Origin: Solirubrobacterales bacterium
GTDB taxonomy: Bacteria; Actinomycetota; Thermoleophilia; Solirubrobacterales; Solirubrobacteraceae
DNA: 42,295 nucleotides
Direction: 5' to 3'
NCBI GenBank assembly: GCA_027315255.1
Contig: DAHUYL010000017.1
Coordinates: forward strand, 1-42,295
In this document: positions 1 through 42,295 of the stretch, in pieces
Numbering within the stretch: the first letter of the stretch is position 1
How the letters are laid out: the number at the start of each line of letters is the position of its first letter
The notes under the pieces: model-generated
What the model saw: only the letters and a program-made list of their open reading frames with translations
Told to the model about the DNA's origin: nothing
Database searches by the model: none
Translations under genes and position numbers: made by a program

Positions 1-83
1 GGTCGCCGGCGGCGGGCGGCGGGCGGGGCGGCAGGACGACCGGCGGCGGTCGCGGGGCGGGTGGTGGCGGCACCGGCGTCAGG

Positions 84-881
84 GTGCGGCGGCTGGCCAG
101 CGGCGTCGAGGACGGCTATCACGAGGCCGTGGTGCCGGGGCTGAAGTCGAGTGCGGACGCCGCCCGGCTGGCCGACGAGATCGCGTTTGCCGCACGCCGG
201 CTCGAGCAGCTCGAGCTCGACCCGCCGGGTCTCCTGGCGGAGGTCGCCGCCCCCGGCGACGTCGAGGAGCGGACCTGGCTGGCTTTCCAGATCGCCTACG
301 TGTGCCCGCTCGACGACCCCGATCCGTTCGCCGCGATCGCCGCGACGCAGACGAGCTGGGCGTCGGGCGAGCTTCCGGACCTGTCGGATGCGCGCACGGG
401 GCCGCGCACCGCCCACGACCGGGTGCGCGGGACGGCGACGCTCGCCGCCTACAGGAGCTGGGCGGAGCGTGCAGGCTCGCAGGCGGCTGCGTTCGGCGGC
501 GAGGCGTCGTGGACGCCGGAGCGCCGGTTCGCCCGTGCATTCGAACGGCTCTCGCTGCCCGGCCTGCACCGCGACGCGCGCTACGAGCTGCTCGTGCTGC
601 TCGGCCGGCTGTCGGTCTACGAACTGCGTGGCGGCACGCTCCAGTTCGGGGGCGAGAACGAGGCGACCGTCGGCGCCAAGCGGGCGCTTGGGATCGGCGA
701 TCCGCTCCTTCTGGAGCGGCGCGCCGCGGCGCTGGCGGAGGCCTGCGCGGTGCCGCTCGAGGCGCTCGATCTGGCGCTGCACAACTGGAGCGCCGGGACC
801 CGGGTCGGGCTTGGCCTGCCGCCCGGTGTCGAGCCCGGCGCCGACGCGGTCGCGCGGGCGCGGCGCGCGCTGGGGCTGTAG
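84..881 (+). CDS. Conserved protein of unknown function; possible thymine-pyrophosphorylase-like (aGPT-Pplase clade 3) family
   Basis: A 265-residue, mostly helical soluble protein without signal peptide or membrane segment. It has a Trp/Leu-rich middle (AFQIAYVCPLDDPDPF near residue 88), a WTPERRFARAFERL stretch near residue 145 and a helix-rich C-terminus. From memory these resemble the alpha-glutamyl/putrescinyl thymine pyrophosphorylase clade 3 proteins, which have a HhH-glycosylase-like fold; I could not test this, so the family is tentative. The GTG start is a choice: the frame stays open to the left window edge through a Gly/Arg-rich stretch that looks non-coding, and no clear ribosome binding site is visible. 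It may be cotranscribed with the next gene about 107 nt downstream. Confidence 0.6.
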   Translation: MRRLASGVEDGYHEAVVPGLKSSADAARLADEIAFAARRLEQLELDPPGLLAEVAAPGDVEERTWLAFQIAYVCPLDDPDPFAAIAATQTSWASGELPDLSDARTGPRTAHDRVRGTATLAAYRSWAERAGSQAAAFGGEASWTPERRFARAFERLSLPGLHRDARYELLVLLGRLSVYELRGGTLQFGGENEATVGAKRALGIGDPLLLERRAAALAEACAVPLEALDLALHNWSAGTRVGLGLPPGVEPGADAVARARRALGL

Positions 882-946
882 CCGGCGCGGGCTCCGTCTG
901 GGCGTGCGGCGGTTCGGAGCGCTCCGGCTCCGTCCGGGGCGCAGCC

Positions 947-952
947 TACAGT
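947..952 (+). promoter_or_regulatory. Possible -10 element (TACAGT) for the gene at 989
   Basis: TACAGT fits the TANNNT pattern used across the window. It would give a leader of about 30 nt. No Shine-Dalgarno sequence is obvious before the ATG, so the assignment is weak. Confidence 0.25.
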
Positions 953-988
953 GCCTGCCGCATCCTCTCCCCGCAAGCCTGAGCCGCT

Positions 989-1444
989 ATGTCCCTCTGC
1001 TTCATCGAACCGCAGAACGCCATCCGCGTGATCGCCGACTCAGTCGGGCGTGAGGCTCGCCGGCAGATCCTCGGCGAGGTCGTGCGGGCGTGGGTCGACG
1101 AGATTCCGGAACCGGATCTGCAGTCCCACTACGCCAAGGCGGTCGCCGATCTCGACGAGCACGATCTGTCGATGCTCGCCGCGTGGCACGCGTCGCTCGA
1201 GCTGGGCCATCCGATCCCGACCAAGGAGTTCCTGATGGGGGTGTTCCCGTCGCTCGGCGAGAACCGGCGCGAAGCGCTGAGGATCGCCGCCGGGTTTCGC
1301 GGTGAGGAGGCGTTCGAGGCGGGAGTCGGCGAGGACGAGGCGCTCGACACCGTGCTGCCGTGGCTGTCCGCCGAGCGCTGCCGCCAGCTGGCGGGCGAGT
1401 GTCTGCAGCTCTACTGCTGGGACCGTCTGGGCGTCGAGAACTGA
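989..1444 (+). CDS. Conserved hypothetical protein, 151 aa
   Basis: An acidic, probably all-helical cytoplasmic protein with no motif I recognise. Visible marks are a helix with AVADLDEHDLSMLAAWHASL near residues 50-70, a PSLGENRREALRIAAGF segment near 85-105, and four cysteines, two of them near the C-terminus (CRQLAGECLQLYC). The ATG is the first start after an in-frame TGA at 980-982, which fixes the N-terminus. The gene ends in a convergent junction with the HAD phosphatase, and its TGA lies inside the left arm of the palindrome at 1442-1492. Function unknown. Confidence 0.6.
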   Translation: MSLCFIEPQNAIRVIADSVGREARRQILGEVVRAWVDEIPEPDLQSHYAKAVADLDEHDLSMLAAWHASLELGHPIPTKEFLMGVFPSLGENRREALRIAAGFRGEEAFEAGVGEDEALDTVLPWLSAERCRQLAGECLQLYCWDRLGVEN

Positions 1445-1492
1445 CTTGGTTGAACTTTCGTACCGCTACGGGCGGTTTCTTCAACCAAGTCA
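1442..1492. terminator. Perfect 13-bp palindrome at a convergent gene junction, probable bidirectional terminator
   Basis: TGACTTGGTTGAA at 1442-1454 is matched exactly by TTCAACCAAGTCA at 1480-1492. Inside it a second stem, ACCGC (1462-1466) with GCGGT (1472-1476), closes a 5-nt loop. The left arm begins with the TGA stop of the plus-strand gene, and the minus-strand gene ends 7 nt beyond the right arm. Position and symmetry suit termination from both sides. There is no U-tract. Confidence 0.6.
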
Positions 1493-1498
1493 GGCTCA

Positions 1499-2134
1499 TC
1501 AACGTCCATCTGCGATCGCCGCGCGGATCGCGGGGATCGTGTGCTCGTTGTCGGTGAACTGGATCGCATGCATGCCGGCGGCGCGCGCCCCCTCGCAGTT
1601 GCCGGCGATGTCGTCGACGAACAGGGTCTCGTTCGCCGGCAACCCGAGCCGGGCGAGCGTGAGCCTGTAGATCTCGGGCTCGGGCTTGCGGACCCCGACG
1701 AAGGCCGAGTCGATCACCAGCTCGAACAGCTCCTGCACCGGTACCAGCGCGCGCCACCGCGCCTCCCATTCGCGGACGTTGTTCGTGCAGATCGCCAGCC
1801 GGATCCCGGCGTCTCGCAGCTCCCGCAGCAGCTCGAACATCGCCTCGTTCGGCCGCAGGCCCGCGAAGTAGGTGGCGCCGAATCCCTCGAGGTCGACAGG
1901 CCGGCCGAGCGCCGCTGTGAGCTCGCCGCCGACCTCGGCGAGGAAGTCGCGCTCCGATATCTGCCCGGTCTCGAGCCGGTGCAGCGGACTCACGCCGGTC
2001 CGCTCGGCAATTCGCGCGATCGAGCTGTACAGCGCCATCAGCGGCACCCCGGACGAGTCCTGGAAGGCGACGAACGAGTCCATCAGCGGAGATGTCAGGA
2101 CTCCGCCGAAGTCGCTGACGAGCGCTCGGATCAC
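1499..2134 (-). CDS. HAD-superfamily phosphatase (HAD-IA, epoxide-hydrolase-N-like subgroup)
   Basis: All four HAD motifs are visible: motif I DFGGVLT with nucleophile Asp8, motif II CTNN, the motif III lysine in RKPEPEIY, and motif IV VDDIAGNCEGA. Motif I has Gly where most phosphatases have the general-acid Asp, as seen in the branch with the N-terminal domain of soluble epoxide hydrolases. A helical cap lies between motifs I and II (about residues 15-95). At 211 residues it has normal length. It is cytosolic and probably acts on a small phosphorylated metabolite; the substrate cannot be told. The GTG start follows the stop of the upstream minus-strand gene by 18 nt, so the two look like an operon. 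Confidence 0.85.
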   Translation of the reverse strand: MIRALVSDFGGVLTSPLMDSFVAFQDSSGVPLMALYSSIARIAERTGVSPLHRLETGQISERDFLAEVGGELTAALGRPVDLEGFGATYFAGLRPNEAMFELLRELRDAGIRLAICTNNVREWEARWRALVPVQELFELVIDSAFVGVRKPEPEIYRLTLARLGLPANETLFVDDIAGNCEGARAAGMHAIQFTDNEHTIPAIRAAIADGR

Positions 2135-2152
2135 GTGACGCCGAGGGTCACC

Positions 2153-2884
2153 TCACGCCGCGCGCGCGAGCAGGTACACGCCAAGTCCGTCGTCACCCCG
2201 GCTGTGGCAGCGCATGGCGACCGCCTCCAGCCGGACGCCGGCGATCGTCGTCGCGGCCGACTGGCCTGCGTGCTCGCCCGCCATCCGTCGCGAACGGTGC
2301 TCCTCGTCGTCGTCCGCTCCCAGCCAGATCTCCACGCCCATCCGGCGGGCTGCGCCGGTGCCGTCATAGGTGGTGGAGAGGCGCGGGTCGGACAGCCGCA
2401 GCACTGCGTCGTCGCCGGCGATCGCGACCGAGATCGCGTCGCGGTCGTGACCCGATGCGCCCTTCGGCCGGGCGGCGAGCAGGGCGAGCGCATGGCCGGC
2501 GGCGAACCACCCTGCAGCGAGCCGGACCGAGTCGAGCCCGCCCCGCGCAAGCGCCGCGCAGTAAGCGCCCTCGGCGTCGATCTCGCCGGCTGCGTCCCGT
2601 GCGCCGCCGCCGTCGACGACCGCGCCCGTGACCCGGCAGAGCACGAGCTCGGCGGGCGCGCCGGCGACGGAAAGTCGCAGCTCGAAACCCGCGCCGGTCA
2701 CGGTCCAGTCGCTCGAGCTCTCGCCGGTCGCGATCGCGGCAGGCTCGAATCCGACGGCCGGCGGCCCATCCAGCCTGCCGAGCGCGACGCCTGCATCCGG
2801 TCCGCCGATGACCACGCCCCACAACCGGCGGTCGAGATCGGCAAAGGACGCGACGGGCCAGGGTGCGTCGAGGCCGGGGCTCAT
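2153..2884 (-). CDS. Conserved hypothetical protein, 243 aa
   Basis: A soluble protein rich in Ala, Gly and Asp, probably beta-rich, with long runs of short hydrophobic strands (for example WGVVIGGPDAGVALGRL near residue 22). No signal peptide and no motif I can name. The ATG is supported by TAGCCT 9 nt upstream on the minus strand, which predicts a leaderless transcript. The HAD phosphatase follows after 18 nt and is probably cotranscribed. Function unknown. Confidence 0.6.
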   Translation of the reverse strand: MSPGLDAPWPVASFADLDRRLWGVVIGGPDAGVALGRLDGPPAVGFEPAAIATGESSSDWTVTGAGFELRLSVAGAPAELVLCRVTGAVVDGGGARDAAGEIDAEGAYCAALARGGLDSVRLAAGWFAAGHALALLAARPKGASGHDRDAISVAIAGDDAVLRLSDPRLSTTYDGTGAARRMGVEIWLGADDDEEHRSRRMAGEHAGQSAATTIAGVRLEAVAMRCHSRGDDGLGVYLLARAA

Positions 2885-2893
2885 GCCCGCGGA

Positions 2894-2899
2894 AGGCTA
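2894..2899 (-). promoter_or_regulatory. -10 element TAGCCT for the gene starting at 2884 (leaderless)
   Basis: On the minus strand TAGCCT ends 9 nt before the ATG, so transcription would start at or just before the start codon. No -35 hexamer is seen. Confidence 0.5.
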
Positions 2900-2911
2900 C
2901 CCGCTGCGAGA

Positions 2912-3238
2912 TCAGGCGAGCGCTGCGGTCGGTCCGTCGAACCGCACACCCGGCAGGCGGTGCAGGCCGACGATCTCGATCAACGCGAGGATCTGCGGTT
3001 GGGCGTCGCGCAGCAGCAGGGCCCGGCCGCGGCGTCGCAGCCGGCGCGAAAGCATCGCGAGGTCGAGCATCAGCGACGTGTCCGCGAACACCAGTCCGCT
3101 CAGATCGACGACGACGTCGTCCTCGGCCCCCAGCGCCCGTGCAAACGCACAGCGCCTGAAGCCCTGGGTGCTGCGATCCTCGCGGCCCGCGCAGAGCAGG
3201 ACGGGCGGGCTTTCTCCGAACTCGACGATCGGGACAAC
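2912..3238 (-). CDS. STAS-domain (anti-sigma-factor antagonist-like) protein, start codon unresolved
   Basis: This minus-strand frame carries no ATG/GTG/TTG near its beginning, yet the translation is clearly protein-like. It opens with VPIVEFGESPPVLLCAGRED, then a central DVVVDLSGLVFADTSLMLDL, the strand-turn-helix of a STAS domain with its conserved DLSG-type loop, and a C-terminal amphipathic part. In anti-anti-sigma factors the loop Ser is phosphorylated; here the residues after the strand are SGLVFADTS. The frame is blocked by a TAG at 3239-3241. The only early start-like codons are GTT, GTC, ATC (3229) and CTG. That TAG also begins TAGGTT, a good -10 box, so a rare ATC or GTC start on a leaderless transcript is possible. 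A small deletion, a mutated start or a sequence error are alternatives. Confidence 0.55.
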   Translation of the reverse strand, partial: VVPIVEFGESPPVLLCAGREDRSTQGFRRCAFARALGAEDDVVVDLSGLVFADTSLMLDLAMLSRRLRRRGRALLLRDAQPQILALIEIVGLHRLPGVRFDGPTAALA

Positions 3239-3281
3239 CTACAGAATTCGGCGGACGAGGGTAGGGAACAATCCGACTACC

Positions 3282-3287
3282 TACACT
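3282..3287 (+). promoter_or_regulatory. -10 element TACACT for the MIP18-family gene (leaderless)
   Basis: TACACT ends 8 nt before the ATG at 3296. The divergent STAS gene would be read from the other strand of the same short intergenic region. Confidence 0.55.
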
Positions 3288-3295
3288 TTCCGGCC

Positions 3296-3595
3296 ATGAT
3301 CTCCATCGAGGAAGTCAACGACGCGCTGCGCGAGGTGATCGACCCCGAGTTGGGGCTCGACTTCGTGGAGCTCGGCCTGATCTACGGTGTCGAAGTCGAT
3401 CCGTCAGGCGCGGTCAAGGTCACGTACACGCTGACGGCGCCCGGCTGCCCGATCGGCCCACAGGTCGCCGAGCAGATCGAGGAGTTCGTCGGCGAGATCG
3501 AGGGCGTCACCTCGGTCGAGCCCGAGATGACGTTCACGCCGCCCTGGACGCCGGATCGGATGAGCGAGGACGCCAAGTTCGCGCTCGGCTTCTGA
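3296..3595 (+). CDS. MIP18/DUF59 family iron-sulfur assembly protein (SufT/PaaD-like)
   Basis: A 99-residue single-domain protein. EVNDALREVIDPELGLDFVE at the N-terminus and TAPGCPIG with a lone Cys51 are the hallmarks of DUF59 proteins, which help mature Fe-S proteins. The C-terminus has PPWTPDRMSEDAKFALG, typical of the stand-alone metal-sulfur biosynthetic enzyme group. The ATG is chosen because a -10 hexamer lies 8 nt upstream and the family normally begins just before the first helix; the much longer open frame upstream is antisense to other genes. It is monocistronic and faces a hairpin at its 3' end. Confidence 0.85.
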   Translation: MISIEEVNDALREVIDPELGLDFVELGLIYGVEVDPSGAVKVTYTLTAPGCPIGPQVAEQIEEFVGEIEGVTSVEPEMTFTPPWTPDRMSEDAKFALGF

Positions 3596-3600
3596 GGGAA

Positions 3601-3640
3601 GGGACGGCGCCGCTGCGGTTCGCCGCGGCAGCACCGTCCC
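3601..3640. terminator. Hairpin between convergent genes, probable bidirectional terminator
   Basis: GGGACGG (3601-3607) pairs with CCGTCCC (3634-3640), and the inner 11 bases extend the stem with two mismatches and one G-U pair around a short TTC-containing loop. It starts 5 nt after the MIP18-family stop and lies 35 nt from the stop of the facing gene. No U-tract follows. Confidence 0.5.
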
Positions 3641-3674
3641 TCGATCGGCCCCCGGAGCAGTTCTCCCCCGAAGC

Positions 3675-4331
3675 TCAGGCGCTCACGGTCGTCGCCTGCG
3701 CCAGCGCGGCGTCCCAGTCGATCACCAGCTGGCGGTCGTCGCCGTTCGGCATCCGCTTGGCCGGGACCGTGTTGCCGGGGTAGAGCAGCGGCACCGCCTC
3801 CGGTGGCACCGGATTGCCGACCTGGATCTGGAACGGCGGCCGCCCGTCGGCCATCACCGTAAGCAGGAAGGCGTACATGTCCTTGCCGGTCGAACTGCGC
3901 ATCCCCAGCGGCTGGCTCTGGACGATCACGACCTTGCACGGCACGCCCTCCTCCAGGATCCGCGCCGCCGAGCCCGTGTTCGCATCGCCGGAGCTCGCCA
4001 TCGTCACGACCGGCGGCTCCTCGCCCAGCGAGATCGCGACACGACTGCGATCCTTCGGATCCACCCGGACCGCGACCGTCGCGCCGGGCGTCATCAGCTG
4101 CGGCAGCACGGTCGCGAGTATGGCCTGGCGGCAGGTCGCCTGGTAGCGCGGCACGCCGTCGAGCGCCACCTCGAGCGTGAACACGCAGACGTGGGACGGG
4201 TTGAAGTCGACGCCCGTGCTGACGGACGTCTGCTGGACGGCGGCGATGATCCCCCGGCCCAGCAGGCCGTTCTCGAGTAGCTCCTTCGGGACCGCCCCGG
4301 TCATGCTCTTCATCTTGCCCAAGAGGCCCAT
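3675..4331 (-). CDS. Protein of unknown function with two tandem copies of a beta-rich module
   Basis: A 218-residue cytosolic protein. After a short N-terminal helix (MGLLGKMKSM) it has two similar modules of about 75 residues. Both run from a VQQT/VQSQ strand, through FTLEVALDGVP or FLLTVMADGRP, to a PGATVAVRVDP or PGNTVPAKRMP turn, and end in VAISLG or LVIDWD. This points to an internal duplication of the 'PG-x-V-x-VDP' module often seen in actinobacterial SHOCT-associated proteins (from memory). I chose the ATG at 4331 because AAAGGGGAA sits just before it; the longer frame adds an Arg-rich tail that looks non-coding. It follows the membrane-anchored coiled-coil gene by 44 nt. Function unknown. 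Confidence 0.6.
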   Translation of the reverse strand: MGLLGKMKSMTGAVPKELLENGLLGRGIIAAVQQTSVSTGVDFNPSHVCVFTLEVALDGVPRYQATCRQAILATVLPQLMTPGATVAVRVDPKDRSRVAISLGEEPPVVTMASSGDANTGSAARILEEGVPCKVVIVQSQPLGMRSSTGKDMYAFLLTVMADGRPPFQIQVGNPVPPEAVPLLYPGNTVPAKRMPNGDDRQLVIDWDAALAQATTVSA

Positions 4332-4375
4332 CGACGTTCCCCTTTCATCAGCGTTGGTTCGGTTGCCGTGCCGGC

Positions 4376-4696
4376 CTACTGGCCGTACTTCGCCTCGCAG
4401 GACTGGACCTTGGAGACGTCGGTGCCGGCGGCTGCGACGCACGCGGTCAGCTTCGATGCCTGACTCAGCGACTTGGAAGCCTGGCTGCCCGCGGCGCCCG
4501 CCTGCGAGCTCGCCTTCGAGAGCTGCTTCTGCGCCTGGTTGAGGGCTTGCTGTGCTTGCCGCTCGCCGCTCTTGATTGCGCTGTTGGCGGCGTTGTTGTC
4601 CGGCTGGATCACCGTGAAGTAGAGCACTCCGAAGATCGCCAGCGACACGGCCAGGCCTGCGAGGGCAAGCTTCCAGCTTCCTGTGACTAAAACCAT
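4376..4696 (-). CDS. Small membrane-anchored coiled-coil protein with C-terminal cysteine pair
   Basis: A 106-residue protein. Residues 8-30 (WKLALAGLAVSLAIFGVLYF) form one membrane segment. Residues 35-80 are rich in Ala, Gln and Ser with heptad-like spacing (QAQQALNQAQKQLSKASSQA), suggesting a long helix or coiled coil outside the membrane. The C-terminus has two cysteines, CVAAAGTDVSKVQSC, which could form a disulfide if extracytoplasmic. AGAGGGGGAAAG before the ATG is a good ribosome binding site. It lies upstream of the tandem-module gene and probably shares its transcript. I do not recognise the family. Confidence 0.6.
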   Translation of the reverse strand: MVLVTGSWKLALAGLAVSLAIFGVLYFTVIQPDNNAANSAIKSGERQAQQALNQAQKQLSKASSQAGAAGSQASKSLSQASKLTACVAAAGTDVSKVQSCEAKYGQ

Positions 4697-4942
4697 CTTT
4701 CCCCCTCTTGGAGAGTGGAACGTAACGAGTTGTGGTGCCTATCGACCCGCGTCGATCAAGCTAGTTCCGCACCGACCCCCGTGCAATTCCTGAAACCTTG
4801 GATCTTTGACAGCAGCGTCGGGAGCATCCCCCGGGTGGGGGCGCGTCCGGGGGCGGCCGCTCGGGGCAGCGAGGTCCAGTCGGGCCGCGTTTCACGGCGG
4901 TTCGACCGCGGGCACGGTCCGGCGGTCGCGGCTCAGGTAGGG

Positions 4943-4978
4943 GGTTGGGCGGGCCCGATCCATCGGGCCCGCCCAACC
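4943..4978. repeat. Perfect 17-bp inverted repeat with a 2-nt centre
   Basis: GGTTGGGCGGGCCCGAT (4943-4959) is followed by CC and then by its exact reverse complement (4962-4978). As RNA it would form a stem of about 16 bp with a tight loop on either strand. It is more than 200 nt from either flanking gene, so it is not an obvious terminator. It may be a mobile palindromic unit, a terminator of an unseen RNA, or a protein binding site. Confidence 0.6.
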
Positions 4979-5188
4979 ACGCATCCGCCCGCCAGTGGGC
5001 CGCTCAGGGGGGGCACGGCTACACCAGCCGAGACATGGGCGGACTTATGTACGAGAACCAAGTGACGCCGAGGTTCCCGTGTACGCATGAAAACGGATCC
5101 GGCTGGCAGGGGTTGGCCGGATGCGATGAGAATTCTCTCGGACCGCCGGCGCCAGGTCCCTGTCCAGGTACGCCGAGCCGGACGGCAC

Positions 5189-5208
5189 CTGCCCGCGCCG
5201 GTGGGCAG
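5189..5208 (-). terminator. Weak hairpin after the stop of the gene at 5211-5429
   Basis: CTGCCC at 5189-5194 pairs with GGGCAG at 5203-5208 around an 8-nt loop, directly downstream of the minus-strand stop. No U-tract. Confidence 0.25.
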
Positions 5209-5210
5209 AC

Positions 5211-5429
5211 TCAGGAGCGTCGCGAGCTCGAGGACAGGTCGATCGCGCGAATCGAATGGTCCTCGGGCAGCTTCGCCAGCACGCTGTCGACGACCTGCCT
5301 GAAGTCCGCCTCCTCGTGGCCGAGATCGTCGCGGAGCGTCTTCAGTGCGGTGTGGACGACCTTCAGCTGGGCGGCGGTGAGTTCGAGGCGATACGCCGTT
5401 TCCTCGCGCCCGATCAGATTCCCCTCCAT
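5211..5429 (-). CDS. Small conserved hypothetical protein, 72 aa
   Basis: A small acidic helical protein. It has the look of a real gene: LTAAQLKVVHTALKTLRDDL is an amphipathic helix, followed by a second helix (FRQVVDSVLAKLPEDHSIRA) and a Ser/Arg tail. No known motif. The ATG at 5429 is preferred over a GTG three codons upstream because TACGCT lies exactly 9 nt before it, the leaderless spacing used elsewhere here. It sits just downstream of the WS/DGAT gene on the same strand but has its own promoter signal. Confidence 0.55.
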   Translation of the reverse strand: MEGNLIGREETAYRLELTAAQLKVVHTALKTLRDDLGHEEADFRQVVDSVLAKLPEDHSIRAIDLSSSSRRS

Positions 5430-5438
5430 CGTGCTCAC

Positions 5439-5444
5439 AGCGTA
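5439..5444 (-). promoter_or_regulatory. -10 element TACGCT for the gene starting at 5429 (leaderless)
   Basis: On the minus strand TACGCT ends 9 nt before the ATG; the alternative GTG would directly abut the hexamer. Confidence 0.45.
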
Positions 5445-5453
5445 TTACAGCCG

Positions 5454-7010
5454 TCAGGTGTCCGAGCGCGGGCGTGGCGTGCCACCCGTCCGCTTGGCGC
5501 GCATGTCGGCTGCCGGCCCGCGCCGCCCGTGGCGTCGCGTCGACGGCACGATCGAGTGGGTGGAGTCGAACGAGGGGTCGTGACCGTTCGGGCCGCCGTC
5601 CCGCCCGGCCGCGAGCCGCAGCTGATCCAGCGAGCGGTCGATGCCTGCGGCGATCACGTCGAGGTCGGGGAGCGCGTCGAAGTCGGCGAGGAGTCCGTAC
5701 TCGATCCGTCCGTCGTAGGACATGATCGCGACCGCCAGCGCGTGGTTGCGGGGCAGGAACGCGAGCGGGTAGAGATCCTCGAGCGCGCGCCCCAGCACGT
5801 ACAGCGGAAACTGCGGCCCCGGGATATTCGTGACGATCAGGTTGAACAGGCGCGTCGAGAACTGCAGCCGTGAGGCCTGGGCAAGCACCGTCGGTGGCGC
5901 CAGGTTGTTGACCGCCGCGAGCGTCGCGGCCCCGACCGCCTGCTTGGACTCCTTCAGGCCGTCCATCGCCTCGCGGACGATCGCCAGGCGGCTGACCGGG
6001 TCCTGGACGTAGACGGGCAGCGGGCCGCGCATCACCGTGAGCCGATTGCCCAGCGTGTGGCGCTGATCGTGGGTGCGCACCGAGACGGGCACGAGCGCTC
6101 GCATCTCGACGCCCTCCGTGCGGATCCCACGGGAGCGCAGCCACTCGGCTAACGCGCCCGAGACGACGGTGAGCACGACGTCGTTGACGGTGCCTCCGAA
6201 CGCGTTCTTGACGGCCTTGTAGTCGGCCAGCTGCTGGCGCACGACGGCGAACCGGCGGTGGGGTCCGATCGGCACGTTGAGTGGCGTCTCGGGCGCGGGA
6301 TTGAGCGCCGCCCAGACGATCTCCCCCAGCCCTTCGACTGCGTCGCGGGCTGCGTCGAGCGAGCGACTGGGGCTGACCGCGGCCGACGCGGCGCGGCGCA
6401 CGACCTCGCCGGCCACCCCGGCGCTGGACAGTACCGTCGCGAGCAGCAGCTCGGCGGTCGTCGGCTGCGGTTGCGGCTGCCATTGGGGGGCCGCCGGTGC
6501 ATCGGGATCGCCCTCGCGCGCAAGGTCGAGCAGAACGGTCGCGAGGTCCACTCCCGAGACCCCGTCCACCAGCGAGTGGTGGGTCTTGAAGATCAGCGCG
6601 AAGCGCTCCGCCGACGAGTCCGCGGACCCGATCCCCTCGACCATCCACATCTCCCACAGCGGCTTGGAGCGGTCGAGCTGCTGCGAGGCGATCCGCGACG
6701 CGAGCTGGAGCAGCTGTGGCTCGCCGCCCGGCGCGGGGAGCGCCGCGTGCCGGACGTGGTACTCGAGGTTGAACGTGCAGTCGTCGATCCAGCGCGGGTT
6801 GCCGGCCCCCAGCGGCGGCACCGCCAGCTTCTGGCGGTAGCGCGGAACGAGGTGCAGCCGACTCCGCACGTGCTCGAGCAGGTCGTCGAAGTCGGGCGCC
6901 GGCCCCTCGAACACGAGCACGCCGCCGATGTGCATGTGCGCTGCGGCGTCCTCCTGGTGCAGAAACGACGCGTCGGTTCCGGTCAACCGATCGAGGTGCT
7001 GCTGCGGCAT
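5454..7010 (-). CDS. WS/DGAT-family wax ester synthase/diacylglycerol acyltransferase
   Basis: Makes storage lipid (wax esters or triacylglycerol) by moving an acyl group from acyl-CoA to a fatty alcohol or diacylglycerol. The catalytic HHxxxDG motif is HHSLVDG at residues 144-150. Other family blocks are present: PLWEMW near 118, NVPIGPHRRFA near 265, GTVNDVVLTV near 295, and NIPGPQFPLYVLG near 405. At 518 residues it is slightly longer than many relatives because of a basic, low-complexity tail of about 45 residues. The ATG has a purine-rich leader (GAAGGGAGCCTCGGAGA) and a TACGCT box about 38 nt upstream, so unlike its neighbours this mRNA seems to have a real leader. It is divergent from ispH. 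Confidence 0.9.
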   Translation of the reverse strand: MPQQHLDRLTGTDASFLHQEDAAAHMHIGGVLVFEGPAPDFDDLLEHVRSRLHLVPRYRQKLAVPPLGAGNPRWIDDCTFNLEYHVRHAALPAPGGEPQLLQLASRIASQQLDRSKPLWEMWMVEGIGSADSSAERFALIFKTHHSLVDGVSGVDLATVLLDLAREGDPDAPAAPQWQPQPQPTTAELLLATVLSSAGVAGEVVRRAASAAVSPSRSLDAARDAVEGLGEIVWAALNPAPETPLNVPIGPHRRFAVVRQQLADYKAVKNAFGGTVNDVVLTVVSGALAEWLRSRGIRTEGVEMRALVPVSVRTHDQRHTLGNRLTVMRGPLPVYVQDPVSRLAIVREAMDGLKESKQAVGAATLAAVNNLAPPTVLAQASRLQFSTRLFNLIVTNIPGPQFPLYVLGRALEDLYPLAFLPRNHALAVAIMSYDGRIEYGLLADFDALPDLDVIAAGIDRSLDQLRLAAGRDGGPNGHDPSFDSTHSIVPSTRRHGRRGPAADMRAKRTGGTPRPRSDT

Positions 7011-7077
7011 TCTCCGAGGCTCCCTTCGTCACCCTTGGCCCGGTCTCTAGCGTACGCCTCAACGGCGGTCCGACGCC

Positions 7078-7083
7078 TACACT
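7078..7083 (+). promoter_or_regulatory. -10 element TACACT for ispH (leaderless)
   Basis: TACACT ends 9 nt before the ATG at 7093. The same hexamer precedes the gene at 3296. Confidence 0.55.
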
Positions 7084-7092
7084 CGGAAGTCG

Positions 7093-8046
7093 ATGGCGCA
7101 TGCTCCGGACACGCTGCTGCTGGCCGCGCCGCGCGGCTACTGCGCGGGCGTCGACCGCGCGGTCCAGACCGTGGAGCGGGCGCTCGACCTGTACGGTGCG
7201 CCCGTTTACGTCCGCAAGGAGATCGTGCACAACAAGCACGTCGTCGAGCGATTGCGCGCACGCGGGGCCGTATTCGTCGAGTCGGAGACCGAGATCCCGC
7301 CCGGCGGGACCGCCGTGTTCTCCGCCCACGGCGTAGCGCCGAGCGTCCACGCCAACGCGCTGGAGCGGCGCTTGAACACGATCGACGCGACCTGTCCGCT
7401 CGTGACCAAGGTCCACGTCGAGGCCAGGAAGTTCGCGGCCGCCGGGTACACGATCGTGCTGATCGGCCACGACGGCCACGAGGAGGTCGAGGGCACGATG
7501 GGCGAGGCGCCGGACCACATCGTGCTGATCGAGAGCGAGGCCGACGTCGACGTGCTCGAGGTGGCCGATCCGGAGAAGGTCGCCTACATCTCGCAGACGA
7601 CCTTGTCCGTCGACGAGACCCGCGCCGTGATCGAGCGGCTGCGTGCGCGCTTTCCCGCGATCGTGGGGCCGCGCACCGATGACATCTGCTACGCGACGAC
7701 CAACCGCCAGGCTGCCGTCAAGCAGCTGGCGAGCGAGTGCGATCTCGTGCTCGTGATCGGCTCGCGCAACTCGTCGAACTCGAACCGGCTGGTCGAGGTG
7801 GCGCGCGAGCAGGGAGCCGCGGCCTTTCTGATCGACAACGAATCGGAGGTCCGCGACGACTGGCTCGAGGGACGCGCCGTCGTCGGGATCACCTCGGGCG
7901 CGAGCGCTCCCGAGGATCTCGTCCGGCGGCTCGTCGAGTTCTTCCGCGACCGTGGCACCGAGGACGTGCGCGAGCTCGAGGTGATTGAGGAGGACGTCCG
8001 TTTCATGCTCCCCAAGAAGATCCGCCAGGAGCTCGCGAGCGCGTAG
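7093..8046 (+). CDS. ispH: 4-hydroxy-3-methylbut-2-enyl diphosphate reductase
   Basis: Last step of the MEP pathway: reduces HMBPP to IPP and DMAPP with a 4Fe-4S cluster. The three cluster cysteines are Cys17 (PRGYCAGV), Cys101 (DATCPLV) and Cys199 ([11 protein letters not shown]). Substrate-binding histidines are in SAHG (His79) and [11 protein letters not shown], and the SSNSNRL and SGASAPE signatures are intact. The length of 317 residues is normal. The start is fixed by a -10 box 9 nt upstream. The phosphoesterase and Asp-box lipoprotein genes follow on the same strand and may be cotranscribed. Confidence 0.97.
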
Positions 8047-8085
8047 CTGCGCGCTCCGTCGCGACCACGGCGATCGGGCCAGCGA

Positions 8086-9210
8086 ATGCGCACGCTCGTC
8101 GTCTCCGACATGCACCTGGGCGAACGGCGCGGCCGCGCCCGCCTGCACGCTCCGCCTGCGCGCGAGCGGCTCGTGGAGGCTGCGCGCGCAGTCGACCGGT
8201 TGGTGCTGCTGGGCGACGTGGTCGAGCTGCGCGAGCGCCCGATCCGCGACGCGCTGGCGGATGCGCTGCCCGTGCTCGCGGCGCTCGGCGCTGCGCTCGA
8301 CTCCGGCTGCGAGGTGGTTGTCGTCCCCGGCAATCACGACCACAGCCTGCTGTCATCGTGGCGCAGCCGCCGCGAGCTCGGGCCGCCGCCCGAGCCGCTG
8401 GGGCTCGCAACCGAGCTGGACTGGCGCGACGGCGAGCTGCTGGCGGTGATCGCGGCGGCGCTCGCCACGGGCGGCGCGAACGTGCGGGCCTCATACCCGG
8501 GCATCTGGCTGCGCGACGACGTGTACGCCACCCATGGCCACTATCTCGACCACCACACGACGGTGCCGATCCTCGAGCGCCTCAGCGCAGCTGCCGATGC
8601 GCGCGTGCTGCGCCGGACCGCGGCGACGCGGTGCAGCGAGGATTACGAGGCCGTGCTGGCCCCGATCTACGCCTGGATCGACGCGGTGGCACAGGCCCGC
8701 CAGGACTCCGGGTCCCGGGCTGCCGAGCCGGACGGATCGATTCGGCTGTGGCAGGCGCTCGGCAGCGGCGCCGGTGGCGGCGGCGTTCGCCGCAGCTTCC
8801 TGCGGGCCGGCGTCGCGTCTGCGACCGCGGTCCTCAACCGTGCCGGACTGGGACCGCTGCACAGCGATCTGTCGGCGGTCGAGCTGCGGCGGGCGAGCCT
8901 GCGGGCGTTCGTCCAGGTGCTCGACGCGCTCGGCGTGTCCGCCCGTTATGCGATCCACGGTCACTCGCACCGGGCCGGCCCACTGCCCGGCGACGAGCTG
9001 GCCGAATGGCGCGGGCCCGCCGGCGCGCGCGTGCTGAACTCCGGCTGCTGGGTCACCGAGGCGGCATTTCTCGGGCCCCGGCCCGAGCAGAGTCCCTACC
9101 GCGCCGGCTTCGCGGTCGTCGTCGACGGTGCGCGCCCGCCCGAGCTCGTGAACCTGCTCGACGTCGAGCGCGCCCCCGAGCTCACCTCGACGAGATCGAT
9201 GCGCACCTGA
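8086..9210 (+). CDS. Calcineurin-like metallophosphoesterase
   Basis: A dinuclear-metal phosphoesterase of 374 residues. The metal ligands stand in the usual order: SDMHLG (Asp8, His10), GDVVE (Asp44), GNHDH (Asn83, His84), ATHGH near residue 150 and HGHSHR near residue 290. A helical insertion of about 100 residues (YEAVLAPIYAWIDAVAQARQ and following) lies between the last two motifs. No signal peptide, so probably cytosolic. The substrate is unknown; UDP-2,3-diacylglucosamine-hydrolase-like enzymes share this motif pattern, but that pathway is not expected in this lineage. Its stop overlaps the start of the next gene by one base. Confidence 0.85.
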   Translation: MRTLVVSDMHLGERRGRARLHAPPARERLVEAARAVDRLVLLGDVVELRERPIRDALADALPVLAALGAALDSGCEVVVVPGNHDHSLLSSWRSRRELGPPPEPLGLATELDWRDGELLAVIAAALATGGANVRASYPGIWLRDDVYATHGHYLDHHTTVPILERLSAAADARVLRRTAATRCSEDYEAVLAPIYAWIDAVAQARQDSGSRAAEPDGSIRLWQALGSGAGGGGVRRSFLRAGVASATAVLNRAGLGPLHSDLSAVELRRASLRAFVQVLDALGVSARYAIHGHSHRAGPLPGDELAEWRGPAGARVLNSGCWVTEAAFLGPRPEQSPYRAGFAVVVDGARPPELVNLLDVERAPELTSTRSMRT

Positions 9211-10445
9211 TGCAGCGCGCGCGGCAACGAGCGCCCTGGCTGCCCACCGTGCTCGCTGCGGGCGCGGTCATCGCGGTCGTGCTGACGCTCGCCGGCTGTG
9301 GCGGCAGCGGGCGAGCGCCGCGTCACGGCTCGAGCGCCGCGACGCAGACGGGACAGCTCACGACCCGCACGGCCCCGTCGACGAGCACGGCCGCGACGAC
9401 GACCACGCCGACGAGCACGACCACCACGAGCACGACCGCCACGGGCACGACCAGCACGAGCACGACGCCGACCACGCCGGGGCCGGCCGGCGGACCCGTG
9501 CCGGCGGGCTTCGGGCCCGAGGGGTTCACCGCGATCGGCGAACTTCACTGGTGGCTGCTCGGAACGGCCCCCTGCTCGAGCCCGCCGTGCACCTCGATCG
9601 TCCGCACCTCCGACGGCGGCGCCACGTTCGTCGGGATCCCGGCGCCGCGCACCGACCAGGTGACGGCGCTGCGGTTCGCCGATGCGCTGAACGGCTTCGC
9701 CTACGGCCCGGAGCTGTGGGCGACACACGACGGCGGGGCGAGCTGGCACAAGGTCGCGATCCCGGGTCAGGTCGCCGACCTGGAGGCCTCGGCCGGGTAC
9801 GTGTTCGCGATCGCCCACGCCGCGGCCGGCACTGGCACGCTGTACCGCGCACCGGTCGGCGGCGGCACCTGGACGCCGCTGACGCAGGCCGGCAACGCAT
9901 ACGGCGGGCTCTGGGTCGGCGGCGGGCAGGTGCTGCTCGAGAGCACGAGCGCATCCGGCAGCCAGCAGCTGCTCGTCTCCGACGACGCGGGCCAGGACTG
10001 GGTGACGCACACGCCGCCCCAGACCCTCGGCTGCCACATCCAGGCGACGGCGCCGGCGATCTGGGCCGAGTGCGCGACCGGGATGATGAGCAGCGTGTGG
10101 CGCTCGACCGACGGCGGTGCGACGTTCTCGCCGGTTGGCAGCCGGGAGGTGGCGGGCGGCGGCAACGGACTCCAGCCCCAGCCCAACGCGGCGGCATTTG
10201 CCGCTGCCTCCGGCACTACCGCGGTGTACGGCTATCAGGACCTCTACCGGACGACCGACGCCGGCGCGACCTGGTCGCCGGTGCCGACGCCGAGCGGGGT
10301 CACCTGGCAGTACCTCGGCTTCACCGACGCCACCCACGGGGCTGCGCTCGGCTACGCGGGCGGGCAGACGGCGGCGAACGCGCGGCTGTACTACACGACC
10401 GACGGCGGCGCCAGCTACCACCTCGTGGCGATCGGAAGCGGCTGA
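9210..10445 (+). CDS. Lipoprotein with six Asp-box repeats (beta-propeller, sialidase/YCF48-like)
   Basis: A 411-residue exported protein. Residues 1-30 form a signal peptide ending in the lipobox LAGC (Cys30). A Thr/Ser-rich spacer follows to about residue 95, encoded by simple ACG-rich DNA (9378-9478). The rest has six Asp-box motifs: TSDGGATF, THDGGASW, SDDAGQDW, STDGGATF, TTDAGATW and TTDGGASY, the turns of a six- to seven-bladed propeller. Sialidase catalytic residues are not evident, so a binding or scaffold role is more likely than an enzyme. The start overlaps the upstream stop (TGATG), which implies coupled translation. Confidence 0.8.
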   Translation: MQRARQRAPWLPTVLAAGAVIAVVLTLAGCGGSGRAPRHGSSAATQTGQLTTRTAPSTSTAATTTTPTSTTTTSTTATGTTSTSTTPTTPGPAGGPVPAGFGPEGFTAIGELHWWLLGTAPCSSPPCTSIVRTSDGGATFVGIPAPRTDQVTALRFADALNGFAYGPELWATHDGGASWHKVAIPGQVADLEASAGYVFAIAHAAAGTGTLYRAPVGGGTWTPLTQAGNAYGGLWVGGGQVLLESTSASGSQQLLVSDDAGQDWVTHTPPQTLGCHIQATAPAIWAECATGMMSSVWRSTDGGATFSPVGSREVAGGGNGLQPQPNAAAFAAASGTTAVYGYQDLYRTTDAGATWSPVPTPSGVTWQYLGFTDATHGAALGYAGGQTAANARLYYTTDGGASYHLVAIGSG

Positions 10446-10465
10446 CGCTCTCCCGCCGTCAACCC

Positions 10466-10498
10466 CTTCACCCCAGGGCCACTAGCCCAGGGGTGAAG
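10466..10498. terminator. Palindrome spanning the stop of the thioredoxin-like gene, bidirectional terminator
   Basis: CTTCACCCC (10466-10474) pairs with GGGGTGAAG (10490-10498). After a single A/A mismatch GGGC pairs with GCCC around a 5-nt loop. The left arm contains the minus-strand stop codon (10468-10470), and the plus-strand gene ends 21 nt before it. Confidence 0.6.
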
Positions 10499-11217
10499 CA
10501 GACCGCGTGGCACTCGACGCCCGGTCCGACGTCCAGCTCGAGCACGCCGGCGGTGCTGTGCGCGTGGGCGATCAGCTCGTACGCGCCCGGATGCTCGACG
10601 GCCAGCTCGCGGCCGTTCGTGCGCACCCGGCCGCGGCCCGACAGCACCGCCCACACCCCGCCCGCCTCGTAGGGGCCCGAGTACGCGCCGGCGATGTCCT
10701 CGGTCTGCGGGCTGAGTGCGGCTCCGGGCGCATCCTCGGGGCGCAGCGGCGCGAGCGGCTCGCGCTCGACGCCCAGCAGCTCCTGGATCGCCAGCTCGGT
10801 CTCGCGGTAGCCGCCCTCGCCGTAGTGGTACTCGAACAGGCAGCCGTCGGTGCCCCACAGGTAGCGGGCGGGCCAGCCGAGGTTCTCGTACTCGCGCCAG
10901 AGCTCGAGCCCGGTGTCGATCAACACCGGGTACTCGATCCCGAGCCGCACGACCGCATCACGTACGGCCTCGGGGTCGCTGGAGGGCGGAAAGCCGGGCG
11001 CGTGCACGCCCACGACCCGCAACCCGGCGCTGGCGTAGCGCGCGTGCCACGCCTTCACGTACGGCAGCGTCCGCAGCGAGTTGGGGCGGCAGAAGTCCCA
11101 GAACTCGACCAGGACCGGCCGGCCGCGCTGCTGATCCATGCGCAGCGTCGCGACATTTACCCAGGGCAGTCGCGATGGGAACGCGGGAGCGGGGATGTGG
11201 GCTACGGGAGCGCGCAC
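10468..11217 (-). CDS. Thioredoxin-like protein related to the DipZ C-terminal region, CxxC lost
   Basis: A 249-residue protein with no signal peptide at the chosen start. Residues 30-160 follow the TlpA/DipZ pattern (PVLVEFWDF, then GLRVVGVHAPGF, then GWPARYLWGTDG). The active-site segment reads FCRPNSLRTLP: against DipZ (SCINC, from memory) both CxxC positions are replaced and Cys43 is one residue off, so normal disulfide chemistry is unlikely. Residues 170-249 form a beta-rich second domain as in DipZ. The GTG start is set by TACGAT 9 nt upstream on the minus strand; the longer frame runs antisense into the next gene. It is divergent from the rhodanese-MoeB gene. Confidence 0.75.
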   Translation of the reverse strand: MRAPVAHIPAPAFPSRLPWVNVATLRMDQQRGRPVLVEFWDFCRPNSLRTLPYVKAWHARYASAGLRVVGVHAPGFPPSSDPEAVRDAVVRLGIEYPVLIDTGLELWREYENLGWPARYLWGTDGCLFEYHYGEGGYRETELAIQELLGVEREPLAPLRPEDAPGAALSPQTEDIAGAYSGPYEAGGVWAVLSGRGRVRTNGRELAVEHPGAYELIAHAHSTAGVLELDVGPGVECHAVCFTPGLVALG

Positions 11218-11226
11218 TGGCGCTCG

Positions 11227-11232
11227 ATCGTA
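11227..11232 (-). promoter_or_regulatory. -10 element TACGAT for the thioredoxin-like gene (leaderless)
   Basis: On the minus strand TACGAT ends 9 nt before the GTG at 11217. Confidence 0.5.
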
Positions 11233-11270
11233 CGCTTCGTGAGTTCGATCGCCGCCCCTTCCGGGGTCGC

Positions 11271-11276
11271 TATACT
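11271..11276 (+). promoter_or_regulatory. -10 element TATACT of the sulfur-transfer operon, with leader and RBS
   Basis: TATACT is the closest match to the consensus -10 in the window. The leader would be about 38 nt and carries AAGGAG at 11306-11311, 9 nt before the ATG. This gene is therefore an exception to the leaderless habit. Confidence 0.55.
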
Positions 11277-11320
11277 CGCTGAAGTATCGAAACCCGAGCG
11301 CCTTTAAGGAGTTTCGTCGC

Positions 11321-12502
11321 ATGAGTCCCTCCGGAGCCGAAGTCCTCCGCCAGATCAAGAGCCGGATCGAGCAGGTCGATCCGGGCGAGGCGCGCGCCCA
11401 GGCTGCCCTCGGGGCGGTCATGGTCGACGTGCGCGAGGCCGAGGAGTGGGCCGCCGGCCACATCCCCGGCGCGTTCCACGTCCCCAAGAGCCACCTCGAG
11501 TCGCGGATCGAGGGCGTGGCTCCCGACCGCTCGGTGCCGGTCGTCCTGTACTGCGCATCGGGCAACCGCTCGGCGTGGGCCGCGCGAACGCTGATCGAGG
11601 ATCTCGGGTACGCCCAGGTGTCATCGATGACGGGCGGGTTCACGCTGTGGAAGGACCGTGGCTACGAGGTCGAGGTCCCGCGCGCGATGTCCGCGGAGCA
11701 GCGTGAGCGCTACTCGCGTCACCTGCTGCTCCCGGAGGTCGGGATCGAGGGCCAGCAGAAGCTGCTCGACGCGCGCGTGCTGCTGCTCGGGGCGGGCGGG
11801 CTCGGGTCGCCCGCGGCGCTGTACCTCGCTGCGGCCGGGGTCGGCACGCTCGGGATCGTCGACGACGACGTCGTCGACGTCTCGAACCTCCAGCGTCAGG
11901 TGATCCACACGACCGATCGGGTCGGGGTGGCCAAGGTCGACTCCGCCGAGGAGGCGATTCGCGGGCTCAACCCCGACGTGACGGTCGAGAAGCACAAGCT
12001 GCGGCTCGGCCCGGAGAACATCATGGACGTACTGCCGGGGTACGACGTGGTCGTCGACGGACTCGACAACTTCCCCACGCGCTACCTCCTGAACGACGCC
12101 TCGGTGCGGCTGCGGATCCCGGTCGTGTCCGCCGCGATCCTCGGCTTCGACGGGCAGCTGTCGGTGTTCAAGCCCTACGCGGGCCCCTGCTACCGGTGCC
12201 TGTTCCGCACGCCGCCCCCTGCCGAGCTGGCTCCGTCGTGTGGCGCCAACGGCGTGCTCGGCGTGCTGCCCGGGACGATGGGGCTGCTGCAGGCGACCGA
12301 GGTCGTGAAGCTGATCCTCGACGTCGGCAACCCGCTGATCGGCCGGCTGCTGATGTACGACGCGCTCGCGGCCACGCTCACCGAGGTGAAGGTCAGGCGC
12401 GATCCCGACTGCCCGATCTGCTCACGCGACCCGGATGAGATCGGCGACGAGGAGCTGGGCGTCTTCCCCGACTACGAGGCGTTCTGCGCCGGCGCGCACT
12501 GA
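11321..12502 (+). CDS. Rhodanese-MoeB/MoeZ fusion: sulfur carrier adenylyltransferase and sulfurtransferase
   Basis: Activates the C-terminal Gly-Gly of a small sulfur carrier with ATP and loads sulfur on it. Residues 25-120 are a rhodanese domain with active-site loop CASGNRS (Cys78). Residues 125-393 are an E1-like ThiF/MoeB domain: nucleotide loop GAGGLGSP (158-165), QRQVIH, DGLDN, and zinc cysteine pairs C290/C293 and C364/C367. Mycobacterial MoeZ has the rhodanese at the C-terminus, so the domain order is reversed. The start has a strong AAGGAG. The carrier gene (cysO) follows after 47 nt and cysM after that, so CysO is the likely partner. It could also serve molybdopterin or tRNA thiolation. 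Confidence 0.9.
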   Translation: MSPSGAEVLRQIKSRIEQVDPGEARAQAALGAVMVDVREAEEWAAGHIPGAFHVPKSHLESRIEGVAPDRSVPVVLYCASGNRSAWAARTLIEDLGYAQVSSMTGGFTLWKDRGYEVEVPRAMSAEQRERYSRHLLLPEVGIEGQQKLLDARVLLLGAGGLGSPAALYLAAAGVGTLGIVDDDVVDVSNLQRQVIHTTDRVGVAKVDSAEEAIRGLNPDVTVEKHKLRLGPENIMDVLPGYDVVVDGLDNFPTRYLLNDASVRLRIPVVSAAILGFDGQLSVFKPYAGPCYRCLFRTPPPAELAPSCGANGVLGVLPGTMGLLQATEVVKLILDVGNPLIGRLLMYDALAATLTEVKVRRDPDCPICSRDPDEIGDEELGVFPDYEAFCAGAH

Positions 12503-12536
12503 CGCGCGGCGCGGGACTGCTCGAAGAGCCCACAGG

Positions 12537-12542
12537 TAGCAT
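12537..12542 (+). promoter_or_regulatory. -10 element TAGCAT for cysO (leaderless)
   Basis: TAGCAT ends 7 nt before the ATG at 12550, giving the carrier gene its own promoter within the cluster. Confidence 0.45.
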
Positions 12543-12549
12543 CAGCGCC

Positions 12550-12822
12550 ATGGCCACCGTTCGAATCCCACCAGTGCTGCGCGCCTCAGTCGGCGGCCAG
12601 AAGGAGCTCGAGGCCGACGGCAGCTCCGTCGGCGAGATCCTGCAGGCCGTCGTCGCCAGCCACCCCGACACGCAGTCGCAGCTGTTCGCTGCAGACGGCG
12701 AGCTGAACCGCTACGTCAACGTCTACCTCAACGACGAGGACGTCCGCGTGCTCGATGGGCTCGACACCGCCGTGTCCGCCTCGGACACGCTCGTGATCCT
12801 GCCGGCGATGGCCGGCGGGTAG
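12550..12822 (+). CDS. cysO: MoaD/ThiS-type sulfur carrier protein, CysO-like
   Basis: A 90-residue beta-grasp protein ending in MAGG. The terminal Gly-Gly is adenylated and turned into a thiocarboxylate that delivers sulfur. The N-terminus (TVRIPPVLRASVGGQKEL), the central YVNVYLNDEDVR and the end VILPAMAGG match the CysO group more than ThiS. It lies between the adenylyltransferase and the CysM-type synthase, with the JAMM protease gene downstream, the full partner set known from Mycobacterium tuberculosis. A short gap of 27 nt separates it from cysM. Confidence 0.9.
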   Translation: MATVRIPPVLRASVGGQKELEADGSSVGEILQAVVASHPDTQSQLFAADGELNRYVNVYLNDEDVRVLDGLDTAVSASDTLVILPAMAGG

Positions 12823-12834
12823 TCGCCCAGGCGC

Positions 12835-12840
12835 TATCTT
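12835..12840 (+). promoter_or_regulatory. -10 element TATCTT for cysM (leaderless)
   Basis: TATCTT ends 9 nt before the ATG at 12850. Confidence 0.45.
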
Positions 12841-12849
12841 TACTGAAGC

Positions 12850-13821
12850 ATGGCGGCCGAACGCCTACAGAACAAGCCGTGCGGCGGCCGCTACGGCGAC
12901 ATCGTGCAGGCGATCGGCCACACTCCGCTGGTCGAGTGCAAGCGGCTGTCGCCGAAGCCCGGGGTGCGGATCTGGGCGAAGCTCGAGTCGCGCAACCCGA
13001 CCGGCTCGGTCAAGGACCGGGTCGCCCGGGCGCTGATCGAGGACGCCGAGGAGAAGGGGCTGATCGGTCGGCACCAGACGATCCTCGAGCCGACGTCGGG
13101 CAACACCGGGATCTCGCTCGCGATGATCTGCGGCCGCAAGGGGTACCGGCTGAAGGTCGTGATGCCCGACAACGTCACGCCCGAGCGGACGGAGCTGCTG
13201 CGGATGTACGGCGCCGAGATCGTCTACTCGGAAGGGGCGAAGGGCTCGAACGGCGCGGTCGAGCTTGCGCTCGACATGGCCGAGCGGGACGCCTCCTACT
13301 ACATGCCTTACCAGTACGGCAATCGCGCCAACCCCGACGCCCACTACGGCGGCACCGCGCTCGAGATCCTCGAGGAGCTTGACGAGGTCAGCGCGTTCGT
13401 CGCCGGCCTCGGTACCGGTGGGACGCTGATGGGCAACGGCCGCCGGCTGAAGGAGGAGCTCGGCGACGCGGTCAAGATCGTCGCGGCCGAACCGATGCAG
13501 GGCGAGCCGGTTCAGGGCCTGCGGTCGCTGGCGGACGGCTTCATCCCGCCGAGCATCGACCTGTCGCTGCTGGATCGCAAGATCTTCGTCACCAACGCCG
13601 ACGCGATCGCGTGGACGCGCTAGCTGCTCGACGAGGAGCGGCTGTTCGCCGGCGTCTCCTCCGGCGCGATCGCGCGTGTCGCGGTCCGGATCGCGGGCGA
13701 GCTCGACGAGGGCAATGTCGTGTTCGTCGTCGCCGACGACGGCTGGAAGTACCTGTCGTCCGGGATCTACACGCGTCCGCTCGAAGAGCTCGAGAACCTG
13801 GACTCAACCGTCTGGTGGTAG
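12850..13821 (+). CDS. cysM: CysM-type O-phosphoserine sulfhydrylase (CysO-thiocarboxylate-dependent), interrupted by an in-frame amber codon
   Basis: A PLP enzyme that makes cysteine on the CysO carrier. The PLP lysine is Lys55 in NPTGSVKDR, the phosphate/substrate loop is PTSGNTG (81-87), and GLGTGGTLMG binds PLP phosphate. GLRSLADGF carries Arg225, the position of the O-phosphoserine-specifying Arg of the tuberculosis enzyme (from memory). At 13621-13623, codon 258, a TAG breaks the frame; relatives have TREL where this reads TR-stop-L, so GAG to TAG is the simplest change. The same frame then runs on cleanly for 65 codons with the FAGVSSGA block (PLP ring-nitrogen Ser), DDGWKYLSSG and a tail ending TVWW. 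The whole would be 323 codons, the normal length. The truncated 257-aa product should be inactive. A recent nonsense mutation, sequence error or readthrough are all possible. Confidence 0.85.
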
Positions 13822-14366
13822 AGCAGACGCGTCGGTCCGTGCTCGCCGGCGCAACCGCGGGGCTGGCGGCCGTGGTCCTGGGCGGGTGCGGCGGCGTCGG
13901 CCGGGCGACGCATCGGATCCGGCTCGCGGCCGCGACCGCGGGCGACGGGGTACTGCTCAACCAGGCGCTCGCAGTCGAGCAACGGGCGATCGCGGCCTAC
14001 ACCGCCGCCGGTCCGCTGCTGCCGGGCATCCAGCAGCAGGCGGCCAGGCTGTTCCTCTCCCAGGAGCTGCAGCACGCCGGCGAGCTGCGCAAGCTGGTGA
14101 AGCTGACCGGTGCGAAGGCGCACGATCCCGAGCCTCGCTATGACCTCGGCCAGCCACACGGAGCCGCACAGCTGCTCGAACTGCTGCACGAGGTCGAGCG
14201 CCAGCAGCTCGCCGCGTACCTGACCGTGCTCCCGCGGGTGTCGAGTCCCGAGCTGCGTCGGGCGCTCGCCGCGATCATGGCCAACGACGCTCAGCACGTC
14301 TCGGTGCTGCGAGCGCTGCAGGGGAGCTCGGCGCTCGCCGGCCCGTTCCCGAGCGCGGCGCAATGA
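13815..14366 (+). CDS. Ferritin-like domain lipoprotein with twin-arginine-type signal
   Basis: A 183-residue protein. The N-terminus has TRRSVLAG, a hydrophobic stretch and LGGC (Cys25), so it is probably exported, possibly by Tat, and lipid-anchored. The mature part is a four-helix bundle of the DUF4439/ferritin-like type, with Glu/His helices (AVEQRAIAAY, LSQELQHAGEL, HEVERQQLAAY, ANDAQHVSVL) that could bind a di-metal centre. The GTG start lies inside the last codons of cysM (stop at 13819-13821), implying coupling to cysM translation; the longer frame upstream is a shadow of cysM. It is followed by a second ferritin-like gene with a 4-nt overlap. Confidence 0.7.
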   Translation: MVEQTRRSVLAGATAGLAAVVLGGCGGVGRATHRIRLAAATAGDGVLLNQALAVEQRAIAAYTAAGPLLPGIQQQAARLFLSQELQHAGELRKLVKLTGAKAHDPEPRYDLGQPHGAAQLLELLHEVERQQLAAYLTVLPRVSSPELRRALAAIMANDAQHVSVLRALQGSSALAGPFPSAAQ

Positions 14367-14938
14367 GTGCGCTCGGGACCGGGGCGGGCGGTCAGTCGCC
14401 GGTTCGGCGTCAGATCGCCGCCGGCTTCGCCGCGCCCCCGCCTGGCGCGGGCGACGCCGCTCAGCTGCGGCGGCTGCTCGCATACGAGGAGCTCGCGATC
14501 GCGGTCGGCGGGCTCGCGCTCACCTCCGGGATGCTCCTTCCCGCGACCGCCGAGCTGGTGCGGTCGCTGCAGCGCCAGGAGACCGCGCATGCCCGAGCGC
14601 TGTCCGCCCTGCCAGGCGTGACGCCACCGGCGCCGCTACAGGGCCGCGCGGAGGTCCAGGTGGCGCTGTCGGCGATCGGCATCAAGCTTGCGCTCGAGCC
14701 TCCACTGGACGAGCGGCACTGGATGACGTTGCTCGCCGAGCTCGAGACCAGGCTCGAGGGCGTCTACTACCACGCATTGGGGCTGCTCGGCGAGAGCGGC
14801 CCCGCTTCGCTCGCCGCGTCGATCCTCGCGAGCGAGGCTCAGCACTCGGTCGCGTTGGCGCTATGGCGCTACCCGGGCGATATCGGCCTGACGGTCGGCT
14901 CCGCGCTCGTCCAGGGGGCGCCGCCGCCGCGGGCGTAG
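14363..14938 (+). CDS. Ferritin-like (DUF4439-type) protein, cytosolic partner
   Basis: A 191-residue helical protein without signal sequence, overlapping the previous gene by ATGA. Helices carry LLAYEELAIAVGG, LQRQETAHARAL, LAELETRLEGVYYHAL and ILASEAQHSVALAL, which repeat the Glu...Glu-x-x-His spacing of ferritin-like bundles. It looks like a paralogue of the upstream lipoprotein, probably working with it. Whether the pair binds iron or another ligand cannot be read from the sequence. Its place in the cysteine-synthesis cluster is notable. Confidence 0.65.
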   Translation: MSALGTGAGGQSPVRRQIAAGFAAPPPGAGDAAQLRRLLAYEELAIAVGGLALTSGMLLPATAELVRSLQRQETAHARALSALPGVTPPAPLQGRAEVQVALSAIGIKLALEPPLDERHWMTLLAELETRLEGVYYHALGLLGESGPASLAASILASEAQHSVALALWRYPGDIGLTVGSALVQGAPPPRA

Positions 14939-15045
14939 CCGTCCCAGCTCGGATCACTGCGGAAGCTGGCGGCGGCGACCGCCGCGTGCGCGCTCGCGCG
15001 CGCGAGGATCGCGGTCGCGATCGCCCGTTCGTCGACGACGTACAT
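14869..15045 (-). CDS. Possible small protein (58 aa), uncertain
   Basis: The minus-strand frame starts MYVVDERAIATAILARASAH, which looks like a genuine helix start, and then becomes less protein-like (Gly/Pro/Thr-rich) where it overlaps the end of the ferritin-like gene on the other strand. No clear -10 box at leaderless distance and no ribosome binding site. It may be a small gene with a frameshifted end or a remnant. Confidence 0.25.
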   Translation of the reverse strand: MYVVDERAIATAILARASAHAAVAAASFRSDPSWDGYARGGGAPWTSAEPTVRPISPG

Positions 15046-15338
15046 GTCGCGCGAGATCAGCTGGTGCAAACACACTTGGGCCTGTATCACATTTCGGTGT
15101 ATCGGCGGTCGCGATCAGATGGTTGAAGCCGATTGGACGCCGGTGGCGTGGAAGCGGATGCGTTGGAGCTCTGAAGCACTGCCGAAGGCCCACCGCCAGC
15201 CGCCCGCTCCGTGCAGCCGCGCCGACCTCGCTGACGTCCTTCAGGCTCAGGTCGACACGATCGCTTCACGTGACCCGGTGATCAGCGGCTGCCCACGGAC
15301 CCCGAGCGCCGGGAGCCCCCTGGTAGGGTGGGCACGGG
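14939..15338. other. Intergenic region between the ferritin-like pair and mec
   Basis: About 400 nt. The possible small minus-strand frame at 14869-15045 overlaps its beginning. Positions 15055-15150 are clearly lower in GC than the surroundings and show no gene. The last part holds the mec promoter. I see no RNA gene or mobile element. Confidence 0.5.
15324..15329 (+). promoter_or_regulatory. -10 element TAGGGT for the JAMM protease gene (leaderless)
   Basis: TAGGGT ends 9 nt before the ATG at 15339. Confidence 0.45.
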
Positions 15339-15731
15339 ATGCGGATCGCGCGAGCCCTTCACGACCAGATCGTGGGACAGGCCCAGGCCGAGGCGCCGAA
15401 CGAGTGCTGCGGGATGATCGCCTCGCGCGACGGCGAGGCGGTGTCCGTGCACCCCGCGGTCAACAAAGCTGCCAGCCCCCTGCGCTACGAGATCGACGGG
15501 GCCGAGCAGTACCGGATCCAGATGGAGATCGAGGATGCGGGCCTCGACCTCGGCGCGATCTACCACTCTCACACCCGCACCGCCCCGTACCCGTCCCAGA
15601 CCGACATCAACCTCGCCTTCTACCCCGAGGCGCTGTATGTGATCGTCGGCCTGGCGGGCCACGGACCTGAGGTGAAGGCCTACACGATCCGGGACGGCCG
15701 GGTGGCGGAGGCGGAGCTGGTCGTGGTGTGA
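15339..15731 (+). CDS. mec: JAMM/Mov34 metalloprotease, Mec-like (releases cysteine from CysO)
   Basis: A 130-residue zinc protease. The JAMM signature is complete: Glu22 in NECCGM, then His76-x-His78, seven residues, Ser86, two residues, Asp89. In mycobacteria the orthologue cleaves cysteine from the C-terminus of CysO-cysteine after CysM action. The presence of moeB-rhodanese, cysO and cysM about 2.5-4 kb upstream supports the same role. It has its own leaderless promoter, separate from the broken cysM. Its stop overlaps the next ATG by one base. Confidence 0.9.
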   Translation: MRIARALHDQIVGQAQAEAPNECCGMIASRDGEAVSVHPAVNKAASPLRYEIDGAEQYRIQMEIEDAGLDLGAIYHSHTRTAPYPSQTDINLAFYPEALYVIVGLAGHGPEVKAYTIRDGRVAEAELVVV

Positions 15732-16120
15732 TGGCCGCGACCGCGCTCGCGTGTCCGCGGTGCGGCGATCGGTATCCCGCGAGCGCCAGGTTCTGCGAGC
15801 GCTGCCGGCTCCCGCTCGTGGTCGACGATCCGCGCGGCCCGGTGCTTGAGCCGGTCAGCCCGCAGCACGCGCGCTTCCGCAAGGTCAAGCCACAGCTGAC
15901 CGAGGGCGAGCTCGTCACGGTCGCGCAGGTGCTCAACCAGGCCGAGGGAGAGCTCGTGCAGGCGCTCCTGCTCGAGGCAGGCGTGCCGAGCATGCTGCGC
16001 CGGAGCGCCGGGTTCGACGTGCCCGGGATGCTCGCCGCCGGCCGCCGCGACGTGATCGTGCCGCTGGCCGGGGCGCAGACCGCTCGCGAGGTGCTGCTCG
16101 GCCTGGCGCTCGACCCGTGA
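15731..16120 (+). CDS. Zinc-ribbon plus DUF2007-like domain protein
   Basis: A 129-residue protein. Residues 8-25 form a zinc ribbon (CPRC and CERC). Residues 55-129 resemble the DUF2007 'signal-transducing' domain: LVTVAQVLNQAEGELVQALL, then a loop and DVIVPLAGAQTAREVL. The ATG overlaps the mec stop (TGATG); a GTG one codon earlier is possible. Translational coupling to mec suggests a linked role, but none is known. Eight bases separate it from the next gene. Confidence 0.7.
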   Translation: MAATALACPRCGDRYPASARFCERCRLPLVVDDPRGPVLEPVSPQHARFRKVKPQLTEGELVTVAQVLNQAEGELVQALLLEAGVPSMLRRSAGFDVPGMLAAGRRDVIVPLAGAQTAREVLLGLALDP

Positions 16121-16127
16121 GCGACCC

Positions 16128-17285
16128 GTGGCCCCGATCGTGAACGCCGCGACCGTGCTCGCCGAGCGGCTCAGCGCACAGCTGCTCGCCGGGCCGCCGG
16201 CCCGCGATCCCGTCGCGGTCGCGCGGCGGCTGCTGGCCGTGCAGGCACAGGATGCTCGGGGATTCCGTCTGGCGGTTCGCGGCCGCACCGCCGCCCTGAG
16301 CGCGCGGGACGTCGACCGGGCGCTGACCGAGGAGCGCAGCCTGGTCGTCTCCTGGCTGTGCCGTGGCACGCTTCACCTGGTTGCCACCGAGGACTTCGCC
16401 TGGCTGCATGCGCTGACGACGCCGCCGCTGGCCGCGGGCAACGCGCGCCGGCTCGCGGAGGAGGGCGTGGGGCCCGACGCCGCCGGCCGTGCCGTCGACG
16501 TGGTCGAGGCGGCGCTCGCCGCCGATGGGCCGCTCATCCGCGCGCAACTGGCCGAGCGGGTTGCCGCTGCGGGCGTGCGAACGAGCGGTCAGGCGCTCGT
16601 CCACATCCTGGTGCTGGCGACGCTGCGCGGCCTGATCGTGCGCGGGCCTGTGGTCGGGCGCGAGCATGCCTACGCGCTTGTCCGCGACTGGCTCGGCGGC
16701 ACCGCCGCGTACGAGCCGAGGCCGCGTCCCGGGACGAGCCGGGATCGGACGACTGCGCTTGCCGAGCTCGCGCGGCGCTATCTCGCCGGCCACGGACCGG
16801 CATGCGATCGCGACCTGGCCCGCTGGGCCGGACTTCCGCTCCGCGATGCGCGCGCCGGGCTCGAGGCGATCGCCTCCGAGCTCGTTCAGCGGGATGACGG
16901 CCTCGTCGCGCTGCGCCGCCGTGAATCGGCCGGTGCCGCCGAGGAGGCACCGGCGCGGCTGCTAGGTGGCTGGGATCCGCTGCTCGTCGGCTGGCGCGAC
17001 CGCACGTTCGTGACGGGCGAGCACGATGCTGCGGTGGTCAGCGGCGGCCTGTTTCGCCCGTTCGGGCTCCCCGGCGGCCGCGCGGTCGCCGTCTGGCGCG
17101 TCCGCGACGGTGAGGTGGAGATCGCTCCGATCGTGCCGCTCGACGGTGGCGAGCTCGCGCGGCTCGAAGCCGACGCGGATGACGTTCGCCGCTACCTGGG
17201 CCTCGACGAGGCAGGCAGCCTGCGCGATCCCGACGGCCGCCTGGCAGCCGACTTCGCCGATTTGGGGGGCAGCGAGCGGGCGTAG
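16128..17285 (+). CDS. Winged-helix DNA-binding protein of the AlkZ/YcaQ-like (HTH_42) family
   Basis: 385 residues. The family hallmarks are the N-terminal LLAVQAQDARGFRLAVRGR, the SWLCRGTLHLV strand near residue 75, and the central PRPGTSRDRTTALAELARRY followed by GPACDRDLARWAGLP. Relatives include the interstrand-crosslink glycosylases AlkZ/YcaQ, where a QxQ or QxD motif is catalytic; here QAQD at 39-42 is present. Function is therefore plausibly DNA repair, though many actinobacterial members are uncharacterised. The GTG start is 7 nt after the upstream stop. Its 3' end overlaps the facing TfoX-domain gene by about 94 nt. Confidence 0.8.
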   Translation: MAPIVNAATVLAERLSAQLLAGPPARDPVAVARRLLAVQAQDARGFRLAVRGRTAALSARDVDRALTEERSLVVSWLCRGTLHLVATEDFAWLHALTTPPLAAGNARRLAEEGVGPDAAGRAVDVVEAALAADGPLIRAQLAERVAAAGVRTSGQALVHILVLATLRGLIVRGPVVGREHAYALVRDWLGGTAAYEPRPRPGTSRDRTTALAELARRYLAGHGPACDRDLARWAGLPLRDARAGLEAIASELVQRDDGLVALRRRESAGAAEEAPARLLGGWDPLLVGWRDRTFVTGEHDAAVVSGGLFRPFGLPGGRAVAVWRVRDGEVEIAPIVPLDGGELARLEADADDVRRYLGLDEAGSLRDPDGRLAADFADLGGSERA

Positions 17286-17590
17286 CCGACCCCGCGCGCG
17301 ACCCAGCGCTGGAGCTGAGCCGTCGTCCGCACGCCTTCGGCCGCGACCCTGAGCCAGCCGTCCAGCGCCCGTCCGCGCATCACGAACGGCGCGGCATGCG
17401 GCTTGCGGAGGAGCATGTCGGTCTCGCCGGGGTCGACGTGCAGCAGCAGCCCGCCGAGGTGGCTGACGGCGACGGCCATGTTGCCGCCGACCAGGAACGC
17501 GTGGCCGCCGAACATCTTCCGCTCGGTGATTTGCGGCTCGTCGGCGACGAGCGCACGGATCCGTTCGGCGAGGGCTTCGTCGTAGGCCAC
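17192..17590 (-). CDS. TfoX N-terminal domain protein
   Basis: A 132-residue protein. Residues 1-100 fit the TfoX-N domain: MFGGHAFLVGGNMAVAVSHL, LLLHVDPGETD and the Arg-rich PFVMRGRALDGWLRV. The last 25 residues are a basic, low-complexity tail read opposite the end of the AlkZ-like gene. TfoX/Sxy regulates competence in proteobacteria; stand-alone N-domains in actinobacteria have no known role. The GTG start has TAGAGT 6 nt upstream, so the transcript is probably leaderless. Confidence 0.8.
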   Translation of the reverse strand: MAYDEALAERIRALVADEPQITERKMFGGHAFLVGGNMAVAVSHLGGLLLHVDPGETDMLLRKPHAAPFVMRGRALDGWLRVAAEGVRTTAQLQRWVARGVGYARSLPPKSAKSAARRPSGSRRLPASSRPR

Positions 17591-17596
17591 GCCGAG

Positions 17597-17602
17597 ACTC
17601 TA
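17597..17602 (-). promoter_or_regulatory. -10 element TAGAGT for the TfoX-domain gene (leaderless)
   Basis: On the minus strand TAGAGT ends 6 nt before the GTG at 17590. Confidence 0.45.
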
Positions 17603-17631
17603 CCGGCGCCGCCGCCGGACTCGGTTTCGGT

Positions 17632-18261
17632 TCAGACGAGCGCCGGCTGCCGGTCGGAGGCGATCGCGGCGATCTCCTCCGTGGCACGCTCGAACTCGTC
17701 GTCCGACAGCACCGGGGTGCCCTCGAACGGCAGCTCGCGCGTCAGCTCGAGCCACGAGCGGCAGCCGCCGTAGTCGTCGCGAACCTTGACCGTCACCGGC
17801 CGGGGGATCCGGTAGGTGCGCAGCAGGATCACGTGCAGCGGGTGCCGGCGCTTCCACGCGAGGCGCTTCTCGGCATAGTCGGTCGTCCACACGTAGAACG
17901 GCGACAGGGCGTCGACGGCGCGGCGGTCGGTGACGGTGAAGTGGGCGGCAACCTCGGCCCAGGCGCGGATCCGGACCCGATCGGGCTGGGAGATCTCGGC
18001 GCCGCGGACCATCGCCTGCGCGGATGGCTCGCCGTCGGTCCAGACGCCCTCCTCGAGCGCGCGGGCGAGCTCTGGGCGGTGCGACTCGCGGACGAGGTCG
18101 GCACGTTGATGGTCGAACGTGGGGTAGAGAAAGAAGCGGTCGTACTCGAGCTGGAAGTGCCTGCCGGGCTCGCGGATCCCGCCCTTGCGGAGCGTGATCA
18201 GCTGCTCGCCCTCGGCCAGGGCACGCACGGTGACGGCCCATTCCTTGAAAGCAATCGGCAT
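17632..18261 (-). CDS. DUF1802 family protein
   Basis: 209 residues. The N-terminus AFKEWAVTVRALAEGEQLIT and then LRKGGIREPG, FQLEYDRFFLYPTFDHQ and later YRIPRPVTVKVRDDYGGCRS are characteristic of DUF1802, whose function is unknown. The ATG at 18261 is chosen since DUF1802 proteins begin right at this AFKEW motif; the frame upstream is Arg/Pro-rich. No ribosome binding site or leaderless -10 is clear. The 145 nt between it and the hyuB stop are unusually AT-rich and may hold its promoter (TTGAAA and TGATTT spaced by 17 nt is one candidate). Confidence 0.8.
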   Translation of the reverse strand: MPIAFKEWAVTVRALAEGEQLITLRKGGIREPGRHFQLEYDRFFLYPTFDHQRADLVRESHRPELARALEEGVWTDGEPSAQAMVRGAEISQPDRVRIRAWAEVAAHFTVTDRRAVDALSPFYVWTTDYAEKRLAWKRRHPLHVILLRTYRIPRPVTVKVRDDYGGCRSWLELTRELPFEGTPVLSDDEFERATEEIAAIASDRQPALV

Positions 18262-18406
18262 ATTCGGTGGGGGGAGATGAAGGTTTGCGAAGCGCCGAGC
18301 AGTGGGGTATGAGCCCCGACGCTGCCTCGGCCGGTCGTCAATACTAGGCGACTTTGTCCAGATCTCAAAATCATCCTGCAAACATGAGTATTTCAACGTC
18401 ACAATG

Positions 18407-19951
18407 TCATCCCGTCGCGGCCTCGTCGATGCGGTGGCGGCCACTTGTGGGTTGGCCGCCACCGGGCTCCGGCGGGCGATACCCGCCGCCGCCCGGAGTC
18501 TCGATTCGCAGGCGCTGGCCGGAGGCGAGCTCCCCGGTCGCCTTGCCCGGCAGCTCCTCGCCGTCGAGCAGGTTGCGGCCCGTCGCTCCCGGGTGGCCGC
18601 CGGCTGCACCGGGGGGCGGGTGGCGGCGGCGCTCGGTGATCAGCGAGAAGTGCAGCGGCACGAGCGCCTCCAGCTCGCGGATCACGCCGTCGCCGCCATG
18701 GTGGGCGCCCGCGCCGCCGGAGCCGCGGCGGACCGCGTACTCGGTCAGCCGCAACGGGAATTCGAGCTCGAGCGCCTCGACCGGCGTGTTCAGCGTGTTG
18801 CTCATCGCGACGTGCACGCCGGTCGGGCCGTCGGCGTCGGCGCAGGCGCCCTGGCCGCCGCCGATCGTCTCGTAGTAGACGACGTCGCCGGCGCCGAGCG
18901 TGAGGTTGTTCATCGTCCCCTGGCCGAGCGCGTGCCCGAACGCCGCGAGCACGAGGTCGGCGACGCGGCTCGAGGTCTCGACGTTGCCGGCGGCGACCGC
19001 CGCCGGGTGGGCAGCGTTCAGCAGCGATCCCGCGGGCGCGATCACAGTCACCGGGCGGTAGGCGCCGGCGCTGGCCGGGATGTCCGGGTCGGTCAGCACG
19101 CGCACCGCGAAGTAGCAGGCCGACCGGGTGACCGCCAGCGGGCAGTTGAGGTTGCCGGGATGCTGGGCGGCCGAGCCGCTGAAGTCGAGCGTCAGGTGAT
19201 CGCCGGCGACGGTCGCCGCCAGGACGAGCTCGAGGTCGCCCTCGGGCGCTTCGAGCACGTCCCGCGCGGTCCGCGTCCCGTCCGCCAGCGCCCCGATGCA
19301 GGCACGGGTGCGGCGCCCGGCGTAGTCGAGCACCTCCGCGAGCGAGGCGCGCAGCCGCGCGTCGCCGAGCCGGTCGTGGAGCTCGAGCAGCCGCCGCTCG
19401 CCCGTGCGGCAGGCGGCCAGCTGGGCGAGCAGGTCTGCCCGGCGCTGCGTCGGAGCGCGCATCTGTGCGCTGAGCTCCTGGATCGCGCTGGCGTCGAGCC
19501 GCCGCGGCGCGATCACGACCCCCTCGTCGGCGAGCGTGCGGCTGTCGGCGGGCATCGATCCGGGTAGCGGCGCCCCCACGTCGGCGTGGTGGGCGCGGGC
19601 GGCGGCGAACCCGAGCAGCTTTCCGTCGGACGTGTGGATCGGCGTGATCACGGTGATGTCGGGTAGGTGGGTGCCGCCGCGATACGGGTCGTTGAGCACG
19701 TACGCCTCCCCAGGACGCACCCGCAGCGACTCACGGACGGCGGCGACGGCGGCCGGCATCGCTCCGAGGTGGACGGGGATGTGCTCCGCCTGCATAACCA
19801 TCTCGCCGGCGGCGTCGAACAGCGCCGTCGACGCGTCACGGCGCTCCTTGATGTTGGGGGAGTGCGCCGCCCGGACGAGCACGACGCCCATCTCCTCGCA
19901 CGCCGCCCGCAGGGCGCCGGCCGCGAGCTGGAGCTCGACCGCGTCGATCAC
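18407..19951 (-). CDS. hyuB: Hydantoinase B/oxoprolinase family subunit
   Basis: 514 residues, the HyuB half of an ATP-dependent hydantoinase/5-oxoprolinase-like enzyme. Clear blocks are [16 protein letters not shown] near residue 31, [16 protein letters not shown] near 52, [16 protein letters not shown] near 85, [16 protein letters not shown] near 254, [18 protein letters not shown] near 325 and [11 protein letters not shown] near 360. The C-terminal 70 residues are Gly/Pro-rich with [13 protein letters not shown], normal for the family. The start overlaps the end of hyuA by 4 nt, so the two subunits are translated together. Substrate (hydantoin, oxoproline or another cyclic amide) cannot be decided. 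Confidence 0.9.
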
Positions 19952-21849
19952 CGTGCCCGCTCCAGCTGGATCGCGCCCGATCCGTCCTCGGTCCCGCGCC
20001 AGCCGGCGGCCACCAGCAGCGTCGACTCGGGCAGCGCGATCACGGCCGGCCCTGCGATACCGACCCCGCCCGGTTCGCGGTCGAGCGTCAGCTCCGGCGC
20101 GGGTGCGGTCGCGGTCACGCGCACGCCGACGAGCTCGAGCGCCTGGTTGCGATCGCGGTAGCCGTAGCGTTGCTCGTGCTCTGATTCGAACGCCTCGCGC
20201 AGCTGTGCCGGCGTCGCCGCAGCGGGTGCGGCGACCGGCAGCTCGAACGACTGGCCCCGGTAGCGCACCTCGAACGCGACCGTCAACGACGCCTGCCGTT
20301 CGCCGAGCGCGCCCAGCGCCCGCGCCGCGAGCGCGCGGACCTCGGATCGGATCCCGGCGGCGCTCAGCCGCTCTCCGGACAGCAGCACCGTGCGCTGGAC
20401 GTCGCGGCGCTGCGGCGCCGCCACGAGCCCCAACGCCGCGAGCACCCCGCTCGCGCGCGGGACGACGATCCGGTCGATCCCGAGCTCATCGGCGATGTCG
20501 CACGCGTGCAGCGGCCCCGCGCCGCCGAACGCGAGCAGCGCGTAGCGGCGCGGGTCGACGCCGCGCGCGACGGTGACGACTCGCAGCGCCGCCGCCATCT
20601 CGGCGCAGGCGACACGGCGGATCCCCTCCGCGCAGGCGGCCGGCGAGAGCCCGAGTGTCGCCGCCAGCGCCGAGACCGCCGCGAGCGCCGCGCCGCGGTC
20701 GAGCCTGACCCCGCCGGCGAGCGGCACGCTCGGATCGAGGTGCCCGAGCACGACGTTCGCGTCGGTGACGGTCGGCTCGGTGCCGCCACGCCCGTAGCAG
20801 GCAGGGCCGGGCTCGGCGCCGGCGGAGCGGGGACCGACGCGCAGGGCGCCGCCGGGATCGCGCCACGCGATCGAGCCGCCGCCGGCGCCGACCGTGTGGA
20901 CGGCGAGCATCGGCAGCGCCAGCGGCCGCCCGCCGACGGTTCCGCCGGGCTGCTCCTGGACGCGGCCGCGGTCGACCACGCAGACGTCGCACGAGGTTCC
21001 TCCCATGTCCAGGCAGAGGACGTCGGCGACGCCGGCGGCCCGCGCCGCGAAGGCGGCGCCCGCGGCGCCGCCGGCGGGGCCGGACAGGACCGTCAGCGCG
21101 GCGTGGCGAGCAGCCCGCTCGAGCTCGATCAAGCCGCCGGTCGACTGCATGATCGCGGGCTCGGCCAGGCCCCGCGCGCGGCAGCGTTCGCCGAGGCGCG
21201 TGAGGTAGCCGGCGAGCAGCGGAGAGAGGGCGGCATCGAGCTCGGTCGTGGCGGCTCGCTCGTACTCGCGAAACGTCCCGACCGACTCGTACGACAGGTG
21301 TCGGGAGACGTGCGGCGCCGCCTCTGCGAGGGCCCGGCCGATGAGCTGCTCGTGGGCCGGGTGGCGGTAGGAGTGCAGCAGCGTGACCGCGACCGCCTGC
21401 ACGTCCGCCGCCGCGACCTGCTCGGCCAGCTTCCGGGCGGCGTGCTCGGTCAGCGCGCGCAGCGGGCCGCCGGGCGTCATCCGCTCGGGAGCGGCGAAGC
21501 GGCGCTCGGGCGGGGTCAGCGGCGCCGGCCCGCGGGCGCACAGCCGGTACAGCTCGGGGCGGTTCTGGCGCCCGAGCTCGATCAGGTCCGTGAACCCGGC
21601 CGTCGCGATCAGCGCGGTCGACGCAGTACGCCCCTCGAGCAGGGCGTTGGTCGCGACCGTCATCCCGTGCGCGAACGACCTGACCTCGGACGGTGCGGCG
21701 CCGGCACGTGCGAGTGCGGCCTCGATCGCCGCGATCACGCCGATCGACTGATCGGCGGGCGTGCTAGGCGCCTTGGCCGTGACGATCCGGCCGCCCGCGG
21801 CGAGCACCGCGTCGGTGAAGGTGCCGCCGACGTCGACCCCGAGCAGCAT
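19948..21849 (-). CDS. hyuA: Hydantoinase A/oxoprolinase family subunit
   Basis: 633 residues. The actin-like ATPase fold begins with GVDVGGTFTDAVL; further blocks are HGMTVATNALLEGRTA near residue 61, MQSTGGLIELERA near 238, VLSGPAGGAAGAAFAARAAG, DMGGTSCDVCVV near 285 and FGGAGPLHACDIADELG near 450. HyuA binds ATP and phosphorylates the ring substrate, HyuB opens it. The ATG is supported by TACTGT 8 nt upstream. It heads a two-gene operon with hyuB. Confidence 0.9.
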   Translation of the reverse strand: MLLGVDVGGTFTDAVLAAGGRIVTAKAPSTPADQSIGVIAAIEAALARAGAAPSEVRSFAHGMTVATNALLEGRTASTALIATAGFTDLIELGRQNRPELYRLCARGPAPLTPPERRFAAPERMTPGGPLRALTEHAARKLAEQVAAADVQAVAVTLLHSYRHPAHEQLIGRALAEAAPHVSRHLSYESVGTFREYERAATTELDAALSPLLAGYLTRLGERCRARGLAEPAIMQSTGGLIELERAARHAALTVLSGPAGGAAGAAFAARAAGVADVLCLDMGGTSCDVCVVDRGRVQEQPGGTVGGRPLALPMLAVHTVGAGGGSIAWRDPGGALRVGPRSAGAEPGPACYGRGGTEPTVTDANVVLGHLDPSVPLAGGVRLDRGAALAAVSALAATLGLSPAACAEGIRRVACAEMAAALRVVTVARGVDPRRYALLAFGGAGPLHACDIADELGIDRIVVPRASGVLAALGLVAAPQRRDVQRTVLLSGERLSAAGIRSEVRALAARALGALGERQASLTVAFEVRYRGQSFELPVAAPAAATPAQLREAFESEHEQRYGYRDRNQALELVGVRVTATAPAPELTLDREPGGVGIAGPAVIALPESTLLVAAGWRGTEDGSGAIQLERAR

Positions 21850-21857
21850 CGCCCGGG

Positions 21858-21863
21858 ACAGTA
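21858..21863 (-). promoter_or_regulatory. -10 element TACTGT for hyuAB (leaderless)
   Basis: On the minus strand TACTGT ends 8 nt before the hyuA ATG. Confidence 0.5.
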
Positions 21864-21882
21864 GTCGGCCCGCGCCCGCGAC

Positions 21883-22317
21883 TCAGGCGGCGACCGCCGC
21901 CGGCAGCTCCTCGGTGTCGGCCAGGTGCTGGTGCGAGGGGCAATAGCCGTTCTGCGGCAGCGGCGTCCGCTGGCACGGAGTGCCCTTGCGCGTGTTCGCG
22001 CGGCACTGCAGCGGGTTGCCGTACGCGTCGAAGCCGTCGTTCGGACGGTGCTTGAGGAACTCGTCCGCGAACTCCAGGTAGCGCTCGACGACCGCCAGGA
22101 CCCGCCGCTGCGCGCACACCGGGAAGTAGATCCTGATGTCGTTGAACAGCGTCCGGGCCGGCCGCGCGAAGTAATGCCGGTCGGTGGCCAGGCGCTCGAC
22201 GGCGGCCTCGCAGGACCGCAGGACGCGCTCGTGGTTCAGATGTGGGTTCTCGGCGTGCGGATCCTCGATGATCTCGCTCGCCAGCTCGCGGTAGATCGCG
22301 CGGCTGAATCGGTACAT
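21883..22317 (-). CDS. Conserved protein with C-terminal DUF5763-like Cys/His motif
   Basis: 144 residues. The first 100 form helices with YFARPARTLFNDIRIYF near residue 49 and a MYRFSRAIYRELA start. The end holds Cys105, Cys115, Cys126 and His129 in CRANTRKGTPC...YCPSH, a likely small zinc-binding site of the DUF5763 type. The AAGGAGG site 8 nt before the ATG is the strongest in the window, and the leader appears long, so this gene is probably well translated. It is followed by hyuA on the same strand after 33 nt, but hyuA has its own -10 box. Function unknown; I recall close relatives in Thermoleophilia. Confidence 0.7.
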   Translation of the reverse strand: MYRFSRAIYRELASEIIEDPHAENPHLNHERVLRSCEAAVERLATDRHYFARPARTLFNDIRIYFPVCAQRRVLAVVERYLEFADEFLKHRPNDGFDAYGNPLQCRANTRKGTPCQRTPLPQNGYCPSHQHLADTEELPAAVAA

Positions 22318-22414
22318 CCGGGTGTCCTCCTTCGGCGTCGCACCTTCGGGTTTGACTCCGTCCGGGGAGTATCTACGGGAAAGTTGAAGCTCAGGAGTAG
22401 TGGAGTATTAACTG

Positions 22415-22435
22415 GTGGTTAAGCAGTAACCACCT
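22415..22435. repeat. 8-bp inverted repeat between nadB and the DUF5763-like gene
   Basis: GGTGGTTA (22415-22422) and TAACCACC (22428-22435) with a 5-nt centre. It lies 37 nt after the nadB stop and 98 nt before the next ATG on the minus strand. It may be the nadB terminator or an operator of the next gene. Two GGAGTAT direct repeats (22366-22372 and 22403-22409) lie on its downstream side. Confidence 0.4.
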
Positions 22436-22471
22436 ACCCGTTTGCGGAAACTACGGAACCGCAGGATCCGC

Positions 22472-23938
22472 TCAATCCCACAGCTCGAGGCGCGCAGGCG
22501 CGCCCGCGGGGGCGACCACGTGATGGCCATCGAGAGCGGGGTCGAGCTCGGGGAAGTCGGTGCGCAGGTGGGCGCCGCGGCTCTCCTCGCGTGCAAGCGC
22601 GGAGGCTGCGATCAGGCGGATCAGCGGGTGCGGGTCGGCCAGCAGCTGGGCAAGGCCCTCGCGATCGCGCTCGAGGCCGGCGAGCCGCCCCAGGGACTCC
22701 CGGCTCTCGTGCGTCAGCGGCGGCGGCTTCTCGGCGGCGTTCTGCGCGAGCTCGGCTGCGCTCGGCGGGGCCGGCGCCGGCGCCGCGTCCGCCAGCGCCG
22801 CGCGAGCGGCTCGGGCCCCGAACACGAAGCACTCGCTGAGCGAGTTGGACGCCAGCCGGTTGGCCCCGTGAAGCCCGGTGCAGGCGCACTCGCCGACGGC
22901 GAACAGCCCGGCGAGGTTCGCGCGCGCGTCGAGGTCGACGGCGATCCCGCCCATCATGTAATGCGCCGCCGGCGCCACCGGGATCAGCTCGTGCTCGGGG
23001 TCGAGGCCGGCCTGGCGCAGCGCGCTGACGACGTTCGGGAACAGCGCGGGATCGATCTCGCGCATGTCCAGCCCGACCGACGGCCTGCCGCTGGCCTTCA
23101 TCTCGCGCAGGACCGCGCGGGCGACCTCGTCGCGCGGGGCGAGCTCGTCGACGAACCGCTCGCCGCGGCTGTCAAGCAGGCGGGCGCCCTCGCCGCGGAC
23201 CGCCTCGGTCACGAGGAAGCCGTCGGCGCCGTTGCCGCCGGCAACCGCGGTCGGGTGGAACTGCATCATCTCGAGGTCGGCCAGCGAAGCGCCCGCATGG
23301 TGGGCGAGCAGCAGCCCCGACCCGGTCGCACCGGCCGGGTTCGTCGTGCGCGCCCACAGCGCCGCCGCCCCGCCGGTGCTGATCACGGTCGCCGGGGCGG
23401 TCAGGACGGCGCCGTCGAGTGTGCGCACGCCGATGCAGCGCTCGTCGCGGCGCAGCAGCGCGACCACGCGGCGGTCCTCCCAGACCTCGATCAAAGGCTC
23501 CTCGGCGACCTTCGCGGACAGCTGGCGGATGATCCGCCGGCCCGTGGCGGCGCCGCCGGCGTGGACGACGCGGCGGGTTCGATGGCCCCCTTCGAGGCCC
23601 AGCGCGAGCCGGCCGTGGCGGTCGGCGTCGAAGCTCACGCCGAGCGCCGCCAGGTCCTCGACCGCGTTCGGCGCCTCCTGCGCCAGCACCTGCGCGGCCG
23701 AGCGCCGGACTGCCCCACGGCCGGCGGCGAGCGTGTCGTCGAGGTGCTGCTGGGGGCTGTCCTGCGCCGACATCGCGGCGGCGAGCCCCCCCTGCGCCCA
23801 GTAGCTCGAGGCGCCCGCGAGCGGCGTCGCCGAGACGAGCGTCACGCGCGCCCCCGCGCGGGTCGCCCTGAGCGCCGTGTACATCCCGGCAGCGCCGGCG
23901 CCGACGACGATCAACTGAGGGTTCGTGGCGGGGGTCAC
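22472..23938 (-). CDS. nadB: L-aspartate oxidase (quinolinate synthesis, NAD pathway)
   Basis: Oxidises L-aspartate to iminoaspartate with FAD; nadA and nadC are not in the window. The Rossmann GAGAAGMYTALRA sits at about residue 14, followed by SSYWAQGGLAAA, FHPTAV, EAVRGEGARL, the HYMMGGI substrate block and HGANRLASNSLSE. At 488 residues it is shorter than the E. coli enzyme, mainly in the C-terminal helical part. I chose the GTG at 23938: it places the start 13 residues before the FAD loop and has TACCGT 10 nt upstream. The longer frame would run through the start of the divergent deacetylase gene. Confidence 0.92.
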   Translation of the reverse strand: MTPATNPQLIVVGAGAAGMYTALRATRAGARVTLVSATPLAGASSYWAQGGLAAAMSAQDSPQQHLDDTLAAGRGAVRRSAAQVLAQEAPNAVEDLAALGVSFDADRHGRLALGLEGGHRTRRVVHAGGAATGRRIIRQLSAKVAEEPLIEVWEDRRVVALLRRDERCIGVRTLDGAVLTAPATVISTGGAAALWARTTNPAGATGSGLLLAHHAGASLADLEMMQFHPTAVAGGNGADGFLVTEAVRGEGARLLDSRGERFVDELAPRDEVARAVLREMKASGRPSVGLDMREIDPALFPNVVSALRQAGLDPEHELIPVAPAAHYMMGGIAVDLDARANLAGLFAVGECACTGLHGANRLASNSLSECFVFGARAARAALADAAPAPAPPSAAELAQNAAEKPPPLTHESRESLGRLAGLERDREGLAQLLADPHPLIRLIAASALAREESRGAHLRTDFPELDPALDGHHVVAPAGAPARLELWD

Positions 23939-23947
23939 CGCAGCGGG

Positions 23948-23954
23948 TACGGTA
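23948..23954. promoter_or_regulatory. Overlapping divergent -10 elements of nadB and the deacetylase gene
   Basis: The seven bases TACGGTA hold TACGGT on the plus strand (7 nt before the ATG at 23961) and TACCGT on the minus strand (10 nt before the GTG at 23938). Both fit TANNNT and both would give leaderless mRNAs. Confidence 0.55.
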
Positions 23955-23960
23955 GCGGCG

Positions 23961-24977
23961 ATGTCCGCCCCGCTGTTCTTCTCGCATCCGAGCTCGCTCG
24001 AGCACGACACCGGCTCCCATCCCGAGGCGATCGCGCGTATCGCGGCGGTGCTCGCCGAGCTGGAGGAGCGCGGGTGGCTCGGCTACGAGCGCGTCGAGTC
24101 GCCGGCGGTGGCGCGCGACGTGCTCGAGCTCGTGCACCCGCCCCGCTACATCGAGTCGATCGAGCGGTTCGGGCGGGAGGGGGGTGGCCACCTCGACGCC
24201 GACACGGTCGTCTCCTCCGGATCGCTCCGGGCGGCCCTGCACGCGTGCGGCGGGGCCGTCGAGATGGTCTCCCGGCTGCTGGACGGCGGCGCTGCGGTGG
24301 CGTTCAGCGCCCACCGGCCCCCCGGCCACCATGCGCTGCCGGAGCGGGCGATGGGCTTCTGCCTGTTCAACTCGGTCGCGGTCGCGGCGGCGTTCGCGGT
24401 GCGCGCGCTCGGTTTGCAGCGGGTGCTGATCCTCGACTGGGACGTGCACCACGGCAACGGCACGAACGACGTCTTCGCCGGCTCCGACGAGGTCCTGTTC
24501 GTCTCGATCCACCAGTCGCCGCTGTACCCGGGGACCGGTCCGGCGTCGGACGTCGGGTCGGGCGCCGGGCGCGGCTACACGGTCAACCTGCCCGTGCCGC
24601 CGGGGACCGGCGACGACGTCTACCTGTCGCTCCTGCGCCACGTGGTCGAGCCGCTCGCGCGGATCTGGCAGCCGCAGCTCGTGCTCGTCTCGGCCGGCTT
24701 CGACGCCCACCGCGCCGATCCGCTGGCGAGCTGCGCGGTGACGGAGGAGGGGTTCGCCGGGATGGCGACGCTCGTCGGCGACGCGTGCGCGTCGCTCGGC
24801 GTCCCGCTCGGCTGCGTGTTGGAAGGGGGGTATCACCTCGGCGCCCTGGCCCGATCGGTGGCAGCGACCATGACGGCGTTAGCCGAGCAACGAGCGTCGA
24901 CCGCCCCGGACGTCCCCATCCTCCCTCTCGCCCAAGCCGCGCGTGAGCGGCTGACCAGGTACTGGCCCGACCTGTGA
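23961..24977 (+). CDS. Class II histone deacetylase-like amidohydrolase (acetoin-utilisation/acetylpolyamine type)
   Basis: 338 residues, zinc-dependent deacetylase fold. Key motifs: RPPGHHA (active-site histidines), DWDVHHGNGT (zinc Asp and His), YPGTG, SAGFDAHRADPL (second zinc Asp) and the C-terminal LEGGYHLGAL. The start ATG is favoured over a GTG 12 codons upstream because the FFSHPSSLEHDTGSHPE segment that opens the family follows directly. Likely substrates are acetylated lysines or acetylpolyamines; the sequence does not decide. It faces the glycosyltransferase gene across a shared palindrome. Confidence 0.88.
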   Translation: MSAPLFFSHPSSLEHDTGSHPEAIARIAAVLAELEERGWLGYERVESPAVARDVLELVHPPRYIESIERFGREGGGHLDADTVVSSGSLRAALHACGGAVEMVSRLLDGGAAVAFSAHRPPGHHALPERAMGFCLFNSVAVAAAFAVRALGLQRVLILDWDVHHGNGTNDVFAGSDEVLFVSIHQSPLYPGTGPASDVGSGAGRGYTVNLPVPPGTGDDVYLSLLRHVVEPLARIWQPQLVLVSAGFDAHRADPLASCAVTEEGFAGMATLVGDACASLGVPLGCVLEGGYHLGALARSVAATMTALAEQRASTAPDVPILPLAQAARERLTRYWPDL

Positions 24978-25023
24978 GCGACGGGCGCTTTACCGGCTAT
25001 AGGCGGCATTAGGCCCGTCGCTC
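24976..25023. terminator. 11-bp palindrome holding both stop codons, bidirectional terminator
   Basis: GAGCGACGGGC (24976-24986) and its exact reverse complement (25013-25023) enclose 26 nt. The deacetylase stop (24975-24977) touches the left arm and the glycosyltransferase stop (25009-25011) lies just inside the right arm. Confidence 0.55.
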
Positions 25024-25965
25024 GAGGGCGTCGCGCCATGCTCGGGCCACGCGGCGGGCCATCGCGACCGAGGAGAACGGCTCCGCGCGTGAGCGGCCGT
25101 CCGACAGGCGTGGGTCGGGAGCGCTCAGGGCGGCGCGCAGCGCCGCCGACCAGCGCTCGAGCTCGAACGGCGCACACAGCGCGCCGTCCACCCCGGCGAG
25201 GACCTCGGGCGCCACTCCGTGCGGGGTCGCCAGCACCGGCACGTCGCACGCGAGCGCCTCGAGCACGGCCAGCCCGAACCCCTCGCGGTCCGACGGCACG
25301 AGCACGGCGTTGGCCGCGTTGACGTACAGCGGCACCCGCTCGGGGTCGACCGCTCCGAGCTTCAACAGCGAGGCTCCGACGGCATCGGCGAGCGTCCGGG
25401 CGAGGTCGTGGCGCTTCTCGGGCCGGGACGGGTCGGCGGAGAACAGCAGGTACGGGCCCTCGGCTCCCAAGCCGAGGGCCCGGCGAGCCTCGACGCGATC
25501 GATCGGCGCAAACCGCTCGAGGTCGACGCCGCACGGCAACACGCGGGTGCGCCCGGCCCACCGCGGCACCCGTTCGGCGAGCTCCTCCGACACGGCGCCG
25601 ACGACGTCCATCAGTCGCAGCGCGGTCAGCGAGATCGGCCGCGAGCGCGGGTGCTCGAGGTCGGTGCCGTGCAGCGTCACCGCCCGCACACGCGCGCCGA
25701 CCGCCAGCGCCGGCCACGCCGTCAACCCGAAGTGGGCGTGGACGACGTCGAACCGGCGGCCGTGAAAGCGCCGGCGCAGCGCCCGCCCGGCGCCGGCGTA
25801 GGACCTCGCCCCGCCCGCCCCGCCGTCGCCGTCGAACGCGAACACCTCGAGCTCGACGCCCTCGAGCCGCCGCAGCGCCTGCACCTGGTCGTACACGAAC
25901 CGCCCGCGCGCCGGCCGCGCCGGGCTCGGGTACATGTTGGTCACGACGAGCGCGCGCACGTTCAC
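25009..25965 (-). CDS. GT4-family glycosyltransferase
   Basis: 318 residues, GT-B fold. The N-terminal domain has VTNMYPSPARPARGRFVYDQ and DVVHAHFGLTAWPAL; the C-terminal one has LLFSADPSRPEKRHDLA and the donor-binding EGFGLAVLEALACDVPVLAT (Glu-x7-Glu). At 318 residues it is shorter than the usual 370-400 for GT4. The acceptor is unknown; cell-wall or exopolysaccharide sugars are plausible. The GTG start is 18 nt from the divergent murI ATG, so their promoters must overlap. Confidence 0.85.
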   Translation of the reverse strand: MNVRALVVTNMYPSPARPARGRFVYDQVQALRRLEGVELEVFAFDGDGGAGGARSYAGAGRALRRRFHGRRFDVVHAHFGLTAWPALAVGARVRAVTLHGTDLEHPRSRPISLTALRLMDVVGAVSEELAERVPRWAGRTRVLPCGVDLERFAPIDRVEARRALGLGAEGPYLLFSADPSRPEKRHDLARTLADAVGASLLKLGAVDPERVPLYVNAANAVLVPSDREGFGLAVLEALACDVPVLATPHGVAPEVLAGVDGALCAPFELERWSAALRAALSAPDPRLSDGRSRAEPFSSVAMARRVARAWRDALERRA

Positions 25966-25983
25966 GTGGCACCATCAAACCGC

Positions 25984-26838
25984 ATGGCTGCGCGCGCGAG
26001 AACCCCGACCGACCCGATCGGGGTGTTCGACTCCGGCGTCGGCGGCCTGACCGTGCTGCACGAGCTGCTCGTGTCGCTGCCGACCGAGGACTACCTGTAT
26101 CTAGGCGACACCGCCCGGCTGCCGTACGGCAATCGCGGCAGCGCCGAGCTCGTCCAGTTCGCGCTCGAGATCGCCGACCACCTGCTCGAGTCCGGCTGCA
26201 AGCTGCTCGTCGTCGCGTGCAATTCGGCGAGTGCCGCGGCGCTTCCGGCGCTCGAGCGCCGTCTTGCGGCGATCGCCCCCGACGTCGACGTGATCGGCGT
26301 GCTGCGCCCGGCGGCCCAGCTGGCGGTCGCCGGCAGCCGCAGCGGCCGGATCGGGCTGCTGGCGACGCCCGCGACGGTCGCGAGCGGCGCCTACGAGCGG
26401 ATCATCCGCGACGCCGACCCGCACGTCCACCTCGAGAGCGTCGCCTGCCGCGACCTCGCCGCCGCGATCGAGACCGGGTTCCCGTTCGACGGCGAGATCG
26501 TCGAGGCCGTCCGCGGCTTCTGCGCGCCGCTGCGCGACGCGTCCGTCGACACCGTGATCCTCGGCTGCACGCACTACCCGCTGATCGCCCCGATGCTGCA
26601 GCGGATGCTCGGCCGGGGGGTCGCGCTCGTCACCTCGGGAGCGGGCGTCGCACGCTCGGTCGAGCGCGCGCTGACCGCGCGCGGGCTGCTCAACCCGCGC
26701 GCCGGCGAGGGCGACTACCGGTTCCGCTGCACCGCCGAGGTCGACTCGTTCAGGGAGGTCGGCACGCGCTTCCTGCAGCTGCCGTTCGGCGAGGTCGAGC
26801 ACGTCGAGCTCCGCGCTGAGGCTAAGGTGGCGGTGTGA
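25984..26838 (+). CDS. murI: Glutamate racemase
   Basis: Makes D-glutamate for peptidoglycan. The two catalytic cysteines are Cys79 (VACNSAS) and Cys195 (GCTHYPL), with DSGVGGLTV (Asp16-Ser17) at the N-terminus and LPYGN near residue 47. 284 residues, normal. The ATG is the first start after the divergent glycosyltransferase start; a CACCAT hexamer 8 nt upstream is a poor -10. Its stop overlaps the GTG of rph by 4 nt. Confidence 0.96.
26823..26828 (+). promoter_or_regulatory. Possible -10 element TAAGGT for rph within the end of murI
   Basis: TAAGGT ends 6 nt before the rph GTG, so rph may have a leaderless internal promoter in addition to coupling with murI. Confidence 0.35.
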
Positions 26839-27563
26839 GCGAGCGAAGCTATGGCCGGGCTGCAGACGGGCTGCGGCCGGTCGAGATCGAGCCCGGATTC
26901 GTCCGGCCGGCGGCGGGCTCGGCGCTGATCTCGATGGGGGAGACCCGCGTGATCTGCACCGCCTCGGTGCAGGAGAGCGTCCCGCGCTGGCTGCTCGGGC
27001 GCGGCCGCGGCTGGGTCACGGCCGAGTACGGGATGCTTCCCGCCTCGACCGGCGCCCGCAAGCAGCGCGACATCACCACCGGCCGCGCCGACGGCCGCTC
27101 TGTCGAGATCCAGCGGCTGATCGGCCGGGCGCTGCGCGGGGTCGTCGACTTCAAGGCGCTCGGGGAGCGCACGATCTATGTCGACTGCGACGTGCTGCAG
27201 GCCGACGGCGGCACCCGCTGCGCGTCGATCACGGGCGGCATGGTGGCGCTTGAGCTGGCGATCGGCGGGCTGCTCGAGCGCGGGGCGATCGAGCGCACGC
27301 CGCTCACCGAGACCGTCGCCGCGGTCTCCTGCGGCGTCGTCGACGGCGTCCCGCTGCTCGACCTCGACTACTCCGAGGATGCGACCGCCGAGGTCGACGC
27401 GAACGTCGTGATGACCGGCGACGGCGGGCTCGTCGAGGTGCAGGCGACGGCCGAGCGCACGCCGCTCTCGCGGGCGCACCTCGATGCGCTGCTGGCGCTC
27501 GCCGCCGGCGGGATCGAACGCCTGCGCGCCGCCCAGCGCGAGGCGGTCGCGGCCGGGTCCTGA
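26835..27563 (+). CDS. rph: Ribonuclease PH
   Basis: 3' to 5' phosphorolytic exoribonuclease that trims tRNA 3' ends. [18 protein letters not shown] near residue 29, [19 protein letters not shown] near residue 61, [12 protein letters not shown] near 95 and TVYVD-like [16 protein letters not shown] near 113 are typical, and [18 protein letters not shown] holds acidic metal ligands. 242 residues is the normal size. It overlaps murI by 4 nt and is followed by rdgB after 2 nt, the common murI-rph-rdgB order in actinobacteria. Confidence 0.96.
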
Positions 27564-27565
27564 CG

Positions 27566-28162
27566 ATGCCGGGCGCGCTCGTGCTGGCGTCCCGCAACCC
27601 GCACAAGCTGCGCGAGGTGCGGCGGCTGCTGGCGCCGTTCGCGCTCGACGTCGAGCCGCTGCCCGACGGGGTCGAGCTGCCGCCGGAGGACGGCGACACG
27701 TTCGCCGACAACGCGCTGCCGAAGGCGCGGGCGGCGGCCGTCGCGCTCGGCCGGCCGGCGATCGCGGACGACTCGGGGATCGAGGCCGCGGCGCTCGACG
27801 GCCGCCCCGGCGTGCGATCGGCGAGGTATGCCGGCGAGGGCGCGAGCGACGCCGAGAACCTCGACAAGCTGCTGCGGGAGGCGCCGGTCGGCAGCCCGCT
27901 CCGGTACGTGTGCGCGCTCGCCTACGTCGAGCCCGAAGGCACCGAGCGTGTCTTCGTAGGTGACTGTCGCGGCCGGCTTGTGGGCCGGCCGCGTGGGAAG
28001 CGCGGGTTCGGCTACGACCCGGCGTTCGTGCCCGACGAGCGGCCGGACGATCGGCGCGACGGCGAACGCACGATGGCCGAGCTCGAGGACGACGAGAAGG
28101 ACGCGATCAGCCACCGCGGCCGGGCCGTCCGGGCGCTCGCGCGGTGGCTGTCCGAGCGCTGA
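27566..28162 (+). CDS. rdgB: XTP/dITP (non-canonical purine NTP) pyrophosphatase
   Basis: House-cleaning enzyme that removes ITP, dITP and XTP from the nucleotide pool. LASRNPHKLREV opens the protein (the S/TxNxxK motif), followed by TFADNALPKARAA, ADDSGIEAAALDG and ARYAG, GFGYDPAFVP and the ISHRGRA end. 198 residues, normal. It is the last gene of the murI-rph-rdgB operon. Confidence 0.95.
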   Translation: MPGALVLASRNPHKLREVRRLLAPFALDVEPLPDGVELPPEDGDTFADNALPKARAAAVALGRPAIADDSGIEAAALDGRPGVRSARYAGEGASDAENLDKLLREAPVGSPLRYVCALAYVEPEGTERVFVGDCRGRLVGRPRGKRGFGYDPAFVPDERPDDRRDGERTMAELEDDEKDAISHRGRAVRALARWLSER

Positions 28163-28250
28163 GCTGAGGCGTGGCGGATGCGCCTGGCCGACGAGTCCCA
28201 GCGCTACGGCCTGCTCGAGCCCGAGGTGCGCGTGCGGCCCGGCGAGACGC

Positions 28251-28562
28251 TCACACCAGATTGATGCCGGCGGCGGCAGCCACCGCGAACGTCACCGACG
28301 CATAGCCGTAGTAGCTGTCGGTCAGGAGAACCAGGCCGGCGATCGCGAACACGAGCGTGGTCACCGCCCAGGCGATCCGATCGAGGCGGAAGGCCGGACG
28401 CCGCTCGATCGGGGTCGAGTCGTCCCGGTCGGGACCGGGCTCGTCGGCTGCGCGAGCGGGGGGCGGGGCGGGGACGATGCGGGCCGGGTCCTCGCCGGTT
28501 CGGTCGCTCACCTCGCCGGTTGCCGGATCGCGCACCTCTGGCCGTGCGGTGCTCCCTGGCAT
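28251..28562 (-). CDS. Small two-TM membrane protein with acidic N-terminal region
   Basis: 103 residues. The first 58 are hydrophilic and Pro/Asp/Arg-rich (DPATGEVSDRTGEDPARIVP), followed by two hydrophobic segments (IAWAVTTLVFAIAGLVLL and YASVTFAVAAAAGINLV). No known family. The ATG has TACCAT 8 nt upstream on the minus strand, which supports a real, leaderless gene. It lies between rdgB (convergent) and the HU gene (divergent). Confidence 0.6.
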   Translation of the reverse strand: MPGSTARPEVRDPATGEVSDRTGEDPARIVPAPPPARAADEPGPDRDDSTPIERRPAFRLDRIAWAVTTLVFAIAGLVLLTDSYYGYASVTFAVAAAAGINLV

Positions 28563-28570
28563 CTGTGACC

Positions 28571-28576
28571 ATGGTA
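28571..28576 (-). promoter_or_regulatory. -10 element TACCAT for the small membrane protein (leaderless)
   Basis: On the minus strand TACCAT ends 8 nt before the ATG at 28562. Confidence 0.5.
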
Positions 28577-28676
28577 CTTGGGGGAGCCTCGGGAGCCGCA
28601 GCCGCCATCCCAGCTGCGCACCGTCCGCGAACCGTGTTAGTTTCGGCGATTCCTACCATCTCGAAGGAGGGAGCAA

Positions 28677-28949
28677 GTGACGAAATCGGAGTTCATCGAC
28701 CAGGTCGCGGATCGCGCCGGGCTGAGCAAGAAGGACGCCTCGGACGCGGTCGATGCGGTGCTGGCCACGATCGAGGACGCACTCAAGCGCGGCAGCGACG
28801 TGACGTTCTCGGGGTTCGGCAAGTTCAGCGTCGCCGAGCGCGGGGCGCGTGAGGGTCGCAACCCGGCGACCGGAGAGAAGATCAAGATCGCGGCGTCGAA
28901 GGCGCCGAAGTTCACGGCCGGAGCTGCGCTGAAGAAGGCCCTCAACTAG
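28677..28949 (+). CDS. hup: HU-family DNA-binding protein
   Basis: 90-residue nucleoid protein. The helices KSEFIDQVADRAGLSKKDAS, the arm SGFGKFSVAERGAREGRNP with the conserved RNP, and the end APKFTAGAALKKALN are standard HU. Unlike mycobacterial HupB there is no Lys/Ala-rich C-terminal tail. The GTG start has a strong GAAGGAGGGAGC site, so this highly expressed gene uses a leadered mRNA. pyrF starts on the last base of its stop codon. Confidence 0.93.
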   Translation: MTKSEFIDQVADRAGLSKKDASDAVDAVLATIEDALKRGSDVTFSGFGKFSVAERGAREGRNPATGEKIKIAASKAPKFTAGAALKKALN

Positions 28950-29947
28950 TGAACCGCCCCGCCGGGCTGACCGCCGACGCCGCCTCCGGCGGCGATCGCG
29001 GGACCGGCGCGCCGGCTGAGAGTTTCGGCGACCGTCTGGCAGAGCACGTGGCGCGGCGCGAGTCGCAGATCGTGCTCGGCCTCGATCCAGATCCTGCGCG
29101 GCTCTGGCCACGCGCATTCGAGCTCGCGGCGGGGAGCGGCGAGGGTTCCGACCCAGCCGCTCGGGCGGCCCGGGCGGTCGCGATCCACTGCTCGCTGGTG
29201 ATTGCCGCAGCCGGCGAGCAGTGCGTCGCGGTCAAGCTCCAGGTCGCGTGCTTCGAGCGACTCGGGGCCGCCGGGTGGGCGGCGCTCGCAGAGGTCGTCG
29301 AGTCGGCGCGCGCAGCCGGCCTGCTGGTGATCGCCGACGCCAAGCGCGGCGACGTCGACGTCACGGCCGAGGCGTACGCGCAGGCCTACTTCGGTGCGAC
29401 GACCACTCCGTACGGTGTCGTGCCGGGCCTCGACGTGGATGCGCTGACCGTCAGCCCGCTACTCGGGGCGGACTCGCTGATGCCGTTCGTGCGGGTCGCT
29501 CGCGAGGTGGGTGGCGGCCTGTTCGTCCTCGCCCGAACCTCCAACCCGGGCGCCGTCGACGTCCAGGAGCGTCCGCTTGCCGAGGGGGGATCGGTCAGCG
29601 AGCGCCTGGCCCGGCTGATCGCGACGCTCGGCGCCGGCGGCACCGGGATGGCGGGCCTGTCGGACGTCGGCGCTGTCGTGGGCGCGACCGCGCCGGGCGC
29701 CGTGCGGCGGATGCGCGAGCTGATGCCGGCCGCCCCCTTCCTGCTGCCGGGCGTCGGCGCTCAGGGAGGAAAGGTGGAGGAACTGGCCGCCGCGTTCTCG
29801 CCGGGCCGCGCGGCAGGGTTGATCGCCGCCTCGCGCGGGATCGTGTTCGCCCACGAGGCCGGCGCTGCCACGCCCGAGGGTCCCGAATCGGCCGCGCGGC
29901 GAGAGGCCGGCCGGCTGCGGGAGCTCGCCTGGTCGCTGTCCGGGTGA
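28949..29947 (+). CDS. pyrF: Orotidine 5'-phosphate decarboxylase, type 2
   Basis: Converts OMP to UMP. The catalytic array is DAKRGDVDVT, with IVLGLDPDP, AIHCSLVIAAAGEQ, CVAVKLQVACFERLG, TVSPLLG and PGVGAQGG in the expected order. 332 residues is longer than most type 2 enzymes (about 270-290), due to a disordered N-terminus of about 30 residues and an Ala/Arg-rich end. The GTG overlaps the HU stop by one base, so the two genes are coupled, an odd pairing of a nucleoid protein with pyrimidine synthesis. Confidence 0.92.
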   Translation: MNRPAGLTADAASGGDRGTGAPAESFGDRLAEHVARRESQIVLGLDPDPARLWPRAFELAAGSGEGSDPAARAARAVAIHCSLVIAAAGEQCVAVKLQVACFERLGAAGWAALAEVVESARAAGLLVIADAKRGDVDVTAEAYAQAYFGATTTPYGVVPGLDVDALTVSPLLGADSLMPFVRVAREVGGGLFVLARTSNPGAVDVQERPLAEGGSVSERLARLIATLGAGGTGMAGLSDVGAVVGATAPGAVRRMRELMPAAPFLLPGVGAQGGKVEELAAAFSPGRAAGLIAASRGIVFAHEAGAATPEGPESAARREAGRLRELAWSLSG

Positions 29948-30005
29948 TCGTCGCCGGTGCGCGCGGCGGGACCGCGCGGCCGCCGGGACCGGCCCCGGCC
30001 GGGGG

Positions 30006-30011
30006 TATGAT
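30006..30011 (+). promoter_or_regulatory. -10 element TATGAT for the LysM/carboxypeptidase operon (leaderless)
   Basis: TATGAT ends 9 nt before the ATG at 30021. Confidence 0.5.
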
Positions 30012-30020
30012 CGCCGCGGG

Positions 30021-30365
30021 ATGGCAGAGCGCATGCGTCCGCGTCGGAGCCCGGCGCGATACCTGGCGCCGCTTGCGCTCGCGGCGACGATCGCCGGAAC
30101 CTACGCGGTCGTCCACCACGGGCTCGCACGGCCGGCGAACGACAAGCATCCCAGGCGCCAGGTCGAGTCGCGCCGGCCCAGGCGGGGGTCGCCCGCGCGA
30201 ACGAGCCCGACGACCGGTGCGCGCTACTACGTCGTCCGCGCCGGCGACACACTCGACGCGATCGCAGCGCGAAGCCACATCTCCCTGCGAACCCTCGAGG
30301 CGCTCAACCCGAGCGTCTCGGCGACCTCGCTGCGTGTGGGGCAGCGGCTCGCCCTGAGCCGATGA
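30021..30365 (+). CDS. LysM-domain protein with N-terminal membrane anchor
   Basis: 114 residues. Residues 13-30 (YLAPLALAATIAGTYAVV) form a signal anchor, followed by a basic linker (about 35-65), and a single LysM domain (YYVVRAGDTLDAIAARSHIS, then LEALNP and LRVGQRLAL). LysM binds peptidoglycan glycan strands, so it is likely on the outer face of the membrane. It overlaps the carboxypeptidase gene by 4 nt, which links it to cell-wall work. Confidence 0.85.
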   Translation: MAERMRPRRSPARYLAPLALAATIAGTYAVVHHGLARPANDKHPRRQVESRRPRRGSPARTSPTTGARYYVVRAGDTLDAIAARSHISLRTLEALNPSVSATSLRVGQRLALSR

Positions 30366-31630
30366 GCCGCCGCCCGCGCGCTGGTCTCGGGCTGCTCGTC
30401 TCGGCGCTGGCGCTCCTGCTCGCGGGGCCGGCGGTCGCCGGGGCGGGGCCGGCGGTCGCCGGGCCGCCGCCGCCCCACCTGCCCGTCACCGGTGCCTGCC
30501 TGATGGTCGCCGGCACGAGCCAGATCCTCGACCAGGTCAACGGCGGCGCCGAGCTCCCGATCGCCTCGACGACCAAGCTGATGACCGCCCTGATCACGCT
30601 CGAGCACGTGCACCGGCTGAGCGAGGTGCTGACGCAGAACGACTGGTACCCGGCGTCGGTCGACTCGCAGATCGGCCTGGTCCCGGGCGAGCGCATGAGC
30701 GTCCACGACCTGCTGCTGGCGCTGCTGATCCCGAGCGGCGACGACGCAGCCGAGGACCTCGCGTACAACCTCGGCGGCGGCTCGGTCGGCCGCTTCGTGG
30801 CGATGATGAACGCGCAGGCGCAGGCGCTCGGGCTGACCCGCACGCACTACTCCAATCCGATCGGCCTCGATCAGACGGGCAACTACTCGAGCGCGTGCGA
30901 TCTGGACCGGCTCGCGGCCTACGATCTCGAGACCTCGGCCTACTTCCGTCGCGTGGTCGCGCTTCCGAGCGCGACGCTGTGGTCCGGGCGATACGTGCGA
31001 CACGTGGTCAACACCGACGATCTGGTCGGCCGCATCCCGTGGGTCCTCGGGGTCAAGACCGGCCACACCGCCGACGCCGGCTACGTGCTCGTGTCCGAGG
31101 GGCGCCGGAACGGGATGACGTTGATCGGCTCGGTCCTCGGCACCCCGACGCAAGCCGCCCGCGACGCGAGCGCGCTGGCGCTGCTCGACTACGGCTACGG
31201 CGCCTTCCACGCGATCACCGTGCTCCGGCCCGGGCAGGTGGTCGCACGGCCGGCGATCCGCGGCTTCGCCCGGCGCCGCGCGGTCGTCGTCGCGACCGGC
31301 TCCTTCCACGGGATCGAGGCAGTCACCGCGCGGATCCGGGTCGTGCTGAACGTGCCCCGGCGCCTGACGGGCCCGCTGCCCGCGCATCTGCCGATCGGCT
31401 ACGCCACCGTGCTCGTCGGCAAGCGCCCGGCGAGCGAGGTTCCGCTCGAGCTGGCAGCGCGGGTTCCGCGTCCACCGGCCGCCTCAGCCCTGGTGGCGCT
31501 CGGCAGGGTAGTGCTCCGACCGTTTACGCTGATACCGCTGGCGCTCGCCCTCGTGATCGGCGGGGCGCTGACCGGGCGCCGGCGCCGCCGTCCACGCGCG
31601 CTCGCGGCCGGCGGACTGGAGGAAGGATGA
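30362..31630 (+). CDS. D-alanyl-D-alanine carboxypeptidase (PBP5/DacB type)
   Basis: Trims the terminal D-Ala of peptidoglycan pentapeptides. Residues 8-25 form a signal peptide, containing a duplicated GPAVAG. The catalytic motif is Ser69-Thr-Thr-Lys72, the KTG box is 232-234 (GVKTGHT), and the second motif reads SGD (125-127) where PBP5 has SxN. A C-terminal domain (about 285-385) precedes one TM segment near residue 395-415 (FTLIPLALALVIGGAL) and an Arg-rich end, so the enzyme is anchored outside. It is cotranscribed with the LysM protein and overlaps the PfkB kinase gene by 4 nt. Confidence 0.9.
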   Translation: MSRRPRAGLGLLVSALALLLAGPAVAGAGPAVAGPPPPHLPVTGACLMVAGTSQILDQVNGGAELPIASTTKLMTALITLEHVHRLSEVLTQNDWYPASVDSQIGLVPGERMSVHDLLLALLIPSGDDAAEDLAYNLGGGSVGRFVAMMNAQAQALGLTRTHYSNPIGLDQTGNYSSACDLDRLAAYDLETSAYFRRVVALPSATLWSGRYVRHVVNTDDLVGRIPWVLGVKTGHTADAGYVLVSEGRRNGMTLIGSVLGTPTQAARDASALALLDYGYGAFHAITVLRPGQVVARPAIRGFARRRAVVVATGSFHGIEAVTARIRVVLNVPRRLTGPLPAHLPIGYATVLVGKRPASEVPLELAARVPRPPAASALVALGRVVLRPFTLIPLALALVIGGALTGRRRRRPRALAAGGLEEG

Positions 31631-32586
31631 TCATCACCGTCACCCTCAACGCGGCGCTCGACAAGACCCTCGAGGTGCCGACGTTCACCCCGGGGCGCCG
31701 GCACCGGACGGTCGACCAGAAGACGATGCCGGGCGGCAAGGGCGTGAACATCGCACGCGCGATCAAGCGGCTCGGCCAGCCCGTGATCGCAACCGGCCTC
31801 GCCGGCGGCGCGACCGGCATCCGGATCGTCGAGGCGCTCAACGACGAGGCGATCCTCAACTCGTTCGTGCGGATCCGCGAGGAGTCGCGGACCAACACGG
31901 CCGTGCTCGACCCGACGACCGGCCTGCACACCGAGATCAACGAGCGTGGCCCTGCGGTGTCCGCGCAGGAGCTGGACCTGTTCCGCGAGAAGCTGATGTA
32001 CCTCGCGCGCGGCGCGAGCATCTGCGTGTTCGCGGGAAGCCTGCCGCGGGGAATCGAGCCCGACGTGTACGCCGGCCTGATCCGTGGCGTGCGCAAGCTC
32101 GGCGTCACGACGATCATCGACACCGACGGGGAGCCGCTGCGGCTCGCGGTCCGCTCCGAGCCCGACGTCGTCTCGCCCAACGAGCTCGAGGCCGAGGAGC
32201 TGGTCGGCCACGAGTTCAACGACGGCGACGACCGCGCGCGCGCGGTCTCCGAGATCGCTAGGCTCGGGGCGGCCGAGGCGCTCATGACCGTGTCCGACGG
32301 CTGCTACGCGCAGGTGCTGGTCGCAGGGGCACCGGTCCTCTACCGGGTGCAGGTGGAACCGCTCGAAGCCCGCTCTCCGATCGGCTCGGGCGACGCCTTC
32401 CTCGCGGGCTACGTCGCCTCCCGCTACGCGGGTCGCGACCCGCTCGACTGCCTGCGGTTCGGCGTCGCCTGCGGCGCCGAGTCGACCCAGCACATCGGCG
32501 CCGGGATCCTCGATCCCGGTCGCGTCGAGCGGCTGCTCGAAGGGGTCGGCGCCGAGCGCATGTCGCTGCCTGCCGAGGTGTCGTAG
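31627..32586 (+). CDS. PfkB-family sugar kinase (1-phosphofructokinase type)
   Basis: 319 residues. GGKGVN (36-41) is the first PfkB signature and GSGDAFLAG (from 253, catalytic Asp256) the second. The start MIITVTLNAALDKTLEV and EINERGPAVS are shared by hexose kinases of the FruK/LacC/PfkB group, which phosphorylate fructose 1-phosphate, tagatose 6-phosphate or fructose 6-phosphate. No PTS genes are nearby, so the substrate is open. The ATG has GGAGGAAGG just upstream and overlaps the previous stop. Confidence 0.88.
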   Translation: MIITVTLNAALDKTLEVPTFTPGRRHRTVDQKTMPGGKGVNIARAIKRLGQPVIATGLAGGATGIRIVEALNDEAILNSFVRIREESRTNTAVLDPTTGLHTEINERGPAVSAQELDLFREKLMYLARGASICVFAGSLPRGIEPDVYAGLIRGVRKLGVTTIIDTDGEPLRLAVRSEPDVVSPNELEAEELVGHEFNDGDDRARAVSEIARLGAAEALMTVSDGCYAQVLVAGAPVLYRVQVEPLEARSPIGSGDAFLAGYVASRYAGRDPLDCLRFGVACGAESTQHIGAGILDPGRVERLLEGVGAERMSLPAEVS

Positions 32587-32650
32587 CGCTCCGGCGGCCG
32601 CTCGTAGCGGCGTCGTTGGTTAGCGGCGCGTTGCCGTCCCCGGGCGTCAC

Positions 32651-32656
32651 TAGGAT
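32651..32656 (+). promoter_or_regulatory. -10 element TAGGAT for guaB3 (leaderless)
   Basis: TAGGAT ends 6 nt before the ATG at 32663. The same hexamer precedes glmS. Confidence 0.5.
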
Positions 32657-32662
32657 GGTGTG

Positions 32663-33856
32663 ATGGAAGTCGAAATCGGACGTGGAAAGAAGGCCCGGCG
32701 GGCCTATGGATTTGACGACATCGCGATCGTGCCGTCGAGGCGGACGCGTGATCCCGATGACGTCGACATCAGCTGGACGCTCGGGCCGTATCGGTTCGAG
32801 CTTCCCCTGCTGGCGGCGGCACTGGATGGGGTGGTGTCGCCCGACACGGCGGGAATCATCGGCAAGCTCGGCGGCCTGGCCGTGCTCAACCTGGAGGGGA
32901 TCTTCTGCCGCTACGAGGATGCCGACGCGCAGCTCGAGCGGATCTCGACCTTCTCGAAGGACATCGCCACGCGCGAGATGCAGGACATCTATCGGGAGCC
33001 GGTCAAGCCCGAGCTGATCGCCCAGCGGATCCAGGAGATCAAGAAGCAGGGAGTCGTGGCGGCCGCCTCGCTGACTCCGCAGAAGGTGCGCAGGTACTAC
33101 GAGGTCGCACTCGACGCAGGGTTGGACATCCTCGTGATCCAGGGCACGGTCGTCTCGGCCGAGCATGTCTCGCTCGACGAGACGCGCCCGCCGCTGAACC
33201 TGAAGGAGTTCATCCGCAGCCTCGACATCCCCGTCGTCGTCGGCGGTTGCGCCTCGTATCACACGGGACTGCACCTGATGCGGACCGGTGCCGCCGGCGT
33301 GCTCGTCGGCGTCGGTCCGGGGGCGATCTGCACGACTCGCGGCGTCCTCGGGATCGGCGTGCCGCAGGCGACGGCGATCGCCGACGTCGCGGCCGCCCGC
33401 TCGCAGCACATGCTCGAGACCGGCGAGTACGTGAAGGTGATCGCCGACGGCGGCATGCGCAACGGTGGCGACATCGCCAAGGCCGTCGCGTGCGGGGCCG
33501 ATGCGGTGATGCTCGGCTCGGCGCTGGCGCGGGCCTACGAGGCGCCCGGCCGCGGCTACAACTGGGGGATGGCCACGTTCCACCCGACGCTGCCGCGCGG
33601 CACGCGCGTGGCGACCACCCCGAACGGAACGCTCGAGGAGATCGTCAAGGGTCCGGCGCGTGAGAACGACGGCACCTTCAACCTGATGGGCGGGCTGCGC
33701 ACGTCGATGGCAACCTGCGGCTACCGGGACATCGCGGAGTTCAACCGCGCGGAGCTGATGGTGGCGCCGGCGCTGCAGACCGAGGGCAAGCACCTCCAAC
33801 GCGAGCAGGGCGTCGGAATGGGCGCGAAGGCTGCGGCGGTAGGTGTCCCCGACTAG
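32663..33856 (+). CDS. guaB3: GuaB3-family IMP dehydrogenase-related protein
   Basis: 397 residues, a TIM-barrel enzyme without the two CBS domains of classical IMPDH. The catalytic loop is [18 protein letters not shown] with Cys223; [20 protein letters not shown] and [19 protein letters not shown] complete the phosphate and flap regions. GuaB3 is common in actinobacteria; biochemical work on related proteins suggests GMP reductase activity in some. The ATG at 32663 is preferred over the GTG just before it, as it fits the leaderless spacing. guaA follows about 55 nt downstream. Confidence 0.92.
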
Positions 33857-33911
33857 CCACACGGCGGTCATGGCCGCCCGGAGCAAGGAGGCGAGCGCCG
33901 GCGCCGCGATC

Positions 33912-35471
33912 ATGTCTGCAACACGCCCGCCAAGCGTCACCGACAGCGTCGTAGTCCTCGACTACGGCGGTCAGTACTCGCAGCTGATCGCCCGGCGGGT
34001 GCGCGAGTGCGGCGTCTTCTCGACGCTGCTGCCGCACCACGCCGGCCCCGAGAACGTGGCAGCGCTGGACCCACGGGGGCTGATCCTGTCGGGGGGCCCG
34101 GCGTCGGTGTACGCCGACGGTGCGCCGCGGCTCGACCCGCGGCTGCTCGAGCTGGGCATCCCCGTGCTCGGGATCTGCTACGGGATGCAGCTGCTCGCAC
34201 GCGAGCTCGGCGGGCGCGTCGACGGCGCCGAGGTCGGAGAGTTCGGCCGCTCGCAGCTGACCGTCAGTTCGAGCGGCCGGCTGCTGGCCGGAACGCCCTC
34301 CGAGCAGGCGTGCTGGATGTCGCACCGCGACACGGTGTTCGAGCCGCCGCCCGGGTTCGCCGCGCTGGCGGCATCGACGTCCTCGCCGGTCGCTGCCTTC
34401 GAGTCGCTCGAGCGCGGGATCTACGGCATCCAGTTCCACCCGGAGGTCGTCCACACGCCGTACGGCCAGCAGGTGCTGCGCAACTTCCTGCTCGACGTGT
34501 GCGGCTGCGCGGGGGACTGGAGCGCGCGCTCGGTGATCGACGAGCAGATCGACCGGATCCGGACGCAGGTCGGCGATGGCCGGGCGATCTGCGGGCTGTC
34601 GGGCGGAGTCGACTCGAGCGTCGCGGCGCTGCTGGTCCACCGGGCGATCGGCGAGAAGCTGACGTGCGTGTTCGTCGACCACGGGCTGATGCGGAAGAAC
34701 GAGGGCGAGCAGGTCATCTCCGCGTTCCGCGACCACTTCCACGTTCCGCTCGTCCCGGTCGACGCGGAGGCGCGCTTCCTCGCGCGGCTGCGCGGCGTCA
34801 CCGACCCCGAGGAGAAGCGCAAGCGGATCGGCGCCGAGTTCATCCGCGTGTTCGAGGAGGAGGCGGCCAAGCTCGACGACGTCAGGTTCCTCGTGCAGGG
34901 GACGCTGTACTCCGACGTGATCGAGTCCGGTGGCGGCACCGGCACGGCCACGATCAAGTCCCACCACAACGTCGGGGGGCTGCCGGAGGACCTGGAGTTC
35001 GAGCTGGTGGAGCCGCTGCGGACCCTGTTCAAGGACGAGGTCCGCGCCGTCGGCGCCGAGCTCGGACTGCCGGAGCGACTGGTCTGGCGCCAGCCGTTCC
35101 CCGGCCCCGGCCTGGCGATCCGGATCGTCGGCGGCGAGGCGACGCGCGAGCGGCTCGACATCGTCCGCGAGGCGGACGCGATCCTCCAGGACGAGATCCG
35201 CAAGGCCGGGCTCTATCGCGACCTGTGGCAGTCGTTCTGCGTGCTCCCCGACATCCGCACGGTCGGGGTGCAGGGCGACCAGCGGACCTATGGCAACGTG
35301 ATCGTGATCCGTGCGGTCACGAGCGACGACGCGATGACCGCCGACTGGGCGCGGCTCCCATACGACCTGCTGGAGCGAATCGCCGGCCGCATGATCAACG
35401 AGATCAGGCCGGTCGGGAGGGTCGTGCTCGACATCACGAGCAAGCCGCCGGGCACGATCGAGTGGGAGTAG
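33912..35471 (+). CDS. guaA: GMP synthase (glutamine-hydrolysing)
   Basis: Makes GMP from XMP. The amidotransferase domain has [10 protein letters not shown] (Cys89) and QFHPEVVHT, the synthetase domain the P-loop [11 protein letters not shown]. The C-terminal dimerisation part has [12 protein letters not shown] and ends KPPGTIEWE, as usual. From this ATG it is 519 residues, the normal size, and begins 13 residues before [12 protein letters not shown]. Earlier in-frame starts at 33843 and 33870 exist; AAGGAGG lies about 20 nt before the chosen ATG, too far to be decisive. It is probably cotranscribed with guaB3. Confidence 0.93.
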
Positions 35472-35485
35472 GCGCGGCTCGCGCC
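35471..35485. terminator. Small GC hairpin after guaA
   Basis: GGCGCG (35471-35476) pairs with CGCGCC (35480-35485) around a 3-nt loop, starting on the last base of the guaA stop. The facing Nudix gene ends at 35509. No U-tract. Confidence 0.3.
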
Positions 35486-35508
35486 GCGACACCGCACGCT
35501 GCGTCCGA

Positions 35509-35970
35509 TCAGCGCCCGTTCGCGCCGACGTCGAGGATCGTCCGGACGTGCGGCGCCAGGTCGCCTGGCAGCTCCGTCCGGGGGAACCAGCGGACGGCCG
35601 CCAGCTCGCCCCGGTCGATTGCGATCGCCGGCGCTCGCAGCTCGGCTCCGAACAGGTGAAGCGTGTCGCGCCGGCGGTCGACGGTGACGCGAAGCTGCCC
35701 GAGCGCGGCCCAAGCCACCTCGACCAGCCCGAGCTCCTCGTGCATCTCGCGCCCGGCGGCGGCGAGCGGCGATTCCTGGCGCTCGATCCGGCCGCCCGGG
35801 AGATCCCAGCGGTGCCTGCCGTATGTGTGGCGGACCAGCAGCACCTTGTCGCCGTCGGTGATCACGCACTTGACTCCCTCGATCTGGGGCCGGCTGATCA
35901 TCCACACGACGCGCAGGACGCGGAAGCCCCAGCGATACACGATGCGGCGGGCGGGGACCGGAAGCTTCAC
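35509..35970 (-). CDS. Nudix hydrolase
   Basis: 153 residues. The Nudix box is complete: [20 protein letters not shown] followed by ELGL, with the metal-binding Glu residues in REMHEEL. Before it stands [16 protein letters not shown]. The N-terminal 25 residues are basic and hydrophobic ([18 protein letters not shown]), perhaps a membrane-associated helix. The GTG at 35970 is chosen for TAGCCT 7 nt upstream. Substrate unknown; relatives hydrolyse nucleoside diphosphate derivatives. Confidence 0.87.
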
Positions 35971-35977
35971 GGCCCTG

Positions 35978-35983
35978 AGGCTA
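35978..35983 (-). promoter_or_regulatory. -10 element TAGCCT for the Nudix gene (leaderless)
   Basis: On the minus strand TAGCCT ends 7 nt before the GTG at 35970. Confidence 0.45.
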
Positions 35984-36022
35984 GTGAGCCCGCCGTCGTG
36001 AGCCCGAACGGTCGCGCGAGCT

Positions 36023-36045
36023 TTGTGCCGCGCTGCGCGGCACAA
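36023..36045. repeat. Perfect 10-bp hairpin between divergent Nudix and rplM promoters
   Basis: TTGTGCCGCG (36023-36032), a CTG loop, then the exact reverse complement (36036-36045). It is upstream of both genes, so it is not their terminator. Confidence 0.5.
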
Positions 36046-36121
36046 CCTCGCCGGCGACCATCGCCCATGCGGCGCCCGGCCGCCTACGGCGCGTCGCCTG
36101 CACGATCCGGCGCCGAGTGGC

Positions 36122-36127
36122 TATCAT
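36122..36127 (+). promoter_or_regulatory. -10 element TATCAT for rplM-rpsI
   Basis: TATCAT is followed by a leader of about 32 nt before the ATG, so the transcript would begin at about 36133-36135, right at the hairpin below. Confidence 0.5.
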
Positions 36128-36134
36128 CGCCGCA

Positions 36135-36155
36135 GGCCGCGGGATTCCCGCGGCC
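36135..36155 (+). promoter_or_regulatory. 9-bp leader hairpin in the rplM 5' UTR
   Basis: GGCCGCGGG (36135-36143), loop ATT, CCCGCGGCC (36147-36155). It would sit at the very 5' end of the mRNA and end 10 nt before the ATG, over the place of a ribosome binding site; none other is seen. It could be a control element for L13/S9 synthesis or a stabilising 5' stem. Confidence 0.45.
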
Positions 36156-36165
36156 CACGCGTGCC

Positions 36166-36600
36166 ATGAAGACATACGTAGCCACCCCGAAAGACCGCGA
36201 GCGCAACTGGCTGCTCGTCGACGCCAACGGCCAAACGCTCGGCCGGCTGGCGACCCAGATCGCCGACGCGCTGCGCGGCAAGCGCAAGCCCACCTACACC
36301 CCGCACATCGACACCGGCGACTTCGTGATCGTGGTCAACGCCGAGAAGATCGCGGTGACGGGCAAGAAGCGCGCGGACAAGCGCTACTACCGCCACTCGG
36401 GCTATCCGGGCGGCCTCAAGTCGCGCTCGCTCGCCGAGATGCTCGAGCGGAGGCCCGAGCAGGTCATCCGGATCGCGGTCAAGGGCATGCTCCCCCGCAA
36501 CCGGCTGGCCCGCAAGCAGCTCACCAAGCTCAAGGTGTACGCGGGGCCGGATCATCCGCACGCTGCCCAGCAACCCTCTTTGATGGAGATCTCGTCGTGA
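36166..36600 (+). CDS. rplM: 50S ribosomal protein L13
   Basis: 144 residues, the standard length. The start [20 protein letters not shown], the middle [20 protein letters not shown] and the L13 signature around [20 protein letters not shown] are complete. It is a large-subunit protein that acts early in assembly. The rpsI start overlaps its stop (GTGA), the conserved rplM-rpsI pair. Its leader holds a hairpin. Confidence 0.97.
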
Positions 36601-37514
36601 CCGACTCATCCTCTGACGATTCCAAGCGTGGTTCCGAGGAGTCCTCGGCTGAAGTCTCTTCAGAGGAGACAACTGCCTCGATCTCCTCTGAAGAGACTCC
36701 AGCCGCGGACTCTGGGATGACCGCGTCCGAGGAGGAGGCCGGGGCCGCCGAATCCTCGGAGGAGGCTGACGCGGCGACCGACGAGGAGGGTCCCGCGGAA
36801 CCTCTCGCCGAGGATTCGCCGGCTGAGGAGCCTTTGGCGGCTGAGGAGCCTGCCCCCGCTGAGGAGCCTGTGGCGGCTGAGCCGCCCGCTGCCGCCCCGG
36901 TGGAGGCGGTCGAGTACATCGAGGAGGACGAGACCCCGCGCGTCAAGCCCGCGATCCCGGGTGCGGACCTGATCCCCGACATCGTCACCGACGACGACCA
37001 GTTCCTCGACGCCGAGGCGCGTGCCGCGGCCGAGGCGGAGGCCGAGGAGGCCGCCCGCCGCGCCGCGCAGGACGAGCCCGACTCAGAGCCCCAGCCGATC
37101 GCCGACGCGGCGATCGACCTGGCCGCCGGCGCTCGCTACAAGGCCACCGGCAAGCGCAAGACGGCCGTCGCCCGCGTGATCCTCAAGCCTGGGACCGGCA
37201 CGTACGCGGTCAACGGCAAGGGGCTCGACGAGTTCTTCCCGCGCGAGACGCTGCAGCGCGTGATCCGCCAGCCGCTCGAGGCAGTCGGCTACGAGTCGCG
37301 GATGGACGTCGTCGTGCGGGTGCACGGCGGTGGCGTCTCCTCGCAGGCGGGTGCGCTGCGCCACGGGATCTCGCGGGCGCTGCTCGAGGCCGACCCGAAC
37401 CTCCGCGGCGAGCTGAAGCGGCGCGGCTTCCTGACGCGGGACCCGCGCGTCAAGGAGCGCAAGAAGGCCGGGCTCAAGAAGGCGCGCAAGCGTCCGCAGT
37501 TCTCGAAGCGCTGA
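36597..37514 (+). CDS. rpsI: 30S ribosomal protein S9 with a long acidic N-terminal extension
   Basis: 305 residues, where S9 is usually about 130 and mycobacterial S9 about 150. The core starts near residue 180 ([20 protein letters not shown]) and is complete to the C-terminal [10 protein letters not shown], which reaches the P-site tRNA. Residues 1-178 are Glu, Ala, Ser and Pro-rich, with about 54 Asp/Glu and 7 Lys/Arg, and contain SSEET twice and several AEEP units, so probably disordered. The first 60 codons use many T/A third positions (TCT, ACT, GAA) unlike the neighbours. There is no good in-frame start close to the core, and the GTG overlaps the rplM stop as in other genomes, so the extension seems to be translated. 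It could be cleaved after synthesis. Confidence 0.93.
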
Positions 37515-37551
37515 GCCCGCGCCCGCTCGGCACGACACCGCCCGCCAGGCA

Positions 37552-38880
37552 ATGACTCGCCAGCTGTTCGGAACCGACGGGGTTCGCGGTCGCGCGGGCG
37601 ATTTCCTCACCGCCGAGCTGGCGATGCGGCTGGCCGGCGCGGCGGTCGCGCTCGCCCCCGAGGAGCATCCGCAGGTGCTGATCGTCCGCGACACGCGCGA
37701 GTCCGGGGAGATGCTCGAGGCGGCGATCGCCGCAGGGGTCGCGGCAGCCGGCGGCGATGCGCTGCTCGCCGGGGTCCTGCCGACGCCCGCCGCGCCGCTG
37801 CTCGTGCGTCGCGGAGGGCTCTCGCTGGCGGCGGTCATCTCCGCCTCGCACAACCCGTACGAGGACAACGGGATCAAGCTGTTCGGCGCCGACGGCTTCA
37901 AGCTCGGCGACGACGACGAGCACGCGATCGAAGCGCAACTGGACGCGCCGGCGCACAATCCGGCGCGGCCAGGCCGGGTCCGCCGGCTGAGCGGCGCGCT
38001 CGAGGACTACCTGAGCGAGCTGCACGCCCGCTTCGCCGGACTCGAGCTCACCGGACGCCGGATCCTGCTCGACTGCGCCAATGGGGCCACGTACCGCGCC
38101 GCGCCCGAGCTCTTCCGCCGGCTCGGCGCCGAGGTCGACGTGCTCGCGGACGAGCCCGACGGGCGCAACATCAACGACGGCTGCGGCTCGACCCACCTCG
38201 GGCAGATCCAGGCACGGATGGCGGAGGGTCGCCACGATCTGGGGTTCGCGTTCGATGGCGACGGGGATCGGGTGCTGGCGCTCGACGCCGCCGGCTCGAT
38301 CGTCGACGGCGACGAGCTGGTCGCGCTGGCCGCGCTGCACCTGCGTGACCGCGGCCTGCTCGACGGCGGCGGCGTGGCCGTCACGGTGATGACCAACTAC
38401 GGCTTCCACGTGGCGATGGGCGAGGCGGGCATCGAGGTCGCGACGACCGCCGTCGGCGACCGCTACGTGCTCGACGAGCTCCGGCGCCGCGGCTGGGCGC
38501 TCGGCGGGGAGCAATCGGGCCACATCATCAACCTCGCCGTCGGCCCCTCGGGCGACGGGATCGCGTCGGCGCTGCTGACGCTCGAGGCGCTCGGCGACCG
38601 CGACCTGCGCGAGCGCGGCGCGATGCACAAGCTGCCGCAGCGGCTCGTCAACATCCGCGCCCGGGAACGGGCCGGGCTGCTCGCCGCGCTCGAGCGGGCG
38701 GCGGTCAGGGACGCGATCGCCACCGCCGCCGACGGCCTCCGCGGCCGTGGCCGGGTGCTGGTCCGCCCGTCCGGGACGGAGCCGCTGATCCGCGTGATGG
38801 TCGAGGCGCCGAGCGAGCAGGAGACCGACGAGGTCTGCGCCGCGCTGACATTGGCGGTGGAGCAGGCGCTCGCAGGCTGA
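37552..38880 (+). CDS. glmM: Phosphoglucosamine mutase
   Basis: Interconverts glucosamine 6-phosphate and glucosamine 1-phosphate for UDP-GlcNAc. The phosphoserine loop is SASHNPYEDNGIK (Ser near residue 99), the metal loop DGDGDR, the sugar loop GGEQSGH and the phosphate-binding RPSGTEPLIRVM. 442 residues, normal. The ATG starts directly at the conserved QLFGTDGVRG. It lies 37 nt after rpsI and 52 nt before glmS. Confidence 0.96.
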   Translation: MTRQLFGTDGVRGRAGDFLTAELAMRLAGAAVALAPEEHPQVLIVRDTRESGEMLEAAIAAGVAAAGGDALLAGVLPTPAAPLLVRRGGLSLAAVISASHNPYEDNGIKLFGADGFKLGDDDEHAIEAQLDAPAHNPARPGRVRRLSGALEDYLSELHARFAGLELTGRRILLDCANGATYRAAPELFRRLGAEVDVLADEPDGRNINDGCGSTHLGQIQARMAEGRHDLGFAFDGDGDRVLALDAAGSIVDGDELVALAALHLRDRGLLDGGGVAVTVMTNYGFHVAMGEAGIEVATTAVGDRYVLDELRRRGWALGGEQSGHIINLAVGPSGDGIASALLTLEALGDRDLRERGAMHKLPQRLVNIRARERAGLLAALERAAVRDAIATAADGLRGRGRVLVRPSGTEPLIRVMVEAPSEQETDEVCAALTLAVEQALAG

Positions 38881-38917
38881 GCGGCCGTGGGCGGGCCGGG
38901 TAGGCCGGGCGGGCCAC

Positions 38918-38923
38918 TAGGAT
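38918..38923 (+). promoter_or_regulatory. -10 element TAGGAT for glmS (leaderless)
   Basis: TAGGAT ends 9 nt before the ATG at 38933. Confidence 0.5.
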
Positions 38924-38932
38924 TCGTGTGCC

Positions 38933-40849
38933 ATGTGCGGCATCATCGGTTACGTCGGACACAGGGAGGCACGGCCGCTGCTGCTCGCCGGGCTCGAGAA
39001 GCTCGAGTACCGCGGCTACGACAGCGCGGGCATCTCCGTGCTGCGCGAGGGCCGGATCGATGCCGTCCGTGCCGTCGGCAACCTGGCCGCTCTGCGCCGC
39101 GCGCTGGCTGCCAGAGATGAGCGGCTGGGCCCGGTCGAGCCAGGCGCCGCGACCGTCGCGCTGGCCGAGCCGCCAGCCGTCGCCACCGGGATCGGCCACA
39201 CCCGCTGGGCGACCCACGGCCGCGTCACCGAGGCCAACGCGCATCCGCACTTCGACACCGCCGACCGCGTGCACGTGGTCGTCAACGGGATCGTCGAGAA
39301 CTACGTCGCGCTGAAATCGCGGCTGTCCGACATCGGCGCCGAGTTCACCTCGGAGACCGACGCAGAGGTGATCGCCCATCTGATCGCCCACCACCTCGCG
39401 CAGGGAAGCCTCGTCGAGGCGGTCAGCGCGGCCTACGCGGAGCTGCGGGGACATTACGCGTTCGTCGCGATGTCGGCCGACGAGCCCGGCGTGCTCGTCG
39501 GCGCTCGCAAGGAGTGCCCGCTCGTCGTCGGGCGGGGCGACGGGGAGCAGTTCATCGGCTCGGCGATCCCCGCCTTCCTGCGCGAGACGCGGCTGGTCCA
39601 GTACGTCTCCGACGACGAGATCGTCGTGCTGCGACCGGGGGAGGTCGAGTTCAGGACCAGCGACGGCGAGCGACTCGAGCGTGCGGTCGACGAGATCGAC
39701 TGGGACGCCGAGATGGCCGAGAAGCAGGGCTACGAGACATTCATGTTGAAGGAGATCCACGAGCAGGCGGATGCGGTCGCCGACACGCTCGGCGAGCGTG
39801 CCGCCCGGCCGGACGGGATCGACCTCGGTGATGTGTCGCCTGCGAGCGCGGCCGCCGGCGCGCGCGCGATCGACGACGAGCTGCTGCGCTCGGTCCGGCG
39901 GATCGTGATCGTGGCGTGCGGGACGTCCTACCACGCCGGGCTGCTCGGCCGGTACGCGATCGAGGAGTGGGGGAGGGTGCCGGTCGAGGTCGACATCGCC
40001 TCTGAATACCGGTACCGCAACCCGCTGGTGGGGCCCGGCGATCTCGTGATCGGGATCTCGCAGTCGGGCGAGACGGCCGACACGCTGGCCGCCGTGCGGA
40101 TCGCGCGCGATCGGGGCGCGGCCGTGCTCGCGGTGACGAACATCATGGGCTCGCAGCTGACACGTGATGCCGACGGCGTCCTCTACACGCGCGCCGGGCT
40201 CGAGATCGGCGTCGCGGCGACGAAGACGTTCGTCAGCCAGGTCGTCGCGATGTACCTGCTGGCGCTGCGGCTGGCCGAGCTGCGCGACGCCGTGCCGCGC
40301 GAGCGGCTGGTCGAGCTGGTCGGGGAGGTGAAGGCGCTGCCGCACCTGATCACCGAGCTGCTGGCCGGAACGGGCGACGAGCTCGAACGCGTCGCCGGCA
40401 CCCTCTACAGCGCCGACTTCTTCCTCTACATCGGCCGTCACGCGGGTTTGCCGGCGGCGCTCGAGGGCGCGCTCAAGCTGAAGGAGATCTCCTATATCGC
40501 GACCGACGCGTACGCGGCCGGCGAGATGAAGCACGGCCCGATCGCGCTGCTCGACGAAAGCACGCCGGTGGTCGTCGTGGCGACCGAGTCGCCCGTACTC
40601 GAGAAGCTCGTCTCGAACATCCAGGAGGTCCGCGCCCGCGGCGCGCGGGTGATCGCGATCGCGACCGACGGCGACGCGGACATCGACACCCACGCCGACG
40701 AGGTGATCCGCGTCCCGCGCACCGACCCGATGCTGGCGCCACTGCTCGCGGTGATCCCGCTGCAGCTGCTCGCCTACCACATCGCCCGCCGGCGCGGGCT
40801 GAACGTCGACCAGCCGCGGAACCTCGCCAAGACGGTGACGGTCGAGTGA
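38933..40849 (+). CDS. glmS: Glutamine-fructose-6-phosphate aminotransferase (isomerising)
   Basis: First step of amino-sugar synthesis. The N-terminal nucleophile is Cys2 (MCGIIGYVG), which fixes the start. The glutaminase domain covers about 1-235 (GHTRWATHG, NGIVENY), followed by two SIS domains (GTSYHAGLLG, ISQSGETADTL, ATKTFVSQV, GRHAGLPAALEGALKLKEIS), and the end DQPRNLAKTVTVE is canonical. 638 residues is about 20-30 more than usual, from an insert near residues 50-80 (AARDERLGPVEPGAATVALA). A leaderless promoter precedes it, and no glmS ribozyme is present, as expected in this lineage. Confidence 0.97.
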   Translation: MCGIIGYVGHREARPLLLAGLEKLEYRGYDSAGISVLREGRIDAVRAVGNLAALRRALAARDERLGPVEPGAATVALAEPPAVATGIGHTRWATHGRVTEANAHPHFDTADRVHVVVNGIVENYVALKSRLSDIGAEFTSETDAEVIAHLIAHHLAQGSLVEAVSAAYAELRGHYAFVAMSADEPGVLVGARKECPLVVGRGDGEQFIGSAIPAFLRETRLVQYVSDDEIVVLRPGEVEFRTSDGERLERAVDEIDWDAEMAEKQGYETFMLKEIHEQADAVADTLGERAARPDGIDLGDVSPASAAAGARAIDDELLRSVRRIVIVACGTSYHAGLLGRYAIEEWGRVPVEVDIASEYRYRNPLVGPGDLVIGISQSGETADTLAAVRIARDRGAAVLAVTNIMGSQLTRDADGVLYTRAGLEIGVAATKTFVSQVVAMYLLALRLAELRDAVPRERLVELVGEVKALPHLITELLAGTGDELERVAGTLYSADFFLYIGRHAGLPAALEGALKLKEISYIATDAYAAGEMKHGPIALLDESTPVVVVATESPVLEKLVSNIQEVRARGARVIAIATDGDADIDTHADEVIRVPRTDPMLAPLLAVIPLQLLAYHIARRRGLNVDQPRNLAKTVTVE

Positions 40850-41214
40850 GGCCGGCGCCAGCTCGCGTCGGGCTCGACCTGCTCGAGATCGGCCGGCTCG
40901 AACGCGCGCTCGCGCGCCACCCGGCGCTCGCCGAGCGGCTGTTCACCGACGCCGAGCGTGCCTACGCGGCCGCCCGCGCGCGCCCGGGCCAGCACCTCGC
41001 GGCCCGCTTCTGCGCCAAGGAGGCGGTTGCCAAGGCACTCGCGCTGAGCGGCTGGAGCTTTCGCGAAGTCGAGGTCGTGAACGACGACGACGGCGTCCCG
41101 TCGGTGCGGCTGCACGGATCCGCGGCCGCGCGCGCGGCCGAGCTCGGCGCGCGGGTCGAGGTCTCGCTCACGCACACCCGCGAGAGCGCCGGGGCGGTCG
41201 CGATCCTCGTATGA
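40846..41214 (+). CDS. acpS: Holo-[acyl-carrier-protein] synthase
   Basis: Transfers phosphopantetheine from CoA to the acyl carrier protein. Asp10 in GLDLLEIGRLERAL and Glu in RFCAKEAVAKAL are the magnesium ligands, FTDAERAY the linking helix, and the end has VSLTHTRESAGAVAIL. 122 residues, normal. The GTG overlaps the glmS stop by 4 nt and its own stop overlaps the next ATG, so glmS-acpS-nnr are translationally coupled. Confidence 0.95.
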   Translation: MRPAPARVGLDLLEIGRLERALARHPALAERLFTDAERAYAAARARPGQHLAARFCAKEAVAKALALSGWSFREVEVVNDDDGVPSVRLHGSAAARAAELGARVEVSLTHTRESAGAVAILV

Positions 41215-42295
41215 CGGCGCTGCCAGGCTGGCTCGAGCCGCTCCCGGACGCCCGCCAGCAGCGCGCGCTCGACAGCTGGGCGATCGATCAGCTGGGGATC
41301 CCGGGCCTCGAGTTGATGGAGCGCGCCGGTGCCGGGCTCGCGCGTGTCTGTGCCGAGCTGGTTCCCGAGGGGACGGTGGCGGTCGTCTGCGGTCGTGGGA
41401 ACAACGGCGGGGATGGCCTGGTCGCGGCCCGGCTGCTGCGACAGGGCCAGCCCGCCCGCGAGGTTCGCGTGCTGCTCCTGGCCGATCCCGGCTCGCCGAG
41501 CGCCGACGCCGCCGTCCAGCTCGAGCGGCTGCCGGGGCCGGCGCCCGAGCCGTTCACGGCCGCCGCGCTCGACGGCGCGACCGTGGTGGTCGATGCGATC
41601 CTCGGGACCGGCTTCGCCGGGGCGCCGCGCGAGCCGGCAGCCGGCGCGATCGCGGCGATCAACGCCGCCGGCGAGACCGCGACGGTGATCGCCTGCGATG
41701 TGCCGAGCGGCGTCGACGGCTCGACCGGCGAGGTCGCCGGCGAGGCGGTGCGGGCCGCCGCAACCGTCACCTTCCACGCGGCCAAGCCGGGATTGTGGGT
41801 CGCGCCCGGCAAGCAGCACGCGGGCGAGGTCACCGTCGTCGACATCGGGATCCCGGCGGCCGGCCAGCCGATCGACCCGGATGTCGGGCTGATCGGCGCG
41901 GCAGTCCTCGCGGAGGTCCCGCGGCGCGGGGTCGCCTCGACGAAGTTCAGCGCCGGCAGCGTGCTCGTGTGCGGCGGCTCGCCGGGGCTGACGGGTGCGC
42001 CGACGCTCGCATCGCTGGCGGCCGCGCGCGCCGGCGCCGGCTACGTCACGGTCGGGGTCCCCGGGTCGCTCGTGGCCGCGTTCGCGGCGAAGCTGCTCGA
42101 GGTGATGCAGGTGGGGCTGCCCGAGTCAGGCGGCGCGCTCGCGCCGGCCGCGTGCGAGCCGGCGCTCGAGCGGGCGGCGCGCGTGCAGGCGCTCGTGCTC
42201 GGTCCCGGGCTCGGTCGCGAGGCGGGCGCGCAGGCGTTCGCCCGCGAGCTCGCGGCGCGCGCGCCGGTACCGCTGGTGCTCGACGCCGACGGCCT
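41211..42295 (+). CDS. nnr: Bifunctional NAD(P)HX epimerase/dehydratase (Nnr), cut by the window edge
   Basis: Repairs hydrated NAD(P)H. The first 361 residues are in the window. Residues 15-215 are the YjeF-N epimerase domain (CGRGNNGGDGLVAARLL, VVVDAILGTGFAG, ACDVPSGVDGSTGEV). From about residue 240 the ADP-dependent dehydratase domain begins (KFSAGSVLVCGGSPGLTGAP, RAGAGYVTVGVP, LVLGPGLGR, LVLDADG). The rest lies beyond the right edge. Start by ATGA overlap with acpS. Confidence 0.95.
   Translation, partial: MTALPGWLEPLPDARQQRALDSWAIDQLGIPGLELMERAGAGLARVCAELVPEGTVAVVCGRGNNGGDGLVAARLLRQGQPAREVRVLLLADPGSPSADAAVQLERLPGPAPEPFTAAALDGATVVVDAILGTGFAGAPREPAAGAIAAINAAGETATVIACDVPSGVDGSTGEVAGEAVRAAATVTFHAAKPGLWVAPGKQHAGEVTVVDIGIPAAGQPIDPDVGLIGAAVLAEVPRRGVASTKFSAGSVLVCGGSPGLTGAPTLASLAAARAGAGYVTVGVPGSLVAAFAAKLLEVMQVGLPESGGALAPAACEPALERAARVQALVLGPGLGREAGAQAFARELAARAPVPLVLDADG

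Follow-up and report, generated by a model that had tools for sequence, protein, structure and literature searches.

A single in-frame amber codon in the cysM frame of a Solirubrobacterales draft genome

In a 42,295-nucleotide stretch of DNA from a Solirubrobacterales bacterium (hereafter the window; G000:C204:1-42295), a cysM frame that is otherwise intact is interrupted by a TAG codon. This raises the question of whether the gene carries an ordinary nonsense change, present in the organism or introduced with the assembly, or whether the organism reads this amber codon as sense. The genome to which the window belongs amounts to 4.31 Mb in 231 contigs and is 92.2% complete.

The interrupted frame and its neighbours

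Direct reading of the DNA places the TAG at codon 258 of a plus-strand frame (12850-13821), which opens with ATG at 12850, runs through 257 sense codons and, past the amber, has 65 more before it terminates with TAG at 13819-13821 (Table 1). This is the arrangement described in the initial annotation, and the two blocks that it expected in the gene, FAGVSSGA and DDGWKYLSSG, both lie inside the 65-codon tail. The short product does lack the SSG block, as had also been claimed; the serine in this lost part presumably contacts the PLP ring nitrogen.

The piece upstream of the stop carries a PALP domain (PLP fold-type II) and among solved structures matches 3dki best (Cysteine synthase B / O-phosphoserine sulfhydrylase; E 5.8e-74), so that both domain and best match are those of a CysM. 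Among the NCBIfam profiles the best match of this 257-residue piece is the subfamily cysKM, with cysK (237.2 bits) slightly above cysM (228.5 bits); its 276.3 bits fall below the cysKM cut-off of 344.15, which a complete CysM frame would be expected to exceed. The two pieces separately match consecutive portions of the same profiles, 2-247 and 249-299 of cysKM, 2-240 and 244-290 of cysM. A Pfam search with the short tail by itself gave no match. Among seven matches in the genome there is no second copy of cysM, the next best being 42% and 41% identical.

Two other readings of the tail were considered and rejected. A chance open frame is ruled out by the homology of the tail to NCBIfam profiles and solved structures, as the consecutive profile matches and the agreement with related tails (see below) both argue. 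A restart after the stop would find no ATG, GTG or TTG among the first 12 tail codons, which makes a two-piece CysM unlikely.

A CysO-like carrier ending in Gly-Gly, a MoeZ-type activator and a Mec-type protease domain are linked to the frame, as expected for a CysO-dependent CysM, and the PF14464 match of the protease is the sole one in the genome. According to PMC3227635, MoeZR, CysO, CysM and Mec+ belong to the mycobacterial CysO pathway. Judged by this neighbourhood, the interrupted frame appears to code for the synthase in a cysteine pathway of the CysO type.

Two ferritin-like genes lie between cysM and the JAB protease (window 13611-15686). Contigs of same-genus relatives, for example G010:C70, show DNA matches arranged likewise, which suggests that this order recurs.

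Table 1. Features of the cysM locus (window positions) and further in-frame amber codons in the same genome
Feature	Position	Strand	Evidence
MoeZ-like protein, rhodanese and ThiF	11321..12502	+	Pfam ThiF 1.2e-79, Rhodanese 8.3e-20
CysO-like sulfur carrier, Gly-Gly end	12550..12822	+	ThiS 7.2e-13 on 12553-12819; sequence
cysM frame 5' of stop, 257 codons	12850..13620	+	Pfam PALP 4.1e-61, residues 20-256
Amber codon 258 of cysM	13621..13623	+	Direct reading; sense in the 108 related loci covering the column
cysM tail, 65 codons and terminal TAG	13624..13821	+	Aligns to 3dwi (Cysteine synthase B) residues 256-322
Ferritin-like gene; listed ORF overlaps cysM	13611..14366	+	Ferritin_2 5.6e-14, ORF residues 112-238
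Second ferritin-like gene	14363..14938	+	Ferritin_2 4.9e-07
JAB (Mec-like) protease domain	15354..15686	+	PF14464 4.3e-21
ilvA-like PLP enzyme, in-frame TAG near start, otherwise intact	L155:11949 (G000:C80:11949)		
LIV-type periplasmic binding protein, in-frame TAG	L213:7227 (G000:C39:7227)		
Regulator that looks like an HTH protein, in-frame TAG, 110 bases from contig end	L157:110 (G000:C99:110)	minus	

Codon 258 and the cysM tail in relatives

We compared the codon 258 column across 109 related cysM loci (L008-L116), of which the named ones are mostly from Solirubrobacterales, Solirubrobacteraceae, Conexibacter and Thermoleophilaceae. The loci are not all independent, some apparently being one genome present in two collections. 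L113 ends short of the column, which leaves 108 loci that cover it, none of them with a stop there. The codons are AAG (60), CGG (14), AGG (11), CGC (11), AAA (4) and CGA (4), that is, Lys in 64 and Arg in 40 loci, with one CAC (His), one CAG (Gln) and two Glu besides. The initial annotation had put Glu here in relatives, from which a single base change would give TAG; for this clade that is wrong, since 104 of the 109 loci have Lys or Arg, and the two loci with Glu, L114 and L115, are distant outgroups with the titles Chloroflexi and Dehalococcoidia.

Across the order, a strong cysM match was found in 213 of 232 genomes, and among the 150 of these 213 matches that were listed, the only one with a stop inside is the window's own. 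A strong match was not seen in the remaining 19 genomes, while among the 112 genomes of good quality it is missing in only 3. In the 18 same-genus loci whose tail aligns in full (L008-L018, L020-L022 and L024-L027), 54 to 61 of the 65 tail residues are the same as in the window; the tail of L023 is incomplete, with 31 of 36 residues the same. In a comparison with nine close relatives, private amino-acid changes of the interrupted frame number 4 in 257 body codons and 1 in 65 tail codons, and each of the nine, treated in the same way, has 0 to 6 in the body and 0 to 2 in the tail; body and tail thus show no visible difference in a comparison of little power. The stop is a single event in a frame that is otherwise intact, with a tail as conserved as the body. 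Such an undecayed tail would be equally compatible with an erroneous base, with read-through and with a null allele of very recent date.

Amber codons in the rest of the genome

If TAG were reassigned in this genome, it should be rare or absent as a terminator. In 1.33 Mb of the window's genome, 177 of the 714 ORFs that reach 200 aa terminate with TAG (25%). The corresponding counts are 47 of 186 in G010 and 28 of 140 in G013, both of the same genus, 205 of 455 in named loci and 51 of 152 in relatives' small loci. The cysM frame itself also terminates with TAG. RF1 is retained (prfA, 431.8 bits, cut-off 423.25), and the single PylS match in the genome, at 20.2 bits, lies below the cut-off of 178.15. 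The tRNA profile RF00005 gave 42 matches, and on the loci of these matches ARAGORN found no CTA anticodon. This search, which the initial annotation had proposed for a suppressor tRNA, is limited by gaps among ordinary tRNAs: no tRNA for Ile was found, at most one each for Ala and Thr, and there are other gaps too, so that presumably about eight expected tRNAs are absent from those found. The absence of a suppressor is thus not proof, because ordinary tRNAs are also missing from a genome that is about 92% complete. A literature search on UAG reassignment in Actinobacteria, with sources available in part, gave nothing applicable. All together, the recoding tests on TAG use, RF1 and PylS came out negative for the read-through alternative of the initial annotation, and the tRNA search gave it no support, within that same incomplete coverage.

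In the 1.33 Mb surveyed for in-frame stops (31% of the genome), additional in-frame TAGs came to light in three unrelated genes (Table 1). The ilvA-like gene has a PALP domain and a weak ACT match below the cut-off; at the column of its stop, 20 relatives of at least 50% identity have GAG (10), CAG (3), CAC (3), CGC (2), GTC (1) and CAT (1), CGC being the codon of the closest one. In the LIV-type gene the column is AAG or AAA (Lys) in four of four aligned relatives, and the piece 3' of the stop scores 19.9 bits in Pfam, below the cut-off of 31.7. The piece before the stop of the putative regulator matched no Pfam family.

Two scans were made for such stops. The homology scan was run with a stricter filter that kept 2196 of 2341 queries, the unfiltered version being swamped by wrong-frame ORFs. 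It returned 10 stops in the genome's own DNA, of which 3 were counted real; the other 7 were discarded by eye, since they lay either in a wrong frame or 5' of a start codon. The query set carried a bias, as sequences related to the ilvA-like and LIV genes had been added once the stops in those genes were known. In the controls it returned 2 stops in G010, 10 in G013 and 17 in the named loci, none clear by eye; two control stops on L317 lie opposite a better-scoring open frame on the plus strand. The de novo codon-model scan gave 29 candidates in the 1.33 Mb, three of them judged real (cysM, LIV and HTH), and 27 in 1.31 Mb of controls (4, 8 and 15), with none or one judged real. Most of the other candidates resemble, by eye, junctions of two neighbouring genes. 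The de novo scan misses some stops, as the ilvA-like case came instead from the search of the genome for cysM copies. The control genome G013 has, at L308:10969 on the minus strand, a TAG with coding-like sequence on either side that could be another lone in-frame stop.

The resulting count, 3 or 4 in-frame stops per 1.33 Mb as compared to 0 or 1 per 1.31 Mb of controls, is not significant (one-sided p 0.06-0.32). All four stops judged real are TAG, and 70% of the single stop-making changes available from the genome's codon usage yield TAG, which gives this outcome a chance of 0.24 under random change. The chance would be 0.03 if all four had arisen from NAG, and for the three alignable genes (cysM, ilvA-like and LIV) relatives often have a NAG codon at the column. 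GC precedes the TAG in three of the four cases (window 13621, L155:11949 and L213:7227) compared to 25 of 177 terminal TAGs, a weak pattern noticed after the fact. Two of the in-frame sites share GCTAGACG, possibly by chance.

Lone stops also occur in relatives' matches (TAG in G013, TGA in G016, TAA in G044, TAG in G003), and a cysteine-synthase-like match of G027 has a TGA inside; such stops are therefore not peculiar to the window's genome. The literature search on stops in draft genomes gave nothing applicable. In conclusion, the three extra in-frame TAGs are as expected from a random background of one-base changes, and the all-TAG, NAG-column, GC-context and count patterns, all of them noticed after the fact, are weak arguments against an ordinary change.

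Origin of the cysM stop

All together, these data make it highly probable that the cysM stop in the assembly is a nonsense change of the ordinary kind, affecting a single base. Since TAG serves as a normal stop in this genome, the encoded product would be a protein of 257 residues that lacks the C-terminal portion of the PLP domain; no full-length CysM is likely to be made.

Such a change may have entered with the assembly or may be carried by the organism. We give roughly even chances to a consensus error, or an allele of a minority strain, in an assembly that is a draft and probably of metagenomic origin; cysM would then normally be whole in the organism. This reading is favoured by the 231 contigs, by the absence of decay in the cysM tail and by the lone in-frame TAGs that interrupt several genes without other damage, the ilvA-like one among them, in one case (L157) at 110 bases from where the contig ends; the cysM stop, however, sits 13.6 kb inside a 42-kb stretch, away from the contig end, and the origin of the genome from a metagenome bin is itself our inference. 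A genuine recent loss of cysM, to which we assign a somewhat less than even chance, would be tolerated by virtue of other cysteine genes. The alternative route that the initial annotation had envisaged does have its genes: contig C108 carries a cysE match (211.2 bits, just above the NCBIfam cut-off of 210.65) with a cysK-like gene adjoining it, and contig C99 encodes a CBS-domain PALP enzyme, so that CysM loss need not cause cysteine auxotrophy. In the case of a real null, the CysE/CysK route would supply the cysteine. Genomes of the order in which cysM was not seen speak for loss as well, although few of them are of good quality, while its retention in most of the order speaks against it; and the clean tail, with its one private change, means that a genuine loss must be very young. 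Between the two, we think that an error or minority allele is slightly likelier than a genuine recent null.

Read-through of the amber by a suppressor tRNA or near-cognate decoding, giving some full-length CysM, is very improbable. It would account for the intact tail, the three additional in-frame TAGs and the GC context, and a suppressor could have been missed just as ordinary tRNAs were; against it stand the normal terminator use of TAG, the presence of RF1 and the lack of both a CTA anticodon among the tRNAs found and a PylS match above cut-off. More improbable still is its broader form, in which a Solirubrobacterales lineage would read some ambers, perhaps those after GC, as sense, either because termination is inefficient or through a tRNA for UAG that escaped detection. 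CysM, the IlvA-like enzyme and the LIV-binding protein would then arise in part by read-through, with TAG remaining the terminator of a quarter of the genes. If true, read-through would mean that a free-living bacterium with a normal RF1 suppresses amber codons according to their context. As an ordinary nonsense change, the stop has little import beyond the reminder that draft genomes carry lone stops, and it leaves a genome with CysE/CysK genes besides a broken CysO/CysM set.

With respect to known systems, no difference of the stop from ordinary nonsense alleles or draft-genome assembly errors is demonstrable: as in these, one codon is affected, the frame is intact on both sides and the homologues are unbroken in the close relatives seen. 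The gene itself is like the CysM of the CysO pathway, the best solved relative of both pieces (3dki, 3dwg and 3dwi, which we take to be M. tuberculosis CysM, the O-phosphoserine sulfhydrylase of that pathway), and its 323 codons compare with solved chains of 323-326 residues. Its MoeZ-like, CysO-like and JAB neighbours correspond to pathway parts named in PMC3227635. It differs from that system in that the frame is interrupted by an amber codon after 257 residues, and in that the neighbourhood additionally holds two ferritin-like genes.
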